NCBI GenBank assembly: GCA_029964075.1
Contig: CM057136.1
Coordinates: 10,106,001 to 10,170,000 of the forward strand
Direction: 5' to 3'
Length of the DNA: 64,000 nucleotides
Source of the DNA: Patiria pectinifera
Lineage: Eukaryota; Echinodermata; Asteroidea; Valvatida; Asterinidae
Part shown: piece by piece, positions 1 through 64,000 of the stretch
Numbering within the stretch: position 1 is the first letter of the stretch
How the letters are laid out: the number at the start of each line of letters is the position of its first letter
Program-made: the position numbers and the translations under genes
Notes under the pieces: model-generated
What the model was told of the DNA's origin: nothing
The model's input: only the letters and a program-made list of their open reading frames with translations
The model's database searches: none

Positions 1-339
1 ACTTGTGACTCGTTCACACAAAAAATTGACTGGAGTCAGCAGAATACTGCATTTTGTAAGTTTCTCACAACAAGTTGTGACTTTAAGATTGACTCGAGGC
101 AGATTACTTCAAAAGGACATCATTATACTCGTGCTCGCTCATCTTGTAGGTTACTTGAACATGCGCATAACATAACATATCTCAATATCAAGCACAGATA
201 TATATTGGACTTATGGTAATCAAAATCAACTTCACTTTTCCAATCTTCAGATATGTGTCTCTTATCTTCTTTTGTTAACGAACAACAGCCCAATTGAAGG
301 CTTCTAACATGTCTGATCTGTTTTTTAGGCAGCGAGCAC
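1..339. other. Leading flank, no gene seen
   Basis: I see no coding region or recognisable repeat here. The frame of the polymerase-like fragment that follows is closed by stops in this stretch, so upstream polymerase sequence has been lost or replaced. Confidence 0.5.
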
Positions 340-732
340 ATGTTTTGCAGAGCCTCTCAACCAAATGTTTTTGCAGAGGGATGCTACGTTTGGCCTTCCC
401 TTTACAGCTGCAGCAAGGTGACCAACTCTGACCACCTTCTCGAATGGGGAGGAGATGGAATAGTTGCCCTCTCAAGTAAAACCTACTTCTGTTTTGGCCC
501 CAGCTGTAAGTTCAGCTGCAAGGGATTCAACCACAAATCGAACGACATCACGAAGGAGCTGTATCTGCAAGTCCTGGAATCCCAGTGCGCTGCAGGAGGG
601 GTTAATCGTGGATTCCGTATGCATCATGCGGCCATGTACACCTACGTCCAGGAGAAGTCGGCCTTTACCTATTTCTATCCCAAAAGAAAGGTAGCGGCAG
701 ACGGTGTGTCCACGATCCACCTTGACGTGTAA
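340..732 (+). pseudogene. C-terminal remnant of a family-B DNA polymerase-like protein (Polinton/adintovirus type)
   Basis: A 130-codon open frame ends at a stop at 730-732. The part from about residue 36 onward (G-D-G-I-V-A-L-S-S-K-T-Y-F, then a K-F-S-x-K-G stretch, a conserved N-R-G-F-R, and F-T-Y-F-Y-P-K-R-K-V near the end) matches my memory of the extreme C-terminus of protein-primed family-B DNA polymerases in Polinton/Maverick and adintovirus-like elements. The polymerase catalytic motifs lie further upstream in such proteins and are absent here, so this is only a tail. The first 35 residues look unrelated and may be junction sequence; the ATG at 340 is unlikely to be a real start. It is followed on the same strand, 128 bases later, by a packaging-ATPase-like frame, the gene neighbourhood expected of such an element. 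Family assignment is from recollection and needs a profile search. Confidence 0.45.
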
Positions 733-735
733 TTT

Positions 736-736
<1 letters not shown>

Positions 737-770
<34 letters not shown>
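737..770 (+). repeat. A34 homopolymer
   Basis: An uninterrupted run of about 34 A residues directly follows the polymerase-like stop codon. It could be a slippage-expanded tract or the scar of a processed insertion; it separates the two viral-like frames. Confidence 0.9.
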
Positions 771-772
<2 letters not shown>

Positions 773-860
773 AAAAACAGAACCCTGCTTGTATTCTTTT
801 TAGGGAGGCTATTTTACGTATAATTATGACTTTTTCATCGATCCCTCACCATTTAACACC

Positions 861-1325
861 ATGTCGGTTCAAATGAAACACCCATTCACCTGTGTCATAG
901 CTGGGCCTACTGGATGTGGCAAGACACAGTTTGTCAAACGTCTGTTGTTGCCTACTGGTGAAAACATCATCGACCCCCAGCCTGATTCTATTTTGTGGTG
1001 TTACGGCGAGTATCAAGATGCGTATACGTACTTAGCAAGTGCACTTCCCCATATCCAATTCAATGAAGGAATCCCCGAAGATGTTTACACCCACTTGGAT
1101 CGATCCAAGAAAACTCTAATCGTGATAGATGATCTCATGAGTGAAAGCGGCAACAACAAACGAGTGACAGAACTTTTCACGAAAGGAAGTCACCATAGGA
1201 ATTTGTCGGTGGTGTTGATTCTGCAAAATTTATTTTACAAAGGGAAAGAAATGAGAACCATCAGTCTGAATACTCACTACATGGTGCTGTTTAAAAATCC
1301 CCGCGATGGATCGCTGCGTATTTGA
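861..1325 (+). pseudogene. Truncated A32-like DNA-packaging ATPase (Polinton/adintovirus-type)
   Basis: A P-loop ATPase in the style of poxvirus A32/FtsK-HerA genome-packaging ATPases, which pump DNA into capsids. The frame opens with a natural ATG in context ACACCATGT. Residues 15-22 are a Walker A motif (G-P-T-G-C-G-K-T). Residues about 85-92 (T-L-I-V-I-D-D-L) form Walker B with its acidic pair. A downstream segment with Q-N-L-F and a conserved N-T-H-Y resembles the sensor region of the family. After the K-N-P-R-D segment (about base 1310) the family resemblance stops and the frame runs into a repeat, so the C-terminal part is missing. Together with the polymerase tail upstream it marks an old, broken virus-like transposon. 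An integrated free virus cannot be separated from a Polinton on this evidence. Confidence 0.65.
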
Positions 1326-1329
1326 CCCC

Positions 1330-1800
1330 GTTTTCTCGTGGAGGATCATGATCCTCATCGAGGATCATATCGGTAACCCCGACGAGGATCATAAAACGGG
1401 GCGTGTCTGTGGCGGAGTGACGTCATGGAGGATGACGTCATAGGATGACGTCACAGGATGTGGGCGTGACTGGATGACGTCATAGGATGACGTCACGAGT
1501 TGATGCTGCGCATGCGCAATTCACTCCCTCCACCACTCCCTCCACAATTCCCTCCACCTCCACCACACAAAACGGGGCATGATTTACGCCACACATTTTT
1601 TTTTGTTTCTTTTTATTGTTTATGTTTTGGATGTGTATATGGCGCGCGTTAGCACTGCGCATGCGCGGACAAGTGCGGGCCAGCGCGCGGTAGTGTCGCG
1701 CGTGCACGCGCGCGCGTGCTCACGCGGACACTTTCAGACAAGTCCAGACAAGACGTAGACAAGTCCAGACTTGTCTGTCTCACTCGCACAACGTTACAAT
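1330..1800 (+). repeat. CRE-rich dispersed repeat, copy 1
   Basis: GC-rich repeat abutting the broken ATPase. It holds GAGGATCAT short repeats (1338-1395), five TGACGTCA octamers, a purine-asymmetric block with repeated CTCCCTCCAC, and a distal block with CAAGTCCAGAC repeats. Its 1440-1680 portion is present in inverted orientation at 9925-10157. The two copies could be long terminal inverted repeats of one 8.9-kb element or two independent insertions; no target duplication was found. Confidence 0.75.
1418..1495. promoter_or_regulatory. Cluster of five perfect CRE octamers
   Basis: TGACGTCA occurs at 1418, 1433, 1446, 1475 and 1488. This is the palindromic CREB/ATF consensus. Density is five in 78 bases. 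Whether it is bound in vivo is unknown; the cluster belongs to a mobile repeat. Confidence 0.6.
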
Positions 1801-4800
1801 CGATCATACAGCACGGTTGTTATTCAGTGTGCACTTGGCATGTTCACTTTGTTGAATGAAGAATTTCACAGGAATCTACATTTAATTTTTTTATGAACTG
1901 CAAATATTTTTTGTGTAGTTTTTAAGGAGTTTGAATAGACCTGTGTAGTTTTTTGTTGTAACTGTCATTTCAAATGAAGGATGGAAAGAAACATATCTTT
2001 CGTTCAATGTTCTGCAAAAGTTGAAACTCTTTTTAAACACCATTTTTTTTCTTCTAACGACCATTCATTTCAACCAAAAATACTGTATAACAAATATTTT
2101 GTTTTCAGGTAATAATCCCTTCACCAAATTTATTTTATTTTTCAGTATTATTTTATAAACTTGTATGCATCAAAGCATCTTTCCTCCGCCTGTCTAGTGT
2201 TGGTTCTGTTAATTTTGTTAGTTTCTGGATAATGTGTTCTTTATCTTTGTGTTTATTTGTGAGAGGCCAATATGTGTTGTCTACACTTCAAATTGTCTGT
2301 GTGTCCTGTATGCAATGATACATTGTAGTTGTTGAGCCTTGTACGGATCCCGTACATCTACATGTATCAAGCAATTGGCTGATACTACCGGTATGTATTT
2401 CATCCAAGGCATCATCAGCAGGAAGACAGCGTCTAAACCACCCATCAAACACAGCCTTCATTTTGCGTTCCTCTGTATCCCGGCTGGTTTTTTTTTTGGT
2501 TCTGAATATTTGAGTATTGTTTTTTTGTATTGCAGATGACTGGAACTTCTAGCATTTATTTGTTCAATTTCTTTTATGGATTTCCCAAGCTTGCTTCCCT
2601 TTTCCGTTGTCCTAAGATTCATGTTGTGCCATCTTTCATTATTTTCCCCTAGCGGCGATTCTACAAGACTTTCTATTATTAAACATGAGTCGTTTGAGTG
2701 AGTTATTATAATGTATGCACGCTGGATCAATATCAGTGCATAATGTGTTCTGTTAGGCTGTGCCTGCTGAACTTGTCATGCAACCTGAATGTAACGACAG
2801 AATTATTCAAATGACTTCAAGGGCCTTCCATCATATCCATAGAAGACAATAATGAACAAATGTCGACATTCTGTCATATTCAATGATTTACACAAAAATG
2901 TACATGTAAATGCCTGTTCCTGGGTGTATTCTTGAATAGATTATGAAAGTCAACATATTTTCTATTTAAATTCAAAGGACATTCAAAGTCATTGTCATTT
3001 TAGCAAAAGAGATGAAATAAGAGATGCATCTACATCTACAGCATCTAATGTTACGGAAGAATTTTAATAATTCTGTCACATTTTGTTAGTTGGATAATGC
3101 CAGACATGCATGCTACTGATAAAGGAGAGAAATATACTGAGCTATGACAATTTGTTCGTTTAAATTTGGTTTAAAACATGAGATTTGAATGAAGGATGTG
3201 ACCTTGCATTTAATTTTGTGAAGGTTTAGCAATGATTGGCATGATTGACTTGATAAATGATCAATGATTGACATAATAAATACATTTTAGCACTGACAGT
3301 CATTGAAGAAGAGAAAACTTAACCTCCCTTTATCACCCCATGTAGCACACTCACACCAGTAATTCAGTGTTGGTGTAAAGTACCTTGCCGGAAAAAAAAA
3401 ATACTGGTGACTAAACAGCAAAATCAAATATTTTATTACAGGCCTACATGTACATAGTATACCAGTACATGTTCTTGAAAGTGTTCAAAGCAGCATTATA
3501 TGTAGGGGCATGAGGCATGCAAGGCTGTGTTTGGTCATGCACATACAGGATCCTTTGTTGATGTGTTCATTGTACGTGTACTTGGACATGTACACAATGC
3601 ACTTGATAGTTGAAATGAGTGGCATTTTGCATGACATGGCATTTTGCATGATACATAATGTGAAAGATTGAGAAAAGTGATAACAATTAAGTTTGCGCCA
3701 TTATCAAAGTTTTCACTTGATCCAGCATTTTTCTGGAATTTCAGAATCACATTTTTAAATCCAAAGAGAGGTGTGAATGCATGGCCAGATGTAGCTAGCA
3801 AGAAGCATGTTCAAGCTTCACACTTTAATAGAGAGTTTGTATGAAGATAGAGTGGTCATATCATTGGTAAATGTCCCGCAACCAATGTCCGTTCTTCTTT
3901 GTGTTATTTAACATGGTTAAGGTGTTTTCAGTATTAACAAGTACATGTATGTTTATTCTGAACATGCACAAGGAACATCATGGTACATGTGTATAGGGTT
4001 CAAATTCTTGTTGGGCTTTTTTTTTGCAGACTTTGCATAAAATCCTTTGTTTTTGTTCAGATGTTTTTGTTCTTCTTCCTCCTTGATCTTCTATCCCAAA
4101 TTCTATGTACTTTGTATGTACCAGTACATGTTTCATTTTCTTTGCCACTTTGGACAATAAACATATTTCAATCTTGATGAAACTTGGCATACATGTACAC
4201 TAGGACCCCCATAGTAAAGTCGTGCATGGACAAAAAAAAAAAGTCACGTCACGATGACGTCATACATTGTAAGTCATGTACATGTAAGTCATCTTAAGGG
4301 TGCATTTTTCAATGGCCTACCGGTACATACACACGGACATGTATCTAAAGAACTACATTGTGCAATGTACAAGGCCCATTGGGTTGGAAAAAAACATAGT
4401 CAGGGAAGTGTTATAAATGAAATTTGAGGTGACATCATGATGACATCATCATACATGTCATATGATATGGATTTTTTGAAGTTTTGAAGATTATCACCAT
4501 ACCGGTATAGATGAACGAACATGCTACATTCAAAATTCTTTTGTATTAGGTTTGGTAAGTCATAAATAAATGCACAAAATTTCGAAAAATGTGTGATGTC
4601 ATCAATCGTGACATCATCAAAAATGTGATTTGTTTTTTGAAAAACAATAAGGGAAGGTCCGATTGTTATGAAACTTGGTGGGTAGGTACATGTACAATGT
4701 AGATATTGATAATAGTATGCAAAATCCAAAGTGTCCGAAAATCCGAAAATGTTGACATACATATGTAATGATGACGTCAAACAATTTTTTTTATTTTTTT

Positions 4801-7109
4801 TTTTATTTCATATATTTTCTAATTGCAAAATTTGACATGAAATGCAATCATTTGACTTCAACATCGGCATAATAATAAGACCCTAAACTATTGGTCCTAA
4901 ACAAGTGAAATCATGATTACATCATAATTGGACATGTGACGTAATCTGAAAGTTTTGATTTTTCTTTACTGTGTTTTTGATAATTTAGAAATGAAAGAAA
5001 TGAGATAAAGCCTTGACATGAAAATCTTCCTTAATATCAAATATCCTCAATAAACAGCCATTGTTTGCCCCCTGCATATGGTTACTGAGTTCAGTCTTCT
5101 ACAAAAGGGTTTTCTTTATATATACATGTACGTAGTTTAGTTGGGAATGCTTAAATTTAAATATGGAATGGTTGTGAGAATTATTCAATCAAAGAAATTT
5201 ACTTCTTTTGTGGAATGACACACATTTTATGTTACTTGAATTTTCAAAGTTTTTTGAAGGTCTGTGGACATACATGGATGCACCTACAAAATGTACATAC
5301 ATATACAAACTGTACAAGTAGCATTAGTTTTTGCTTTATGCAGTACGTTTCCTAAAAGCTTTTTGACGAAATTGTTATCCTTTTTCCATGATGTGATACA
5401 TGTACATGTACATGTACATGTATTTATAGCTCTCTGGTTCATGTCCATAATCATCAAGTCATCTTGTACTTTAGATCTGTTCCAACTTGTAACATGTGAA
5501 CACAAAATATTCCAAGTATCGAGGAAGGACTTGGGCATAAAAGCATTGCTTGTTCATTTCCATCTTGATGTGCATTCATTTGTGTTGTTTACAATGTTGG
5601 AATGATGATCCCATTGCCGTGATTGCTGTCTTCCTGAAATCATTTTGACAACTGTTGTATTTAAAGGTACAACTTACTGTACATATACTTTTTGAAATGA
5701 GCGTATTTGTATTGGACACGGCATCGTAAGATAGTTCATTTAAGCATTTCATAATTTTTTTTTGAATAAAGAAAACTGATGTACGATGAGGGCAAATCCT
5801 CCCTTCAGTCACTTTTCTTTCTTCATCCAAAAGTTGACTTCAAAAAGTCAGCTTTGCTTTGTAATTTATGTACATTGTAGCCTTTTTTTCAATAAGAAGG
5901 TAACCGTGGAGTCTGTTGCTTTTCTGCTCTTTAACCCTAACCATTCCAACTCCATCAAAATCCATCCCCCCATTTTGGTGGATTTTGGAGGACTTGGTCC
6001 AGAAGGCCTGGCATGACTAAATATTGATGGAGTATGATGGAGTATGATGGAATTGGGCCTAATGGCCTGAAGCAGTGCTAGGGGTATCCAATTGATTTTG
6101 CCTTGCTTCCTGTACTGCTATTGTGATACTACTAGTGAAAGCCATGTGTAGGATTGAATGGCAATTCCATTATGTCACAGTGATTGATGGATTTTGATGG
6201 ACTTGGTCCAGTTCCTAGTAAAAGACGCTAGGGAGTTAGGGTAATAATCACATTGTCTATCAATCTTCGGTCGTACGTGTAAGCCAGGTTATCTGGCAGC
6301 ATCACAACAAGTAATCACACCTCCAATCTGGTTGGATTCACTCTTCCTGCAAATTTTTTTTTCTACATACATGTATCTGCGAATGTTTGGCTAATTTGAA
6401 CATGTACCGGTACATTGGCTTGAAAGGAGACCTACATGTTCGTGTACTGTAAATGACAACTGATGTACATGTATTGGCCCAAGATCAATTAAAGGATCCA
6501 AAGTCAAGTAAATATTGTTTTTATTTATAGAGTTCAAAGTATACATTTTTTTGGTCAGAAGTTCATGTTTGTCATTCGCATACAAACCAAGAAACCAAGA
6601 TTTGCAATGTTGTATGTGTTTCAAAGATTTCATTTTTCAAAAGAGTTTTACTGTTTAAACAGAAATAGAGTTTTTAACTTCAATGAAAATAGTCCAATGC
6701 ATGTACATTGAAAAGGGGGGCATCAAAATGCATCAAAGAGTTGCATGCATGGATTACAAGAAGCCTGAATGCATCAGAAGAAAATGCATAAAATGTAAAC
6801 CCTGCAAGTTTCTTTATCATTCAGATTTCATTGTCTGTCAGATTTTGTTAAATACTTCTCTCCATTTCTTTTACAGCGTGCGCTGCATGTCAATGGTATG
6901 CTTCAAATTGCACCCATGCTAAACCATATCACTCTTATTTCACTTGATTTGAATCTTATCCACAATATCTCCCATTCTGCTCTCAGTTTTACCTCAAATA
7001 ACCAACTCAGTCTGACCTCTCATTCTTTCCTTTAGTTTTTTGGATGGAATGTGTCTTGTATTTCTTTATCCTTGTTGATTTGTTAAATTCCCCCTCCAAA
7101 TAACTTCAG
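1801..7109. other. AT-rich non-coding stretch, possibly intron
   Basis: No convincing gene. The stretch is AT-rich, carries many ACATGTA-type motifs, and contains a GTACAT microsatellite at 5397-5422. The block 4230-4960 is a degenerate copy of the CRE-satellite family also seen at 35.3, 44.6 and 49.2 kb (GATGACGTCAT-type motifs between AT-rich spacers). At 5940-6240 there are repeated ATTTTGGAGGACTTGG-like phrases. If the terminal exon at 7110 is real, part of this region is its upstream intron. Confidence 0.5.
5397..5422. repeat. GTACAT microsatellite
   Basis: About four uninterrupted copies of the hexamer GTACAT. The same hexamer forms a longer array at 46255-46296. Confidence 0.9.
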
Positions 7110-7343
7110 AGCGAGAATGGGCTGAAACGTAGCGGTTCGCTATCCAAGCTGAGGGCGTCTGTCCGTTGCAGTAGCACCAGACTCCTGAACAAATTGAAGG
7201 GTCGTGAATCGGACGATGAAGGCGGGTGCGTATCGACTGATGATCATTCTCAACCTATTAACCCAAGTTATTATAGGCATAGTTTCCCACCAGTCAAAGC
7301 ATTGCTTAAGACTTACAATCTGTTTGGGATGGGAGAAATGTAG
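7110..7343 (+). CDS. Putative 3'-terminal exon of an unrecognised gene
   Basis: The sequence CCCCCTCC...TAACTTCAG forms a good acceptor. It is followed by a frame open in phase 0 for 77 codons, ending in TAG at 7341-7343. The predicted residues are non-repetitive and protein-like: a basic, serine-rich start (G-L-K-R-S-G-S-L-S-K-L-R), an acidic patch E-S-D-D-E, and an end N-L-F-G-M-G-E-M. I do not recognise the family. A possible micro-exon (6878-6896, preceded by TTCTTTTACAG and followed by GTATGC) lies upstream. I found no further upstream exon with confidence, so this may be the end of a gene whose other exons lie outside the window, or a decayed remnant. Confidence 0.4.
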   Translation, partial: SENGLKRSGSLSKLRASVRCSSTRLLNKLKGRESDDEGGCVSTDDHSQPINPSYYRHSFPPVKALLKTYNLFGMGEM

Positions 7344-9864
7344 AATGCAACCCACTAGCACTGATTTGCTGGGGGGAATTGAACTTAACAAATGGAAATA
7401 CGTATTCATATTAGTAACTGCAAAAAATAAATTGGCAGTAGATTTGACTCTAAGCAATCAGCCAGCCTGGCCTGTGGGATTTGGTACATTACACAGCTTA
7501 ATATCGGCTTTGTTGCTTGCCAGAAATGTGAATCGAAAGATATAACTAAAGTTTTCTTCAAATAAATTACAAAGATTGTAGATTTAAGACTTGATTTCAT
7601 ACACTGTCTTGAAAAACGTACAATTAAGCGTTTAACATCAAATCTATTAGGAGGAAATATAAAGGGATTAAATTCAACAACATTCAGAAACACTGTCTCT
7701 CAAATGTGTACACGTGTGGAGACATTTCTTTGTTCTCGTGTAGTAAAGTTTTCAATTTTGAAAGTGAAAAAGTTTTTAAAATGCTCTTTTTTTTAACCAG
7801 AATTAATTTCCTTGGCTGAAATTCGGACTTAATATCCCTTTTCTAAAACTCTTCCATTTGCGACGGATCAACCCACCTTGGAAATTCTTTGTTTTTGAGT
7901 CAAATCCATATATATATATATTTCGTGAAAACCTTGTGGAGACCTATTCATCTATAGAAATTGCCTTGTGGAGACCTTTACAATGTTTTGTTCCCTATTG
8001 TGTGCGTGTCTCCACAAGGATACAAATTTAAGCACAGTGAAACGAGACTGCGGCTGTTTGAATGAGTATTGTTAGAGAACAGCCTCACATAAATACTTTC
8101 AGCTGAATAAATGTGTACATGTGTGTCTAATCACCGGGTCATGTCGCCGCTGACTTTTTGCAACTCTGGTAACTATTTAACTCAGTATGGAATATATTAG
8201 AATATTCATCCGTGGCACGATGAGAGTTTGGCATGGAATCAGAAAGAAAACTCAAGATTTACTGAAAATGGTTTATGATGTTTATAACTTGTACATATCT
8301 TTGTGTTACCCAACTTTTTATGAGAAATCGAACTGCAAGTTTGAAGTGTACACATTTTTTTTTTTTTTATTGGACAGAGGCCACCTGATTAATTAAAGTC
8401 GGCATTAAATGTATTAAACTCCTTTGGACAGTACACCAAAATTGAAGCCAGTCCTTTTGGTGCGATAACTGCGCATATCATGTTTACCTGTGGCTTCACT
8501 TCATAAGTTATATAATATAATACTTATATCAGATATTTAATATTGATGATTCCAAATTTGTTTTCTGAAACATTTACTGTTAAAGTTCCACACTTACTGT
8601 GAAAATAACCAATTGAGTTGTCTAATTGCATCTTGTGTCACTGGATTGTCTCATTTTTACTTCAGAACAAGTCATATTTTGTTGGGTTAACACCAGGTTT
8701 TGTTAGAAATCGATATTGAAGAGAAGTTGACATTGATTTTTTTAAGCTGTTACAAGTTATGAAGAATCTACAAAGATTTCAAGGGAGCTGTGTCAGAGTT
8801 GAAAGTTATGCTTTCTTGGAAACTGATTAAAACAAAAACACTGTGTCTATATATATCGCAATATTCTGTAAGCCTTGCTACTTACACGTATTGAACATGA
8901 TATTATATTTATCATATATCATGACTTGTCTGATAGTGATCATTTTTTTTTTCATTCACACAAGTTTTAATATTTGTTTTATCAATCGCTTAACTCGATC
9001 CATATTCAAAGTTATTAAGGGGACGAATGATGATGATAACTAAATAAGAAGCACAATCCAAGTGAAAGTTGAGTCATGATTGATGAGTCTGTAGATCATC
9101 CAACATGGCTCAGCAAGGTTAGATGCTGTGTGATGCATGGAGAATATTTGCACTTAGTGTTTTAACTACGAAATACTGGGTTTATTGAGTTTAAATTCCG
9201 GTAACATGTATTGCCGAGAAACATTAGAGACGAGTATTTTTGACAGGTCTGATTAATTGTTGTAATCGATTTTAATTGTGGGAAATATTTGTTCATTTTC
9301 CCCTTATATCGGACACGAATAGCAAAGTGTAAAAAGGATCAATCCAGTTTAATACTGAAAATCATTAAATACAGTTGATTTTAATTTGATAGAAATCTCC
9401 CGAGAGTGATTGTCAGTGCAGGAGTTATTGTAACAACAGTTTAATTATCTTTTAATCAGTTGATGGACATATGTTTGAGGTACGAAATAAAGTTGTAATA
9501 AATAAATATTTTGTATCCACTCTTGTTATCATGCTAATTTATACAGTATTTGGTTGATGAAAGTGGGGCTGTTTGAACCTTGTGTAAGAAAGTATTTGTT
9601 GTGTTGATTTCTGGTTAAAAATAAAATTCGTCATCGTCAAGTCCGGGTGACCAACCATTATTGCAGCACGAATACAGTGGAAACACTAGCAATAGCAGTA
9701 GACTTTCTAAAATAAAGTGTGCTCTCTTCAACGCTTTACGACGAAATGATGAATACGGTTTGAAATGGTGTAGTTTTGTTTTGATCCACCCCTCCTACAA
9801 CCAATCAAATAAGGCGCGCGGTTGCTAAACAACCATCCGTCCAATCACTGCTTTAGCTATTAAA
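7344..9864. other. Non-coding, AT-rich
   Basis: No gene recognised. It would begin as 3' UTR if the exon at 7110-7343 is real. The 7729-7909 stretch is a dispersed repeat with a second copy at 17040-17213. Confidence 0.5.
7729..7909 (+). repeat. Dispersed repeat pair (second copy 17040-17213)
   Basis: Both copies share TTGTTCTCGTGTA at one end, then GGGCTGAAATTCGGACTTAA-like and CCATTTGCGACRAATCAACC-like phrases, in the same orientation, with scattered mismatches. Family unknown. Confidence 0.75.
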
Positions 9865-10240
9865 AACAATGATGTCATCGTTGAGACATGTCCAGACTTG
9901 TCCAGACTTGCCCGGACTTGCCCGCACTTGTCCGCGCATGCGCAGTGCTAACGCGCGCCATATACACATCCAAAACATAAACAATAAAAAGAAACAGAAA
10001 AAAAGGTGTGGCGTAAATCACACCCCGTTTTGTGCGGTGGAGGTGGAGGGAATTGTGGAGGGAGTGAATTGCGCATGCGCAGCATCAACTCCTGACGTCA
10101 TCCTATGACGTCATCCAGTCACGCCCACATCCTGTGACGTCATCCTATGACGTCATTACGCATGCGCAATTCACTCCCTCCACAATTCCCTCCACCTCCA
10201 CCGCACAAAACGGGGTGTGATTTACGCCGCACTTACTACT
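9865..10240 (-). repeat. CRE-rich dispersed repeat, copy 2, with internal foldback
   Basis: Inverted relative to copy 1 at 1330-1800 and closely similar to it. It also contains its own inverted repeat: 10006-10080 pairs with 10157-10232 (about 75 bases, arms beginning GTGTGGCGTAAATCAC and ending GATTTACGCCGCAC). The arms flank a 76-base loop holding four CRE octamers, so the segment can fold into a long hairpin. Confidence 0.8.
10093..10155. promoter_or_regulatory. Cluster of four perfect CRE octamers
   Basis: TGACGTCA at 10093, 10106, 10135 and 10148, sitting in the loop of the hairpin described for the surrounding repeat. Confidence 0.6.
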
Positions 10241-10244
10241 GACT

Positions 10245-11130
10245 AGAATGCTTTTATGTGTTCACAATACAACGACGCTGTTTAGTTATTTCACTGTGTG
10301 ACACAGTGAGAAATTTTGGAATCATAATGGCGTCAGCGATACTTGCTGGGGAGCTCTTGCGTACGACTTTCTGTACTTTGGGACTGTTGTTTCCAGGACA
10401 ATTGTGTGTACGGTAACCCGACGTACCCAGATTTTTAAAGACGAAATTGCCGACCTCAAACTTGTTAGTGCCATATTTGGCAACTATATGTGCGTTATTA
10501 GTTTAATTAACCAAATGAACAGGTTATTAGTTTAATTAACCAAATGAAGGTACCTAAAAAAGAAACATAACAGCATAGAAGACCGACAGACGAACATAAA
10601 ATGTTACAAAATAAACATATTTGTCTGGATAATTTTTTAGGGCGTTACCGGCAAGTTAACACAAACTTGGTATCAAATAGATCATGGGAGTTACTTTTCT
10701 TTGACTTTTCCCACAAGTTTACATGACCTGCAGTGGCGTAGCCCCGGGGGGGGGGGGGGGGCCATTCGCCTCCCCCACTGAGATTTTGAGTTTCTAAAAA
10801 AAATATGATTAATCTACATGACGCCCCTCCCCCCCCCATGAAATGTTCCAGCCCCCCAGCGCCCCCCCCACTGAAAAATTCCTGGCCACGCCACTGACAG
10901 TACATACAGGGGACGAAGTTGGAAAAGAAACACGCATCGCGATATCGGAACGCTTGCGCGTAGTTCAGGCAAGTCAAAAGATATATCTTTCTTTGGTTTT
11001 TTAAAATCTTTTTTCCATGGAAAGTGAATTTCGATTTTCAATTATTTAGCTTGACCCACCCACCAACAATTTGGAAAAAAGATCGAAATTTTAAAACATT
11101 GAAAATTCTGAATGGCCCCTTACATTGAAA
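10245..11130 (+). repeat. Repeat family A, copy 1 (truncated)
   Basis: Matches 23998-24915 almost base for base in the same orientation, including a near-palindrome TCACTGTGTGACACAGTGA and the phrase ATAATGGCGTCAGCG. Homopolymer C/G stretches differ between copies. The other copy is bounded by inverted repeats; this one keeps only the right-hand terminus (GAATGGCCCCTTA at about 11110). Confidence 0.85.
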
Positions 11131-11149
11131 AAAAAAACGTTTTAATTTG

Positions 11150-11580
11150 GCCAACGCGCATGGCTACGGCGACGCACGCGCATACCAGAAACCGAAGACT
11201 TTTTTTGGGCCTAACGCGCATGCTTCGTTGACCAGATTAATCCGGATAATTCCCAGACTTCATTTTTTATATAAAAAATAAAATCTGCCTCAACGATATG
11301 ATTATACCTAATGGATAAATCATTTGGCGAACAAAAAAAAACAAGCAATCAAAACACATATATTAAAAGCGATTCATGAAGAATTATGCGGGTCGTTCGT
11401 TTACATCCCCAATCAAATTATCCGGTTCGTAAGTGACTTCGTCATACACGCGCACGCACCACTGATTACGAGCGCCCATTGGATAATCACTCAAGTTGCG
11501 TTAACTTCCGGTTCCATTGGTGCCATGCTACACCATCATGGCTAAGTTGAGATGACGTCACACTTACAAACCGGATAGGG
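11150..11580 (+). repeat. Repeat family B (related copies 33051-33130, 33400-33665, 51254-51400)
   Basis: Shared phrases: CATACCAGAAACCG, GCGCCCATTGGATAA, GCGTTAACTTCCGGTT and GAGATGACGTCA, at matching spacing in the 11.4 and 33.5 kb copies. The GC-rich part (GCGCGTCGCCGTAGCCATGC) recurs inverted at 33.1 kb and again at 51.3 kb. No coding content. Confidence 0.7.
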
Positions 11581-12521
11581 AAGGTGTTGATCACAGACAA
11601 GACGTATTACCAACCAATAGGATATGAGAAGCACGAGGCTGTTGCCTGTCCTCACATACACGTGTGTTATAAGGTCAGGTCGATCCCTGCTCCATGCGGC
11701 TTCATCAAATGTACGGTACAGGCTAAAAAATCAAATCGTGGTGGAATGCGGAAACTAGCACACGGAGAGCAGTGACGTAGCCAGGAATTTTTCAGTGTGT
11801 GTGTGTGTGTGTGGGGGGGTCGCTGGGGGGCTGGAACGTTTCATGGGGGGGGGGCGTCATGTAGATCAATGATCATTTGTTTAGAAACTCAAAATCTCAG
11901 TGGGGGCGACTGGGGGCGACAAGGTTTCATGGGGGAGGTCGCCCCCCCCACGCCCCCCCCCCCGGCTATGCCACTGACGGAGAGCAACTTTATCCGTTTC
12001 GCTACCAAGCAATGACACTGTATATGGGTATTTCCATAAATAAGGGTATACCAATGCATATTTATATGCATAACTTTGTACATAAGGTATTTTCTGCACT
12101 CTTGACAGTTTCAGTATGTGGTAATGGTTTGTCATTGTCACTCAAAACATGAATCGTTAAAAGCAAATTTATCTTCTTCATACATGATGAAAATCATTTT
12201 TTCAAGTGTAAAGGGGAAACCAAATTTGTTAGCCCCGTTACACGTAAAATCACTGGTTTTTTTGTCATAAATATCCTGCAACATTACACTAAAAAAAATT
12301 GAAAGACATTTATTTTATAAACTAATTGGTATGACTACGTACTAAAAGAAATTGAGACATTTTAATGAAATACTTAAGATTATATGGTGCATAAAAGTTA
12401 CTGGTTTTACGTGAAATGAGGAAACCAACCTCTAAATAAGGACATAATCACAATTTTGTTCAATATATCCCATCTGAAAATGTCTGAATGTTATAGAATA
12501 ATAATTGCCATTTATTAGCTT
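11581..12521. other. Non-coding with GC-skewed and simple tracts
   Basis: No gene. It contains a G-rich/C-rich tract (11800-11965) of the same kind as in repeat family A, and AT-rich sequence after it. Confidence 0.5.
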
Positions 12522-13400
12522 ATGGAATTTATAGAATTCAGAAATTTTCAAAGAAAGCTAACAGATATAATGGCACCAAAAGATATTTTGCTTCACACTG
12601 TAACGGACATTGATGCTAAACTGCATCCAGGCAGAGTAGGGAGGCTGTGTGTGGGGTTAGTCAGTCCCAGGCTAACGTCTTATAAAAAGCACACAAGAAG
12701 TCATTATTACCTACAATGCGACTGGCGGGTCGGTCGGCGCCATAAAACCGAGCGGGGCCCATGGGTTGGGTTTGGGAGCAGTCTGCACGGCGGAAATGGC
12801 GTTGATGTTCTAAGGTTTCTACGGTATTGAAGGCGTGCAGCAGCACCAGCAGTAGGTGAACGTGTAGTAAAGGGCGGTTATACAGTATGTTCCGGCCAGC
12901 TGCATCCGTAGCGGAATGACGTCCCAGCGGATTATTAGTCTATAATTCTCTTGTATATGAATGATGTGATAATGAACAGAAGGAGAAGTAGAAGGGAAGG
13001 CCAGGCCAGGACGTAGGAAAACAGGATGGATCGATAACATCAGGAAGTGGACGGATGGAGGAATGGCCGTGGCAAGAGCACAGGCACACAAGAGAATGCC
13101 GACGGTTCTATGAGGATTATGGCAAAACAGCAGCAGCAGCAGTAACGGACATTTGGGGGACACCATGGTTTTCCCTGTTACACGTGAAACTAGAGACTTA
13201 TATGCATTATATTTCTTAAGCCTTCCATTGAAAATTCAAATGTTCATAACAGACACAAGTATCTTTACTGCTTTATATCATATAGGCCCATGAATTTGAG
13301 ACATTTTCGACGAAAACCAACAGAAATATGGCACAAATAAGTCACCAATTTCACGTGTAACACAGGAACGGTGTCCATGTTACACGTGAAACCAGGTTTT
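12230..13400. repeat. Recurrent TTACACGTGAAA motif
   Basis: Variants of TTACACGTGAAA occur at about 12239, 12405, 13174 and 13379, and in inverted form (TTTCACGTGTAA) at about 13352. The core CACGTG is an E-box palindrome. The spacers also share TTTTTTGTCATR. This looks like a diverged tandem or foldback repeat, interrupted by the LINE tail. Confidence 0.45.
12975..13165 (+). pseudogene. Non-LTR retrotransposon C-terminal tail fragment
   Basis: A short frame encodes G-R-R-K-T-G-W-I-D-N-I-R-K-W-T-D-G. This is the characteristic W-I-D-N-I-R-x-W segment near the C-terminus of many LINE reverse transcriptases (RTE/L2-like lineages). It is followed by a stop and then, in a shifted frame, by R-F-Y-E-D-Y-G-K. 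The fragment is broken and lacks the catalytic region. Confidence 0.5.
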
Positions 13401-13527
13401 TTGTCATGTAGGAAGAAAATCCAGTCCGAAAATGAAAAATGTATGTTTAAAGTACTTAGATCAACCAGTCCTACAAATTTATACTGCAAAGGTTAAAGAA
13501 AATATTTTGCATACAAACATATATAAC

Positions 13528-15379
13528 TAGGGGTGGGTATTAGCCCATACTTTTTGAGCTGCCCCCCTCAAAATATGTAGTGACTCATGGGAATTAAGGT
13601 AAAACACTTAAAAATATTATTTGAGACCGTTAACCCCCCTGTACATGGCCCTCAAAGTCTCCATGTGCACAAATTGTATGTAACTATTTTTCGGCTCCAG
13701 ACCATTTTCTCTCACTATGGTCTACCCTAGACATAAGTTATTTAAATAGAGGAAATAAAGAAACGTCCCAAATTTTTTGTTTAGTAAATCCTTTTGTTTC
13801 ACCTCTAGTGTGTTTCATGTATGTCATTACAATTTTAACCATTGCCAATACAAATTCTTACTTAAAAAAAAACCTTAGGTTTAAAACACATGCCCATGCA
13901 GGTTTGCATGCGGAATGCAGTTATAAGAAGGTCTACTTATTTTTGTTTTGCCTGAAAAAAAAAGAATGTTTTCAGCACATACCAAAACAATAATTAAACA
14001 CACAAAAGCTGAAAACAATGTTCCTGAAATTAAAGTGGCCTTTGAAATTGCCAAAAGAGGAGGATTGCACTTTTAATTTTTTGCGATTTGTTGATTTGTT
14101 CCCGTTTTCCCAATTTTACATAACTTGGCTAGTATTAGTCTAAGTGTTAAGATTTTACGTGATTTTGAATATGCTGAATTGATTTGAAAGGGAAAAACAG
14201 AGAACATGATAATTCTATTCGTTCAAAAGTAATTGCGGGTATGGTTAATGTTGAATGCATTGGACTACTTATTTAAGAGATGTCTATAGCCGGCTCTGTT
14301 AAACATCATTCATCGTGGCGTCTGCTTTGGTGGTAAATTGTCCAAATATATCGTCAGATTTGCCTATTCGACTAAACTATAGTCTAGGGCCTAGTCTTCC
14401 GTACACTCATATACTCATCGACCTGGTCTGATGATGTGAATGGTCCGATCCCATACCTCATAGTTTATCTTCGAGTTCATCCTGTGCAGAATTCCACATT
14501 GCACATTACTTCTGGTATAGTAAAATTGTTACACCCGAGTATTCTCGGAAGGAACCTGGCTATCTTCGCTCGATATGATCAATAGTTAGCAGCTTTGACC
14601 ATGTTGACTTGGGCTGATATGAAGCACTAAATGTAATTAATACAGATGTTTTACCCACCTCATATTGAAAACAAAATAAGAAACAAATCATCCATGAAGT
14701 TTACTGCAAGGCGGATTTCAACATTAGCAAAGTAAGTGGAGTTCACAAATTGTAAACTTAACAATCATATCATGGCAATGCAACTTAATAGCCCTGTACC
14801 GAGTGGTGATATCACAATAAAAAAGGAGATGTTCCCGTTATTATTGATACTAGCTCCAGATAGACAAACAGTGTTTCACAAAGAAAAGGTCCATCAGTAC
14901 AAGTTTCAAATTAGGAAGGCAGTCCTATTATGCTCAGGGAAAGTGAGTGGATAAACTATGGACCAAATAACAACTTTTTCACAATCAGTGCAAGAAATGG
15001 CCAGTAAAAAATAACTTAACTTAAAGGTAGCATGTTTGAATAATCATTGAACCGCAAAATCTATTGCGTTTAATGACTTAAAACCGCCAACTTTGTCCAC
15101 AAAATATGAACAGCTGATCTCCTGTGTGGCACAAATGGTTTTTAATATTTATAGTCTAGTACCTTACAATTTGCCTTTCATACGTACATTAGAAGTCATG
15201 TCATTTTAACAGCCATAGAGGGCGCCCTTCTCCCAAAACTTATTGGCGGCATGTACGGGGGGTTAAACTTTTGAAATTTTTGTTTTAATGTTAAATTGTT
15301 GTTTGTAGTAGGCTACTACATATTTTGAAGGGGGCAGAATACTAAAAAGTGAAAAAGAGTGAAATAATACCCACCCTTA
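13528..15379. mobile_element. hAT-like DNA element with intact target duplication
   Basis: The left end TAGGGGTGGGTATTA and right end TAATACCCACCCTTA are inverted repeats. Similarity continues inward for about 65 bases, including GCCCCCYTCAAAATATGTAGT. The element is flanked by the same 7-mer ATATAAC at 13521-13527 and 15380-15386, a target-site duplication. TAGGGGTGGG-type termini are usual in hAT elements, although hAT duplications are normally 8 bp. No transposase is recognisable, so it is probably non-autonomous. A stretch at 14736-14945 reads open for about 70 codons and stops at a good donor (AAAGTGAGTGG), suggesting a captured or decayed exon; I do not recognise it. Confidence 0.8.
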
Positions 15380-15386
15380 ATATAAC

Positions 15387-17560
15387 AATGTCACATTTTG
15401 GTCCCCTTATTATTTTATGCCTCCAGTACCATACTGATGTGAGTGACAATGCATTGCTTACCACTGCATCTGTGACATTTTCTAATTATTTCTAAATACT
15501 GATCCAACCACCAGGCTGATGGCCTATAGTAATGAACAATCGAATGAAAAGGTGCACGCATCCATTAATAACAACTTTGGCAATGTCATGTTTGAGGTTC
15601 ATTGCTTTTGGGTGAAGCAGGTTCTGCCAAGGATCTTTGGGGGGACGTTTTGTTTTGGTTCAACAAATTGCGAAGCCACCGGCTTGTGGTTGGGGGCCCG
15701 CTTAGGGGCCTCGAAATTTGTTTTACTAAAGAAGATTTCTGGTGCATTTTAAAACAAATCTGTGGGTCTTTAAGCTACATTTGTCCTTAAAATTTAGAAG
15801 AGATTTATAATACTTTTTTAATTAAAAAGAATCAACATCTTACAAACATTGCAACCTTTTGAACTGGAAAAGTATAGTTATAAAAATAAGTTTCCAATTA
15901 AAAGACTTCTGCTTCGATCTACACACCTTTCAAAAATAGGCTCGGTATGTCGGTAATGTGTTTTGTTAATGTTTTGTGTTGATGAGTGGCGTATTCAATC
16001 ATACGTATCTTGGGCCTGGATGGTGTTCATTAGCGTCACGAAATGCATCGAAAAATATATTTATTTAAGGTGGATGATACGTAAAAAGTAATGGAGAATT
16101 TAAATCGTGCACGCAACTATGCCCAACGTTAGTCACGACAGCCGCTGGCCAGCACTGGCCACACACTCTAAAACAACTAATTGACTGGTTTTCCTAGTTA
16201 TTGAAAACTGACTAAGAGTTTGGGTTAAATCAGGGTTAATCAGGAATTACAATCATAGATTTTCATGTGATTTTCGTTCATTTATAAATCATGTACTAAA
16301 CAAGAAAAAAAATCATGTTAAAATTGGTATATACGTGCTTTATCCAATGTTCGTTTTTCTTGTCCAAACTAAATTTAAAGGAATAAAATGCCCTTTAACA
16401 AATAAATTTGCTTGTTCGCTTGTTTCTGGTATTTAAACCAATTTTAAAAGTGTATTTTAAAATGGCGCCCTCCAATGCAGAAAATTGTGCACACTATTCA
16501 GAACAAATTAGGAGCGTCCCACTCTTAATTCAAAAGTTATTGTTTACATGTCGTGGGCCGATTTTTGATGTCGTGCAATGTCTCATTGGAAAGCTCAGAG
16601 TTTATGTAATGCTAGAAAATTATCAATGCAATTTGAAAATCTATTTGACAAGTGCCTCACCCCAGAAGTTCAAACTTTAATGCTCTCTTATTTGACATTG
16701 GTAAATAGGGGCGTATACATATTATATCCCCCACTAATTGACCGGGGGATGGGCTATTGAATAATTCCCCCCCCCCCACTTTTTCATGATGAGAAACGAA
16801 AAATATGCGGATTACGAGGTATTTTACGGACTTGCCAACAACCAAAAGGCATTAAATAGCACTGAAATGGAGTCAGAAAAATATACAGAGAGGCATAAAA
16901 TGTGGCGTTTCGATGTAAGCGTCAGTATTCATAAAGATGTACACGTGTATCACCGACAGCACCCCTATAGTGTTGTCCAGCCCCCCCCCCCCCCCACACA
17001 CACACACACACCCACGCTTACATAGGCATGGGGTACTTCCTTTGTTCTCGTGTACTAAAATTTTGCAACGTCGCACACTTATGTCAAAATGCTCTTATTT
17101 TAACCATAGTTAATTTCCTGGGCTGAAATTCGGACTTAAAATCCCTTTTCTAAAACACTTCCATTTGCGACAAATCAACCCACCTTGGAAATTCCTAGTT
17201 TTTGAGTAAAATCCATGTTTTTGAGTAAAATCATGACTTAGTACTAGTAGCCATCAGAAAGCGGTAACATGTCCTAACAACTGATATTTAGCACGAAAAA
17301 TATTGAAATATTTAGTGAGAAAACATAATTTTTCAGACCAGTCCCAGTCATAGGGTTGGTACACAGGGTGTCAAGTAAAGTCCATCTATGGAATTCTTTC
17401 CCCGGACGGGCATATATGGTCCATATATCTTGTTTATTTTTGAGCATTTTGCCGCTTTAAAGATCAAACGACTTCCGCGACTCTAAAACTTTATTCAGAA
17501 TTCTAACAAAAGAGACTTTTTACCCATTATTTTTCAGTTCCAGTTGAATTTTTTTTTTAG
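15387..17560. other. Non-coding, with scattered dispersed repeats
   Basis: No gene recognised. It contains the second copy of the 7.7-kb repeat (17040-17213). A segment at 17245-17420 resembles 31165-31330 (shared ATCAGAAAGCGRTAACATGTC and TATGGAATTCTTTCC). C-rich and CA tracts lie near 16980-17010. Confidence 0.45.
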
Positions 17561-18073
17561 TATCTTTACGCAACAATTTTTGCAAACGGAAAAGGCCCCT
17601 AGCTCCTTACTTAGTATTAATGTTGACCGCGATCGGTTGATCGTGATGCTATCTGTCGATTGCGCTGCAACCAGTCGAACCGCTTCTCAAATACTAAAAG
17701 CCATTGACATGGTTAGTGAACTGTTTCTATACCTTATGTTTAGCCTGAAATACTCAGTGAACCCCAAATAAACTGTGAACTGCTGTGTGCATATTGCATT
17801 ATTTTGGTGACCCACAGAAATTATCATGTGTGTTTGGAAGCAGAGAAAATAAAGAAAAAAATGAATCGGATTTACTTAAACAAAATCAGCAGTTCATATC
17901 AGTTCTCTTTGGTTCCACTGGTTGCACAGGGTACAAGGGTAATGGTAGTTATCAGAACAGGATGTTAGCTTCATGATGAATTCGCAACTCTCACATTTTG
18001 GTTTCAGGACGATTCTAGTAACATGGAAGCGAAGCCTGTGATGAAACAAGATCCTGCCGAGAAGCAACCATGA
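17561..18073 (+). CDS. Two putative terminal exons of an unrecognised gene
   Basis: Exon A (17561-17711) follows a long T-tract ending TTTAG and stops at a donor ATG|GTTAGT. It encodes a non-repetitive segment with S-S-L-L-S-I-N-V-D-R-D-R-L-I-V. Exon B (18008-18073) follows TTTGGTTTCAG and encodes D-D-S-S-N-M-E-A-K-P-V-M-K-Q-D-P-A-E-K-Q-P then TGA. Exon A ends in phase 0 and exon B opens in phase 0, so splicing preserves the frame across a 296-base intron. Exon A must receive two bases from an earlier exon (phase 2), which I could not find. Family unrecognised; a 3' gene end or a pseudogene tail are both possible. Confidence 0.35.
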
Positions 18074-18752
18074 AGCGGAAACTACAACTTTAATATGCCT
18101 CATTTTCTCATGGGAGCAGACCAAATGCAGCCTCATCAGCTGGTTGAGTCTGTTGCAGTAGCAAGTGCGACCGTTCAACGGTAAATGGGAAAACAATGAC
18201 ATTTTCTTGGAAAGAAGATACCCCTAACCTGCAGGAAGCGTTCAAAGTGTGCTGCTATGCTACAATATTTGGCCCTCACTAAATGAAGTAGGCTTAAATT
18301 TTTTTAGTCTGTGTAGCCTACGTGTACATGTAGGCCCTACTTTAGTCTTTATCGTCACTCTAAGTCTAATCCATATCACATTTTCAGTTCTACATGTAAA
18401 TTGTAACACAGAAATAAAAGAGGTGCTACATTTTATTGTGCAGATATTTGTGACAATTATTTAATTTTACCTAGATACTTGTAATGTAGTGGCCAAACTC
18501 AGATTTCTTCTTTTTGCCTAGTGAGGGCGCTATACCAGAATGACGGTAACCAAGCGCTCCACAGCAACATGGCTTTAGCGTTTTAAAGTTTGCAACTTGT
18601 GTGATAACTTCTTCGCCCAAAGCAATAATACCGCTGAGGTTTATTAAATCATTGGTACAGCAGTTTACCGTTAAACAATTTCTATAAATTATTTAGTGAT
18701 TAGTGTGATATTTAGTACCGTTTTATAAGCCTAAAAGTTGAATTTTCAACGC
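18074..18752. other. Non-coding
   Basis: No gene seen. It would start as 3' UTR if the preceding exons are real. Confidence 0.5.
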
Positions 18753-18964
18753 ATTTGTTATGGGCGGCCATTAGGGCAAAAAAGACAATCACAAAATTAA
18801 AGTTAAACAAAAATACAATAAAATCAAATGCAAAATAATAAACAATAACGTACAGTTAACAATGAAAATGTAGGACAACAAAATCAAGAAACCCAAAACA
18901 AAATTGAATCGTAAAAAAAATAAAAACATAAATTAAACATAACAAATAAAACACAAATTAAATT

Positions 18965-19275
18965 AAACCCAAAATTACTGTAAGTCCCGCGTCGAATGTA
19001 AACCCCAAAATTACTGTAAGCCCCGCGACGAATGTAAATCCCGAAATTACTGTAAGCCCCGCGTCGAACTAATGTATACCCCAAAATTACTGTAAGTCCC
19101 GCGTCGAATGTAAACCCCAAAATTACTGTAAGCCCCGCGACGAATGTAAATCCCAAAATTACTGTAGGCCCTAAGCCCCGCGTCGAACTAATGTATACCC
19201 CAAAATTACTGTAAGTCCCGCGTCGAATGTTAACCCCAAAATTACTGTAAGCCCCGCGACAAAATTGTAAACCCC
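18965..19275. repeat. Minisatellite in left arm of the 9.4-kb element
   Basis: About eight units of roughly 36-45 bases built on CCCCAAAATTACTGTAAG, each followed by CCCGCGTCGAATGTA or CCCGCGACGAATGTA. Two subtypes alternate (GCGTCGAA and GCGACGAA). Confidence 0.9.
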
Positions 19276-19899
19276 AAAATTATTTAAAGCGGGGTACCAG
19301 TCTACATGGACTGTACACAACGGCCTATCACTGCAGCGTGGCCGCGCTACATGGACTGTACACGTGCAACTTTTGCGTTTATTTGGAGGGGGCGTAATCA
19401 TACACGAAGCCACTATATGTTACATGTCAAGTCGGATTGGAGGGGAATTTTTTTTGGGGGGGGGGGCAGCCACCATGATCAATTAATATTGTCAGATTGG
19501 GAATTTTTTTCTTTTTTGAGAAGTGATTAATAGCTGAGAACATAGCAAGGATGGACCGATATGTGCAGGCTAAGTTCAGGGAATAATTTTCATGGTTGGA
19601 AAATTCCAAGAAAATTGCCAATTTGCCGCCGTGAAGTACAGTTGATTTAACGGGGAACAAAATTGGGTTTTGTTATCAGCATCAGCAGGACCGTTCCTCT
19701 TTCTTTTTACTTTTTTGGGAAAGGAGTCAAATGATCTGAGGACCGAAGGCTCTGCGAACTGATGAACATTTTTGACTTTATCTTGCGACCAGCATGACTA
19801 TAAGTCTTGTAAGTTGTAGGGGAAAACTCTGTTGATTTACACTGGTATGGATATCGGTACCAGTGTAGGTACATAATGCCTAGAGCGTATTTCAGAGAC

Positions 19900-22800
19900 A
19901 AATTTGAAAAACGCGAATACAACAAAGAAGATTTAACCCTACTTTCTCAGTCAAAAAGGCGAGATCTCGTGAACGTTAAGAGAAATTAACCGATAAAAAG
20001 ATGCCACTTGTCTTAATACTACCCACAAAAAAAGCACCCGGCAAACGGGCCCTTCTCGAAACACACTGGCAGTGGCGGAAATCTGTTTTGGGGACTGGGA
20101 TGACTAAACTAATAAAAAATTCGGCACGGCCGTGAAAATTGGAAGGCGAGGGGGGGGGGGGACTCTTGCTGGACACCACACAATGACACCAGGGGGAGTT
20201 GAACAGATGTACATCATGTATACCTACGCCCCTTGACCTTACATCAAAAGGCGCATTTAAAGCTGTTGTACTTTTTCTTCCTTTTTCAGTACTCTATTGA
20301 ATACATTTTGGTTGTAGGGAAGTTTAAAATATCTCAAAATCTGCCCTTTTTTGTCTTCTCACCACGTGGGCAAGGGGTGTGGGGATGTGATCCAATAGTC
20401 CATCCCCCTTGGTCTATAATGGGGGAGGGGGATATAAACCCCCATCCTTCCAAGGGCGGATTTTTTTTTGAGGGAGGGGCAACGGAGGCCCGCCCCCCCC
20501 CCAAAAAAATAGAAACCATTTTTTTATGTGACGTCGCAATAAAGGCAGGCACTGCGTACACCAGCATCTTTTCCTCAAAAAAAAAAGTCAAAGTGGTCAG
20601 AAATTGCCTCAGATCGCACCACAGAGCATCTAGAATCCAAAAAATCAAACCGCACGCCGTAATTTTTCGGACCCACTTTTTGGAGGACCAATTATTTTTG
20701 TCACCCCCATAAAAAAAATCGTGTTCTGGATCCACCCTTGCTTCCCTCCCCCGGATTTATGCCCCTGAGACCGACATTATATATATTATATATATACATA
20801 TCTATGTATTATTTACCATCGTTAGCAAAGAAGTGAATACATAGAAGGCTAAACATATGGTGACTGATGAAATTCGGAAAAAAACAACCCAAAATATCCT
20901 CTGTTTCACCCATCACAAAAACAACAGGTGGGACGGCACAAAATTATTACCACCTGTATAAATCACATCATTAAGTGAATTAGAAACCAAAAAATACACA
21001 AATGAACGCAAAACAAACCTTGCGTCGCCTACACCGGAGATGGGTTTTACATTACGAATTTCTCCCATTTAAAAGTCTCTCAAAATCCCACATCCTTTTC
21101 GAAGAGAAGATTAATGGGAACATGTCTCCTATGCCAGGGGATAAGTATCAGTCTAATCACTCAACGCCTCCTAAAACTTGCCAATTGTGATATGTCCACA
21201 GTCAACCTAGGTCGCCAACAGGTGGTCTGGGGGCATGGTAATGCCCAACTGACCATGCACTGACCCTGGGTCAGCTAAGTTCAAGCTACACAGTAAAAAG
21301 CTCTCCTCTGAGAGTTTCCACACCAAGTGGAGGGCAAATTATTATAATGAGTGGCACACACTGTACACAATGTACCAGTATGCACAGATACAGATAGGAT
21401 TTGTGCATAGGCCTACACAAATTGTTGGTAGTGTTTGATGCAGGTTTCCCTTCATTGTATACATACCGGTACATATAGTACTGAATTTAGATTCAGAATA
21501 TGCACTCAAAAAAGTTGCTGAGAAAGCTTTAACTTCAGGGTTTTTTATCACAGTGAAATGAACGCTAACAGTAAAAAAAATAGGCCTATTTTATACAAGT
21601 TCAATCATTTACCATGTAATACTGCAGAGTCATCATCAAAATTAAACACTTAATTGGCCCAATCGTAGGCAGGTCCGGAGGGGAGGGGGTATCCTCCAAG
21701 GGGTAAACGTATGTATGCCCCCTTTTTTTCTTTTCAAAATGTCTGTGTCCCAAAATTTTACAACTTTCAATGATCCATTTTGATGACAGATACAGCATTC
21801 TTCGAATTAGACATCAAGGTATATTTGACTCTATAAAAAAACAACAAATAATGATGTACACCCGATTAAAGTGCTAAAACAACAACATTTATAAACAAAT
21901 ATTTTGTTCCCATTCAACTGAATGTTTAAAGAAGTTTTTTATTTGCAAAGAATAAACTGTTGGCGCACTTTACATAAAATCAAAGATGTGGCACATTTAA
22001 TTATGCAAGTACTACATACACAAAGCAGTTTTGCTAACATGCACAACCGTACCGAAGAAGTGCTGTAAGGCAATAAAACAAATCAAAACTTGCACAATAA
22101 CTTAAACTTAGGTATTTAAAATAGGGACCCAGGTCACTGATGATGGTTTAAAAAAATGTAGCTTCACGTGTTGTTCAGTTTATTTTCAAAAAAAGCAAAC
22201 CTTAACAACAGTTTGTGGAGGTCTAAAACAGTAGAGTAAAATAAAATATAACAACCCAAAACATGGAGAACCACAACACGTATGCAAATAAAATGGACAA
22301 TGATGAAGTGGAAACCAACTGTACAAAGATGCTCTTCTATTTTTTTTTTTATGGGAAATTTCGAAGAGTATGTTGTTTTAAATTTAATCGAACAAATAAA
22401 CTTGTTTACATTTGTAATTTCTAAAACCACCTAAGTCTAGTTGTACAAAAAAAAACAACTCAGCCAATTGTTCAAAATTGAATGTTGCAGCATGGAAAAG
22501 GATTATTAGTTGCACATAAAGAGTAAAGGAAGAGACACAAGAGAATAATTGAAAAGAATTATTGTAACATATACATGTACACACAAGACACGCTTGAAAT
22601 CTCTTAAATCACTTATACTATATGACGCTATGATGACTATAAGTGTCTGAGCTACATGGGGAAAAGACAATCACCAGATTCTCTGTATATAATGAAAACT
22701 AATTGTAAAGATACTCTAAAACAAAGTACATCAATTCAAGAAAAATAAATTGATTCATAAAACTTCCAAGCCGAAGCAATATAAATCACTGACTTAAGAG

Positions 22801-23446
22801 TCTTGCATTTGTGAAATACTTCGCCAGAATGAGTACAATCAACGGTACGATTCATAAGGGCCTTTTTTGTAGAACAAGAAGTCTATATAAACAATTTACA
22901 ACTGCACTACCCCAAGCAACAAAATCATGATTATTGCATTATAAATATCCTGCGAAATTTCAAACGGAAAATCTCTTTGGATAATTGCACTGTAAATGTA
23001 TAAGGCACATGTAATTCCATGACAGCTAGCCCTGAAACTCAGAAAGTAATACCATCTGTAGACTTTTGATTAATCGGTGTTATAAAAAAAATAATACTTG
23101 GTTGGAACTGACCTATATGATTTTTCTTTAAAGATGCATTCCGATCTCTGTCCTTTTGAAAAGATCAGGCTTTATGACGTATAATTCCAAATGTTAATTA
23201 CAAAGAAACTATTCGTTGTTCAGAATTTTAAATTTTGTATAAATGAGCAACTGCAGAGTTGTAATCGTCCACCGTAGTTGTTTGCTTTTTCTGTTCGATG
23301 CTCAGCCACTTCTTTGCTTTCCACATTTCCAAATATATGTGCTCTTCAATATTAGAGAGCCCTGAATACTCTTTGCGAAATAACTTTGCTTGTTCAGGGA
23401 ATGAAACCTTGTGAGTACTTAAATGATGTTTAAAAAAAACATTTTT
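19900..23446. other. Interior of the 9.4-kb element, no gene seen
   Basis: Open frames here are short and not protein-like. At 20455-20735 there is a repeat whose inverted copy lies at 34262-34520. Otherwise AT-rich sequence. Confidence 0.5.
20455..20735 (-). repeat. Repeat family C (inverted copy at 34262-34520)
   Basis: Shares, on opposite strands, TATGTGACGTCGYAATAAAG-like, TTTTCCTCAAAAAA and GAAATTGCCTCARATCGCAC-like phrases in the same order. It is bounded by G-rich or C-rich runs. No coding capacity. Confidence 0.75.
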
Positions 23447-24924
23447 ACATTAAGATTGTAAGCCTTAGGGGCCATTCAGAATTTTCAATGTTTTAAAATT
23501 TCGACTTTTTTTCGAAATTATTTTGACCCACCCACCCACCCCTAATTTCGATTAATAAAAAACTGAACATGTACATGTACATGCACTTGCATATACATGT
23601 ACTTGAACACCATGTACATGTGTGTCTAGTTCAGTGACGGCGTGAAGTTGTCGGTCTTCCTCTTTTTATGTAATAAAATATGTGATACCTCACCAACAAG
23701 TATCTTTTAACGAAATTCAATCAGAATATTTATCAATTTTTAAAAAAATGTTTAGTTGTTGTGTTACTTGTTGGTGTCCCTGCCACACTGTACGATGGTG
23801 TAGCCGTGCGTTTGCACGTGGATTGTGTACTTTCGTTTTGACGGGGACTTTACTGAATAGAGTCTGGTGACTGTACATAGAAATTTCTTTGAATAAAAAG
23901 TCGAATCGTTCATTCATGTGCACTTGTTATGCAAAGCAGGGGCAGTGGTTCAAGGATATCTATGTCGACTTGCAAAAAGTGTGCAAGAACGCGACTTGAA
24001 TGCTTTTATGTGTTCACAATACAACGACGCTGTTGAGTTATTTCACTGTGTGACACAGTGAGAAATTTTGGAATCATAATGGCGTCAGCGATACTTGCTG
24101 GGGAGCTCTTGCGTACGACTTTCTGTACTTTGGTACTGTTGTTTCCAGGACAATTGTGTGTACGGTAACCCGACGTACCCAGATTTTTAAAGACGAAATT
24201 GCCGACCTCAAACTTGTTAGTGCCATATTTGGCAACTACATGTGCGTTATTAGTTTAATTAAACAAATGAACAGGTTAATTAAACATAGTACCATTGAAG
24301 GTACCAAAAAGTAAACATAACAGCATAGAAGACCGATAGACGAACATAACATGTTACAAAATAAACATATTTGTCTGGATAATTTTTTAGGGCGTTACCG
24401 GCCAGTGAAAACAAACTTGTTGCAAATAGATCATGGGAGTTACTTTTCTTTGACTTTTCATACAAGTTTACATAAACTTTAACTGTATGACCTGCAGTGG
24501 CGTAGCCACAGAGGGCGACAGCCCCCATGAAACCTTGTCGCCCCCCCCCCCCAGTCGCCTCCCCCACTGAGATTTTGAGTTTCTAAAAAACTTATCATTG
24601 ATCTACATGACGCCCCCCCCCCCCCGCCATGAAATGTTCCAGCCCCCAGCGCTAGCGCCCCCCACTAAAAAATTCCTGGCTACGCCACTGACAGTACATA
24701 CAGGGGACGAAGTTGGAAAAGAAACACGCATCGCGATATCGGAACGTTTGCGCGTAGTTCAGGCAAGTCAAAAGATCTATTTTTCTTTGTTTTTTTATCT
24801 TTTTCCATGGAAAGTGAATTTCGATTTTCAATTATTTAGCTTGACCCACCCACCCACAATTTGGAAAAAAGATCGAAATTTTAAAACATTGAAAATTCTG
24901 AATGGCCCCTTACAATCTTAATGT
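23447..24924. mobile_element. Repeat family A, full copy with terminal inverted repeats
   Basis: 23447-23504 and 24873-24924 are inverted repeats (left ACATTAAGATTGTAAG, a 6-base insertion CCTTAG, then GGGGCCATTCAGAATTTTC; the right arm lacks the 6 bases). The body from about 23998 matches the truncated copy at 10245-11130. No transposase is seen, so this is a non-autonomous DNA element nested inside the 9.4-kb transposon. The target duplication is unclear because flanking bases also pair. Confidence 0.75.
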
Positions 24925-25405
24925 TGAAAAAAGTATTTTATTTTACGCAAATTTAAAACAGTCTTAGACTGTTTTGATTTACTTTTTCTTTTTTTTTTTT
25001 TTTTTTAATGAGACTTATCATATACGTGTTTTCTTACAGAAATATTTGTCACGAAGTGTTGGTTGCTGATTAATTTTTCCTGAGTAGTTTGTTAGATCCG
25101 GTATGTAATCGTTTGCTTTCAATAATGCATCAAGGATTTTTTTTTTCTGCAACCGAATATCTTACAATATCTGGAAATTTCTTGGAATTGATTTTTGCTT
25201 GCTCATTGACAAGGACATGGTACATTTTTGCTGACTGCCCCTTAGTGCTGCCTTAAAAAAACTGTATACCATGTAACAATCATTCAATTAATCATTACCG
25301 TTACAGAGTCAACTTGCCATTAGTTTACTGTCTCTTGATTCATTACAAAAATTGGTCTGAATAATCATTACCTGGCAATGAAATGTTATCAAGATCAAGG
25401 CTTAC

Positions 25406-26534
25406 TGCAGCTCCGTTTTGCAGGAAAATAAGCCTTTTGAAGGGATCCACTGTTTGAATATTGCCATTCCTCCAATCATCCTGCCATCAACTGTTTCAAC
25501 CAGATCGTCTTTCTGGCACTCTCTCAAAAACTGCAAGTGTTTCCTCTTAGTCTTACACTGTCTTCTTTTGGTGGAGGCTTGCCTGCAGCTTTCTGTAATG
25601 ATGATAATTGACATCAGGATAACATTCACCCAAAAGCAAAATATTCAATTGTAAAGCTATATGTTCACCAAAAGCAAAATTCCAAACGTAGGGGTGTATT
25701 TTTTTTTGGTATTTATTGGGGAATATTGGTGTACATGTATTCATGCACTGAGATGTTTGGTTAACCTTGTTCTGCCAGAAAAGTCTAGATGCAAACATAA
25801 AATGTCATATTATTGTCAACCTTGCTTCAAAATGGCAGTTTGTAATATTCATGTACATGATCATAATTGACCAATACGGGACAACCTTCCAATATTTTTC
25901 TATTAGGTTTTATATTGGGGTGTCATAGCCTTTATGTTGTTCTGATAAAGAAAATACATGTAAGAATTCTGTATCACAATAAATTTCACAGGAAATATTT
26001 ATCCATTATGCAAAATGTTGCTTAGGCCTACTAGTAAATAAATAAAATTATGCCATTTTACTGATCCTATCAAATTGGGGTTTTTCTTTTGGTATGGTAC
26101 ATATAAGATCGTTCATCGTGAACTCTGCGTCAGATGTTAATTGTTGGTATTCATAAATTTTAAGTATCCTTTTGTTGATTAGATATTTATTTTCCAATCA
26201 AGTTGATTGAGTATATGAGAAGCGGTGAAATATCCACTAATTTACAGTTTATTGATATGCCTACAACTAATTGATGTATGGGATGTTATTGTTCAACATG
26301 TTACTTACGTCTCTGTTGCTCTTCATAGTGAAGTATTGGATGTCTAATCGAATCCTCATCCACCAAGATATCATCTCCAGGATATATCCCGTAAAACTCA
26401 CTAGATGACCCCTAACATAATCATCTCTGACTATGTACCTTTTTACAGCACACCGTCTTTCTAACTCATCAATCGCCTGAACCGGACTTCCAATAGAGAA
26501 TTTTCCTGCCCGTTTTGTCTTCAACTTGGTTTTT
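25406..26534 (-). pseudogene. Two-exon coding remnant inside the 9.4-kb element, unrecognised
   Basis: Upstream exon 26534-26309 (minus strand) follows acceptor TTGACTAG and ends at a perfect donor GAC|GTAAGT. Downstream exon 25592-25406 follows TCATTACAG and ends at donor CA|GTAAGC. In the frame reading Y-G-I-Y-P-G-D-D-I-L-V-D-E-D and H-Y-E-E-Q-Q-R, the first exon ends in phase 1 and the second opens in phase 1. It continues R-Q-C-K-T-K-R-K-H-L-Q-F-L-R-E-C, then V-D-G-R-M-I-G-G-M-A-I-F-K-Q-W. In the 5' half of the upstream exon that frame meets a TAG, while another frame (A-I-D-E-L-E-R-R-C-A-V-K-R-Y) is open, which suggests one frameshift and decay. It may be part of the element's own gene set or a captured host gene. 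Family not recognised. Confidence 0.4.
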
Positions 26535-27519
26535 CTAGTCAATTTTTATAATCCTACACATAAAAGCTGGTGGTTTGCAGTAGTGACCACTACCATCAGT
26601 GTATGAAACAAATCAGTCAATTACTCGTTACCCACGTGGGCATATGGTGTACCTGTAGAGGTCAATAGGCCATATATTCTTGGGCTGACCGCCACAAGGG
26701 GGTATTAAATTTATGTCCATTGGGGGGAGCTGTCACTTAGGAATGGATGTTTTCTTTCCGAGTTAGAAAGGTCTAACTCGGATTCGTTTAAATGGGAGAA
26801 ATTCGTAATGAAAAATCCTGCTCTCTGGGATATACCTAATCGGCCCGCAGGCGGTTTATACGTTGACAAGTTAACCCACCCACCGCCACCACCTTGTATC
26901 GGAACCGGAACTTCCTAAATGCGTATTTTACATATTAAAAACCTAACAAATACACTCTGGGCAGCTCAATTATGTAACTACACTGGTATCCATACCAATG
27001 TAAATCAACAGAAATATTCTCTATCAAAAATGTTCGCAGAGCCTTCGGTCCTCGGATCATTTGACTCCTAGCCCAAAAAGTACAAAAGAATGAGCAACAG
27101 TCCTGCTGATGATTATAACAACCCAAAACCCAATTTTATTCCCCTTTAAATAGTACTTCGAGGCGGCAAATTGTCAAATTTTCTTGGAATTTCCAACAAT
27201 AAAAATTATCCCCTGAACTTAGCCTGCACATATCGGTCCATCCTTGCTATGTTCTCAGCTATAATTCACTTCCCAAAAAAGAAAAAAAATCCCAATCTGA
27301 CAAAATTAATTGATTATGGTGGCTGGCCCCCCCCCCCTCAAAAATTCCCTTCCATCCGACTTGACACGTAACATAGTGGCTTCGTGTATGATTACGCCCC
27401 CTCCAAATAAACGCAAAAGTTGCACGTGTACAGTCCATGTAGCGCGGCCACGCTGCAGTGATAGGTTGTTGTACACCAGTCCATGTAGACTGGTACCCCG
27501 CTTTAAGTAATTTTGGGGT

Positions 27520-27985
27520 TTACAATTTTGTCGCGGGACTTACAGTAATTTTGGGGTTTGCATTCGTCACGGGACTAATACAGTAATTTCGGGGTATACA
27601 TTCGTCGCGGGACTTACAATAATATTGGGGTATACATTCGACGCGGGACTTACAGTAAATTTGGGGTATATACATTCGTCGCGGGGCTTACAGTAATTTT
27701 GGGGTATAGGCCTACATTCCTCGCGGCCGGGACTTACAGTAATTTTGGGGTATACATTCGTCGCGGCCGGGACTTACAGTAATTTTGGGGTATACATTCG
27801 TCGCGGCCGGGACTTACAGTAATTTTGGGGTATACATTCGTCGCGGCCGGGACTTACAGTAATTTTGGGGCATACATTCGACGCGGGACTTACAGTAATT
27901 TTGGGCTTTAAATTCGTCGCGATACTTACAGTAATTTTGGGGTTTACATTCTTCGCGGGGCTTACAGTAATGTTGGGTTTAGTTT
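27520..27985. repeat. Minisatellite in right arm of the 9.4-kb element
   Basis: About twelve units of roughly 35-40 bases built on CTTACAGTAATTTTGGGGTA plus TACATTCGTCGCGG. Four consecutive units (about 27720-27870) carry a CCGG insertion (GTCGCGGCCGGGAC), showing recent local amplification. It is the inverse complement of the left-arm array. Confidence 0.9.
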
Positions 27986-28201
27986 AATTAGTGTTTTATT
28001 GTACATTTAACACGAATGTTTTATTTGTTATGTTTATTTTTTTTTATTTTTTACGTTTCAATTTTGTTTTGTTGTCCTACATTTTCATTGTTAATGGCAC
28101 GTTATTGTTGTTGTTTTTTTTTCATTTTATTTTATTTTATTTTTGCTTAACTTTAATTTTGTGATTGTCTTTTTTTGCCCTAATGGCCGCCCATAATTTG
28201 T

Positions 28202-28925
28202 TGGTTGTATACTTGTATAGTCACGTTATTGTGGAACATGTTGAAAGCACATAGGGCCTACTGCGGGTCGAGATTTGTACAGGGTGTACAGAAACCCTTC
28301 TTGCATTTAGACATCAGTATTCTTTAAATGTGGAGTAGCTAGTGTCAATACAACTGGTTGGACTGACACTGGATTTAGGTCATAGTTGATACACTCACTC
28401 CATGTACATTGTAGGGGCCTACATGTGTATTTACATAAATATTGCTTTGGACATGTGTGTGAATGTGTTTAGCACATGTAAGTGATATGTAATGAGCTAA
28501 TTCTGTTAGAATAAGGTTACACAAACACTGGGTAATTTCTTGTAACAAACACATTATATTTTCTATTTTATGGTAGTCAATCTGTGCGAGTCATGTACCA
28601 CTACAAAACTGTATCAGGAGAAGTTGTACTACACAGTAAAGTTTCTGGATCTGCAGCACATTGTCATCTTGGGCAGATTCATGTAAATTTTATAGAGAGT
28701 TGTGTTAGGAGCCAATCACAAGTTTAAACTGCACACTTCCCCCCTCATCCCCCACCCAATTCACCAAATGTCCCATCCTCCAGTGCCTCCGCCCCCACCC
28801 CTGTCCCCCACCTTTGTCAAACAGATATCAGGATATTCATGAGGACCATCAGAACACTAGAAGAACAGTGACCAAGGTTCACATATGCCACATAGTTTGC
28901 ACAGAATTTAGAACAGTGTTGGAGG
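28202..28925. other. Non-coding flank
   Basis: No supported gene. An ambiguous coding-like segment at 28578-28727 is discussed among rejected items. Confidence 0.45.
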
Positions 28926-28929
28926 TCTC

Positions 28930-29077
28930 GAGGCCGGCCTCGGCCTCGAGGCCGGCCTCGAGGCCGATTTTCATGGCCTCGGCCTCGGCCTTGGCCTCGG
29001 AGGTGCAAGGCCTCGGCCTTGGCCTCGGCCTCGGAGCCTTCCGGCCTCGGCGAATCGGTCGAGGCCGGCTCGAGGCC
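28930..29077. repeat. GGCCTCG hexamer-type array 1
   Basis: Imperfect array of GGCCTC/GGCCTT hexamers interspersed with CGAGGCCGG. It is one of four such arrays in the window (also 30605-30738, 34075-34203, 35105-35225), the last two being the complementary AAGGCC phase. Confidence 0.9.
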
Positions 29078-30604
29078 GTCCATTTTGATGTGTTTTCTAT
29101 TCTAATTAATTTAATTTTTTTACCGTATCAAATCCTCGAGATTCTGCCGCAGTGGGTTCCATGAAACGAACGCATATACAATGTACGCACGAATGAACTG
29201 GAAGTGGTTGCATTGAACGTACTCACGTAAGTAGCATCTTCGCCTAGCCTGCGCTTCAGCTTTCCACGTGCGTGCAAGCCTTATAACTGTTACCGCGTGC
29301 CAGACTACATAAGTCTGGCACCAATCCCATCTGCGTACAATAACATGTGGTAGTAGACTAGTCTGGTTGTAGTGTTGTCCACCATTTTCTCGTTTCGCCC
29401 CTGTACCCCGACCTTTAAAAATGATTTGCGGCAAGGTGCGGCGATCTTAATCATTTCTTTTTATAGGCCACTGTTTCAGTAAAAGTCTGAACTTTCTGGG
29501 TACGATCGAGTGTACTAGTCCGTACCATTTTTTTCATAAAGATATGATAAACACAATTACGATTTATCAAGTAGACTTTATTTTTACACGGTGATTTAAA
29601 TGAAAGTTCCGGCTCACACGGTAATGTTTGGCGCAAATGGTCGATATGGAAAGTTCTGAATGAATGTTTTAATAATAGGAGTCAGGTTTCCTCGTGGTAC
29701 CAGGATATTTTTTTTTTGTATTTTTAGAGCCATATTGATACTTATTACATGTATAAGCACGGTTTGAAATTGACTAATTTTGCGAGGTTACAGATATACG
29801 GCCAAAACCTCTGGACTCCCTACCTCTTGCCATGATCTTAAAATACTTCGAAGCCAAGTTGGATTCAAATCGGGTGATCCAAGAATTCATGGACATTTTG
29901 ATGAACTGAGTGATATCATGCACGCATGTTCCGTGTTGCCGGGTTGTTTGGAGCGGGATTGGCCATTGACAGACTTTGTCTGGTACCGCGGTATTAACAG
30001 TGATAATGCGTGGACACTTATACCGTTGTGTGGAGCGGGATTGGAACTATGCTTTGCCCGTGCGTAACGGCGGGCCGTCTGACATTGTCTGGTCGCATCG
30101 CGGTGTTTGCTCGGCGCGCGCCTGGACAGTGCGAAGGTCGGGGGGGGGGGGGTTCGTAACTTTTTGATTATGAGTGGTAAGAACCTGATTCAAAAATCAA
30201 GTTGTTGTTTATTTAATGGGGATTCCTATGATATTAAGCATTTTGATAGGTTTTGAAAATAAGATTTATAAAACATGCTAAAAGTAAATGATGTAAATCC
30301 TACAGAATAGAAACTCAAAATTTGGCCATTTAAATTGTTGTATCTCCAAAGAGCAAACACCTATGAGCCTGATTCAAACGCCATTGATTTTGTTGTGTAA
30401 TTTGCTTTCAGTGATACAAAACTTAAAATTTCTTTCTTTAAAAAATAAAATTCAACAGACTACAAGAGGAAACACATTGCAAGCTGTAAATTTGTAAGCC
30501 AGGCACTCCAAAACTCAGTGAATTCAAATAATAAGATGTTGAAACTCCAACATAATCTTATCCTTGTTTTAGTGATTTATATTTTATTACGTGTTTTGAT
30601 AGCT
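29078..30604. other. Non-coding
   Basis: No gene recognised. A GC-richer patch at 29930-30160 repeats GGAGCGGGATTGG twice but encodes nothing I recognise. Confidence 0.45.
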
Positions 30605-30738
30605 GGCCTCGGCCTCGGCCTTGGCCTCGGAGGTGGTGGCCTCGGCCTTGGCCTTGGCCTCGCGGTTGTGGCCTCGGCCTTGGCCTCGGAGGTTGTGGCC
30701 TCGGCCTTGGCCTCGGCCTCGGAGGTTGTGGCCTCGAC
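30605..30738. repeat. GGCCTC/GGCCTT hexamer array 2
   Basis: About twenty hexamers of GGCCTC, GGCCTT, GGAGGT and variants. Confidence 0.9.
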
Positions 30739-31660
30739 TACAACACTGATTTAGAATGGTGCACCTTTAGTTCATTTTGTTCAAATGTTTGTGTAATTTC
30801 ATGAAATGCTCTTAGTGTTACTGGTTGAGCATGGTTAACTTGTATACATACATGATATTTTGAAAAGCACAATTGTATACTTCTCAAAAAAATGTTTACA
30901 ACACAAGTGATATTAATATAACTGCTAATTTAACACTACAATGTGTTTTTTAGATGAGATATTAAAGCAGTGGTTTAATAATTAACTTGTGTGTTTCATG
31001 TACTTGAAACTTGTGTGTTTCAGGCAGTTTCTTTAAGTTACACACAAATAATGCTTGTCCCAGTCTAGTACAATGCAATAAATTAAAGCTCCTTTTACTA
31101 AACATAACAAGAACATGTGGGAAATAATTCCATATACGGACGTCAATAATTTTTCCTTGCAATGACCTACCAGCTATCAGAAAGCGATAACATGTCGTAC
31201 AAAGTCAAATATAGCAGGGAAAACATTGAAGAATTTAGTGAGAAAACAGAAATGTTCAGACCGCTCTCAAAGTTGTATAGATGTACAGGGTCTCAAGTGA
31301 CGTCCGTATATGGAATTCTTTCCAAAATGTGGACCGCCGTATAATTAACAGTTAACATTCAGTCTCTGAAGTTGGTTTCCAAAACCAAACTTGATGTTGA
31401 AACACATCCAATCCTTGTACAGAAACATGTTAAGTTGCTCCTATTCTTGATGACACATTTAGCTCAGTAGAAAAACAAATTTCTTAGTAGAAAATTATGT
31501 ATTTGAACTGTCCTAGGTGCATATATATTTCACCTAAACTTGCACTAACTATTCATTGCAAAGTATTGATTTTTAAAGATGACTAAAAAATCTGCAATTT
31601 GTTGACAAAAATATTAATGTCTAAAATATAATCTTAATAACATATACATCTACATGTCCC
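30739..31660. other. Non-coding
   Basis: No gene supported. A 60-codon ATG frame at 31162-31344 lies in a repeat related to 17245-17420, so I do not call it a gene. Confidence 0.45.
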
Positions 31661-31664
31661 TTTT

Positions 31665-32330
31665 TTGTCCCATCGGCCGTTCCGGCCGGGTGGCTTTTTT
31701 GTGTGAATTACGTGCATATATCGCCCTGAAAAGCACCATATATTTTCTAAAGGCCGATGGGTCAAAAAAGGGAGCCACCTGGAACGGCCGATGGGACAAA
31801 AATAGGCACGACTTCTTCTTAAAAAGGGCACTTGTTCAGAAAAAAAAAGTATACACACTCTCGTAAAAAATGGCCGGGTGGCTTTTTTTGTGTGAATTAC
31901 GTGCATATATCGCCCTGAAAAGCACCATATATTTTCTGAAGGCCGATGGGTCAAAAAAGGGAGCCACCTGGAACGGTCGATGGGACAAAAATAGGCACGA
32001 CTTCTTTTTAAAAAGGGCATTTGTTCGATGGGTCAAAAAAGGGAGCCACCTGGATCGGCCGATGGGACAAAAATAGGCACGACTTCTTTTTAAAAAGGTC
32101 ACTTGTTCAGAAAAAAAAGTATACACACTCTCGTAAAAAATGGCCGGGTGGCTTTTTTGTGTGAATTACGTGCATGTATCGCCCTGAAAAACACCATATA
32201 TTTTCTGAAGGCCGATGGGTCAAAAAAGGGAGCCACCTGGAACGGTCGATGGGACAAAAATAGGCACGACTTCTTTTTAAAAAGGGCATTTGTTCAGAAA
32301 AAAAGTATACACACTCTCGTAAAAAATGGC
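31665..32330. repeat. Tandem satellite, about 190-200-bp unit
   Basis: Three to four units containing GGCCGGGTGGCTTTTTT, TATCGCCCTGAAAARCACC, AAGGCCGATGGGTCAAAAAA, AAAATAGGCACGACTTC and AAGTATACACACTCTCG. One unit (about 32028-32115) is partial, giving a longer local period. Long open frames on both strands are by-products of the repeat. Confidence 0.9.
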
Positions 32331-32339
32331 TCGGGTGGC

Positions 32340-33050
32340 GGGTATAGGAAAACCTCACTAGCGTGGGGTTTTGTGTAGAAAGGGCCAGAACGCTTATCCT
32401 TCCGGCTAACACTTTACCAGCTGCCACAGTGCACAGGTGTAATCAGAGAGCTCTTGCGGTTTTGAAGAACTACACCCCTGGGGTTACATACACCAACATG
32501 TATGGGATGGATTAGTGAGTGTATGCCTGGTGTGAGCAAGTGTTGCATGTGTTGCATGCACATATTGAATATTATAGGAGGGTCCCAATATACTTTGTGC
32601 GCACACGGTCCTCTCACTCAGTGCATTCCACCATGATTCCACTTGTAAACGTTTACAGGCATATTTAGGCTGTTGGTACCATAGCTGTGTGCGGGTTGAT
32701 CGGTTTATTTAAAAGTTGTCGTCAGATTTGATTTGTCTAGCCACATTTGAACAGCCGTCTTTTCACCAGCACGTTGACTCTCGGCTTTCTTTGCCGGGCA
32801 TGCCGGGTATATATTATGAGCACTTAATTGTACAATCCGGCGAATTCATAATCCAATTCATCAATCATCTCGACTGAAGTTAAAATATTTTTTTTGTTTT
32901 AGATATAAGTTACTTGTTCAGCGCATATTACTATCGATGTGCCACTAGAGGGCGCCTTTTCGGTCGATAAAGTCACGCCTTTTCCCGTGCTTGGCACCCC
33001 TCACTTACTATTTCCATATTGTGTTTAATTGTAAAAAAAAAAATGCTTCC
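32340..33050. other. Non-coding
   Basis: No gene recognised. Confidence 0.45.
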
Positions 33051-33665
33051 GTTAGGCCAAAAAAAAAAAAAGTCTCCGGTTTCTGGTATGCGCGCGCGTC
33101 GCCGTAGCCATGCGCGTCGGCAAAATGAACAAGTTTTTTTTTCAATACAAGATGATGTTTCAAAACCGCCAAACTCACTGGTTTGACTGGAATTCTGCTG
33201 CTGCACAATTTTAACGTGTTTTTAGAAGGGGTTATGATCGAGAATAAGATTTATGTGGCCTCTCTGGACTCCCATATATTTGCACTAAGTTTAGTCGGGC
33301 ACCATTTGCAGTCATCAGCCGACATTTGAAGCCAAAAAAAAAAAAAAAAACAGGTAAAAAAAAAAAAGCCGCGTCGCCGCACCACTTTTGGGGCAAGCTC
33401 CATACCAGAAACCGGAGACTTTTTTGTGTGGCCTTATCGAGTAATATTCAATTCTCATTGCACTTCCGGTGGCATCGGACACCGTACCCTATCCGGTTCG
33501 TTAGTTCAAACATCATACACGCACGCGTACGTACCACTGGTTACCTAGCGCCCATTGGATAAACACTCGAGGTGCGTTAACTTCCGGTTTCATTCGTGCT
33601 ATGCTACAGCGTGTGAAGTACGCATGGTTGAAATGAGATGACGTCAGACTAACGAACCGGATAGT
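33051..33665. repeat. Repeat family B, second locus, partly foldback
   Basis: 33051-33130 (AAAGTCTCCGGTTTCTGGTA, then a GC-rich CGCGCGTCGCC block) is the inverse of 11150-11215. 33400-33665 matches 11175-11580 directly. The inverted pieces around an A-rich centre (33335-33367) could fold back. Confidence 0.7.
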
Positions 33666-33794
33666 CAGGTGATGTCCATCCGCCTCCCCACCCCAATTTT
33701 TGAGTTTTCCAATTGTGTCCTCAATGCCGCTGACAAGAAATTGCCGCAGTTTAATGCGCACGGACTACGATTAGCCCTGTCTTCTCATCCATAC

Positions 33795-34050
33795 ACGGTG
33801 GTGTATTAATCATGCATGGTTCTCCCCCGTACTGCCTTACCGTGGAACTCTTTGCCAGAATCATTAGCTGTTTCGGAAAACGAACAGCTCTTTGTTCGAT
33901 CGTTAAGATGTTTTACTTAACTCCCTTTTCAGACCTTTTCTCCATAGGGTTTGTACAAGTTTTTCTTCAACCAGTACACTTTGGCACTTTCGAAAATCCG
34001 ATCAACTTGAGACTTGGCATTCACATAAACCACCACCCACAGATATAGTC
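33795..34050 (+). repeat. Repeat family D, copy 1 (copy 2 at 44390-44612)
   Basis: Both copies share GGTGGTGTATTA, TCTCCCCCGTACTGCCTTAC and GACTTGGCATTCA in the same orientation. In copy 2 it runs directly into the CRE-satellite. In copy 1 it is separated from the matching satellite piece (35245-35600) by 1.2 kb of later insertions. Confidence 0.75.
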
Positions 34051-34074
34051 AGTGTTGGAGCAAAGGCTTTGACC

Positions 34075-34203
34075 CTCAAGGCCAAGGCCAAGGCCAAGGC
34101 TTTGACCCTCAAGGCCAAGGCCAAGGCCAAGGCTTTGACCCTCAAGCCTCGAGGCCAAGGCCAAGGCTTAACCCTCAAGGCCAAGGCCAAGGCCAAGGCC
34201 CTG
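34075..34203. repeat. AAGGCC hexamer array 3
   Basis: Imperfect AAGGCC hexamers in four higher-order blocks separated by TTTGACCCTCAAGG-like spacers. Confidence 0.9.
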
Positions 34204-34261
34204 TTTTATGAAATGACCACTGATATAGAACTAATTATAGTCACATGAGTGACACATCAAA

Positions 34262-34520
34262 GAAATTTTGGTCCCCCAAAAAAAGGGTGGGTCAAAAAAT
34301 GACGGCTTGGGCTTCGGGGCCCGAAAAAAATTTGGATTCGAGATGCTCTGTGGTGCGATTTGAGGCAATTTCTGACCATTTTAACCGATGTTTTTTTGAG
34401 GAAAAGATGGTGGTGTACTCATTGCCTGCCTTTATTACGACGTCACATAAAAAAAAATGGTTTCGTTTTTTTTTTGGGGGGGGGGCATGGCCCCTTTTGG
34501 CCCCCTGGATCCGCCCTTAT
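34262..34520 (+). repeat. Repeat family C, second copy
   Basis: Inverse of 20455-20735. It ends in a T-run and G-run near 34460-34485. Confidence 0.7.
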
Positions 34521-35104
34521 CATCACGAATTGCTCGTTACGAAGAACAACATTTCTTTAATTGCAATCAACATGCTCGCATAGGCCTACACCGTTTTATG
34601 ACTGCACTGTATCTATTAAAGTATAAGTTCAGGTCTTCAATATGGTTTAACTAAACAAAATAATGATTTACTTCTATATTGACACACAATTCTCCTAAAG
34701 TGTAACAAAAGGGGGATCCAAGAAACTGATTTGGGAATTTTTTATTTGCTGGCCCAACATGGTCAGAAATATCAGCATTATCTTAAACTGATACATGCAA
34801 ATCTTTAGCACTTATCAGGGAGACATATACAACCAATCAGATCTATTCCATAGTTATATGCAATTGCAAATAAAGTGATCATCTCATTAGCCCCACAAGT
34901 GTACAGAATATTTTTGCAGCAAATCTACTACAATGGTAACAAAATGTTATGCTACAAAAGTGGAAGTGTGCCCAACACACAAATCTACAGGGTGCTTCCC
35001 TCCTCCATGGTAATACAATTAAAATGGTAACAGCAAAATTTCGAACAGATTTATCTGGAAAATGCAAAAATCTATGGGCCTTGAAGAGCCTTGACTCAAA
35101 ATTG

Positions 35105-35225
35105 CAAGGCCCTGAACCCTCAAGGCCAAGGCCAAGGCCAAGGCTTTTGCCCTCAATCCTCGAGGCCAAGGCCAAGGCCCTAAAATCCAGCCTTAAGGCA
35201 GCCTTAAGGCCAAGGCCCAGCATCA
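35105..35225. repeat. AAGGCC hexamer array 4
   Basis: Same type as array 3, including a CCCTCAAGGCC spacer. Confidence 0.85.
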
Positions 35226-35244
35226 AGGCACTACATCACTGGAT

Positions 35245-35600
35245 ATAGTCATTGAAGATTTTCGTAACCATGGCGTCATCAGATGTCAAGTAACGTCTGA
35301 TTAAAGGTGCATTTTTTTCTCCATAGGATTTGTACACGTTTCCTTCCACCAGTACACTCTGGCACTTTCGTAAATGTGATCGACTCAGACTTCGAACACA
35401 CATATACCACCACCCGCAGATAGTCTCCGAGGATGTTCGTTATCGTGACGTCATCAGGTGTCAAGTAACGTCACATGTAAGATGCATTTTTCAAAGCCTT
35501 ATATCTTTTGAAGTACAAGTGAGATTGGGTTGAAACTTTTTAGGTACACAGACAGGGACTCGTTACGGATGAAAATTGAAGTGACGTCGTGAAGAACTCG
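35245..35600 (+). repeat. CRE-satellite fragment (family also at 4.2, 44.6 and 49.2 kb)
   Basis: Units contain GTGACGTCRTGATGACGTCA-like sequence and AAAGRTGCATTTTT, then ACAAGTGAGATTGGGTTGA, then a GGGAYRTGTTAYRGATGAAA-like phrase. The unit length is roughly 110-130 bases. Confidence 0.75.
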
Positions 35601-35844
35601 AAACAGAAACTGGCTTTTCATTTAACCAATGTATTTATAATGTTGTGTTTAAACAAAATTGAGTCCTGACCATCTCAATTGAAACAGAGAGTTATAATTC
35701 TCGACAGGTGTGTTTCACCCAATGACAGGCACATACACATACGGACATACGCATATCGATACTGACGTCTATGAAGATTTCAAAACACAAACACAAAATC
35801 GAAACACAGAGTGTCATAAAATAACAATATTTGAAAGGAATTAC

Positions 35845-35944
35845 CTGAACCAAAACTGAAGTCCAGCTTCCAGGCGATCCCAGTCGTCAGAACGATTACG
35901 ACTGTCGTGAACAAGACGAAGACGAGACGAGGCCGAGTTTTCAT
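35845..35944 (-). pseudogene. Orphan inverted copy of the mutase membrane-anchor exon
   Basis: On the minus strand an ATG at 35944 opens 33 codons ending at donor TTCAG|GTAATTCC after base 35845, in phase 1. Residues 15-31 share T-V-V-I-V-L-T-T-G-I-A-W-K-L with the anchor exon at 43511-43607. Similarity extends into about 130 bases of upstream sequence and 240 bases of following intron (35592-36073 versus 43383-43822, opposite strands). No second mutase exon occurs on the minus strand to the left within the window. It is therefore either the 5' end of a divergent paralogue whose body lies over 35 kb away or is lost, or a bare exon duplication. N-terminal residues differ more (K-T-R-P-R versus M-N-R-Y-R). 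Confidence 0.6.
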
Positions 35945-36109
35945 GTTGCGAAGCTAAACGTGAAACGGAACGACTAGCTCGACGCTCGAAGAACTGCATA
36001 CATGTATTCAAACTGTCCGTGTATATCAGTTTAGAATTTACGGTACTGTGACGATACATGCCACCTACACTGTCTGTGTTATATCAGTGTGAATAAACGG
36101 ATGGGTGCA

Positions 36110-37565
36110 CGCCTGTAAATAGGCCAAATATCCGTCCGCCGAGCTCATGAATAAAATGTATACCCTCAAAATATTCTATATTAATTAGAAAGTTTTGAGT
36201 GCCATAAAATTGGGGAAATTGAAGAGATATGGTAATGAACCTCTGGCCCGGACTTGGGGCTTCCAATTCTGAGCATTTTGGATGCTATTAGGCTCGAAAG
36301 TGGCGCTATTTTGCCATGTTGTGGAGGGACCGTTTTTCAAGATAACTACTTTTCCGCTTTGGGGAAAACAGGGGTCATCTTGCCGCGGCGGTGTTTTTGC
36401 AGTGGACGGAGCCTATGGGGAGGGGGGCAAAAGCGTTTTAAAGGTATCAACAAGGGCTTTTCCGTAACGAATGCTCCCAAATCGTAAGGGAGTCGAAGGC
36501 TATCAGCCGATAACAGCAATTTCGAGTTGAAAAAAAGGGGGGGGGGGACATTTGAGCTTCAAAGTAGCTGGAACTCAATTAATTGTCGTTGGGGGCGCTC
36601 TACAGCTAGCAGGAGCAAAAAAGTTACTATTTGCGGGCCAAATTTTGACCTCGGATAATTTTTTTCTTTTCAATTTTTTTTCAAATATTTGACTTTGGAG
36701 ATATTATGCTTCTCTATAATGTGTTTTTGTGTTAAAATATGAAAGTTGCCTGCTATTATAGGGTACACGCCTGTAAATAGGCCAAAAATCCCTTCACCGA
36801 GCTCATGAATAAAGGTTATACCCTGAAAATATTCTATATTAGAGAGTTTTGAGTGCCATAAAATTGGGGAATTAAAGAGATATGGTAATGAACCTCTGGC
36901 CCGGACTTGGGGCTTCCAATTCTGAGCATTTTGGATGCTATTGGGCTCGAAAGTGGCGCTATTTTGCCATGTTGTGGAGGGATCGTTTTCAAGATGGATA
37001 CTTTTCCGCTTTGGGGAAAATAGTGGTCGTCCTTTTTGGGTGAGAATATCTCGAAAAGTCAATGGTCAACCCACCAAAGAATGAAAAGAAAATGAAAGAT
37101 GACACATTGATCATCATTTTTTTGTGCAGCTTGAATACCTGTGATAGTTCTGAGTATTTTTAAAAGAATTTTGAAGTATGGGCATTTAGCACTAGTGTCT
37201 ATGGGATTTTTTTGCAGGGTTGCACCCTGTAGAGAACCCTGTAGAGACTGATAATTAAAGATGACCGCCGCGCTTGCGCTTTGCGGCGGCGGTGTTTTTG
37301 CAGTGGGCGGAGCCTATGGGGAGGGGAGCAAAAGCATTTTAAAGGTATCAACAAGGGCTTTTCCTTAACGGATACTCCCAAATCGTAAGGGAGTCGTAGG
37401 CTATCAGCCGATAACAGCAATTTCGAGTTGAAAAGGGGGGGGGGGCATTTTGAGCTTCAAAGTAGCTGGAACTCAATTAATTGTCGTTGGGGGCGCTCTA
37501 CAGCAAGCAGGCGCAAAAAAGTCACTATTTGCGGGCCAAATTTTGACCTCGGATAATTTTTTTCT
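36110..37565. repeat. Tandem duplication of repeat family R plus a G-rich module
   Basis: Copy a: 36110-36665. Copy b: 36765-37565. Each has an R part (CCGAGCTCATGAATAAA, then GGACTTGGGGCTTCCAATTC, AAGTGGCGCTATTT, GCCATGTTGTGGA) and a second module (GGCGGTGTTTTTGCAGTGG, TATCAGCCGATAACAGCAAT, GGGGGCGCTCTACAGC). Copy a lacks about 250 bases present in copy b and in the R copies at 60-63 kb, so copy a carries a deletion. Confidence 0.85.
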
Positions 37566-37572
37566 TTCAATT

Positions 37573-37990
37573 AATAAACCGTATAGGAGGATTTCACCTC
37601 TCTGTGTTCAGGAGGTGAAGACCATCTTGCAAAACTTGTTGGATCAGGAGGTCATAAGGCGAAGTGAGCGTCCTTAGGAGAGCGCAGTCGTGTTAATGAG
37701 GAAACGCGACGATGCACTGCGACTGTGCATCGATGTCAGGAAGTTAAATGCGAAGACTCTTCGCGATGCATTTCCTCTACCGCGCATAGAGGAGTCACTA
37801 GAGGATATTTATACAGGGTGCTAAGTATTTATCGGCTATCGATTAAGCGCACGGCTACCATCAGGCTGCCATGGATCCTGTTTCTGTAGAGAAAACACAT
37901 TTCGTGTACCCTTTTAATTCACATGAATGCCGTTCGGGTTGGCCAATGTGCCAGGGACGTTTCAAATTGTGATACAGCAGAGCTTAAGCG
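37573..37990 (+). pseudogene. Ty3/gypsy reverse-transcriptase fragment (plus strand)
   Basis: Broken frames encode the early part of a Ty3/gypsy reverse transcriptase: K-P-Y-R-R-I-S-P, V-I-R-R-S-E-R-P, V-V-L-M-R-K-R-D-D-A-L-R-L-C-I-D-V-R-K-L-N, D-A-F-P-L-P-R-I-E-E-S, then M-P-F-G-L-A-N-V-P-G-T-F-Q. Several in-frame stops and a frameshift interrupt it, and it ends before the catalytic YxDD box. It belongs to a different element from the minus-strand pol that starts about 60 bases further on. Confidence 0.8.
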
Positions 37991-38049
37991 ACATTTCTCA
38001 GATGAAATTTAGAGTCTAATGTCATGAATTCAGGTTCTTTAATGCAGGT

Positions 38050-38480
38050 TCTCTAATGTCATGAATGCAGGTTCTTTAAGTCCACGAATGAAATTAGTTG
38101 TTTCAAAATTATCTAATTCAATATGAAAATGTTTGAGATGCAAAAAGTACTTTTGAAGGTGACGGGTGAGGAATGTGAACAAATGAGAGTTCAAAGTTCT
38201 CCAGTTCATGACATAGTTCTGATGCCACGCTGGTGGATGTACTGTGCGCTCAGGTCTACCGGTTAGTGTGGGTTGTGGTGGTTGTGGGTCAATGGTGTTT
38301 GGGATCTGGACTATCATAGACGGGTTCTGGATAAGGCTTAGGAACAAGCATGAGCTGACGCCGATTTCTGCGGTAGTCTGCACATTTGATGTTGACGACA
38401 TAGGAATGAGGTTGACCAGCCTTTTGGATAACATTGCCCTTCGAACTCCATCCAGATTTAGTGCGGACCCTGGTGTCATC
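38050..38480 (-). pseudogene. Post-integrase C-terminal region of gypsy pol
   Basis: Continuation of the pol reading frame past the integrase core: L-x-P-G-S-A near the start of the block, then residues resembling the K-S-G-W and Y-R-R-N-R-R chromodomain-like tail in a shifted frame, and a proline-rich end. Several frameshifts. Only context links it to pol. Confidence 0.5.
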
Positions 38481-38488
38481 GCCTGGTT

Positions 38489-39461
38489 TCAGCTCAGTTG
38501 TTTCGCACCGTGCATTCGATTGAAGTAGATTGCGCTCTTGGCTTTGCTCGATTCGTCTGCCTTCTTCAACTGCGTACGGCTGGCAATCTTTGGACGAAGA
38601 TTGAGTGGAAGTATTGGCAGTGCAGTTCGCATCTCTCTCCCCATCATAAGTCCAGCTGGAGTAACACCCAGAGCTGGAATCGGAGTGGAACGGTAGGTCA
38701 TCTGAGCTTGAACTGGATCCGATTGTTGTAGAATCATCTTGGCAATGCGAACGGCCTAATTTTCTGCCTGGCCATTCGCTTGTGGATAGTAGGGGCTAAT
38801 TGATGTGATATGTTAGAAAACAGTTTGAAAGTCACTTTGGAGCTGCGGACCGTTATCCGTCATAACCACCTCCGGGGTATCAAAACGCGCGAATGTCGCT
38901 TTCATGTAATTGATGACATATAAGGATGTTGTCTTGTGCAGGTAGTGGACTTCAATCCATTTGGAGTAGTAATCCAATAAGATGATGTACTGCTTTCCCT
39001 TCACATCTGCCAAGTCACAGGCTATGCGTCGCCACAGCCTCTCTGGTAGGGGGGAGGGGAGGGGGTTGGAGATGGGTGGTTCTGCTCGTTGTGTTGGCTG
39101 TTTTGTCTGGCAGTGCTGGCACTTCTATTACCTGGCCACAATACTGCTTGGCAATTTCGTAGCCTGCTCTTACTGATGCCTTGGTGGCCTTCTTGAGTAT
39201 CTCTGGCCTAATCTTCTCTCGAATGATGATGCTATTGCCATGGGTGAGGACTCCATCAATCAAGCTGATTTTGTCCTGCTCCTCCAAGTAGCCTTGAACT
39301 CTGGCAGATTCAATGTCTTGGGCGTAAATGGGCCATCCATTGCTGACATACGCTGTCACGATTGTGAGGTTGTCATCAATGGTTGTTTCTCGTGCGATCT
39401 CCGTCAGTTTACCGGATGATATAGGCCATTGCTTGGTGACCATGTTGACGTGAGCCTCCAC
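38489..39461 (-). pseudogene. Gypsy integrase, broken
   Basis: Would cut and join retrotransposon DNA into the genome. Seen: the N-terminal linker region (39461-39015), then the core with D-V-K-G-K-Q-Y-I-I-L-L-D-Y-Y-S-K-W (39013-38960), M-T-D-N-G-P-Q (about 38855), and S-P-Y-Y-P-Q-A-N-G-Q-A-E-N (about 38795-38755). All three acidic catalytic positions (D, D, E) are therefore recognisable, but a stop codon directly follows the A-E-N segment. The domain continues in frame at 38737 with T-P-A-G-L-M-M-G-R-E-M-R-T. The zinc-binding HHCC region is disrupted. Not functional. Confidence 0.8.
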
Positions 39462-39464
39462 CTG

Positions 39465-39791
39465 TTATTCAAGGTTGTCAGTGATGTCTGCTGTGGATTT
39501 CAAGGCGGCTCGTGACAAGGTGTCGGCAACAACGAGGTATTTCCCAGGTGTGTAGACTGCTGAGCAGTTATATTTCATCAACCGCATGAGAAGACGATGG
39601 CACCTGAGAGGGACATTGCAGAGATGATTGTTGTTTTTCAGTGGGACCAGTGGCTTGTGCTGGGTCTCGACTCGGTTTTTTTTACCCCCGAACCCAGCCC
39701 CCTCCCCATGGATCCGCGCCTGGGCTGCCACTGATGATGCACTTTGAATGAATCGTGCGAGCCAATCAACCATTCCCATGAGGCGCTTCAC
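39465..39791 (-). pseudogene. Gypsy RNase H region with internal replacement
   Basis: Starts with M-G-M-V-D-W-L-A-R-F-I (connection domain). It then jumps, through about 60 bases of unrelated C/G-rich sequence, to H-K-P-L-V-P-L, a typical end-of-RNase-H T-D-H-K-P-L context. It ends with Y-T-P-G-K-Y-L-V-V-A-D-T-L-S-R-A, the hallmark A-D-x-L-S-R motif before integrase. The central RNase H catalytic part is missing. Confidence 0.8.
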
Positions 39792-40732
39792 TTCCTCTTT
39801 TCAGGGTGGATGCCATCTTTGTTGAGTTTCATTCTAAGGAAGTCGATCTGTGCGATGTTGCACTTTTCGTTGTTGAGCTTAAGTCCGGCAGTCTGCAGTC
39901 TGCTGTAGCCATTCGTCGTGCTCCTCTTCAGTGTGCCCCGTGATCAACACATCGTCCATGTAGACGATGACGCCGCTTATGCCTGCAAGGAGATCACTCA
40001 GGATGTGTTCAGCGTTTGACTCTCTTCGCTGAGTGGCACCTGCCAGAAGCCATGCTTGGTATCCAACAGTGAGAAGATCTGTGTACCTAGAACTTCCTCA
40101 CCTGTGGGTATGATGAAACGTTCTCTGGCGACGGCTTTGTTGAGCTGACGTAGGTCGACACACAGTCGAATGTCTGCCGTTTGGTGATGTGACAATGGGA
40201 TATTGGTGATATGACAATGGTATATTGAATGCACACGTTTGTTGGTTCGGTTCTTTTATAATGGGATTTGGTATTTTATAATGTACATGCATGTTTTTGT
40301 TTTCTTTGTACTTGATAGCATTTTTAGGGAGAGCCACCAGATAGTAATTAAGTTCGCTTTTGGCAATCCTTCAGGTGCGTTAACAATATTGTTTTTGTTT
40401 GCTTTTGTTTTTGTTACACTGGCATGTTACCTTAAATGTTTGTATTGTATTCTGTGTCTACGTGTGTTCTAACCTGGGAAATAATAAATGAAATGAACTG
40501 AAATTAATGAAATGGGTGAGCACCAGTCGGTTGATACCTTGATGCGCTGGATGATTCCCTGCACTTCTAGCTTTTCCAGCTCTTTCTGAAGTTGAGCGGA
40601 AGGAGAATCCGACGGGGGGGGGGGGGCAATGACTGAGTAGGGTGTGGCATCCTCTGCAATCTTGATGGTCACTGGACCCTCAAAGAGACTGTCGTGGGCG
40701 ATTAGTGTATAGACTGGCTTCAACAGTCCCAA
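39792..40732 (-). pseudogene. Gypsy reverse transcriptase, interrupted
   Basis: The upstream part (40732-40505) holds L-Q-K-E-L-E-K-L-E-V-Q-G-I-I and D-W-C-S-P-I. After an inserted 300-base piece it resumes with D-I-R-L-C-V-D-L-R-Q-L-N-K-A-V and L-D-T-K-H-G-F-W-Q-V-P-L. The active-site box V-Y-M-D-D-V-L-I is intact at about 39940-39970. Stops and frameshifts elsewhere show it is dead. Confidence 0.85.
40195..40505 (+). mobile_element. Short insertion in the reverse transcriptase, probable LINE/SINE 3' end
   Basis: Splits the reverse-transcriptase frame between S-P-I and D-I-R-L-C-V-D. It ends on the plus strand with AAATAATAAATGAAATGAA, an A-rich tail with a polyadenylation-like signal typical of retroposed 3' ends. 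The short word CCCATT lies at both borders and may be a target duplication. Confidence 0.5.
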
Positions 40733-40750
40733 TCATTCACAGGCTTGCTT

Positions 40751-40990
40751 TCAGAGGACCAGGACTGGTTCCCCTTTTTCCAGGATGAGGTACTTCAATG
40801 GCAGTGTCTTGCCTTTCATCCGGCACATTAATTGGGTCTGGCCTGGTGGTATAGATTTACCACCGAAGTAGCCACTGAGATGCGTCGGGGACGGCCGCAG
40901 AGATTTGTCTTGGAGACTGGGCGCTCTGTAGATCGCCATCGGCAACTTGAAGATGTTCACCTCAGAATCACTGTCTAACAGAAACGACAC
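40751..40990 (-). pseudogene. Gypsy aspartic protease remnant
   Basis: F-L-L-D-S-D-S-E-V-N stands where retropepsins have D-(S/T)-G, so the catalytic triplet glycine is replaced by Asp. A hydrophobic L-I-L-E-K-G-E-P-V-L stretch follows at the expected distance. It lies between the gag zinc knuckle and the reverse transcriptase. Confidence 0.65.
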
Positions 40991-41139
40991 TGTCTGGCAA
41001 TGTACAAAGACGTACTGTCTCCATACATCATCGATGAGGGGCTGATCGTGGTGAATGGCACCGACGAATAAAAATCACTGTCAAGGGAGGGATCGTCTGA
41101 GTCTGCGGTGTCTATCTGAATGGCCTCGTGTGCTTGCGT

Positions 41140-41262
41140 TTGGATCTGCTAACCTTGGCAAAGTGTCCAATTTTGTGGCAGTTTTTGCACTGCTGCCCTC
41201 TTGGCTGAGCAGGTCTGAGGAGTTGCAGCATATCCGCAGTTGTTACAGGTTACTGCAGAGGG
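41140..41262 (-). pseudogene. Gag zinc-knuckle region
   Basis: In two frames separated by a frameshift: C-N-N-C-G-Y-A-A, then C-K-N-C-H-K-I-G-H-F-A-K-V. The spacing C-x2-C-x4-H is retrovirus-type nucleocapsid. The fourth ligand (Cys in functional knuckles) reads Ser. Confidence 0.7.
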
Positions 41263-41278
41263 GTGTGACTTTGCTACG

Positions 41279-41481
41279 CGTGTTTATGGTGTAAATCGAG
41301 GACACACACGTGCAACAAACACCATCGATGAATCGAGGACAGGAACCGAATCGAGGACTCCTCTGTTGGAATGCGTGTACAAAACCAATGAGAGCTGTTG
41401 CGAAAAAGTTAGACTGTACAAACAAAGGAAAAGGGAAGAGGAACAAAAGAAATTCCTCGATTTACACCATAAACAAACGTG
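41279..41481. mobile_element. About 200-bp MITE inserted in gag
   Basis: Ends are inverted repeats: GTTTATGGTGTAAATCGAGGA at the left (from about 41282) and TCCTCGATTTACACCATAAAC at the right (41454-41474). It sits between two parts of the gag reading frame. No coding capacity and no certain target duplication. Confidence 0.8.
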
Positions 41482-41690
41482 TCTGTGTGTGTTGTGTTAC
41501 GTCCTGCTGGTTTTCCACGTCTGGGGTGAGCTGGCCTCATTTTAGGAGCCGGGCCTGTATGTATTTCAGGTGTTAAGTGGCAGTTTCTAGTGTCCTTGTC
41601 TCGCCGCACTCTATCACGCTGAAACGTGCAACTTCTTATCGGGCCCCAGTCGTCCCAACACTCGACACACACTGCTTGAAGAACCAATTA

Positions 41691-42071
41691 CCAATAGCTC
41701 GTTAGCGTCAGCGAGCAAGGCTACTACTGTCGAAGAATGACTACACACACCCCATCCGTGTTACCAACTTGTAGTATGCGTGGAGTAGCGCTTTGGGTGA
41801 ATTTGGGTCTCAAAGATCATACATTCATTCTCATTCGTTCATTAGTTGCCATATTCCTTGACCAAAATAGATAGGGAGGAGGCAGCCATTCGCTGCACCA
41901 GGCCAAAGCACGGCTCACATTATTCATCATGATTTCTAGCCGTATTCAAGAGAGATTCTACCTGCTGTAACTCTCACATTCTTCTCACTTCGGACGCCAT
42001 TACAAGAACTCCTGTCTCCTCGTAAACTATTTGCTGACCCAGAATTAGTTCTGGAGCGCTGTCTGGCGAAG
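41691..42071. other. Possible remaining gag/5' sequence of the gypsy element
   Basis: No intact frame. It could be the 5' untranslated part or LTR remnant of the minus-strand element; nothing diagnostic is visible. Confidence 0.3.
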
Positions 42072-42310
42072 CCTGGGGCCAATTTTATAGAGCTGCTTAA
42101 GCACAAAATTTGCTGAAGCACAAAAACGTCTTGCTTAATAAAATCAGATTACCGGCCAAAACTCCATGTAATTGTTATGCTAAGTAAACAACCAGTCACA
42201 AGCAATGTACATCACATGGAGTTTTGGCCGGTAACCTAATTTTACTAAGCAATATTTTTCGTGCTTAAGCAAATTTTCTGCTTCAGCAGCTCTATGAAAT
42301 TGGCCCCAGG
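42072..42310. mobile_element. 239-bp palindromic MITE
   Basis: Tips CCTGGGGCCAATTTTATAGA and, inverted, TCTATGAAATTGGCCCCAGG. The arms pair for about 100 bases, including ACCGGCCAAAACTCCATGT in both orientations, around a 45-base loop. Classic hairpin-type non-autonomous element. Confidence 0.9.
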
Positions 42311-43382
42311 TCACCGCCGTCTGTGTTACCTCCACCCTTTCCCTTACAATAACCACTTTTGTATTACTCTAAAGAACATTACGCTGTTTAGAGTATACAT
42401 GAAAATGAAATAATTTATATCAAATACCCCCGTTTCCAGGCATGTAACAATAATTAATGTGGCCCTACATATCCTTACACAAAACCGATTGCCGGTCTTT
42501 ACAGACATAACCCTCCGCTGCATGTTCTATTTCTATATTAGTGCACATACATGTACACAGGTAACACAGCTAGTCTGCGCTAGCTCTTGGCAATAACCAC
42601 TGAGTCAGTTTAATATAGTGCGGTTCCCAGACCAAAAGATTCTGACTATTCCTGATGAATTTTAGGTCAGGCAGCCGTCAATAATACATTGCATTACAAA
42701 TATACGTCACATGACTAAAACGGGAGGAATTCCTCCTTTTTCCGAAAATGTCCGAAGTTTGCCGAATTCATTTCGTTGACAATCAGATAGCGCCCGAGTA
42801 CTTCCGAGTATAATATAGGTTTTATTAACTGCTAATTGGTTTTTAAAACTTCAAAAATGAGTTGATAATTGGTATTCATTGCTTTCATTTGGAAAATTTG
42901 AAATTCAACGACGATTTTGTGTATCAAGTACACTCGTTTACGTGGGGCGAACTTTTTGCTGCGTCATGTACCATTTTAAATTTGACCACCGTTACCGGGA
43001 TTTTCCAAAACTCGGCGTTGTATCCATTCTTACAGAAATATAGAACTGTATATCATAACTGTATGATATATGAAGCAAGTGATTTATTTAAAACAAAATT
43101 GATCGGAACATAACAAGCTTCAAGTGATTAAGCGAAATCGGAAACGAAGCCGAGCTTTGAAAAGGGGCCGTCAACGTCGACATGTTTTATTTTAGCCACA
43201 GAGACTGCCTGACCTACAATTTAGACGTCTGGATTTTGGGGAAAATTGCCAGGTCAGGGAACCAGGCTAAGTTTAATAGAGATCAGTGGCAATAACGGTA
43301 ATCGGGCGGGCGCCCTCTGTTGACCAAAAATTATAAATCAACTATTAGTAATTATTAGACTGTTTCTCCACAATGACATAAA
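42311..43382. other. Non-coding
   Basis: No gene recognised. The 83-codon frame at 42862-43113 has no supporting feature. Confidence 0.4.
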
Positions 43383-43510
43383 GACAGTGTACGTGGCATG
43401 TATCGTCACAACACCGTAAATTCTAAACTGCTAAACAAAGATAGTTTGAATACATGTATGCCGTTCTTCGAGCGTCGAGCTAGTCGTTTTGTTTCACGTT
43501 TATCTCCAAT
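43383..43510 (+). promoter_or_regulatory. Candidate promoter/5' UTR of the mutase gene
   Basis: Sequence immediately upstream of the anchor-exon ATG is conserved in the inverted copy at 35945-36073 (shared GGCATGTATCGTCAC, ACCGTAAATTCTAAACTG and TTCTTCGAGCGTCGAGCTAG). No clear TATA box. Being duplicated together with the exon, it is the best candidate for core promoter plus leader. Confidence 0.35.
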
Positions 43511-43607
43511 ATGATGAATCGGTATCGTCTCTTCGTCTTGTTGGCGACAGTCGTAATCGTTCTGACGACTGGGATCGCCTGGAAGCTGGAATTCGGTTTT
43601 GGTTCAG
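43511..43607 (+). CDS. glf: Exon 1 of the mutase gene: signal-anchor
   Basis: ATG at 43511 opens 32 codons plus one base, ending at donor TTCAG|GTAATT. Two basic residues (R4, R6) precede a hydrophobic run (about residues 7-24, L-F-V-L-L-A-T-V-V-I-V-L-T-T-G-I-A-W), then a short glycine-rich link. This is a type-II signal anchor or an uncleaved signal sequence, typical of Golgi glycosylation enzymes. The donor is phase 1 and the main exon at 53353 opens in phase 1, so joining them gives an uninterrupted frame through a glycine codon. The link spans a 9.7-kb intron and is inferred; transcript data would settle it. The exon is duplicated in inverted orientation at 35845-35944. Confidence 0.6.
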
Positions 43608-43822
43608 GTAATTCCTTTCAAATATTGCTATATATTTTACCCTCTGCGTTTCGATTTTGTGTTTCTGTTTTGACTACATATAGCGGTCATCGGGTGAAAC
43701 AGTAACACCTGTCGAGACTTGTGACTTTCTGTTTTAATTGAGATGGTCAGTAGTCAATTTTGTTCCAACACAACGTGTAAATACATTGGTGAAATGAAAA
43801 GTCGGTTTCTGTTTCGAGCTCT

Positions 43823-44389
43823 CAAAGCAGATGTGCGTTTGATACGGTATTAAGAGAGTCACCAATGGCGGCGATGCACTTGGCGGGAAACATGTCTAGT
43901 AAATGGAGGGGGGGGGGGTTGTTGTTGTTAATCAGCCCCTTTTTTTGTGTCTGATGCATCATTTGCATTTATTTCTTTTTTGGGAAAAATCCTTACGTGG
44001 ATTAACGATCTACTAGTACTAAACACCCCATGGGCTTGCAGATGGTTGGAAACAAAATCGCATGTCCACAGATTGACTGTGATACAATTACTCACATATA
44101 TAGCATATACCAACAGTTTCTCTTCATACCAGAAAGTACATTACGTTTCAGCAATGGCTTTATGGTTTAAGATTTAGTGAAGAGTCCAAAGGGTTTGTGG
44201 CAGAGTTCAGAACGTACGTATATATGGGTCATGATTATACAAATAACAACTACTATTGTAGCCGACAAGTGTTTCGGCCGGGTGCCGGTATTATTACACC
44301 TTGCTAAGCCATTCGTGGTTGTTCAAGGAATGTTGATAACATTTTGACGAATGGTTTGAAATCCAAAAGGTTCAGCTGTCTTTTTAATA
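43823..44389. other. Intron sequence, nothing recognised
   Basis: First part of the inferred mutase intron. A G-run at 43907-43918 and AT-rich sequence; no exon seen. Confidence 0.5.
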
Positions 44390-45150
44390 ACGGTGGTGTA
44401 TTACGCATGCACGTTTCTCCCCCGTACTGCCTTACCGTGGAACTTTTTGCTAGAATCATCAGCTGCTTCGGGAAAACGTTCCGAAACAGTTCTTGTTTTC
44501 GTTAAGTGTTTTTCTTCTCCTTTTTCAGACGTTTTTCTTCAACTAGTAAACTTTGACACGTTCAAAATCCAATTAATCTCAGACTTGGCATTCATGTAGA
44601 CCGCCACCCACATTTGGTGTTAGAAGATTTTCGTCATCAAAGGTCATCATGTGTCAAATTACGTCAAAGTAAAGGTGCATTTTTTTCTCCATACGATTTG
44701 TACACGTTTTCTTCCACCAGTACACTCTGGGACTTTTGTAAATGTGATCGACTTCAAACTTCGTACACACATCGACCACCACCCGTAGATGGGCCCCGAG
44801 GATTTTTGTCATCATGACGTCATCAGGGGGTCACGTTACGTCACATCTAAGATGCATTATTCAAAAACTTATATCGTCTGAAGTACAAGTGAGATTGGGT
44901 TGACAATTTGTTGGCACATATACAGGGACGTGTTATACATGAAAGTTGAAGTGACGTCGTGATGACGTCATCACAAATCATGTGACGTCACATTAAAGGG
45001 GCACTTTTCTAAGGACTAAATCTAAAGAACTCTTGGTTCGATTTGGTTGTAACTTGATATGTACCATTACCGGGATGTGTTATAGATGAACATTCAAGTG
45101 ACTTCATTGTGACGTCATCACACTTCATGTTACGTCACATTAAAGAGGCA
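44390..45150 (+). repeat. Repeat D followed by CRE-satellite array
   Basis: 44390-44612 is repeat D copy 2. 44613-45150 holds about four satellite units of 110-130 bases with GTGACGTCR, GATGACGTCATCA and GTTACGTCACATYTAAGATG-like motifs, each separated by an ATCTAAAGAAC or ATATCGTCTGAAGTACAAG type spacer. At least three TGACGTCA octamers are present. Confidence 0.8.
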
Positions 45151-46254
45151 TTCGAAACATTTGGTGTGTCCACATTTGTAGTTATAGTTATTGTTGGTTT
45201 ATTAAAAAACCAACGTGTCCGTGCCCAAATTAAAACAGGCCGTATGACTAATGTCTTGTACTGGTGATATTCTATTTATTGACTTCTCTCATATTTTATC
45301 TTATACTCATAAAAAGAGTATGTCAAATGGGTTGGTATGTAGCCAAATGTTGGCAAATACCAACTGCCTTTACTTTTAGGCAAATGCTTCCCAATCATTG
45401 GTGAAATTTTATCCGCCAATGAACCAACAATAAGGTAATTCATACAAATGTTTGGGCAAATAACATTGTCCATTAGTTTTGTACCCAACAGTTTTTTGTC
45501 AAAGTGTTGTTCAATCGAAACATCAACAGATCCTTTTATTAAACGTCGTTTTTTTCTTTCTTTCCTGTTTTTTATCGAACGATCGACTTCAACTGTCCCT
45601 TGTTTCTTTGTCTGTGCATTGTTATGTGCAGTAAATATTGTTGATTTCATTCTGAACACAATTAAAATGAATGTACAAAATAGGAAAGGAAAAAACGCAG
45701 TTTAATTGAAGGAATCCATGATTGAGTTACATATAACGGACCCTATAACCAATGCACATCACTTTCGATGCTATACATTTAAGTTCTTTGGTAAACAAAA
45801 ACAGTAAAAAAGGTAAAGGGGGACGAACCTGTGTTCACAGGAACGGAGTGTCCATCTCTCATTCATAGCGATTGGGCCAGACTCATATGCTGCTGTGGGG
45901 GAATCGCCACACCTCCTCCACAGTGAGTCTGTTACCTTCCCAGCATTGAATAATGCCGGTACCCATTTAACACCTGGGTTGGTAAACAAATGCCATTTTA
46001 TTTCATCAGAATCGAGGAGAGTGGTTTGTTTGAAGACCCGGCATTAGGGACGGTGATTTTTTTTTCTTTTGGCCGTTGGTGATTCGTTCGCATGATTTAG
46101 GCTACTAGTACCTTAAGCTTAATAAGGCGGGAGTCAAGGGTCATTTGGTTCTGTTTCGCTGACATAGACATGAATTCACAGGTTCACACACACGACGGAC
46201 CCCTGACCGTCACACCGTACTACGAAGCCCGGCACACAGCACACCCGTACATTT
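45151..46254. other. Intron sequence, no supported gene
   Basis: A 127-codon minus-strand frame (45276-45659) has no recognisable motif and lies inside the inferred intron; I do not call it. Confidence 0.4.
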
Positions 46255-46296
46255 GTACATGTACATGTACATGTACATGTACATGTACATGTACAT
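46255..46296. repeat. GTACAT microsatellite
   Basis: Seven uninterrupted GTACAT units. Confidence 0.95.
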
Positions 46297-47269
46297 ACAG
46301 GCCCTACATGTACAGCACTGCCCGTGGTCCATTATAATCCGTGGGCTATGGGGGTCCCAGTGCACCGCCTCCCCACCCCCCACCCACCGCCACTGATATT
46401 TTTATTTAAACCTTGGCATGTCCCCAATAGGAAAAAAAATATGTTAGCAGTAAAAATGTAGGGATGCACTCTCTCAGAAGGCCATTTGTTGTAATTAACC
46501 GCCTCCGATTGAGCTTACATGCATTTTCTTAGCACTTGGGTTGAAAGGGGAAGAAACAAAACGCCATAACCTGAGCAGACTTTGACCGATCTTAATCAAA
46601 CTCAGCACAATTCTTCTTCTTCATGAATAGGTATTTTGAAAAATATCTTTGGTTGTCGTGGAAACCAACTATAGAGGGGGCTACAGTCAATAAACACATT
46701 TATTTTTAAAATGTCCCGAACAATTCCTCATCATTAACATTCCAATTCACTTTTCATCTTGAAAGCCACCAAATCATACAACAGCACCTAATATAATATG
46801 ATTATCCAACTGCTGTTGAGCTACTTTGAGAGTTACGTGTGGGCAAATTGAAAATAATATACATTTTGAATAAGTTAAACACTGTCTTAGCCTTTGGGTC
46901 GGTAGGTGTCGGGTCAATCTTCCAGATACATGCACATACCTTTACCAATCTTAATAACAGTTCAATATATTTATCATTCTGAAAATGCCTTGAATCGTCA
47001 TGGAAACCGAATACAGAGGGCCCTATGGGCTCCGTGCGCTGAAAAAAGAGGGCGCGTTTTTACCGCTTTTGAAAGCTCCGTGGACGGGACACACAGCGTG
47101 CGCGGACTGAACTGTACTGGTTCGCGCGCGAAGTACACACGACTTCCTGAATATGCAAAAGCTATAGCCACCGCGTCTTTGCGTGAGCCTCAGGCCAACC
47201 TCGTTCCCATGAGTACGAGATCTTGCTGCGCATGTTGTTTCCCATCATGCCTTGCGAAATCTCAACGCG

Positions 47270-47745
47270 CACGCGCCCGAAGGGCGTTTTCGATTCCCTG
47301 TTCTTGACAACACTCGGGTTAACCCGACACGAGAACAGCGGTCTCGAACGTGACGAACAGACCCAAGAGGGCGTTCGCGGATCGATTTTTTTCACTCCCC
47401 GGTTGATGGAGGGTTCGGCGAGGTGCAGCTTGAACAAAATGGCGGACTGTGCAGATTCATAAGTTGTTTTGTGTTTTTTTTTTTTGCTAATACCCTAATG
47501 ATTGGAATAAGAATACCATTATAGTGCAGGTCTGCAATTTCATTCCCGCACGTCCGGTTTTGCAACAGTCGTCCTCGTTCATTTGGAATAGGCCTAAGTA
47601 CAAATTCAGACGATTGTCGGCCATTTTGCATTGCTTTATATCGATGCAACACGCACCCGTGCGTTCGTTACAACCAGCTCGAGAACACGTTCTCGTATTA
47701 CACGCGTGTTGTCAAGAACAGGGATTCGAAAACGCCCATTGAGTC
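47270..47745. repeat. CpG-rich hairpin
   Basis: 47270-47345 (GGGCGTTTTCGATTCCCTG, TTGACAACACTCGGG, CGAGAAC) is inverted at 47688-47745. The inner parts share AAAATGGCSGAC in both orientations (47438-47449 and 47616-47628). CpG density is far above the surroundings. It could be a hairpin element or an inverted pair of CpG-island 5' ends; AAAATGGCGG resembles a start-codon context, but only six codons follow. Confidence 0.55.
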
Positions 47746-47825
47746 GAGGCCGGCCTCAGGCGTCGTCGGTGCGCGAATACGTTCGAATTCAACTTGCGAT
47801 GGTCTCTACCACTACATGTACTCAG

Positions 47826-50800
47826 TTGCCCAAGACTATCATATAGTTGTAGAGATCTCCAACCTTCCCAATCGGATGCAAGAGACCAACAGTTGCCTGG
47901 AGATACTGAAACAGTCTGAGGACAACCACTGTAGTGGAGCTGCTAAGCGAAAAATCGTGCACTTTGTGGTAAAAGCATGAAATTTGGCATGTGGGGTCAA
48001 AATGGGCTAAAAATCATTTTAAGATCGGGACCCATCCTGGATCTTGCCCATTTTTGGGGCGGAGCTTGATTTTCCAAAAAAGGGGGTGCAAACAATACAA
48101 ACTCATGAAAACTGTATTTAACATCAAATTTCCTTGTTTTTTTACGCTTTGAAATAAACTTTAACATGAAATAAGACATTCTAGCATTCTAACACCTGTT
48201 ATTTTCCACCCATTTTGTGGGCGTGGTCTAAATGGTAAAAGAGGCGGTATATCTTAGCAGTTTGGTTCTAATATGGAAAACATCATTCAGTTTGGTGGTA
48301 AAATTCTGAAAAATGGCATGTCCAATTGAAATGGGCTAAACATAATTTTTAGAGGTGAACGCATCTTGGATCTTGCCCATTTGGGGGCGGAGCTTGATTT
48401 TTCAAAAGGGGAGTGCAAAAATAGAAAACTCAGAAAACTGTATTTTACATCCACTTTGTTTCTCATGCTTTGAAACAAAGTGGATGTAAATTCTAACATT
48501 CTAACACGTGTTATTTTCACCCTTTTGCGGGCGTGGCCTAAATATGTAAAGAGGCGGTACATTAGAGCAGCTTGATTCAAACGAGGGAAAATCATCTTTC
48601 TTCTCATTGTCTTCTCTATACGTGTTTTTTTTTCGGGGTTTGCGAGCTACAGTGCCTGGGGCATGCACTTTTGAGAAATCCTTGGTTTCATTACCAGACA
48701 ATTTTTTTTTATCGTTTATACTTCGTTATGTATGAATAAAAAGGAGTAAATGTTTCAGATTTCAAATATGCACTTGTCATTCACAAGGCTGGGTTGGGGC
48801 AACCTTGAAATTATAAAGCAAATAATTATATGTTAATCGCGTAAAATTAATATTAACAAAGTTCATAGGGTACAAAAGATACCATGTTCGTATGAATAAA
48901 ACATGGCATTTGCTTTTACTTCCAATTTTGAAGCATTTACTCGCATCTGTATGAATGAAAATTAAGCAAACACTTTTATTCAAAACCATTTGCTAAAATC
49001 TGAAAATAATTAGTTTTTACCTTTTAGGTTTTGCTACACTTAAAGCGTTTACTAGTATGAATATAAAAGAAGTAAATGCTTCAGATTTCAAATATTTACC
49101 TGTCATATTTCTGAAGTCCTTTATCTACAGAACTGTAAGTCCGATTGGGTTGAAACTTGGTATGTGGCCAGACCGGGATGTGTTATAGGTAAAAAAAAAT
49201 GAAGTGACGTCATGATGACGCCATCCTGAGATTTTATATGAATATTTGAATTTTTGGACCGTTTAGCCATATCTCACGAACGCAACATGCAAAGTTAAAA
49301 ATTCTTTTTTGTATTTGGTTTGTTAGGTAATAGGTATTTGCACAACATTTTTGAAAAACTTGGGTAGGTAGATAATGGTACTAGTATGCAAAGTCCGAAG
49401 TGACGTCACGATGACGTCATCGTTTGATTGTTTAAATATTTATTATTTTATTCTGCTTCCAAAATTGCACACTTTCTTTCATCGGATTGACATTAAACTT
49501 GGTTCAAACCAAGACCACAATGACAAAATGTGTATTGAGAAGGGTTTTAAAGATGACGTCATTGCAGGGCATGTGACGTCATGTGATAAAATTATATTTT
49601 AGGAATTATTCTAAGCATTTGAACAACCTTTAACTGCTGAAGCACTATGACAAGTGACTGCTAAAGGACCAACGTAACATAAACATTTGTAAAATGCGAA
49701 AAGCCCTGTGTTCTGTTTGCAAACAGACATGGTGTCTTTTTTTATTTCATCTTTTTATTTTTAATATGACGTCACGTGACATGTGACGCCATATTAAAAT
49801 TACATATTTTGAAGGCCAATATCTACAGAACCACTGGTCCGATTGGGTTGAAAGTTGGTATGTACCTAGACCGGGATGTGTTATAGATGAAAATTGAAGT
49901 GACGTTATGATGACGTCATAATGGGTTACGTGACGTCTCGTTAGAGATTAATAGATTTGATCTTTAAAAATCATTATAAAATCAACCGTGAGAGACCTGA
50001 ACATGATTTTCGTGCGATATGATAGAATTATCGAGGGTCTTCATTTTTTATGTAATGTGCAAAATGTTATTTTGTAATAACGTTTTGCATGTACTACTTT
50101 CAAAATCTAGGATATGAAAGCCGATAAGCTTTCTTTTAGTACAAGAATCATTCAAATCACTCATATGTACTTTTCAAGAATTTTAAACACAACCACTGTT
50201 TTAAAGTTCTGTCCACGTATCACAAAAAATGGTGTGTGTTCTTTCAGCAAAACGAAAACAATTCCAGCGCATCCCCCTATATGTGAAGTGTTTTCGTTTT
50301 GCTGACAGGACTTTTAAGACGGTGTTTGTGTTTAAAATTCTGTAACTTGAAAAGTACATAAGTGATTTGAATGATTCTTGTACTAAAACAAAGCTTATAA
50401 ATTGGGCTTTCATATCTTGATTTTGATAGTGCTTCATGCAGAACTTCATTAAAAAAAGTTGTCCTGCCATTTGGGTTTCCTTTTTTTTTTACTCACCCTG
50501 TGTAAGTTACTTGTAGACAATCATACCAATTTAGATATGATTTTTTTATAGCCGCCTACCTTAAAATGTAGCTCCACCCCTAAAGGGCAACAATTAGTCT
50601 TGCAACCGTTTAAACTTATCTTTACAGTGTATGGTAAACATAGTTAACTGATGGAAAAGTTGTGTTTTTACCAGCAAAAATTTACAGTTTTAGAGGTGGG
50701 AGGAAAACCCCAGAAGAATAGTCTGGGGAAAACCCACGGAGTCAGGTAGGGACTGAAAAGCCAATCGACATGTAGACCATGGGTGTCGATGCACAGCGCA

Positions 50801-52310
50801 TTGTGCACGTAAACGGCATTGCGTTCGTCACGTTTGGTGCGCTTTTTTGTATCTGTCCTCCAGCACGTGACCCTCCCCAGTGCCGCTTTCCGTTTCGGTT
50901 TCGATAGTTTTATTTTCTGCAAACCTATAAACGTGTAAAGCTTACATTTTGCAGGCCATTTACTCAAGAGCAAATGGTTTTTAGTAAAGTGTTTGCTTAA
51001 TTTTCATTCATACAGATGCGAGTAAATGCTTCGAAAGTGGTAGAAAAAGCAAATGCCATGCTTTATTCATACAAACATATGGTATCATTTGTACTTTATA
51101 AACTTTAATAAATGCAGTAGTTTATGCGCAGAATTATTCTGCTTTATAATTTCAAGGTTGCCCCAACCCAGCCTTGTAAATTACAAGTGCATATTTGAAA
51201 TCTGAAGCATTTACTCCTTTTTATTCATACTAAACGAAGTAAACGATTATTAGGCCAAAAAAGGCTCTGGTTTCTGGTATGCGCGCGCGTCGCCATAGCC
51301 ATGCGCGTCGGCAATGTAAGATGATGTCTTTCAATGTAAGATGATGTCTCAAACCACCAAACTCACTGGTTCGACTGGAATCCTGCTGCTGCACAATCTT
51401 AACGTGTTATTTCTCATAAAGTTATTTCTCACGTCTAAGTTTATTTCAAGCATGAAGAACAAAGGAAAATGGATGTTAAATACAGTTTTTCTGAGTTTTT
51501 TATTTTTTGCACTCCCCTTTTTGAACAATCAAGCTCCGCCCCCCAAAATTGTGCAAGATATAAGATGTGTTCACCTCTTAAAATTATTTTCAGCCCATTT
51601 TAACTGGACCTGCCAATTTTCAGGATTTTACTACCAAACCGAATAATGTTTTCCATATTAGAACCAAACTGCTAATATATACCGCCTCTTTTGTACATCA
51701 TTAGCCACGCCCACAAAATGGGTGGAAATTAACTGGTGTTCGAAAGCTAGAATGTTATATTTTATGTTTAAGTTTATTTCAAACCATAGAAAAACAAGGA
51801 AAATGGATGTTAAGTACAGTTTTTATGAGTTTGTATTGTTTGCACCCCTTTTTAAAAAAAAATCAAGCTCCGCCCCCAAAATGGACAAGACCCAGTATGG
51901 GTCCCGATATTAAAATGAATTCTAGCCCATTTTGACATCATTTGCCAAATGTCATGCTTTTACCACAAAGTGCACGAATTGGGCCAAAAATGGACCTAAG
52001 CAGCGCCACTATATTGTATTCCAGGGCACAGTACCCCGATATATCGGTTCGTCTATCAGTGACATCTGGTGCCCTATTCTCTTCCAGACAATCCAATGGG
52101 TCACCTTCGTACGGAAAGTTCCCACACCTTAGTCAGTCTGTGGGTCTCCTACACCCTTGAAAACTTTGTTCACAACTTCCTTCCATCACACTTATACCCC
52201 AATGATCAGCTACATGTACATGTAGCATCCCCTGCCCAAGTCATCCTACACAGCAGCTCTTTGGTCGTTGGAATCCCTCTTACTCCTGACGAAGAGCAAA
52301 GCATACTATC
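47826..52310 (+). CDS. Two exon-like segments of an unrecognised gene split by a foldback element
   Basis: Exon Y (52088-52310) has an excellent acceptor (CCCTATTCTCTTCCAG) and donor (CTATC|GTAAGT). Of three frames only one is open across all 223 bases, opening in phase 1 and closing in phase 2. It encodes S-L-W-V-S-Y-T-L-E-N-F-V-H-N-F-L-P-S-H-L and ends P-L-T-P-D-E-E-Q-S-I-L. Exon X (47826-47930) follows TGTACTCAG and encodes D-Y-H-I-V-V-E-I-S-N-L-P-N-R-M-Q-E-T. It could end in phase 1 at CACT|GTAGTG, matching Y. The 4.1-kb inner foldback begins exactly at that weak donor, so the insertion may have created or destroyed the junction. Y cannot splice in frame to the mutase exon. Family unknown; Y is the better-supported half. 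Confidence 0.4.
49100..49960 (+). repeat. CRE-satellite array in the foldback centre
   Basis: Several diverged units with GTCATGATGACGCCATC, ACGATGACGTCATCG, GTTATGATGACGTCATAA and RTCCGATTGGGTTGAAA phrases, same family as 44.6 kb and 35.3 kb. The TRCCTAGACCGGGATGTGTTA phrase recurs twice. Confidence 0.75.
50101..50427. mobile_element. About 327-bp palindromic MITE
   Basis: CAAAATCTAGGATATGAAAG at the left pairs with CTTTCATATCTTGATTTTG at the right. The arms run about 140 bases, including AAAGTACATAAGTGATTTGA, around a short centre near 50230-50300, where a second inner pair carries GCAAAACGAAAAC. Confidence 0.85.
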
Positions 52311-52311
52311 G

Positions 52312-53352
52312 TAAGTCCCAACCCTGGAGTTTCCCCTGCCCCTGGTTCCTTAAGACACTCACAAAGTAATAAAAAAGAAAGTTGTCTCGTCTTAAACTTA
52401 TTCTTTAAGGGTTTAAATACAAAATTAACCACAACGTTTAAAACCTGTGAACCACGCTGTTATAAAACTATTAAAACTGTTACAAAGCTATTTTTTAAAG
52501 ATTTATTCATGAAGAATAATTGTGCTGAGTTAGATTAAGATCGGTCAAGGTCTGCTCAGGTTATGGCGTTTTGTTTCTTCCCCTTTCAACTCTAGTGCTA
52601 GGAAAATGCATCTAAGCTCAATCAGAGGCGGTTACAATAAATGGCCTCCTGAGAGAGTGCATCCCTAAATTTTACGCGTTAACATTTTTTTTCTATTGAG
52701 GACATGCCGAGGATTAAAAAAAAATATCGGTGGCGGTGGGTTCTGGGGGTAGGGGATGCACTGGGACCCCGCATAGCCCACGGACTATATATATGAGGAC
52801 CACAACTTTGGTTCAACTGTAACTTCCGGGTTTGCGGATGTGTTAACTAGAATGAACCGTGCTTACGATCCAACGGATCTCATTGGCACTTGATTGGAGG
52901 CGCCACGCTGTTTTAAGACATGCCGTGGGTGGCTACGCGGTTGCGCCGGTATTGGGTTACCTAACCAACAATCATTGATCTGTAGCGTGATTCGCCGATG
53001 AGGCGCATACATTATTCATACTGCAAATTTCCACATCATACCCCCTTCCCCCCTTTTCACGTTCCTTTATGTTTGAATTAGACATCGGAGGCTTCCACAA
53101 AGACACTCACAAGGATGTGAAAATTTCCCCCGTTAAAATAAAATAGATACATTGAAATATATTTTCTGAAGAGCACCGGTAAAGCACAAATAAGCAACAT
53201 GTTTATAATTACCAAAAAAATAATTACCGCCTCTGTTCTCTTCAAATTAGGAACACACACTGCACTATACTTGTTGACATCAGGTTGCCTAATTTGGATA
53301 AGTGTCCTTATCATAAATAATTATAATTTATTGTTTCTTTTACTCCTTCCAG
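52312..53352 (+). other. Intron 3' end ahead of the mutase main exon
   Basis: Contains the right arm of the outer inverted repeat, then about 540 bases of unique sequence. It ends with a textbook polypyrimidine tract and acceptor TTTCTTTTACTCCTTCCAG. A second plausible acceptor (CTCTTCAAATTAG, exon from 53251) would also be in phase 1 and would add 34 mostly hydrophobic residues; I prefer 53353. Confidence 0.6.
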
Positions 53353-55535
53353 GGATAGACACAGGCCGTGCATCATCTGTACACACCAGCCGGGAAAATG
53401 AGAAACAGTCTTTTCATCGACAACATCAAATCGTCATCATCGGCTCCGGACCTACCGCTCTGGGTGCTGCTAAAAGACTCTACGATATCGAGCAAGGCAA
53501 AAACAACAGCGTGATCACTATCCTGGAAGAGCTAGGCAAACCAGGAGGCCTAGCCTCGTCCGTCAGGGATGATAAAGGCTTTCTCTGGGACGTCGGAGTT
53601 CACGTCGTATTCTCCCATTACACCTACTTTGATCGAGTCCTGAACATGGCAGTACCCGAGTGGAACTACCGGCGCAGGGCGTCTTTTGCCTTCATGAAAG
53701 GATCAGATGACAAGAGGAGGTTCATTCCTTATCCAGTTCAGAACAACATCCACGTCATGGATAAAGTTGATCAGCAGAGAAGCCTGAAAGGCTTAGAGGA
53801 GATTACCAAAAATCCCAGCACCCGTAAACCCAACAATTTCGACGACTGGCTGCTGCAGAAATTCGGAGAGGGTCTCACTGACGTCTTTATGAGGAAATAC
53901 AACCGGAAAATCTGGACAGTTGACACCAAAGAAATGAACTCGGCCTGGGTTGGAGAGAGGGTTGCCGTACCAGACATTGAAGAGATCAAGACCAAGATTA
54001 AAGAGGTAGATAACGAGACGGACGCCAAGGATTCCGAATGGGGACCGAACCGTTTCTTTCGTTACCCCAAATATAATGGGACTGGTGGAATTTGGGAGTC
54101 AGTTGCAAGAATGCTTCCAAGCCACTGGTTCAGATTTCACGAAAAGGTAACTGCAATTGATATTGACCGAAAAATCATCACTATCGAGGCTGGAACTGGC
54201 GTTAAGAGGCATTACCCATTAGCATACGATACCCTTATATCGACGGCCCCCTTAGATGTTTTTACATCATTAATGCAAAGCGACGATGTTTCCCTATGGC
54301 AGATGCAAGAGCTAGCATCACAGTTGGTGTACACGCACACTCACATCGTAGGCATCGGCCTCACCGGTCAAATGCCTAGGATCCTCGCTGATAAATCTTG
54401 GGTTTATTTCCCGGATTCTGATTCTCCTTTCTACCGCGTGACAATGTTCTCCAATTATTCAGATGACCATGTCCCAAAACCTGGAGAATACTGGTCGCTT
54501 ATGTGCGAAATAGCCGAACCACAGAAAAGTTCTAATCCAGCGTATTGGAGTAAGGAAAACTTGATCAAAGAATCCATTCAAGCCTTAGTCTTGTACGGGT
54601 TTATCACTGCTGATATGGTAGTCTCCAAACACTACCGTCGCTTGGATCACGGATACCCTGTCCCTTCACTAAAAAGGGATATGATCCTTGACACGATACA
54701 GCCTTGGCTGAAAATCAAAGACATCTACTCCCGTGGACGGTTTGGAGGTTGGAGATACGAGGTTGCGAATCAAGATCATTCCTTCATGCAAGGGGTCGAG
54801 GTCGTGGACAAGTTCCTGAGCAACGTCCCGGAGTTAACTTACCCGGATCCGAATCTCGCCAACTCCAAGAAAAACACGGATCGCACCATACCTTTGGATT
54901 ATGAATTCGTCATCGCCCATTATAACGAGAATCTTGATTGGATGAAGCCTTACGCCGACCACACCCTCATCTACCATCAAGGGAACGACCTGGGTCCACC
55001 ATTCCAGTTCTACGGTTGGGAGCGGCTGGAGAATCTAGGACGCGAAGCTCACGCTTATCTTGTTCACATCACCACCTACTACGACCGACTTGCTGATGTC
55101 ACTGTCTTTGCTCAGGGAGACAACATGGAAGGACATTGTTACGAAAATATAACACAGTATATCGATTCTGCCAAAAAGGGTGTCCCTTGCAAAAGAATAC
55201 AGGTACTCAAAAATTGGGGGCATTTGTATTTCCCTGCTAAATATTTAGCTCGTTTTAAGACTTACAAACTAACCATGGCAAATGGGACTTTAGGAGAGAT
55301 GTACCAAGATCTGTACGGTCAGCCACCACCAGCCAAAGGAATTTGGGTCTGCTATAACGGCTGTTTTGGGGCTACCAAGCAACAGATCCTAAGACATCCA
55401 CTAGCCTTCTATCAGAAGGCTCTAGCCTATATTAGCAAAACTCCAAATCAGGAAGAGGGTAATTACTTAGAGAGATTGTGGTATCACTTCTTCGAAGGAG
55501 TTGATACACCTTCCGATGCCCAAGCCGCAAACTAA
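53353..55535 (+). CDS. glf: UDP-galactopyranose mutase fused to DUF3431 (main exon)
   Basis: Flavoenzyme that interconverts UDP-galactopyranose and UDP-galactofuranose, with a C-terminal domain attached. Numbering assumes splicing to exon 1 (759 residues total). Residues 58-526 are eukaryotic-type mutase: FAD fold G-S-G-P-T-A-L-G (63-70), G-G-L-A-S-S (97-102), histidine loop D-V-G-V-H-V-V-F-S-H-Y (112-122), W-V-G-E-R-V-A (231-237), G-T-G-G-I-W (275-280), the substrate-arginine segment F-Y-R (392-394), G-R-F-G-G-W-R-Y-E-V (494-503) and N-Q-D-H-S-F (505-510). Residues 548-749 match DUF3431 as I know it: A-H-Y-N-E-N-L-D-W, N-L-G-R-E-A-H-A-Y-L, D-V-T-V-F-A-Q-G, G-C-F-G-A-T-K-Q-Q-I, R-H-P-L-A-F-Y-Q-K and Y-L-E-R-L-W. 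DUF3431 has no proven function; a glycosyltransferase role is my inference. The canonical Gly-Gly-His of the histidine loop reads Gly-Val-His. Without exon 1, an ATG at 53199 would give another hydrophobic N-terminus. Confidence 0.93.
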
Positions 55536-56639
55536 AAAGGTGTAAAAGGCCTCCCTTCTCGCAGCATGGCTATCGTGAGCCTTAATTTAATTCATCAAAA
55601 GTCACAGAGAAATATATTGATCTGATCTTTAAAAATGGAAATCGCTAATCAAATTGGATATCATTCTGAATAACAAGCCGATACCGTAGGATATTCAACA
55701 CTTAGAACTGCTTTAAATCTTAAATGCAGTGCGAGTCAAACAGAAAGTAACCGAGTTCGCAAAAGTTTAGAACAACGTGTGTTCACTCCGTAATTTGTAT
55801 GCTCTATTCACAGGTTTGTTCTGCTCTAATAGACATACCCCGAAATTCAGCTGTCCACCAATGATCATTTGCCGATACGCATTGATGAAAACCCTTTAAA
55901 TAATGTGAACGAAACTTACAAGGGAAAGCAAACAAAACTCACCGAGCATTCCCCTTCCAGAATAAGACTTGGTTATAATTCCTCACACACAAAACACAAA
56001 ATCTGACAGCAAAATATTGTTTCTGTCTTGACTCAATCTCATTCGCAAATTTGACGGTCATTTGCAAAGGACAAATGTCACTAAAGAATTTAAATATTAA
56101 CCTCAACCTTAGAATCTTGCTAAATTAAGTATGGTTTTCGGGTTAAATGACCTCTGCTGACATTAACATGATAAGACAGCCATGTTTCAAGGCTGAATGT
56201 TTCGCACTGCATGCGAGTTGTTTGTGCCTTTTTGACAAATTTGACAAATTTGACCATAATATTAACTTCACTCGTTTATAACTCATACTTAAGTGTCCAG
56301 AAAATAATATTTTAGAATAGGTGCGGACTGCGGAAAAGCCCTATGATCTGTTTTGCGAACAGCCATGAACCTCTAGTTAGCTGTTCCCAATTTCAATTGC
56401 ATAATATTGGCCTTAAAATGTGCCTGCTGAAATGTCAAGGTCACGTGACCCTCACCTCTGGTATTACCGGAAGTGTCATACTTGACATGAGAATGTAGCG
56501 ACATTCAAAGATGAATATACACTCCACCAAAAACAAATTGGTCCCCCCAATACTTTTTTGTCTTACTAAAAAACGGGGAGGTTCGTGTAATGATTACTTC
56601 GGGAGTCGATTCAGGTCTGAAACCTTAGGACCGCCTCCG
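55536..56639. other. Mutase 3' flank
   Basis: Begins as 3' UTR after the TAA at 55533-55535. I found no canonical AATAAA in the first several hundred bases. AT-rich, no gene. Confidence 0.5.
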
Positions 56640-56703
56640 AAAATAGGCCAAAAATCCGTCCGCCGAGCTCATGAATAAAAGTTATATACTCAAATTCCTC
56701 TAT

Positions 56704-59700
56704 ATTAGTAGTAACATTTATTTCAATGATGTCATTCATTACAATTATGTACAAACATGTATACATTAGGAAAAGGCACTAGTATAATATTTGATAGTTA
56801 TGTACACAGTGATTAATTTAGTATAATATTTGATAGTTATGTACACAGTGATTAGTTATAAAGTGTGAAATTAAATGACAACATTTAGGTATAAGTTAAG
56901 CAGAACGCTTTTGTGCCCTTACCTATGGACAAACATATACGACCAAGGGACAAACAAAACAATACGTGAGACAGACAGGACAAGCGTGAGACAAGGCCTA
57001 AATATTAATACACAAAATAATGGAATTTAAATTTATGAATATGATTCGAGAAAATGAGTGTTTAAATTTTTGACAAAGACAGATAGTGAAGGTAACGATT
57101 TAAGAGTCACTTCGTGTAAATACTTCATATAAGTGTCCACGCTCAAAAAATCGAATTTGTTTTATACTTTGTGGGATGAAAGGACTTTGGGAGCAAGTAA
57201 CCAAAATAGACTTTTTAATCCGAATTTTGCCCGTTGCCATGGCTACGGGCCATTTTTGAGGCTGCAAGAAATCATTTTTTGCGTTATTTTCAAAGGTCAT
57301 CACGCCAAACTGCAAAGTAATGTCACAAAAGTAACTATATCACGACAAAGTATCATCCTTACCCTTACAAGAAAAAAATTAAAACACTTCTGAAAAATCT
57401 CCTTCATATTATTTTTTGGCCCTAAAATACAGCATGTTTTTACAACTAGCAAAATTGTATTTTTAACCCCATTTTTTTCCTTCCAAAATGGCACTTGCCA
57501 GGGCACTCAGAATAATTACCCTTCGGCTATGGTTAGTTCAGACATTGGTCTTTTCATATCTGGTGAGAAAATTTTGGGTTATTGTATAGCCTTTGTACAG
57601 TAGCGCTCCAAAAGTGGTAAATTTCACAAAAACCTTAAAAAGTGTAGTTTCAGTGTTTTCCTTTGTTTTGGGTAATAAACGTGTATAATTGGTATTGTTC
57701 ATGAATCCAGCACATTTTTACAAACAGAATCAGACTGTTTATCATTTTTAGACCATTGGATGAATAGTAGGTCGTACACTTCCCCCCACACCTGGCTAGG
57801 CCCCGCCCACTCCCCCTGTGCCACCGAATTTTGAACGTGTATGTTGCATAACGAAACAAATGTAAATAAGTAATATGCAAGTGAACACTCGAGAAATAAC
57901 ATAGAGTTCCTTTTCACAGCCTCCCCTTTCCCCACCCCGGGAGCATTGCTTGGGGTTGAGGGTGGGGTGTGACCACCCACCAATAACTTAGCATTGTCGG
58001 TACAATCATTGTCACATGGGCAAAACTCATGTGATTGCAAGCCGCAATGAATAATAATTGCCATATCCATTGTCCTCTGATTGAAGTGCACCATTATTCA
58101 AATGATGTCCAGTCCTTCCCCTCCCAGCTAGGCCCCGCCCCTTCCTTTGCCACCAAATTCAGATTTTGATTTCTGCATGTATTTGCCTAAATTAAATTGT
58201 AAATACTAGATATCAATTTGAAAGTGAACTTTTTACGATCTACACCAACAGCCGTTTCACAGATAGCCCCTTCCCCTAGCTGCCACCCCACTCCCAAAGC
58301 TCCAAGAGAACCACGCCCTTCCCAACAAGTCAACAAGTACAATTTTGTTGAGATTACATACATGCATATGGCCTTGGGGAAAGTCTGAATTATGTAAGGT
58401 GGCTTTTTTACAACACGGGGCAGCTTGAAATATCCGAAAAGTGAGGAGCAGAAGGGGTGTGTCGTGGGGGTGGGTAGGGGTGGGAAGGGTGATCTGGACA
58501 CATGCATGTACGCTGTACACATTTGTTTATATTGCAAGCTACTTTGGAATTACAGTAAAAGGTGTGGTGAACAAAATGATGTTTATTTTATAATTTTAAA
58601 AACGGAAAAGATCTGTCGATTTAGAGAGCAACTAACTCTTATTTGTTTAGACGGGTGAGACGGGTACGCCTGTTGGTGTAGATTAAGAAAGCTTCACTGG
58701 CAAATTGACATCTATTTACAATATTAATTTAGGCAAATACATGCAGAAATCAAAATCTGAATTTGGTGGCAAGGGAAGGGGCGGGGCCTAGCTGGGAGGG
58801 GAGGACTGGACATCATTGGAATGATGGTGCACTTCAGTCAGAGGACAGTGGATATGGCCATTATTCATTGCGGCTTGCAAACACATGAGTTTTGCCCACT
58901 GTGACAATGATTGTACCGACAATGCCAAGTTATTGGTGGGTGGTCACACCCCACCCTCAACCCCAAGCAATGCCCCCGGGGTGTGGGAAGGGGAGGCTGT
59001 GAAAAGGAATTCTATGTTATTTCTAAAGTGTTCACTTGCATATTTACATTTGTTTATGAAACATACACGTTCAAAATTCGGTGGCACAGGGGGAGTGGGC
59101 GGGGCCTAGCCAGGTGTGGGGGGAAGTACACGACCCACTATTCATCCAATAGTCTAAAATTGATCAACAGTCTGATTCTGTTTGTAAAATTTGCTAGATT
59201 CATGAACAATACCAATTATACAAATTATTACTCAAAACAAAGGAAAACACTGAAAATACACTGTTTAAGGTTTTTGTGAAATTTACCATTTTTGGAGCGC
59301 TACTGCACTAAGGCTGTACAATAACCCAAAATTTTCTCGCCAGATATGAAAAGACCAATGTCGGAACTAGCCATAACCGAAGGGAAATTATTCTGAGTGC
59401 CCTGGCAAGTGCCATTTTGGAGGGTTAATTATGGGGTAAAAAATGCAGTTTTGCTAGTTGTAAAAACATGCTGTATTGTAGGGCCTAAAAATAATATAAA
59501 GGAGATTTTTCAGAAGTGTTTTTTTTTTCTTGTAAGGGTACGGATGATACTTTTTCGTGATATAGTTACTTTTGTGACATTACTTTGCAGTTTGGCTGAA
59601 TGACCTTTAAAAATAACGCGAAAAATGAATTTTTGCATCCTCAAAATTGCCGAAAAATGGCCAAAACACATAATGGCCCGTAACCATGGCAACGGGCAAA

Positions 59701-60262
59701 ATAAAAGTTTAAAAAGTCTATTTTGGTTACTTGCTCCCGAAGTCCTTTCATCCCACAAAGTTTAACAAAATCCGATTTTTTGAGCGTGGACACTTATATG
59801 AAGTATTTACACGAAATTACTCTTAAGAGAATCATCTAAACTATTCCAGTACAAAGTACCTCGGTGAATAACACTATTTTTGACATTGACGTTCTGTTAA
59901 ATTGGACAAACAAATTTCCCCTATAGCACTATTTCGAGTATTATATACATGAACGTTAGATGCTAAGGTAAAACAAGAATTAAAACATGACGGAAGCAAA
60001 TTATGTATACATTTATACATTAGTTTTCCTAAATTAAGGTAATATAAGTCATTACATTATAATACATTTAATTGAGCAAATAATGGAGCAGAATGATCAC
60101 GATAGCCAGCATTCGAAATTACACGAACTGCTCGTTTCTGTAAAGTAAGTAATTTGTTACACTTAGATGGCAAACTACCCCAGGTCAAGATTGAGTAATT
60201 TAAGTATGGTAAAACAAATGAATTACACAATGTTAATAAAATCTTACTCGGAAGGTAATTCA
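56704..60262 (-). mobile_element. 5'-truncated LINE fragment, itself interrupted
   Basis: The minus strand encodes the C-terminal part of a non-LTR reverse transcriptase (Jockey/CR1/L2-like): L-P-Y-L-N-Y-S-I-L-T-W-G, L-L-T-L-Q-K-R-A-V-R-V-I, P-L-F-A-Q-L-N-V-L, then Y-W-N-S-L-D-D-S-L (59827-60262). It resumes after the foldback insertion with P-S-L-S-V-F-V-K-N-L-N-T-H-F-L and a stop (57030-57099). The tail 56704-57020 is 3' UTR with an AATAAA signal (minus strand, near 56720) and a 36-base tandem duplication (about 56783-56854). At least one stop interrupts the frame, so it is inactive. Confidence 0.8.
57104..59822. mobile_element. 2.7-kb foldback element in a TTAA target site
   Basis: Ends GAGTCACTTCGTGTAAATAC (left) and, inverted, GTATTTACACGAAATTACTC (right), flanked by TTAA at 57100-57103 and 59823-59826. 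The two arms (57104 to about 58225 and about 58695-59822) are inverse copies over about 1.1 kb with only scattered differences, leaving a spacer of about 470 bases with no gene. Removing the element and one TTAA restores the LINE reading frame (D-D-S-L-K-S-L-P), confirming the borders. TTAA duplication occurs in piggyBac- and Kolobok-type elements; superfamily not assigned. Confidence 0.9.
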
Positions 60263-61352
60263 AAGTGGGTTCTAAGAGCCATGGACTTTGATAATTGAAG
60301 AGATAGATATGGCAATGCACCTCTGGCCTGGACTTGGGGCTTCCAATTCATAGCATTTTGGATGCAATCGGGCCCGAAAGTGGCGCTATTTAGCCATGTG
60401 TTGGATGGATCCGTTTTCAAGATGGCTACCTTGCCACTTTGGGAAATATCACTCGTTTTAGGGGTGGTCTTCTTTGGGTGAGAATTTCTCGAAAAGTCAT
60501 GTTCAACCCACCAAAAATCGAAAGGAAAATGAAAGATGAAATGTTGATATTCATTTTTCTACGTAGCCTGAACACCTGTGAGAATGTTGAGTATTATTTT
60601 TAAAAGAATTTTGAAGTATGGGGATTTATCACGGTTGTCTATGGAAATGTATTTGATTGGGTCCAGTGGTCTCGCACTAATGCCTACTTTAATATTCTTT
60701 CAATAGAGGGCGCGCCACATAAATAGTAGTCTCAATCTTCACCACCGTTTTGGGGGCAACAACTCAAGAAATACTTTTGAGTTTTGAGTATTTTTTATCA
60801 AAAGAATTCGGAGGTGTGGGTAAATGTATTTATTACTGTTGTCTGTGGGAATCTATTTGATTGGGTGCACCTCCAGTGGTCTCGCACCAATTAATGCCTA
60901 CTTTAATTTTCCTTTAATAGAGGGCGCGCCGCAAAAATAGTGGTCTCGATCTCCAACACCAAACTCGTTTTGGGGGTTAACAACTCAAGCAATACAAGGC
61001 GTATTCAATATAATTTTCGTCTACTGATTTGTTATTATGTTTAAACATTACGCGATTTAATTTCAAAAGAAACCGTCAAACAATAAAGCTTTTATGACCG
61101 TAACAATACAGTGTTTTAAGCGCGACAAATACAATCCGAATGAAAGTCAACGTGGATTTTTCTTTTTGTTTAAGCACCACATTGTTGCGATCATATTATT
61201 TTTATTGTTCGACTGTTTGTCATGATATTCAATAACCCTCTGTTACACATCGTGGAAAATCAGTGCAAATTTCAACGTTAAATCATCTTGGGGTTTTTTA
61301 GTTGTTGTTCGAAAAACAAGTTGTTCTTTTTGTTCAATAGTGCGGCATCCGT

Positions 61353-61656
61353 GGCCAAGTTCGCGCAAGGACTATAGTTGACCAATGGTTAACTAACGTT
61401 TGCCCGAACTCTGTCTAGTCGACGGTGGTTGACTACGCTAGTCGACTATTTGGAACCAGCCTACTGGGGTTGGTTGCTTCGCTGGTAACCAATAGCCGCG
61501 CACATTCATAACGCTAGCAGAGAGCCAGGATCCAGAAGTTTTGCGATGCCATTTTGACCAGCGTTCGACTCGACTATCAGTGCTATCAGTGCGCAGGCGT
61601 AAGGTACGTCACAAATCAACCACTAGTCGACTAATGGTCCTTGCCCGAACTTGGCC
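61353..61656. mobile_element. 304-bp MITE with a documented empty site
   Basis: Ends GGCCAAGTTCGCGCAAGGAC and, inverted, GTCCTTGCCCGAACTTGGCC, flanked by CGT on both sides (61350-61352 and 61657-61659). The sister copy of repeat R at 63205-63225 reads TGTCCGTGTTGATG with a single CGT and no insert, so the borders and a 3-bp duplication are directly visible. A 3-bp duplication recalls PIF/Harbinger-type elements. No coding capacity. Confidence 0.9.
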
Positions 61657-62269
61657 CGTGTTGATGCTTTGTGGAGACCACTATTTATGTGGCGCGCCCT
61701 CTATTGAACGAAAAGTAGGCACGCGCGCACGTTTGTCTTGGTGCGAGACCACTAGTTTTATTTAGCGCGCCCTTTCTCGAAAGAAACTTTCAGTTGTTGT
61801 TTGCAGGTTTCTCACGAAATTGAATCTCATTATGTCACTCATCAAGACCGGTCACTGGCCGCACTTACAACTTAATACAGCTTGGCCTGCATAGGCTCGG
61901 GTTATTGTCCAAACAGCCAGTGTGTCATTACGGTCCATATATGTGCGTAGACTTTCTTTTTTCATTCGTTTGTAATACTTTATTTGTTTCGGTCATATTA
62001 TTATTATTTCTTTTTTTATTGTTTGACGGTTTCCCATAAAATTAAATCTCATAATGTTACACAGTCATCATGACAAATCACTGAACGAAATTTCAATTTT
62101 GAAATACAAAGTTGATCGTGTTATGGGGGGCAACAAATCAAAACCCTACAGATAATGTATTAAAATTAAAATTTCAATCGCCTTGCGGGAAATCCAGAGT
62201 GTTGAGTATTTAAAAAAATACTGTGGAGGTACGTGTACGTGTAATTATCTCAGGAGCCCTGTGTACCTA

Positions 62270-63740
62270 TGTAAATAGGTCAAAAATCCGTCCGCCGAGC
62301 TCATGAATAAAAGTTATACGCTCAAATTCGTCTATATTAGAGGGTTCTGAGAGCCATGGATGCGGGTAATTAAAGAGATATGGCAAAACACCTCTGGAAC
62401 GGACTTGGGGCTTCCAATTCATAGCCTTTTGAATTTGGAAAGTGGCGCAATTTAGCCATGTTGTGGATGGATCCGTTTTCAAGATGGCTACCTTTCCACT
62501 TTGGGAAACATCACTCGTTTTAGGGCTCGGTAATTCTCTGGGTGAGAATATCTCGAAATGTCATGTTCAACCCACCAAAAATTTAAAGATTAAAGATGAC
62601 ATATTGCTCATCATTTTTCCGTGCAGGCCTGAACACCTGTGAGAGTTTTGAGTATTTTCTATCAAAAGAATTCGGAGGTGTGGGTAAATGTATTTATTAC
62701 TGTTGTCTGTGGGAATCTATCTGATTGGGTGCACCTCTAGTGGTCTCGCACCAATTAATGCGTACTTTAATTTTCCTTTAATAGAGGGCGCGGCAAAAAT
62801 AGTGGTCTCGATCTCCAACACCAAACTGGTTTTGGGGGATAACAACTCAAAAAATACAAGATGTATTCAATTAAATTTTCGTCTATTGATTTATCTTTAT
62901 GTTTAACATTATGAGATTTAATTTCCTAGGAAAACGTCAAACAATGAAGCTATAATGACCGTAACAATACAGTGTTTTAAGCGCGAAAAATACAACCCGA
63001 ATGAAAGTCAACGTGGATTTTTCGTGTGTAAAGTACTACATTGTTACGATCATATTATTGTTATTGCTCGACTGTTTCTCATTATATTCAATCTCCTTCT
63101 GTTACACATTGTGGAAAAGCAGTGCACGAAATTTCAATTCTCTACATCTTGTATTTTTTTGAGTTGTTGTTCGAAAACTGAGTGTGTCATTTTTGCTCCA
63201 TAGTGCAGTGTCCGTGTTGATGCTTTATGGAGACGTGGAGACCACTATTTATGTGGCGCGCCCTCTATTGAAGTACGCGCTCACATCCTGGTGCGAGACC
63301 ATAAAGTTTATTTAGCGCGCCCTTTCTCGATAAAAACTTTCAGTTGTTGTTTGACGATTTCTCACGAAATTGAATCTCCTTATGTCACACATCGAGACCG
63401 ATCACTGACCGAACTTTACAACTTAATACAGCTGGGCCTGGGAGGCTCGGGTTATTGCTCAAACAACGAGTGTGTTATAAATGTGTCCATGGGCGTTGAC
63501 TTTCTTTTTTCATTCGGTCGAGTTGTATTTTTTTTTGCATTTAAAGTACTGTTATTTGTTTCGGTCATATTATTTGTTATTGTTTGACGGTTTCCCATAA
63601 AACTAGATCTCATCATGTTACACAGTCATCGTGACAAATCAATGGACGAAATTTCAATTTTGAAATACAGAACAAAGTCGATCGTTTTATAGGGGCAACA
63701 ACTCAAAACCCTACAGATATGTATTAAAATCAAAATTTCA
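62270..63740. repeat. Repeat R, copy 2 of the tandem pair
   Basis: Follows the order of copy 1: AATCCGTCCGCCGAGCTCAT, GGACTTGGGGCTTCCAATTC, ATTCGGAGGTGTGGGTAAAT, ACAATACAGTGTTTTAAGCG, TTTAGCGCGCCCTTTCTCG, and finally TCATCATGTTACACAGTCATC. It lacks the nested LINE, the foldback and the 304-bp MITE. Small indels and substitutions distinguish the copies. Confidence 0.85.
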
Positions 63741-64000
63741 AACGCCTTGCGGGGAAATCCAGAGTGGTCAGTATTTAAAAAAAAAAAATACTGTGGTAGC
63801 GGGAGGTGATAATGTGGATGAAAATCAAAATTTTGGAATATGATTGCGCCCACTTCAGAGGTGATGCATTTGGTCATTTTGGGGATATTTTGTATAGGAA
63901 GTGTGTATCTAGCATGAAAAAAAAACACCCACCCCTCCCCAAAAAAACTAAATCTGCACTGTACGCACAGTGGACAGTGAGTATTATTGCGAAATGAATG
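63741..64000. other. Trailing flank, no gene seen
   Basis: AT-rich sequence ending in a C/A-rich tract; nothing recognised. Confidence 0.5.

What the first reader, a model, noticed from the sequence alone, without database searches (positions are those of the whole stretch)
53353..55535. Animal UDP-galactopyranose mutase fused to DUF3431: a possible one-protein galactofuranose system
Seen: one open frame carries every landmark of a eukaryotic UDP-galactopyranose mutase, followed without a break by a domain with the DUF3431 signature. Known: the mutase makes the donor UDP-galactofuranose; vertebrates lack it, while fungi, trypanosomatids, nematodes and some marine invertebrates have it. DUF3431 is uncharacterised, mainly known from stand-alone fungal and algal-type proteins. 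Inferred: joining a donor-making enzyme to an orphan domain suggests DUF3431 uses the donor, i.e. is a galactofuranosyltransferase or a partner of one. From memory, galactofuranose-bearing glycolipids have been reported in some starfish, which would fit an echinoderm. This is the most promising candidate for an undescribed system in the window.
Basis: partly seen in the sequence, partly recalled or inferred. Interest (0 to 1): 0.9.

Follow-up and report, generated by a model that had tools for sequence, protein, structure and literature searches.

The report
Starfish sugar-ring enzyme fused to DUF3431
A starfish gene joins the enzyme that makes the rare sugar donor UDP-galactofuranose to a domain of unknown function, and gene neighbourhoods in viral sequences and a few bacteria suggest that this domain is an enzyme that attaches the sugar.

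Summary
The 759-aa protein is a eukaryotic-type UDP-galactopyranose mutase (UGM) joined to DUF3431 (E 5e-13). The fusion is widespread: 112 of the 120 best homologues listed carry DUF3431; named carriers are starfish, a sea cucumber and corals.

New evidence for function: 64 of 80 viral-contig DUF3431 loci hold a bacterial-type UGM gene (GLF), mostly adjacent, against 7 of 80 control loci. Two Planctomycete loci pair eukaryote-type UGM with DUF3431. DUF3431 is also fused to known transferase domains. Patiria and Acanthaster gangliosides contain beta-Galf (PMC8228791).

Best reading: DUF3431 is an uncharacterised galactofuranosyltransferase family, here fused to its donor-maker, probably in the Golgi lumen. 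Against: only 3 of 73 bacterial loci, and 3 of 18 viral DUF3431 loci met through the control, have a UGM nearby; no fold could be predicted (tool off); this copy departs at UGM G62 and DUF3431 K46 and T71. No activity is shown.

The parts
43511..43607 (+). Exon 1 of the fusion gene: codes MMNRYRLFVLLATVVIVLTTGIAWKLEFGFGS and the first base of the next codon, before a GT donor
   Evidence: tblastn of P. miniata P0001 residues 1-32, 94% identity; sequence read; spliced translation
43529..43585 (+). Predicted transmembrane signal anchor (spliced residues 7-25), two Arg before it; type II orientation inferred
   Evidence: Kyte-Doolittle 19-residue mean 2.11; no other segment of the protein exceeds 1.21; orientation is inference
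43608..53352 (+). Intron, GT...AG, 9745 bp
   Evidence: Donor read, acceptor, both checked; junction follows the P0001 protein
53353..55535 (+). Exon 2: UGM domain plus DUF3431 and stop
53427..54890 (+). UDP-galactopyranose mutase region, eukaryotic type
   Evidence: PDB sequence matches 3ukh, 3ute, 4dsg and others, residues 77-564 of the 778-aa ORF
53595..53603 (+). Histidine loop Gly-Val-His (G61-V-H63 in AfUGM numbering); Val replaces the conserved Gly62
   Evidence: mapping; sequence; role of the loop: PMC3624792 passage
54912..55499 (+). DUF3431 domain (PF11913) with the N-x-GRE-x-H core
35845..35944 (-). Exon 1 of a neighbouring paralogue (like P. miniata LOC119731445, P0002), head to head with this gene; no exon 2 for it was found in the window
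   Evidence: 97% identity to P0002 N-terminus; sequence

Best explanation
The gene encodes a membrane-anchored two-domain enzyme. The UGM half converts UDP-galactopyranose to UDP-galactofuranose; the DUF3431 half is a glycosyltransferase that transfers galactofuranose (or a closely related furanose) from that donor to an acceptor, plausibly the alpha-galactose of starfish gangliosides. The N-terminal anchor probably places both domains in the Golgi lumen, so the donor would be made where it is used. Shown here: architecture, gene structure, spread of the fusion, and repeated pairing of DUF3431 with two different classes of UGM. Inferred: that DUF3431 is a transferase, its donor, its acceptor, and the lumenal location.
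For: (a) The fusion is conserved: 112 of 120 best homologues listed, named members in Patiria, Acanthaster, Holothuria, Desmophyllum, Oculina. (b) In viral contigs 64 of 80 DUF3431 loci hold a GLF-family UGM; 62 of 64 on the same strand, 60 of 64 within 1 kb, 43 of 64 within 50 bp or overlapping (distances are between stop-to-stop frames, so slightly understated); 14 of 20 clusters at 50% identity. Control loci anchored on GT11: 7 of 80. GLF identity confirmed by Pfam for 7 genes sampled, 6 viral and 1 bacterial. (c) Eukaryote-type UGM lies 94 bp upstream of DUF3431 in Planctomycetaceae locus L044 and 2.4 kb upstream in L019; GLF abuts DUF3431 in L030. (d) DUF3431 is fused to GT17 (L151) and to a nucleotide-sugar transferase domain PF03407 (L125) in viral contigs. 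(e) Ten residues, Y44, L62, N64, G66, R67, E68, H70, F89, E210 and W213, are identical in all 78 DUF3431s aligned, the window included. [quoted passage not shown] Protoreaster PNG-2A/2B likewise (PMC3509529, passages). (g) Signal anchor in exon 1, and in 19 of 33 fusions with 25 or more residues before the UGM start; cysteines at three columns in 46-80% of fusion DUF3431 representatives against 0-5% in bacterial and viral ones and 18-24% in other stand-alones; N-glycosylation motifs 86 against 26 reversed in the fusion DUF part, 208 against 175 in bacterial/viral frames.
Against: Only 3 of 73 bacterial DUF3431 loci have a UGM in the fetched stretch. Of ten bacterial neighbours scanned one by one in eight loci, six match unrelated housekeeping or transport families, one a FAD oxidoreductase, two nothing, and only one (RmlD) points to sugar chemistry; in an 85-protein set, mostly neighbours, PF00535 GT2 matches only 3. 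In the GT11-anchored viral set 18 loci have DUF3431 and only 3 of those have GLF, so the GLF link is subfamily-specific and the 64-of-80 figure reflects the DUF3431s that scored best against the query (best 80 of 165). Only 12 of 80 GLF-anchored loci have DUF3431. One viral DUF3431 query found none in 50,697 phage records, of which 88 have GLF. DUF3431 has no credible sequence relation to any solved structure or to 21 GLF-adjacent families by hhalign. The window copy has G62V in the UGM histidine loop and Q46, A71 where 77 and 76 of 78 DUF3431s have K and T, so this copy may be altered. The sequon excess in the UGM part is not discriminating: four prokaryotic/viral UGMs show 10 against 1.
Confidence: 0.6

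Rival explanations
1. DUF3431 is a glycosyltransferase family with varied donors; only some branches use UDP-Galf, and the animal branch may use another furanose donor (for example fucofuranose or arabinofuranose) or the pyranose donor.
For: Many DUF3431 genes lack a UGM nearby. Starfish gangliosides also carry beta-Fucf and alpha-Araf (PMC8228791). G62 is replaced in a group of starfish copies (V in P0001-P0005 and P0009, F in P0006, L in P0012).
Against: The direct fusion to UGM, and a tree in which the viral DUF3431s nearest the fusions are mostly GLF-linked (9 of 13 viral representatives, the nine from 8 loci, after dropping the two found only through GLF), favour Galf for the animal branch.
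Confidence: 0.22
2. DUF3431 is not catalytic: it is an acceptor-binding, regulatory or scaffolding partner of UGM and of glycosyltransferases.
For: No fold or sequence link to a transferase was found. Fused partners already contain a transferase domain in L125 and L151.
Against: Ten residues identical over 78 diverse proteins, several polar, and its occurrence as a stand-alone protein of about 200 aa or more in bacteria, fungi and animals look like an enzyme.
Confidence: 0.12
3. This copy is a decaying or repurposed duplicate: the mutase no longer works and the protein does something else.
For: G62V, K46Q and T71A; several starfish paralogues, some UGM-only or DUF3431-only.
Against: 759-aa frame intact and 94-95% identical to P. 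miniata; the other UGM active-site residues compared are kept.
Confidence: 0.15

Closest known systems
Eukaryotic UDP-galactopyranose mutase (AfUGM/GlfA, TcUGM)
   Same: Whole UGM domain, same end region (VNGRQNTERR / ANSKKNTDR), same active-site residues except G62 among those compared
   Different: The solved chains matched are 484-519 residues long, too short for a DUF3431; fungal UDP-Galf is made in the cytoplasm and carried into the Golgi by a transporter (PMC4630932, passages). Here there is a signal anchor and a fused DUF3431
PF11913 / DUF3431 stand-alone proteins of fungi, bacteria, starfish
   Same: Same domain and invariant motif
   Different: Not fused to UGM; no enzyme activity reported in what I saw (three papers hold the term; passages of two, which report salt-stress tolerance and a predicted membrane anchor)
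DUF4422 = GT111 (WbbM N-terminal domain) galactofuranosyltransferase
   Same: Also a former DUF, found beside UGM: in Kingella pamA (predicted GT111) is in the locus with pamB (UGM) (PMC12269835, passages)
   Different: DUF4422 did not appear in the Pfam scan of 78 DUF3431s, nor WbbM in the PDB-sequence search, which should hold it (recall); not compared by fold or profile-profile
Fungal GfsA and Leishmania LPG1-type Galf transferases
   Same: Eukaryotic use of UDP-Galf, in fungi in the Golgi (PMC4630932 passages; PMC6279836 listing only)
   Different: Other families; not fused to the mutase as far as I know (recall)

Membership tests
Eukaryotic UDP-galactopyranose mutase | Full-length sequence homology to UGMs of known structure | tested here: met
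   E about 1e-111 to 1e-115 to 14 PDB sequences, residues 77-564 of the ORF
Eukaryotic UDP-galactopyranose mutase | Catalytic and substrate-binding residues (H63, Y104, Q107, N163, W167, R182, N207, Y317, R327, Y334, Y419, R447, Y453, N457; list from recall) | tested here: met
   All 14 identical
Eukaryotic UDP-galactopyranose mutase | Histidine loop G61-G62-H63 | tested here: not met
   G-V-H in the window; Gly in 95 of 104 homologues where the motif could be read, 16 of 120 unread. Homology rests on the rest of the domain; mutase activity of this copy is in doubt
Eukaryotic UDP-galactopyranose mutase | UDP-Galp/UDP-Galf interconversion | not testable with these tools
   needs assay
DUF3431 (PF11913) | Score above the curated Pfam cut-off | tested here: met
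   49.6 bits against 25
DUF3431 (PF11913) | Columns strongly conserved in 78 members | tested here: met
   All 10 invariant columns hold in the window, which is one of the 78; near-invariant K46, T71 and P203 are Q, A and Q
Galactofuranosyltransferase (functional class) | Transfer of Galf from UDP-Galf | not testable with these tools
   only genomic association
Galactofuranosyltransferase (functional class) | Glycosyltransferase fold | tested here: inconclusive
   structure prediction switched off; sequence profile found no solved relative
GT111 / DUF4422 | Match to the DUF4422 model | tested here: not met
   DUF4422 is not among the 19 families matched by any of 78 DUF3431 members at E up to 10, HMMER's filters on
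Type II Golgi glycosyltransferase topology | Short cytosolic N-terminus and one signal anchor before the catalytic part | tested here: inconclusive
   one hydrophobic segment, residues 7-25, and no other in the protein; orientation and Golgi location not testable here

The most novel reading that the evidence does not exclude
A self-contained lumenal galactofuranose machine: the UGM half works inside the Golgi, makes UDP-Galf in place and hands it to DUF3431, a new glycosyltransferase family, so that these animals need no UDP-Galf transporter. The expanded starfish copies, with altered histidine loops, have diversified into makers and transferrers of other furanoses (Fucf, Araf) that cap starfish gangliosides.
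Probability: 0.22. Interest if true: 0.87.

Novelty: new variant of a known kind. Interest (0 to 1): 0.72.

Why it matters
Starfish gangliosides with galactofuranose are known chemically, and PMC8228791 infers a beta-1,3-galactofuranosyltransferase without naming a gene in the section I read. This gives a concrete candidate gene. It also gives DUF3431, a family with 2550 matches in one length-limited search and members in animals, fungi, bacteria and viral contigs, a testable function. Viral GLF-DUF3431 pairs and coral or holothurian fusions are small systems for testing it. If UGM works in the Golgi lumen, that is a topology I know of no precedent for (recall).

Tried and rejected
Chance fusion or two genes run together: rejected, the architecture recurs in 112 of 120 homologues listed. 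ATG at 53199 as the start: rejected, exon 1 lies at 43511. A PDB relative of DUF3431: the lowest E-values were to myoglobins over one stretch of the profile, judged spurious. hhalign of DUF3431 with 21 GLF-adjacent clusters: probability below 1% for each. Pfam scan of 78 DUF3431 members for distant transferase families: nothing credible. A GT4-type query from L019 as a viral control found no relatives; the GT17 query found only six loci, some on contigs already held, so GT11 was used as the control. Phage records of INPHARED: no DUF3431 with one query, GLF in 88 of 50,697. Sequon excess as a sign of a lumenal UGM half: dropped because prokaryotic and viral UGMs show it too. Searches for a printed description of the fusion: 30 of 396 listed; 3 of 3; 25 of 7,848; none held both terms; 2 of 2; 7 of 7; none seen in listings or passages; the library is open-access only. 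The species is not established beyond closeness to Patiria miniata. A count error of my own was mended: one search printed 760 with the stop sign counted; the protein has 759 residues, so the sequon numbers printed are one too high.

Full report
GENE. The frame at 53353-55535 is real and is exon 2 of a larger gene. tblastn with the Patiria miniata protein LOC119731443 (P0001) places its first 32 residues at 43514-43609 and the rest at 53352-55520. The exon 1 donor (TTCAG|GTAATT) and exon 2 acceptor (CTTCCAG|GG) were read and checked; splicing gives 759 residues without an inner stop (one search printed 760 with the stop sign counted). The ATG at 53199 that a mechanical ORF search gives lies in the intron. 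The window is thus from a starfish close to Patiria; the species is not established.

DOMAINS. The UGM part matches 14 distinct PDB sequences, all UDP-galactopyranose mutases. DUF3431 follows with PF11913 at E 5.4e-13, its match starting eight residues after the last residue aligned with fungal UGM. Of 25 AfUGM positions checked, 22 are identical; the one change in a loop of known role is Gly62 to Val. In AfUGM the carbonyl of Gly62 turns on flavin reduction and comes within bonding distance of the flavin N5 (PMC3624792, passage). Val, Phe or Leu at this site is seen in eight starfish copies (P0001-P0006, P0009, P0012) and Asp in one unnamed protein, while 95 of 104 readable homologues keep Gly (16 of 120 could not be read by the motif).

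SPREAD. Of the 120 best homologues listed (4032 passed), 112 carry PF11913 and 8 do not. Named carriers: Patiria miniata, Acanthaster planci, Holothuria leucospilota, Desmophyllum pertusum, Oculina patagonica; most of the others are unnamed. UGM without DUF3431: P0093 (Acanthaster), P0105 (Patiria), P0111 (Asterias amurensis) and five unnamed. Stand-alone DUF3431 proteins are found in starfish, fungi and bacteria (2550 passed, 120 listed).

NEIGHBOURHOODS. I fetched 73 bacterial loci and the best 80 of 165 viral-contig loci by DUF3431 alone. A GLF model built from two of the viral neighbours, both PF03275 by Pfam, found GLF in 64 of 80 viral loci; a broader model gave the same count of 64. In 62 of 64 the two genes share a strand, in 55 GLF is downstream on that strand, in 60 they lie within 1 kb and in 43 within 50 bp or overlapping (measured between stop-to-stop frames, which slightly understates the gaps). 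Clustering DUF3431 at 90, 70 and 50% identity gives GLF in 35 of 45, 26 of 36 and 14 of 20 clusters. Five further neighbours, four viral and one bacterial, were also PF03275 when scanned. GLF was found in 7 of 80 (Fisher p 5e-21, loci not independent).

The same control also speaks against a simple rule: 18 of its 80 loci have DUF3431, and only 3 of these 18 have GLF; by clusters 2 of 12, against 32 of 43 in the DUF3431 scan. Among bacteria 3 of 73 loci have a UGM: L044 and L019 (both Planctomycetaceae, eukaryote-type UGM) and L030 (GLF abutting DUF3431). L044 also has a GT90 gene and L019 a group-1 glycosyltransferase gene. Of ten other bacterial neighbours scanned singly, from eight loci, six match unrelated housekeeping or transport families, one a FAD oxidoreductase, one RmlD, two nothing. 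So UGM linkage marks some branches of DUF3431, not all.

TREE. A FastTree of 278 representatives, midpoint-rooted, places the fusions with a set of stand-alones in one group, next to further stand-alones including a lichen-fungus protein (P0198), inside a 147-tip group (support 0.97) that holds 15 viral representatives, 11 GLF-linked. Two of these came only from the GLF-anchored scan; without them it is 9 of 13, the nine from 8 loci. Rooting is arbitrary and the supports of the nodes between are mixed (0.66-0.99).

FUSIONS. In viral contigs DUF3431 is fused to GT17 (L151, E 6e-20), to PF03407 nucleotide-diphospho-sugar transferase (L125, E 4e-9) and, below the Pfam cut-off, to a methyltransferase-like part (L124). 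The other five long DUF3431 frames in that call (L019, L064, L077, L089, L101) gave no partner above its cut-off.

LOCATION. Exon 1 gives a 19-residue hydrophobic segment after two arginines; no other stretch of the protein comes near it (2.11 against 1.21). Of 92 fusions and like-sized homologues of 680 aa or more, 42 had a UGM start my motif could place, 33 of these have 25 or more residues before it and 19 of the 33 have such a segment; the three named UGM-only starfish proteins have it too. Three cysteine columns are present in 46, 56 and 80% of fusion DUF3431 representatives, 0-5% of bacterial and viral ones and 18-24% of other stand-alones. Sequons are enriched in the fusion DUF3431 part (86 against 26 reversed) but hardly in bacterial/viral frames (208 against 175); in the UGM part 199 against 109, a bias also seen in four prokaryotic/viral UGMs (10 against 1), so not informative there. 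A lumenal location is likely, not shown. In fungi UDP-Galf is made in the cytoplasm and imported (PMC4630932, passages).

CHEMISTRY IN STARFISH. PMC8228791 (section 10 part 1 read; other passages): P. pectinifera GP-3 contains beta-D-Galf-(1->3)-alpha-D-Galp and alpha-L-Araf; Acanthaster AG-2/AG-3 end in beta-Galf linked to C-3 of alpha-Galp and AG-1 in beta-Fucf linked to C-4; the authors infer separate furanosyltransferases. [quoted passage not shown]

LITERATURE. DUF3431 occurs in three papers of the library. I saw passages of two: one names a DUF3431 gene beside celA in Aspergillus nidulans with a predicted membrane anchor (PMC5519750), the other a salt-stress gene of A. glaucus tested for tolerance (PMC4212599); the third (PMC11576836) only as a listing. 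None reports an enzyme activity in what I saw. I found no description of the fusion. A former DUF, DUF4422/GT111, is a known Galf transferase found beside UGM (PMC12269835, passages), a precedent but not a relative by the sequence tests here.

VERDICT. A real, conserved fusion, undescribed as far as these searches reach, that points to DUF3431 as a galactofuranosyltransferase family. The claim rests on association and on starfish chemistry; the family's donor range and this copy's activity are open.

Noticed in passing
window 35845-35944 (-): First exon of a second copy, like P. miniata LOC119731445, head to head with this gene and about 7.6 kb away; tblastn found no second exon for it in the window.
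   Followed up: partly
window 804-1325 (+): ORF matching adenovirus IVa2 and poxvirus A32 families (E 6e-8, 9e-7), perhaps the packaging ATPase of a Polinton- or adintovirus-like element (recall).
   Followed up: partly
window about 19000-19300 and 27300-28000: Chance tblastn fragments show similar repeated peptide phrases on opposite strands, suggesting a short repeated element.
   Followed up: no
L030 529-1971 and 3521-5164: A Proteobacteria MAG locus has, besides GLF, a second UGM-like oxidoreductase (E 6e-25 to the fusion's UGM model); its GLF frame has about 177 residues before the FAD-binding part.
   Followed up: no
L154, L155: Viral contigs with eukaryote-type UGM (41-42% identity) and no DUF3431 in the fetched stretch.
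   Followed up: no
L242-L321: DUF3431 occurs in 18 of 80 viral loci anchored on GT11-type genes, 15 of them without GLF: it seems a common part of viral glycan cassettes.
   Followed up: partly
P0115, P0119, P0081: Some fusion paralogues have lost the NVGRE-x-H motif of DUF3431, as if that half had degenerated.
   Followed up: no
Patiria miniata and Acanthaster records among P0126-P0142: Several stand-alone DUF3431 proteins share one contig length in each starfish (38,186,250 and 3,395,331), suggesting a local expansion; some are isoforms of one gene.
   Followed up: no
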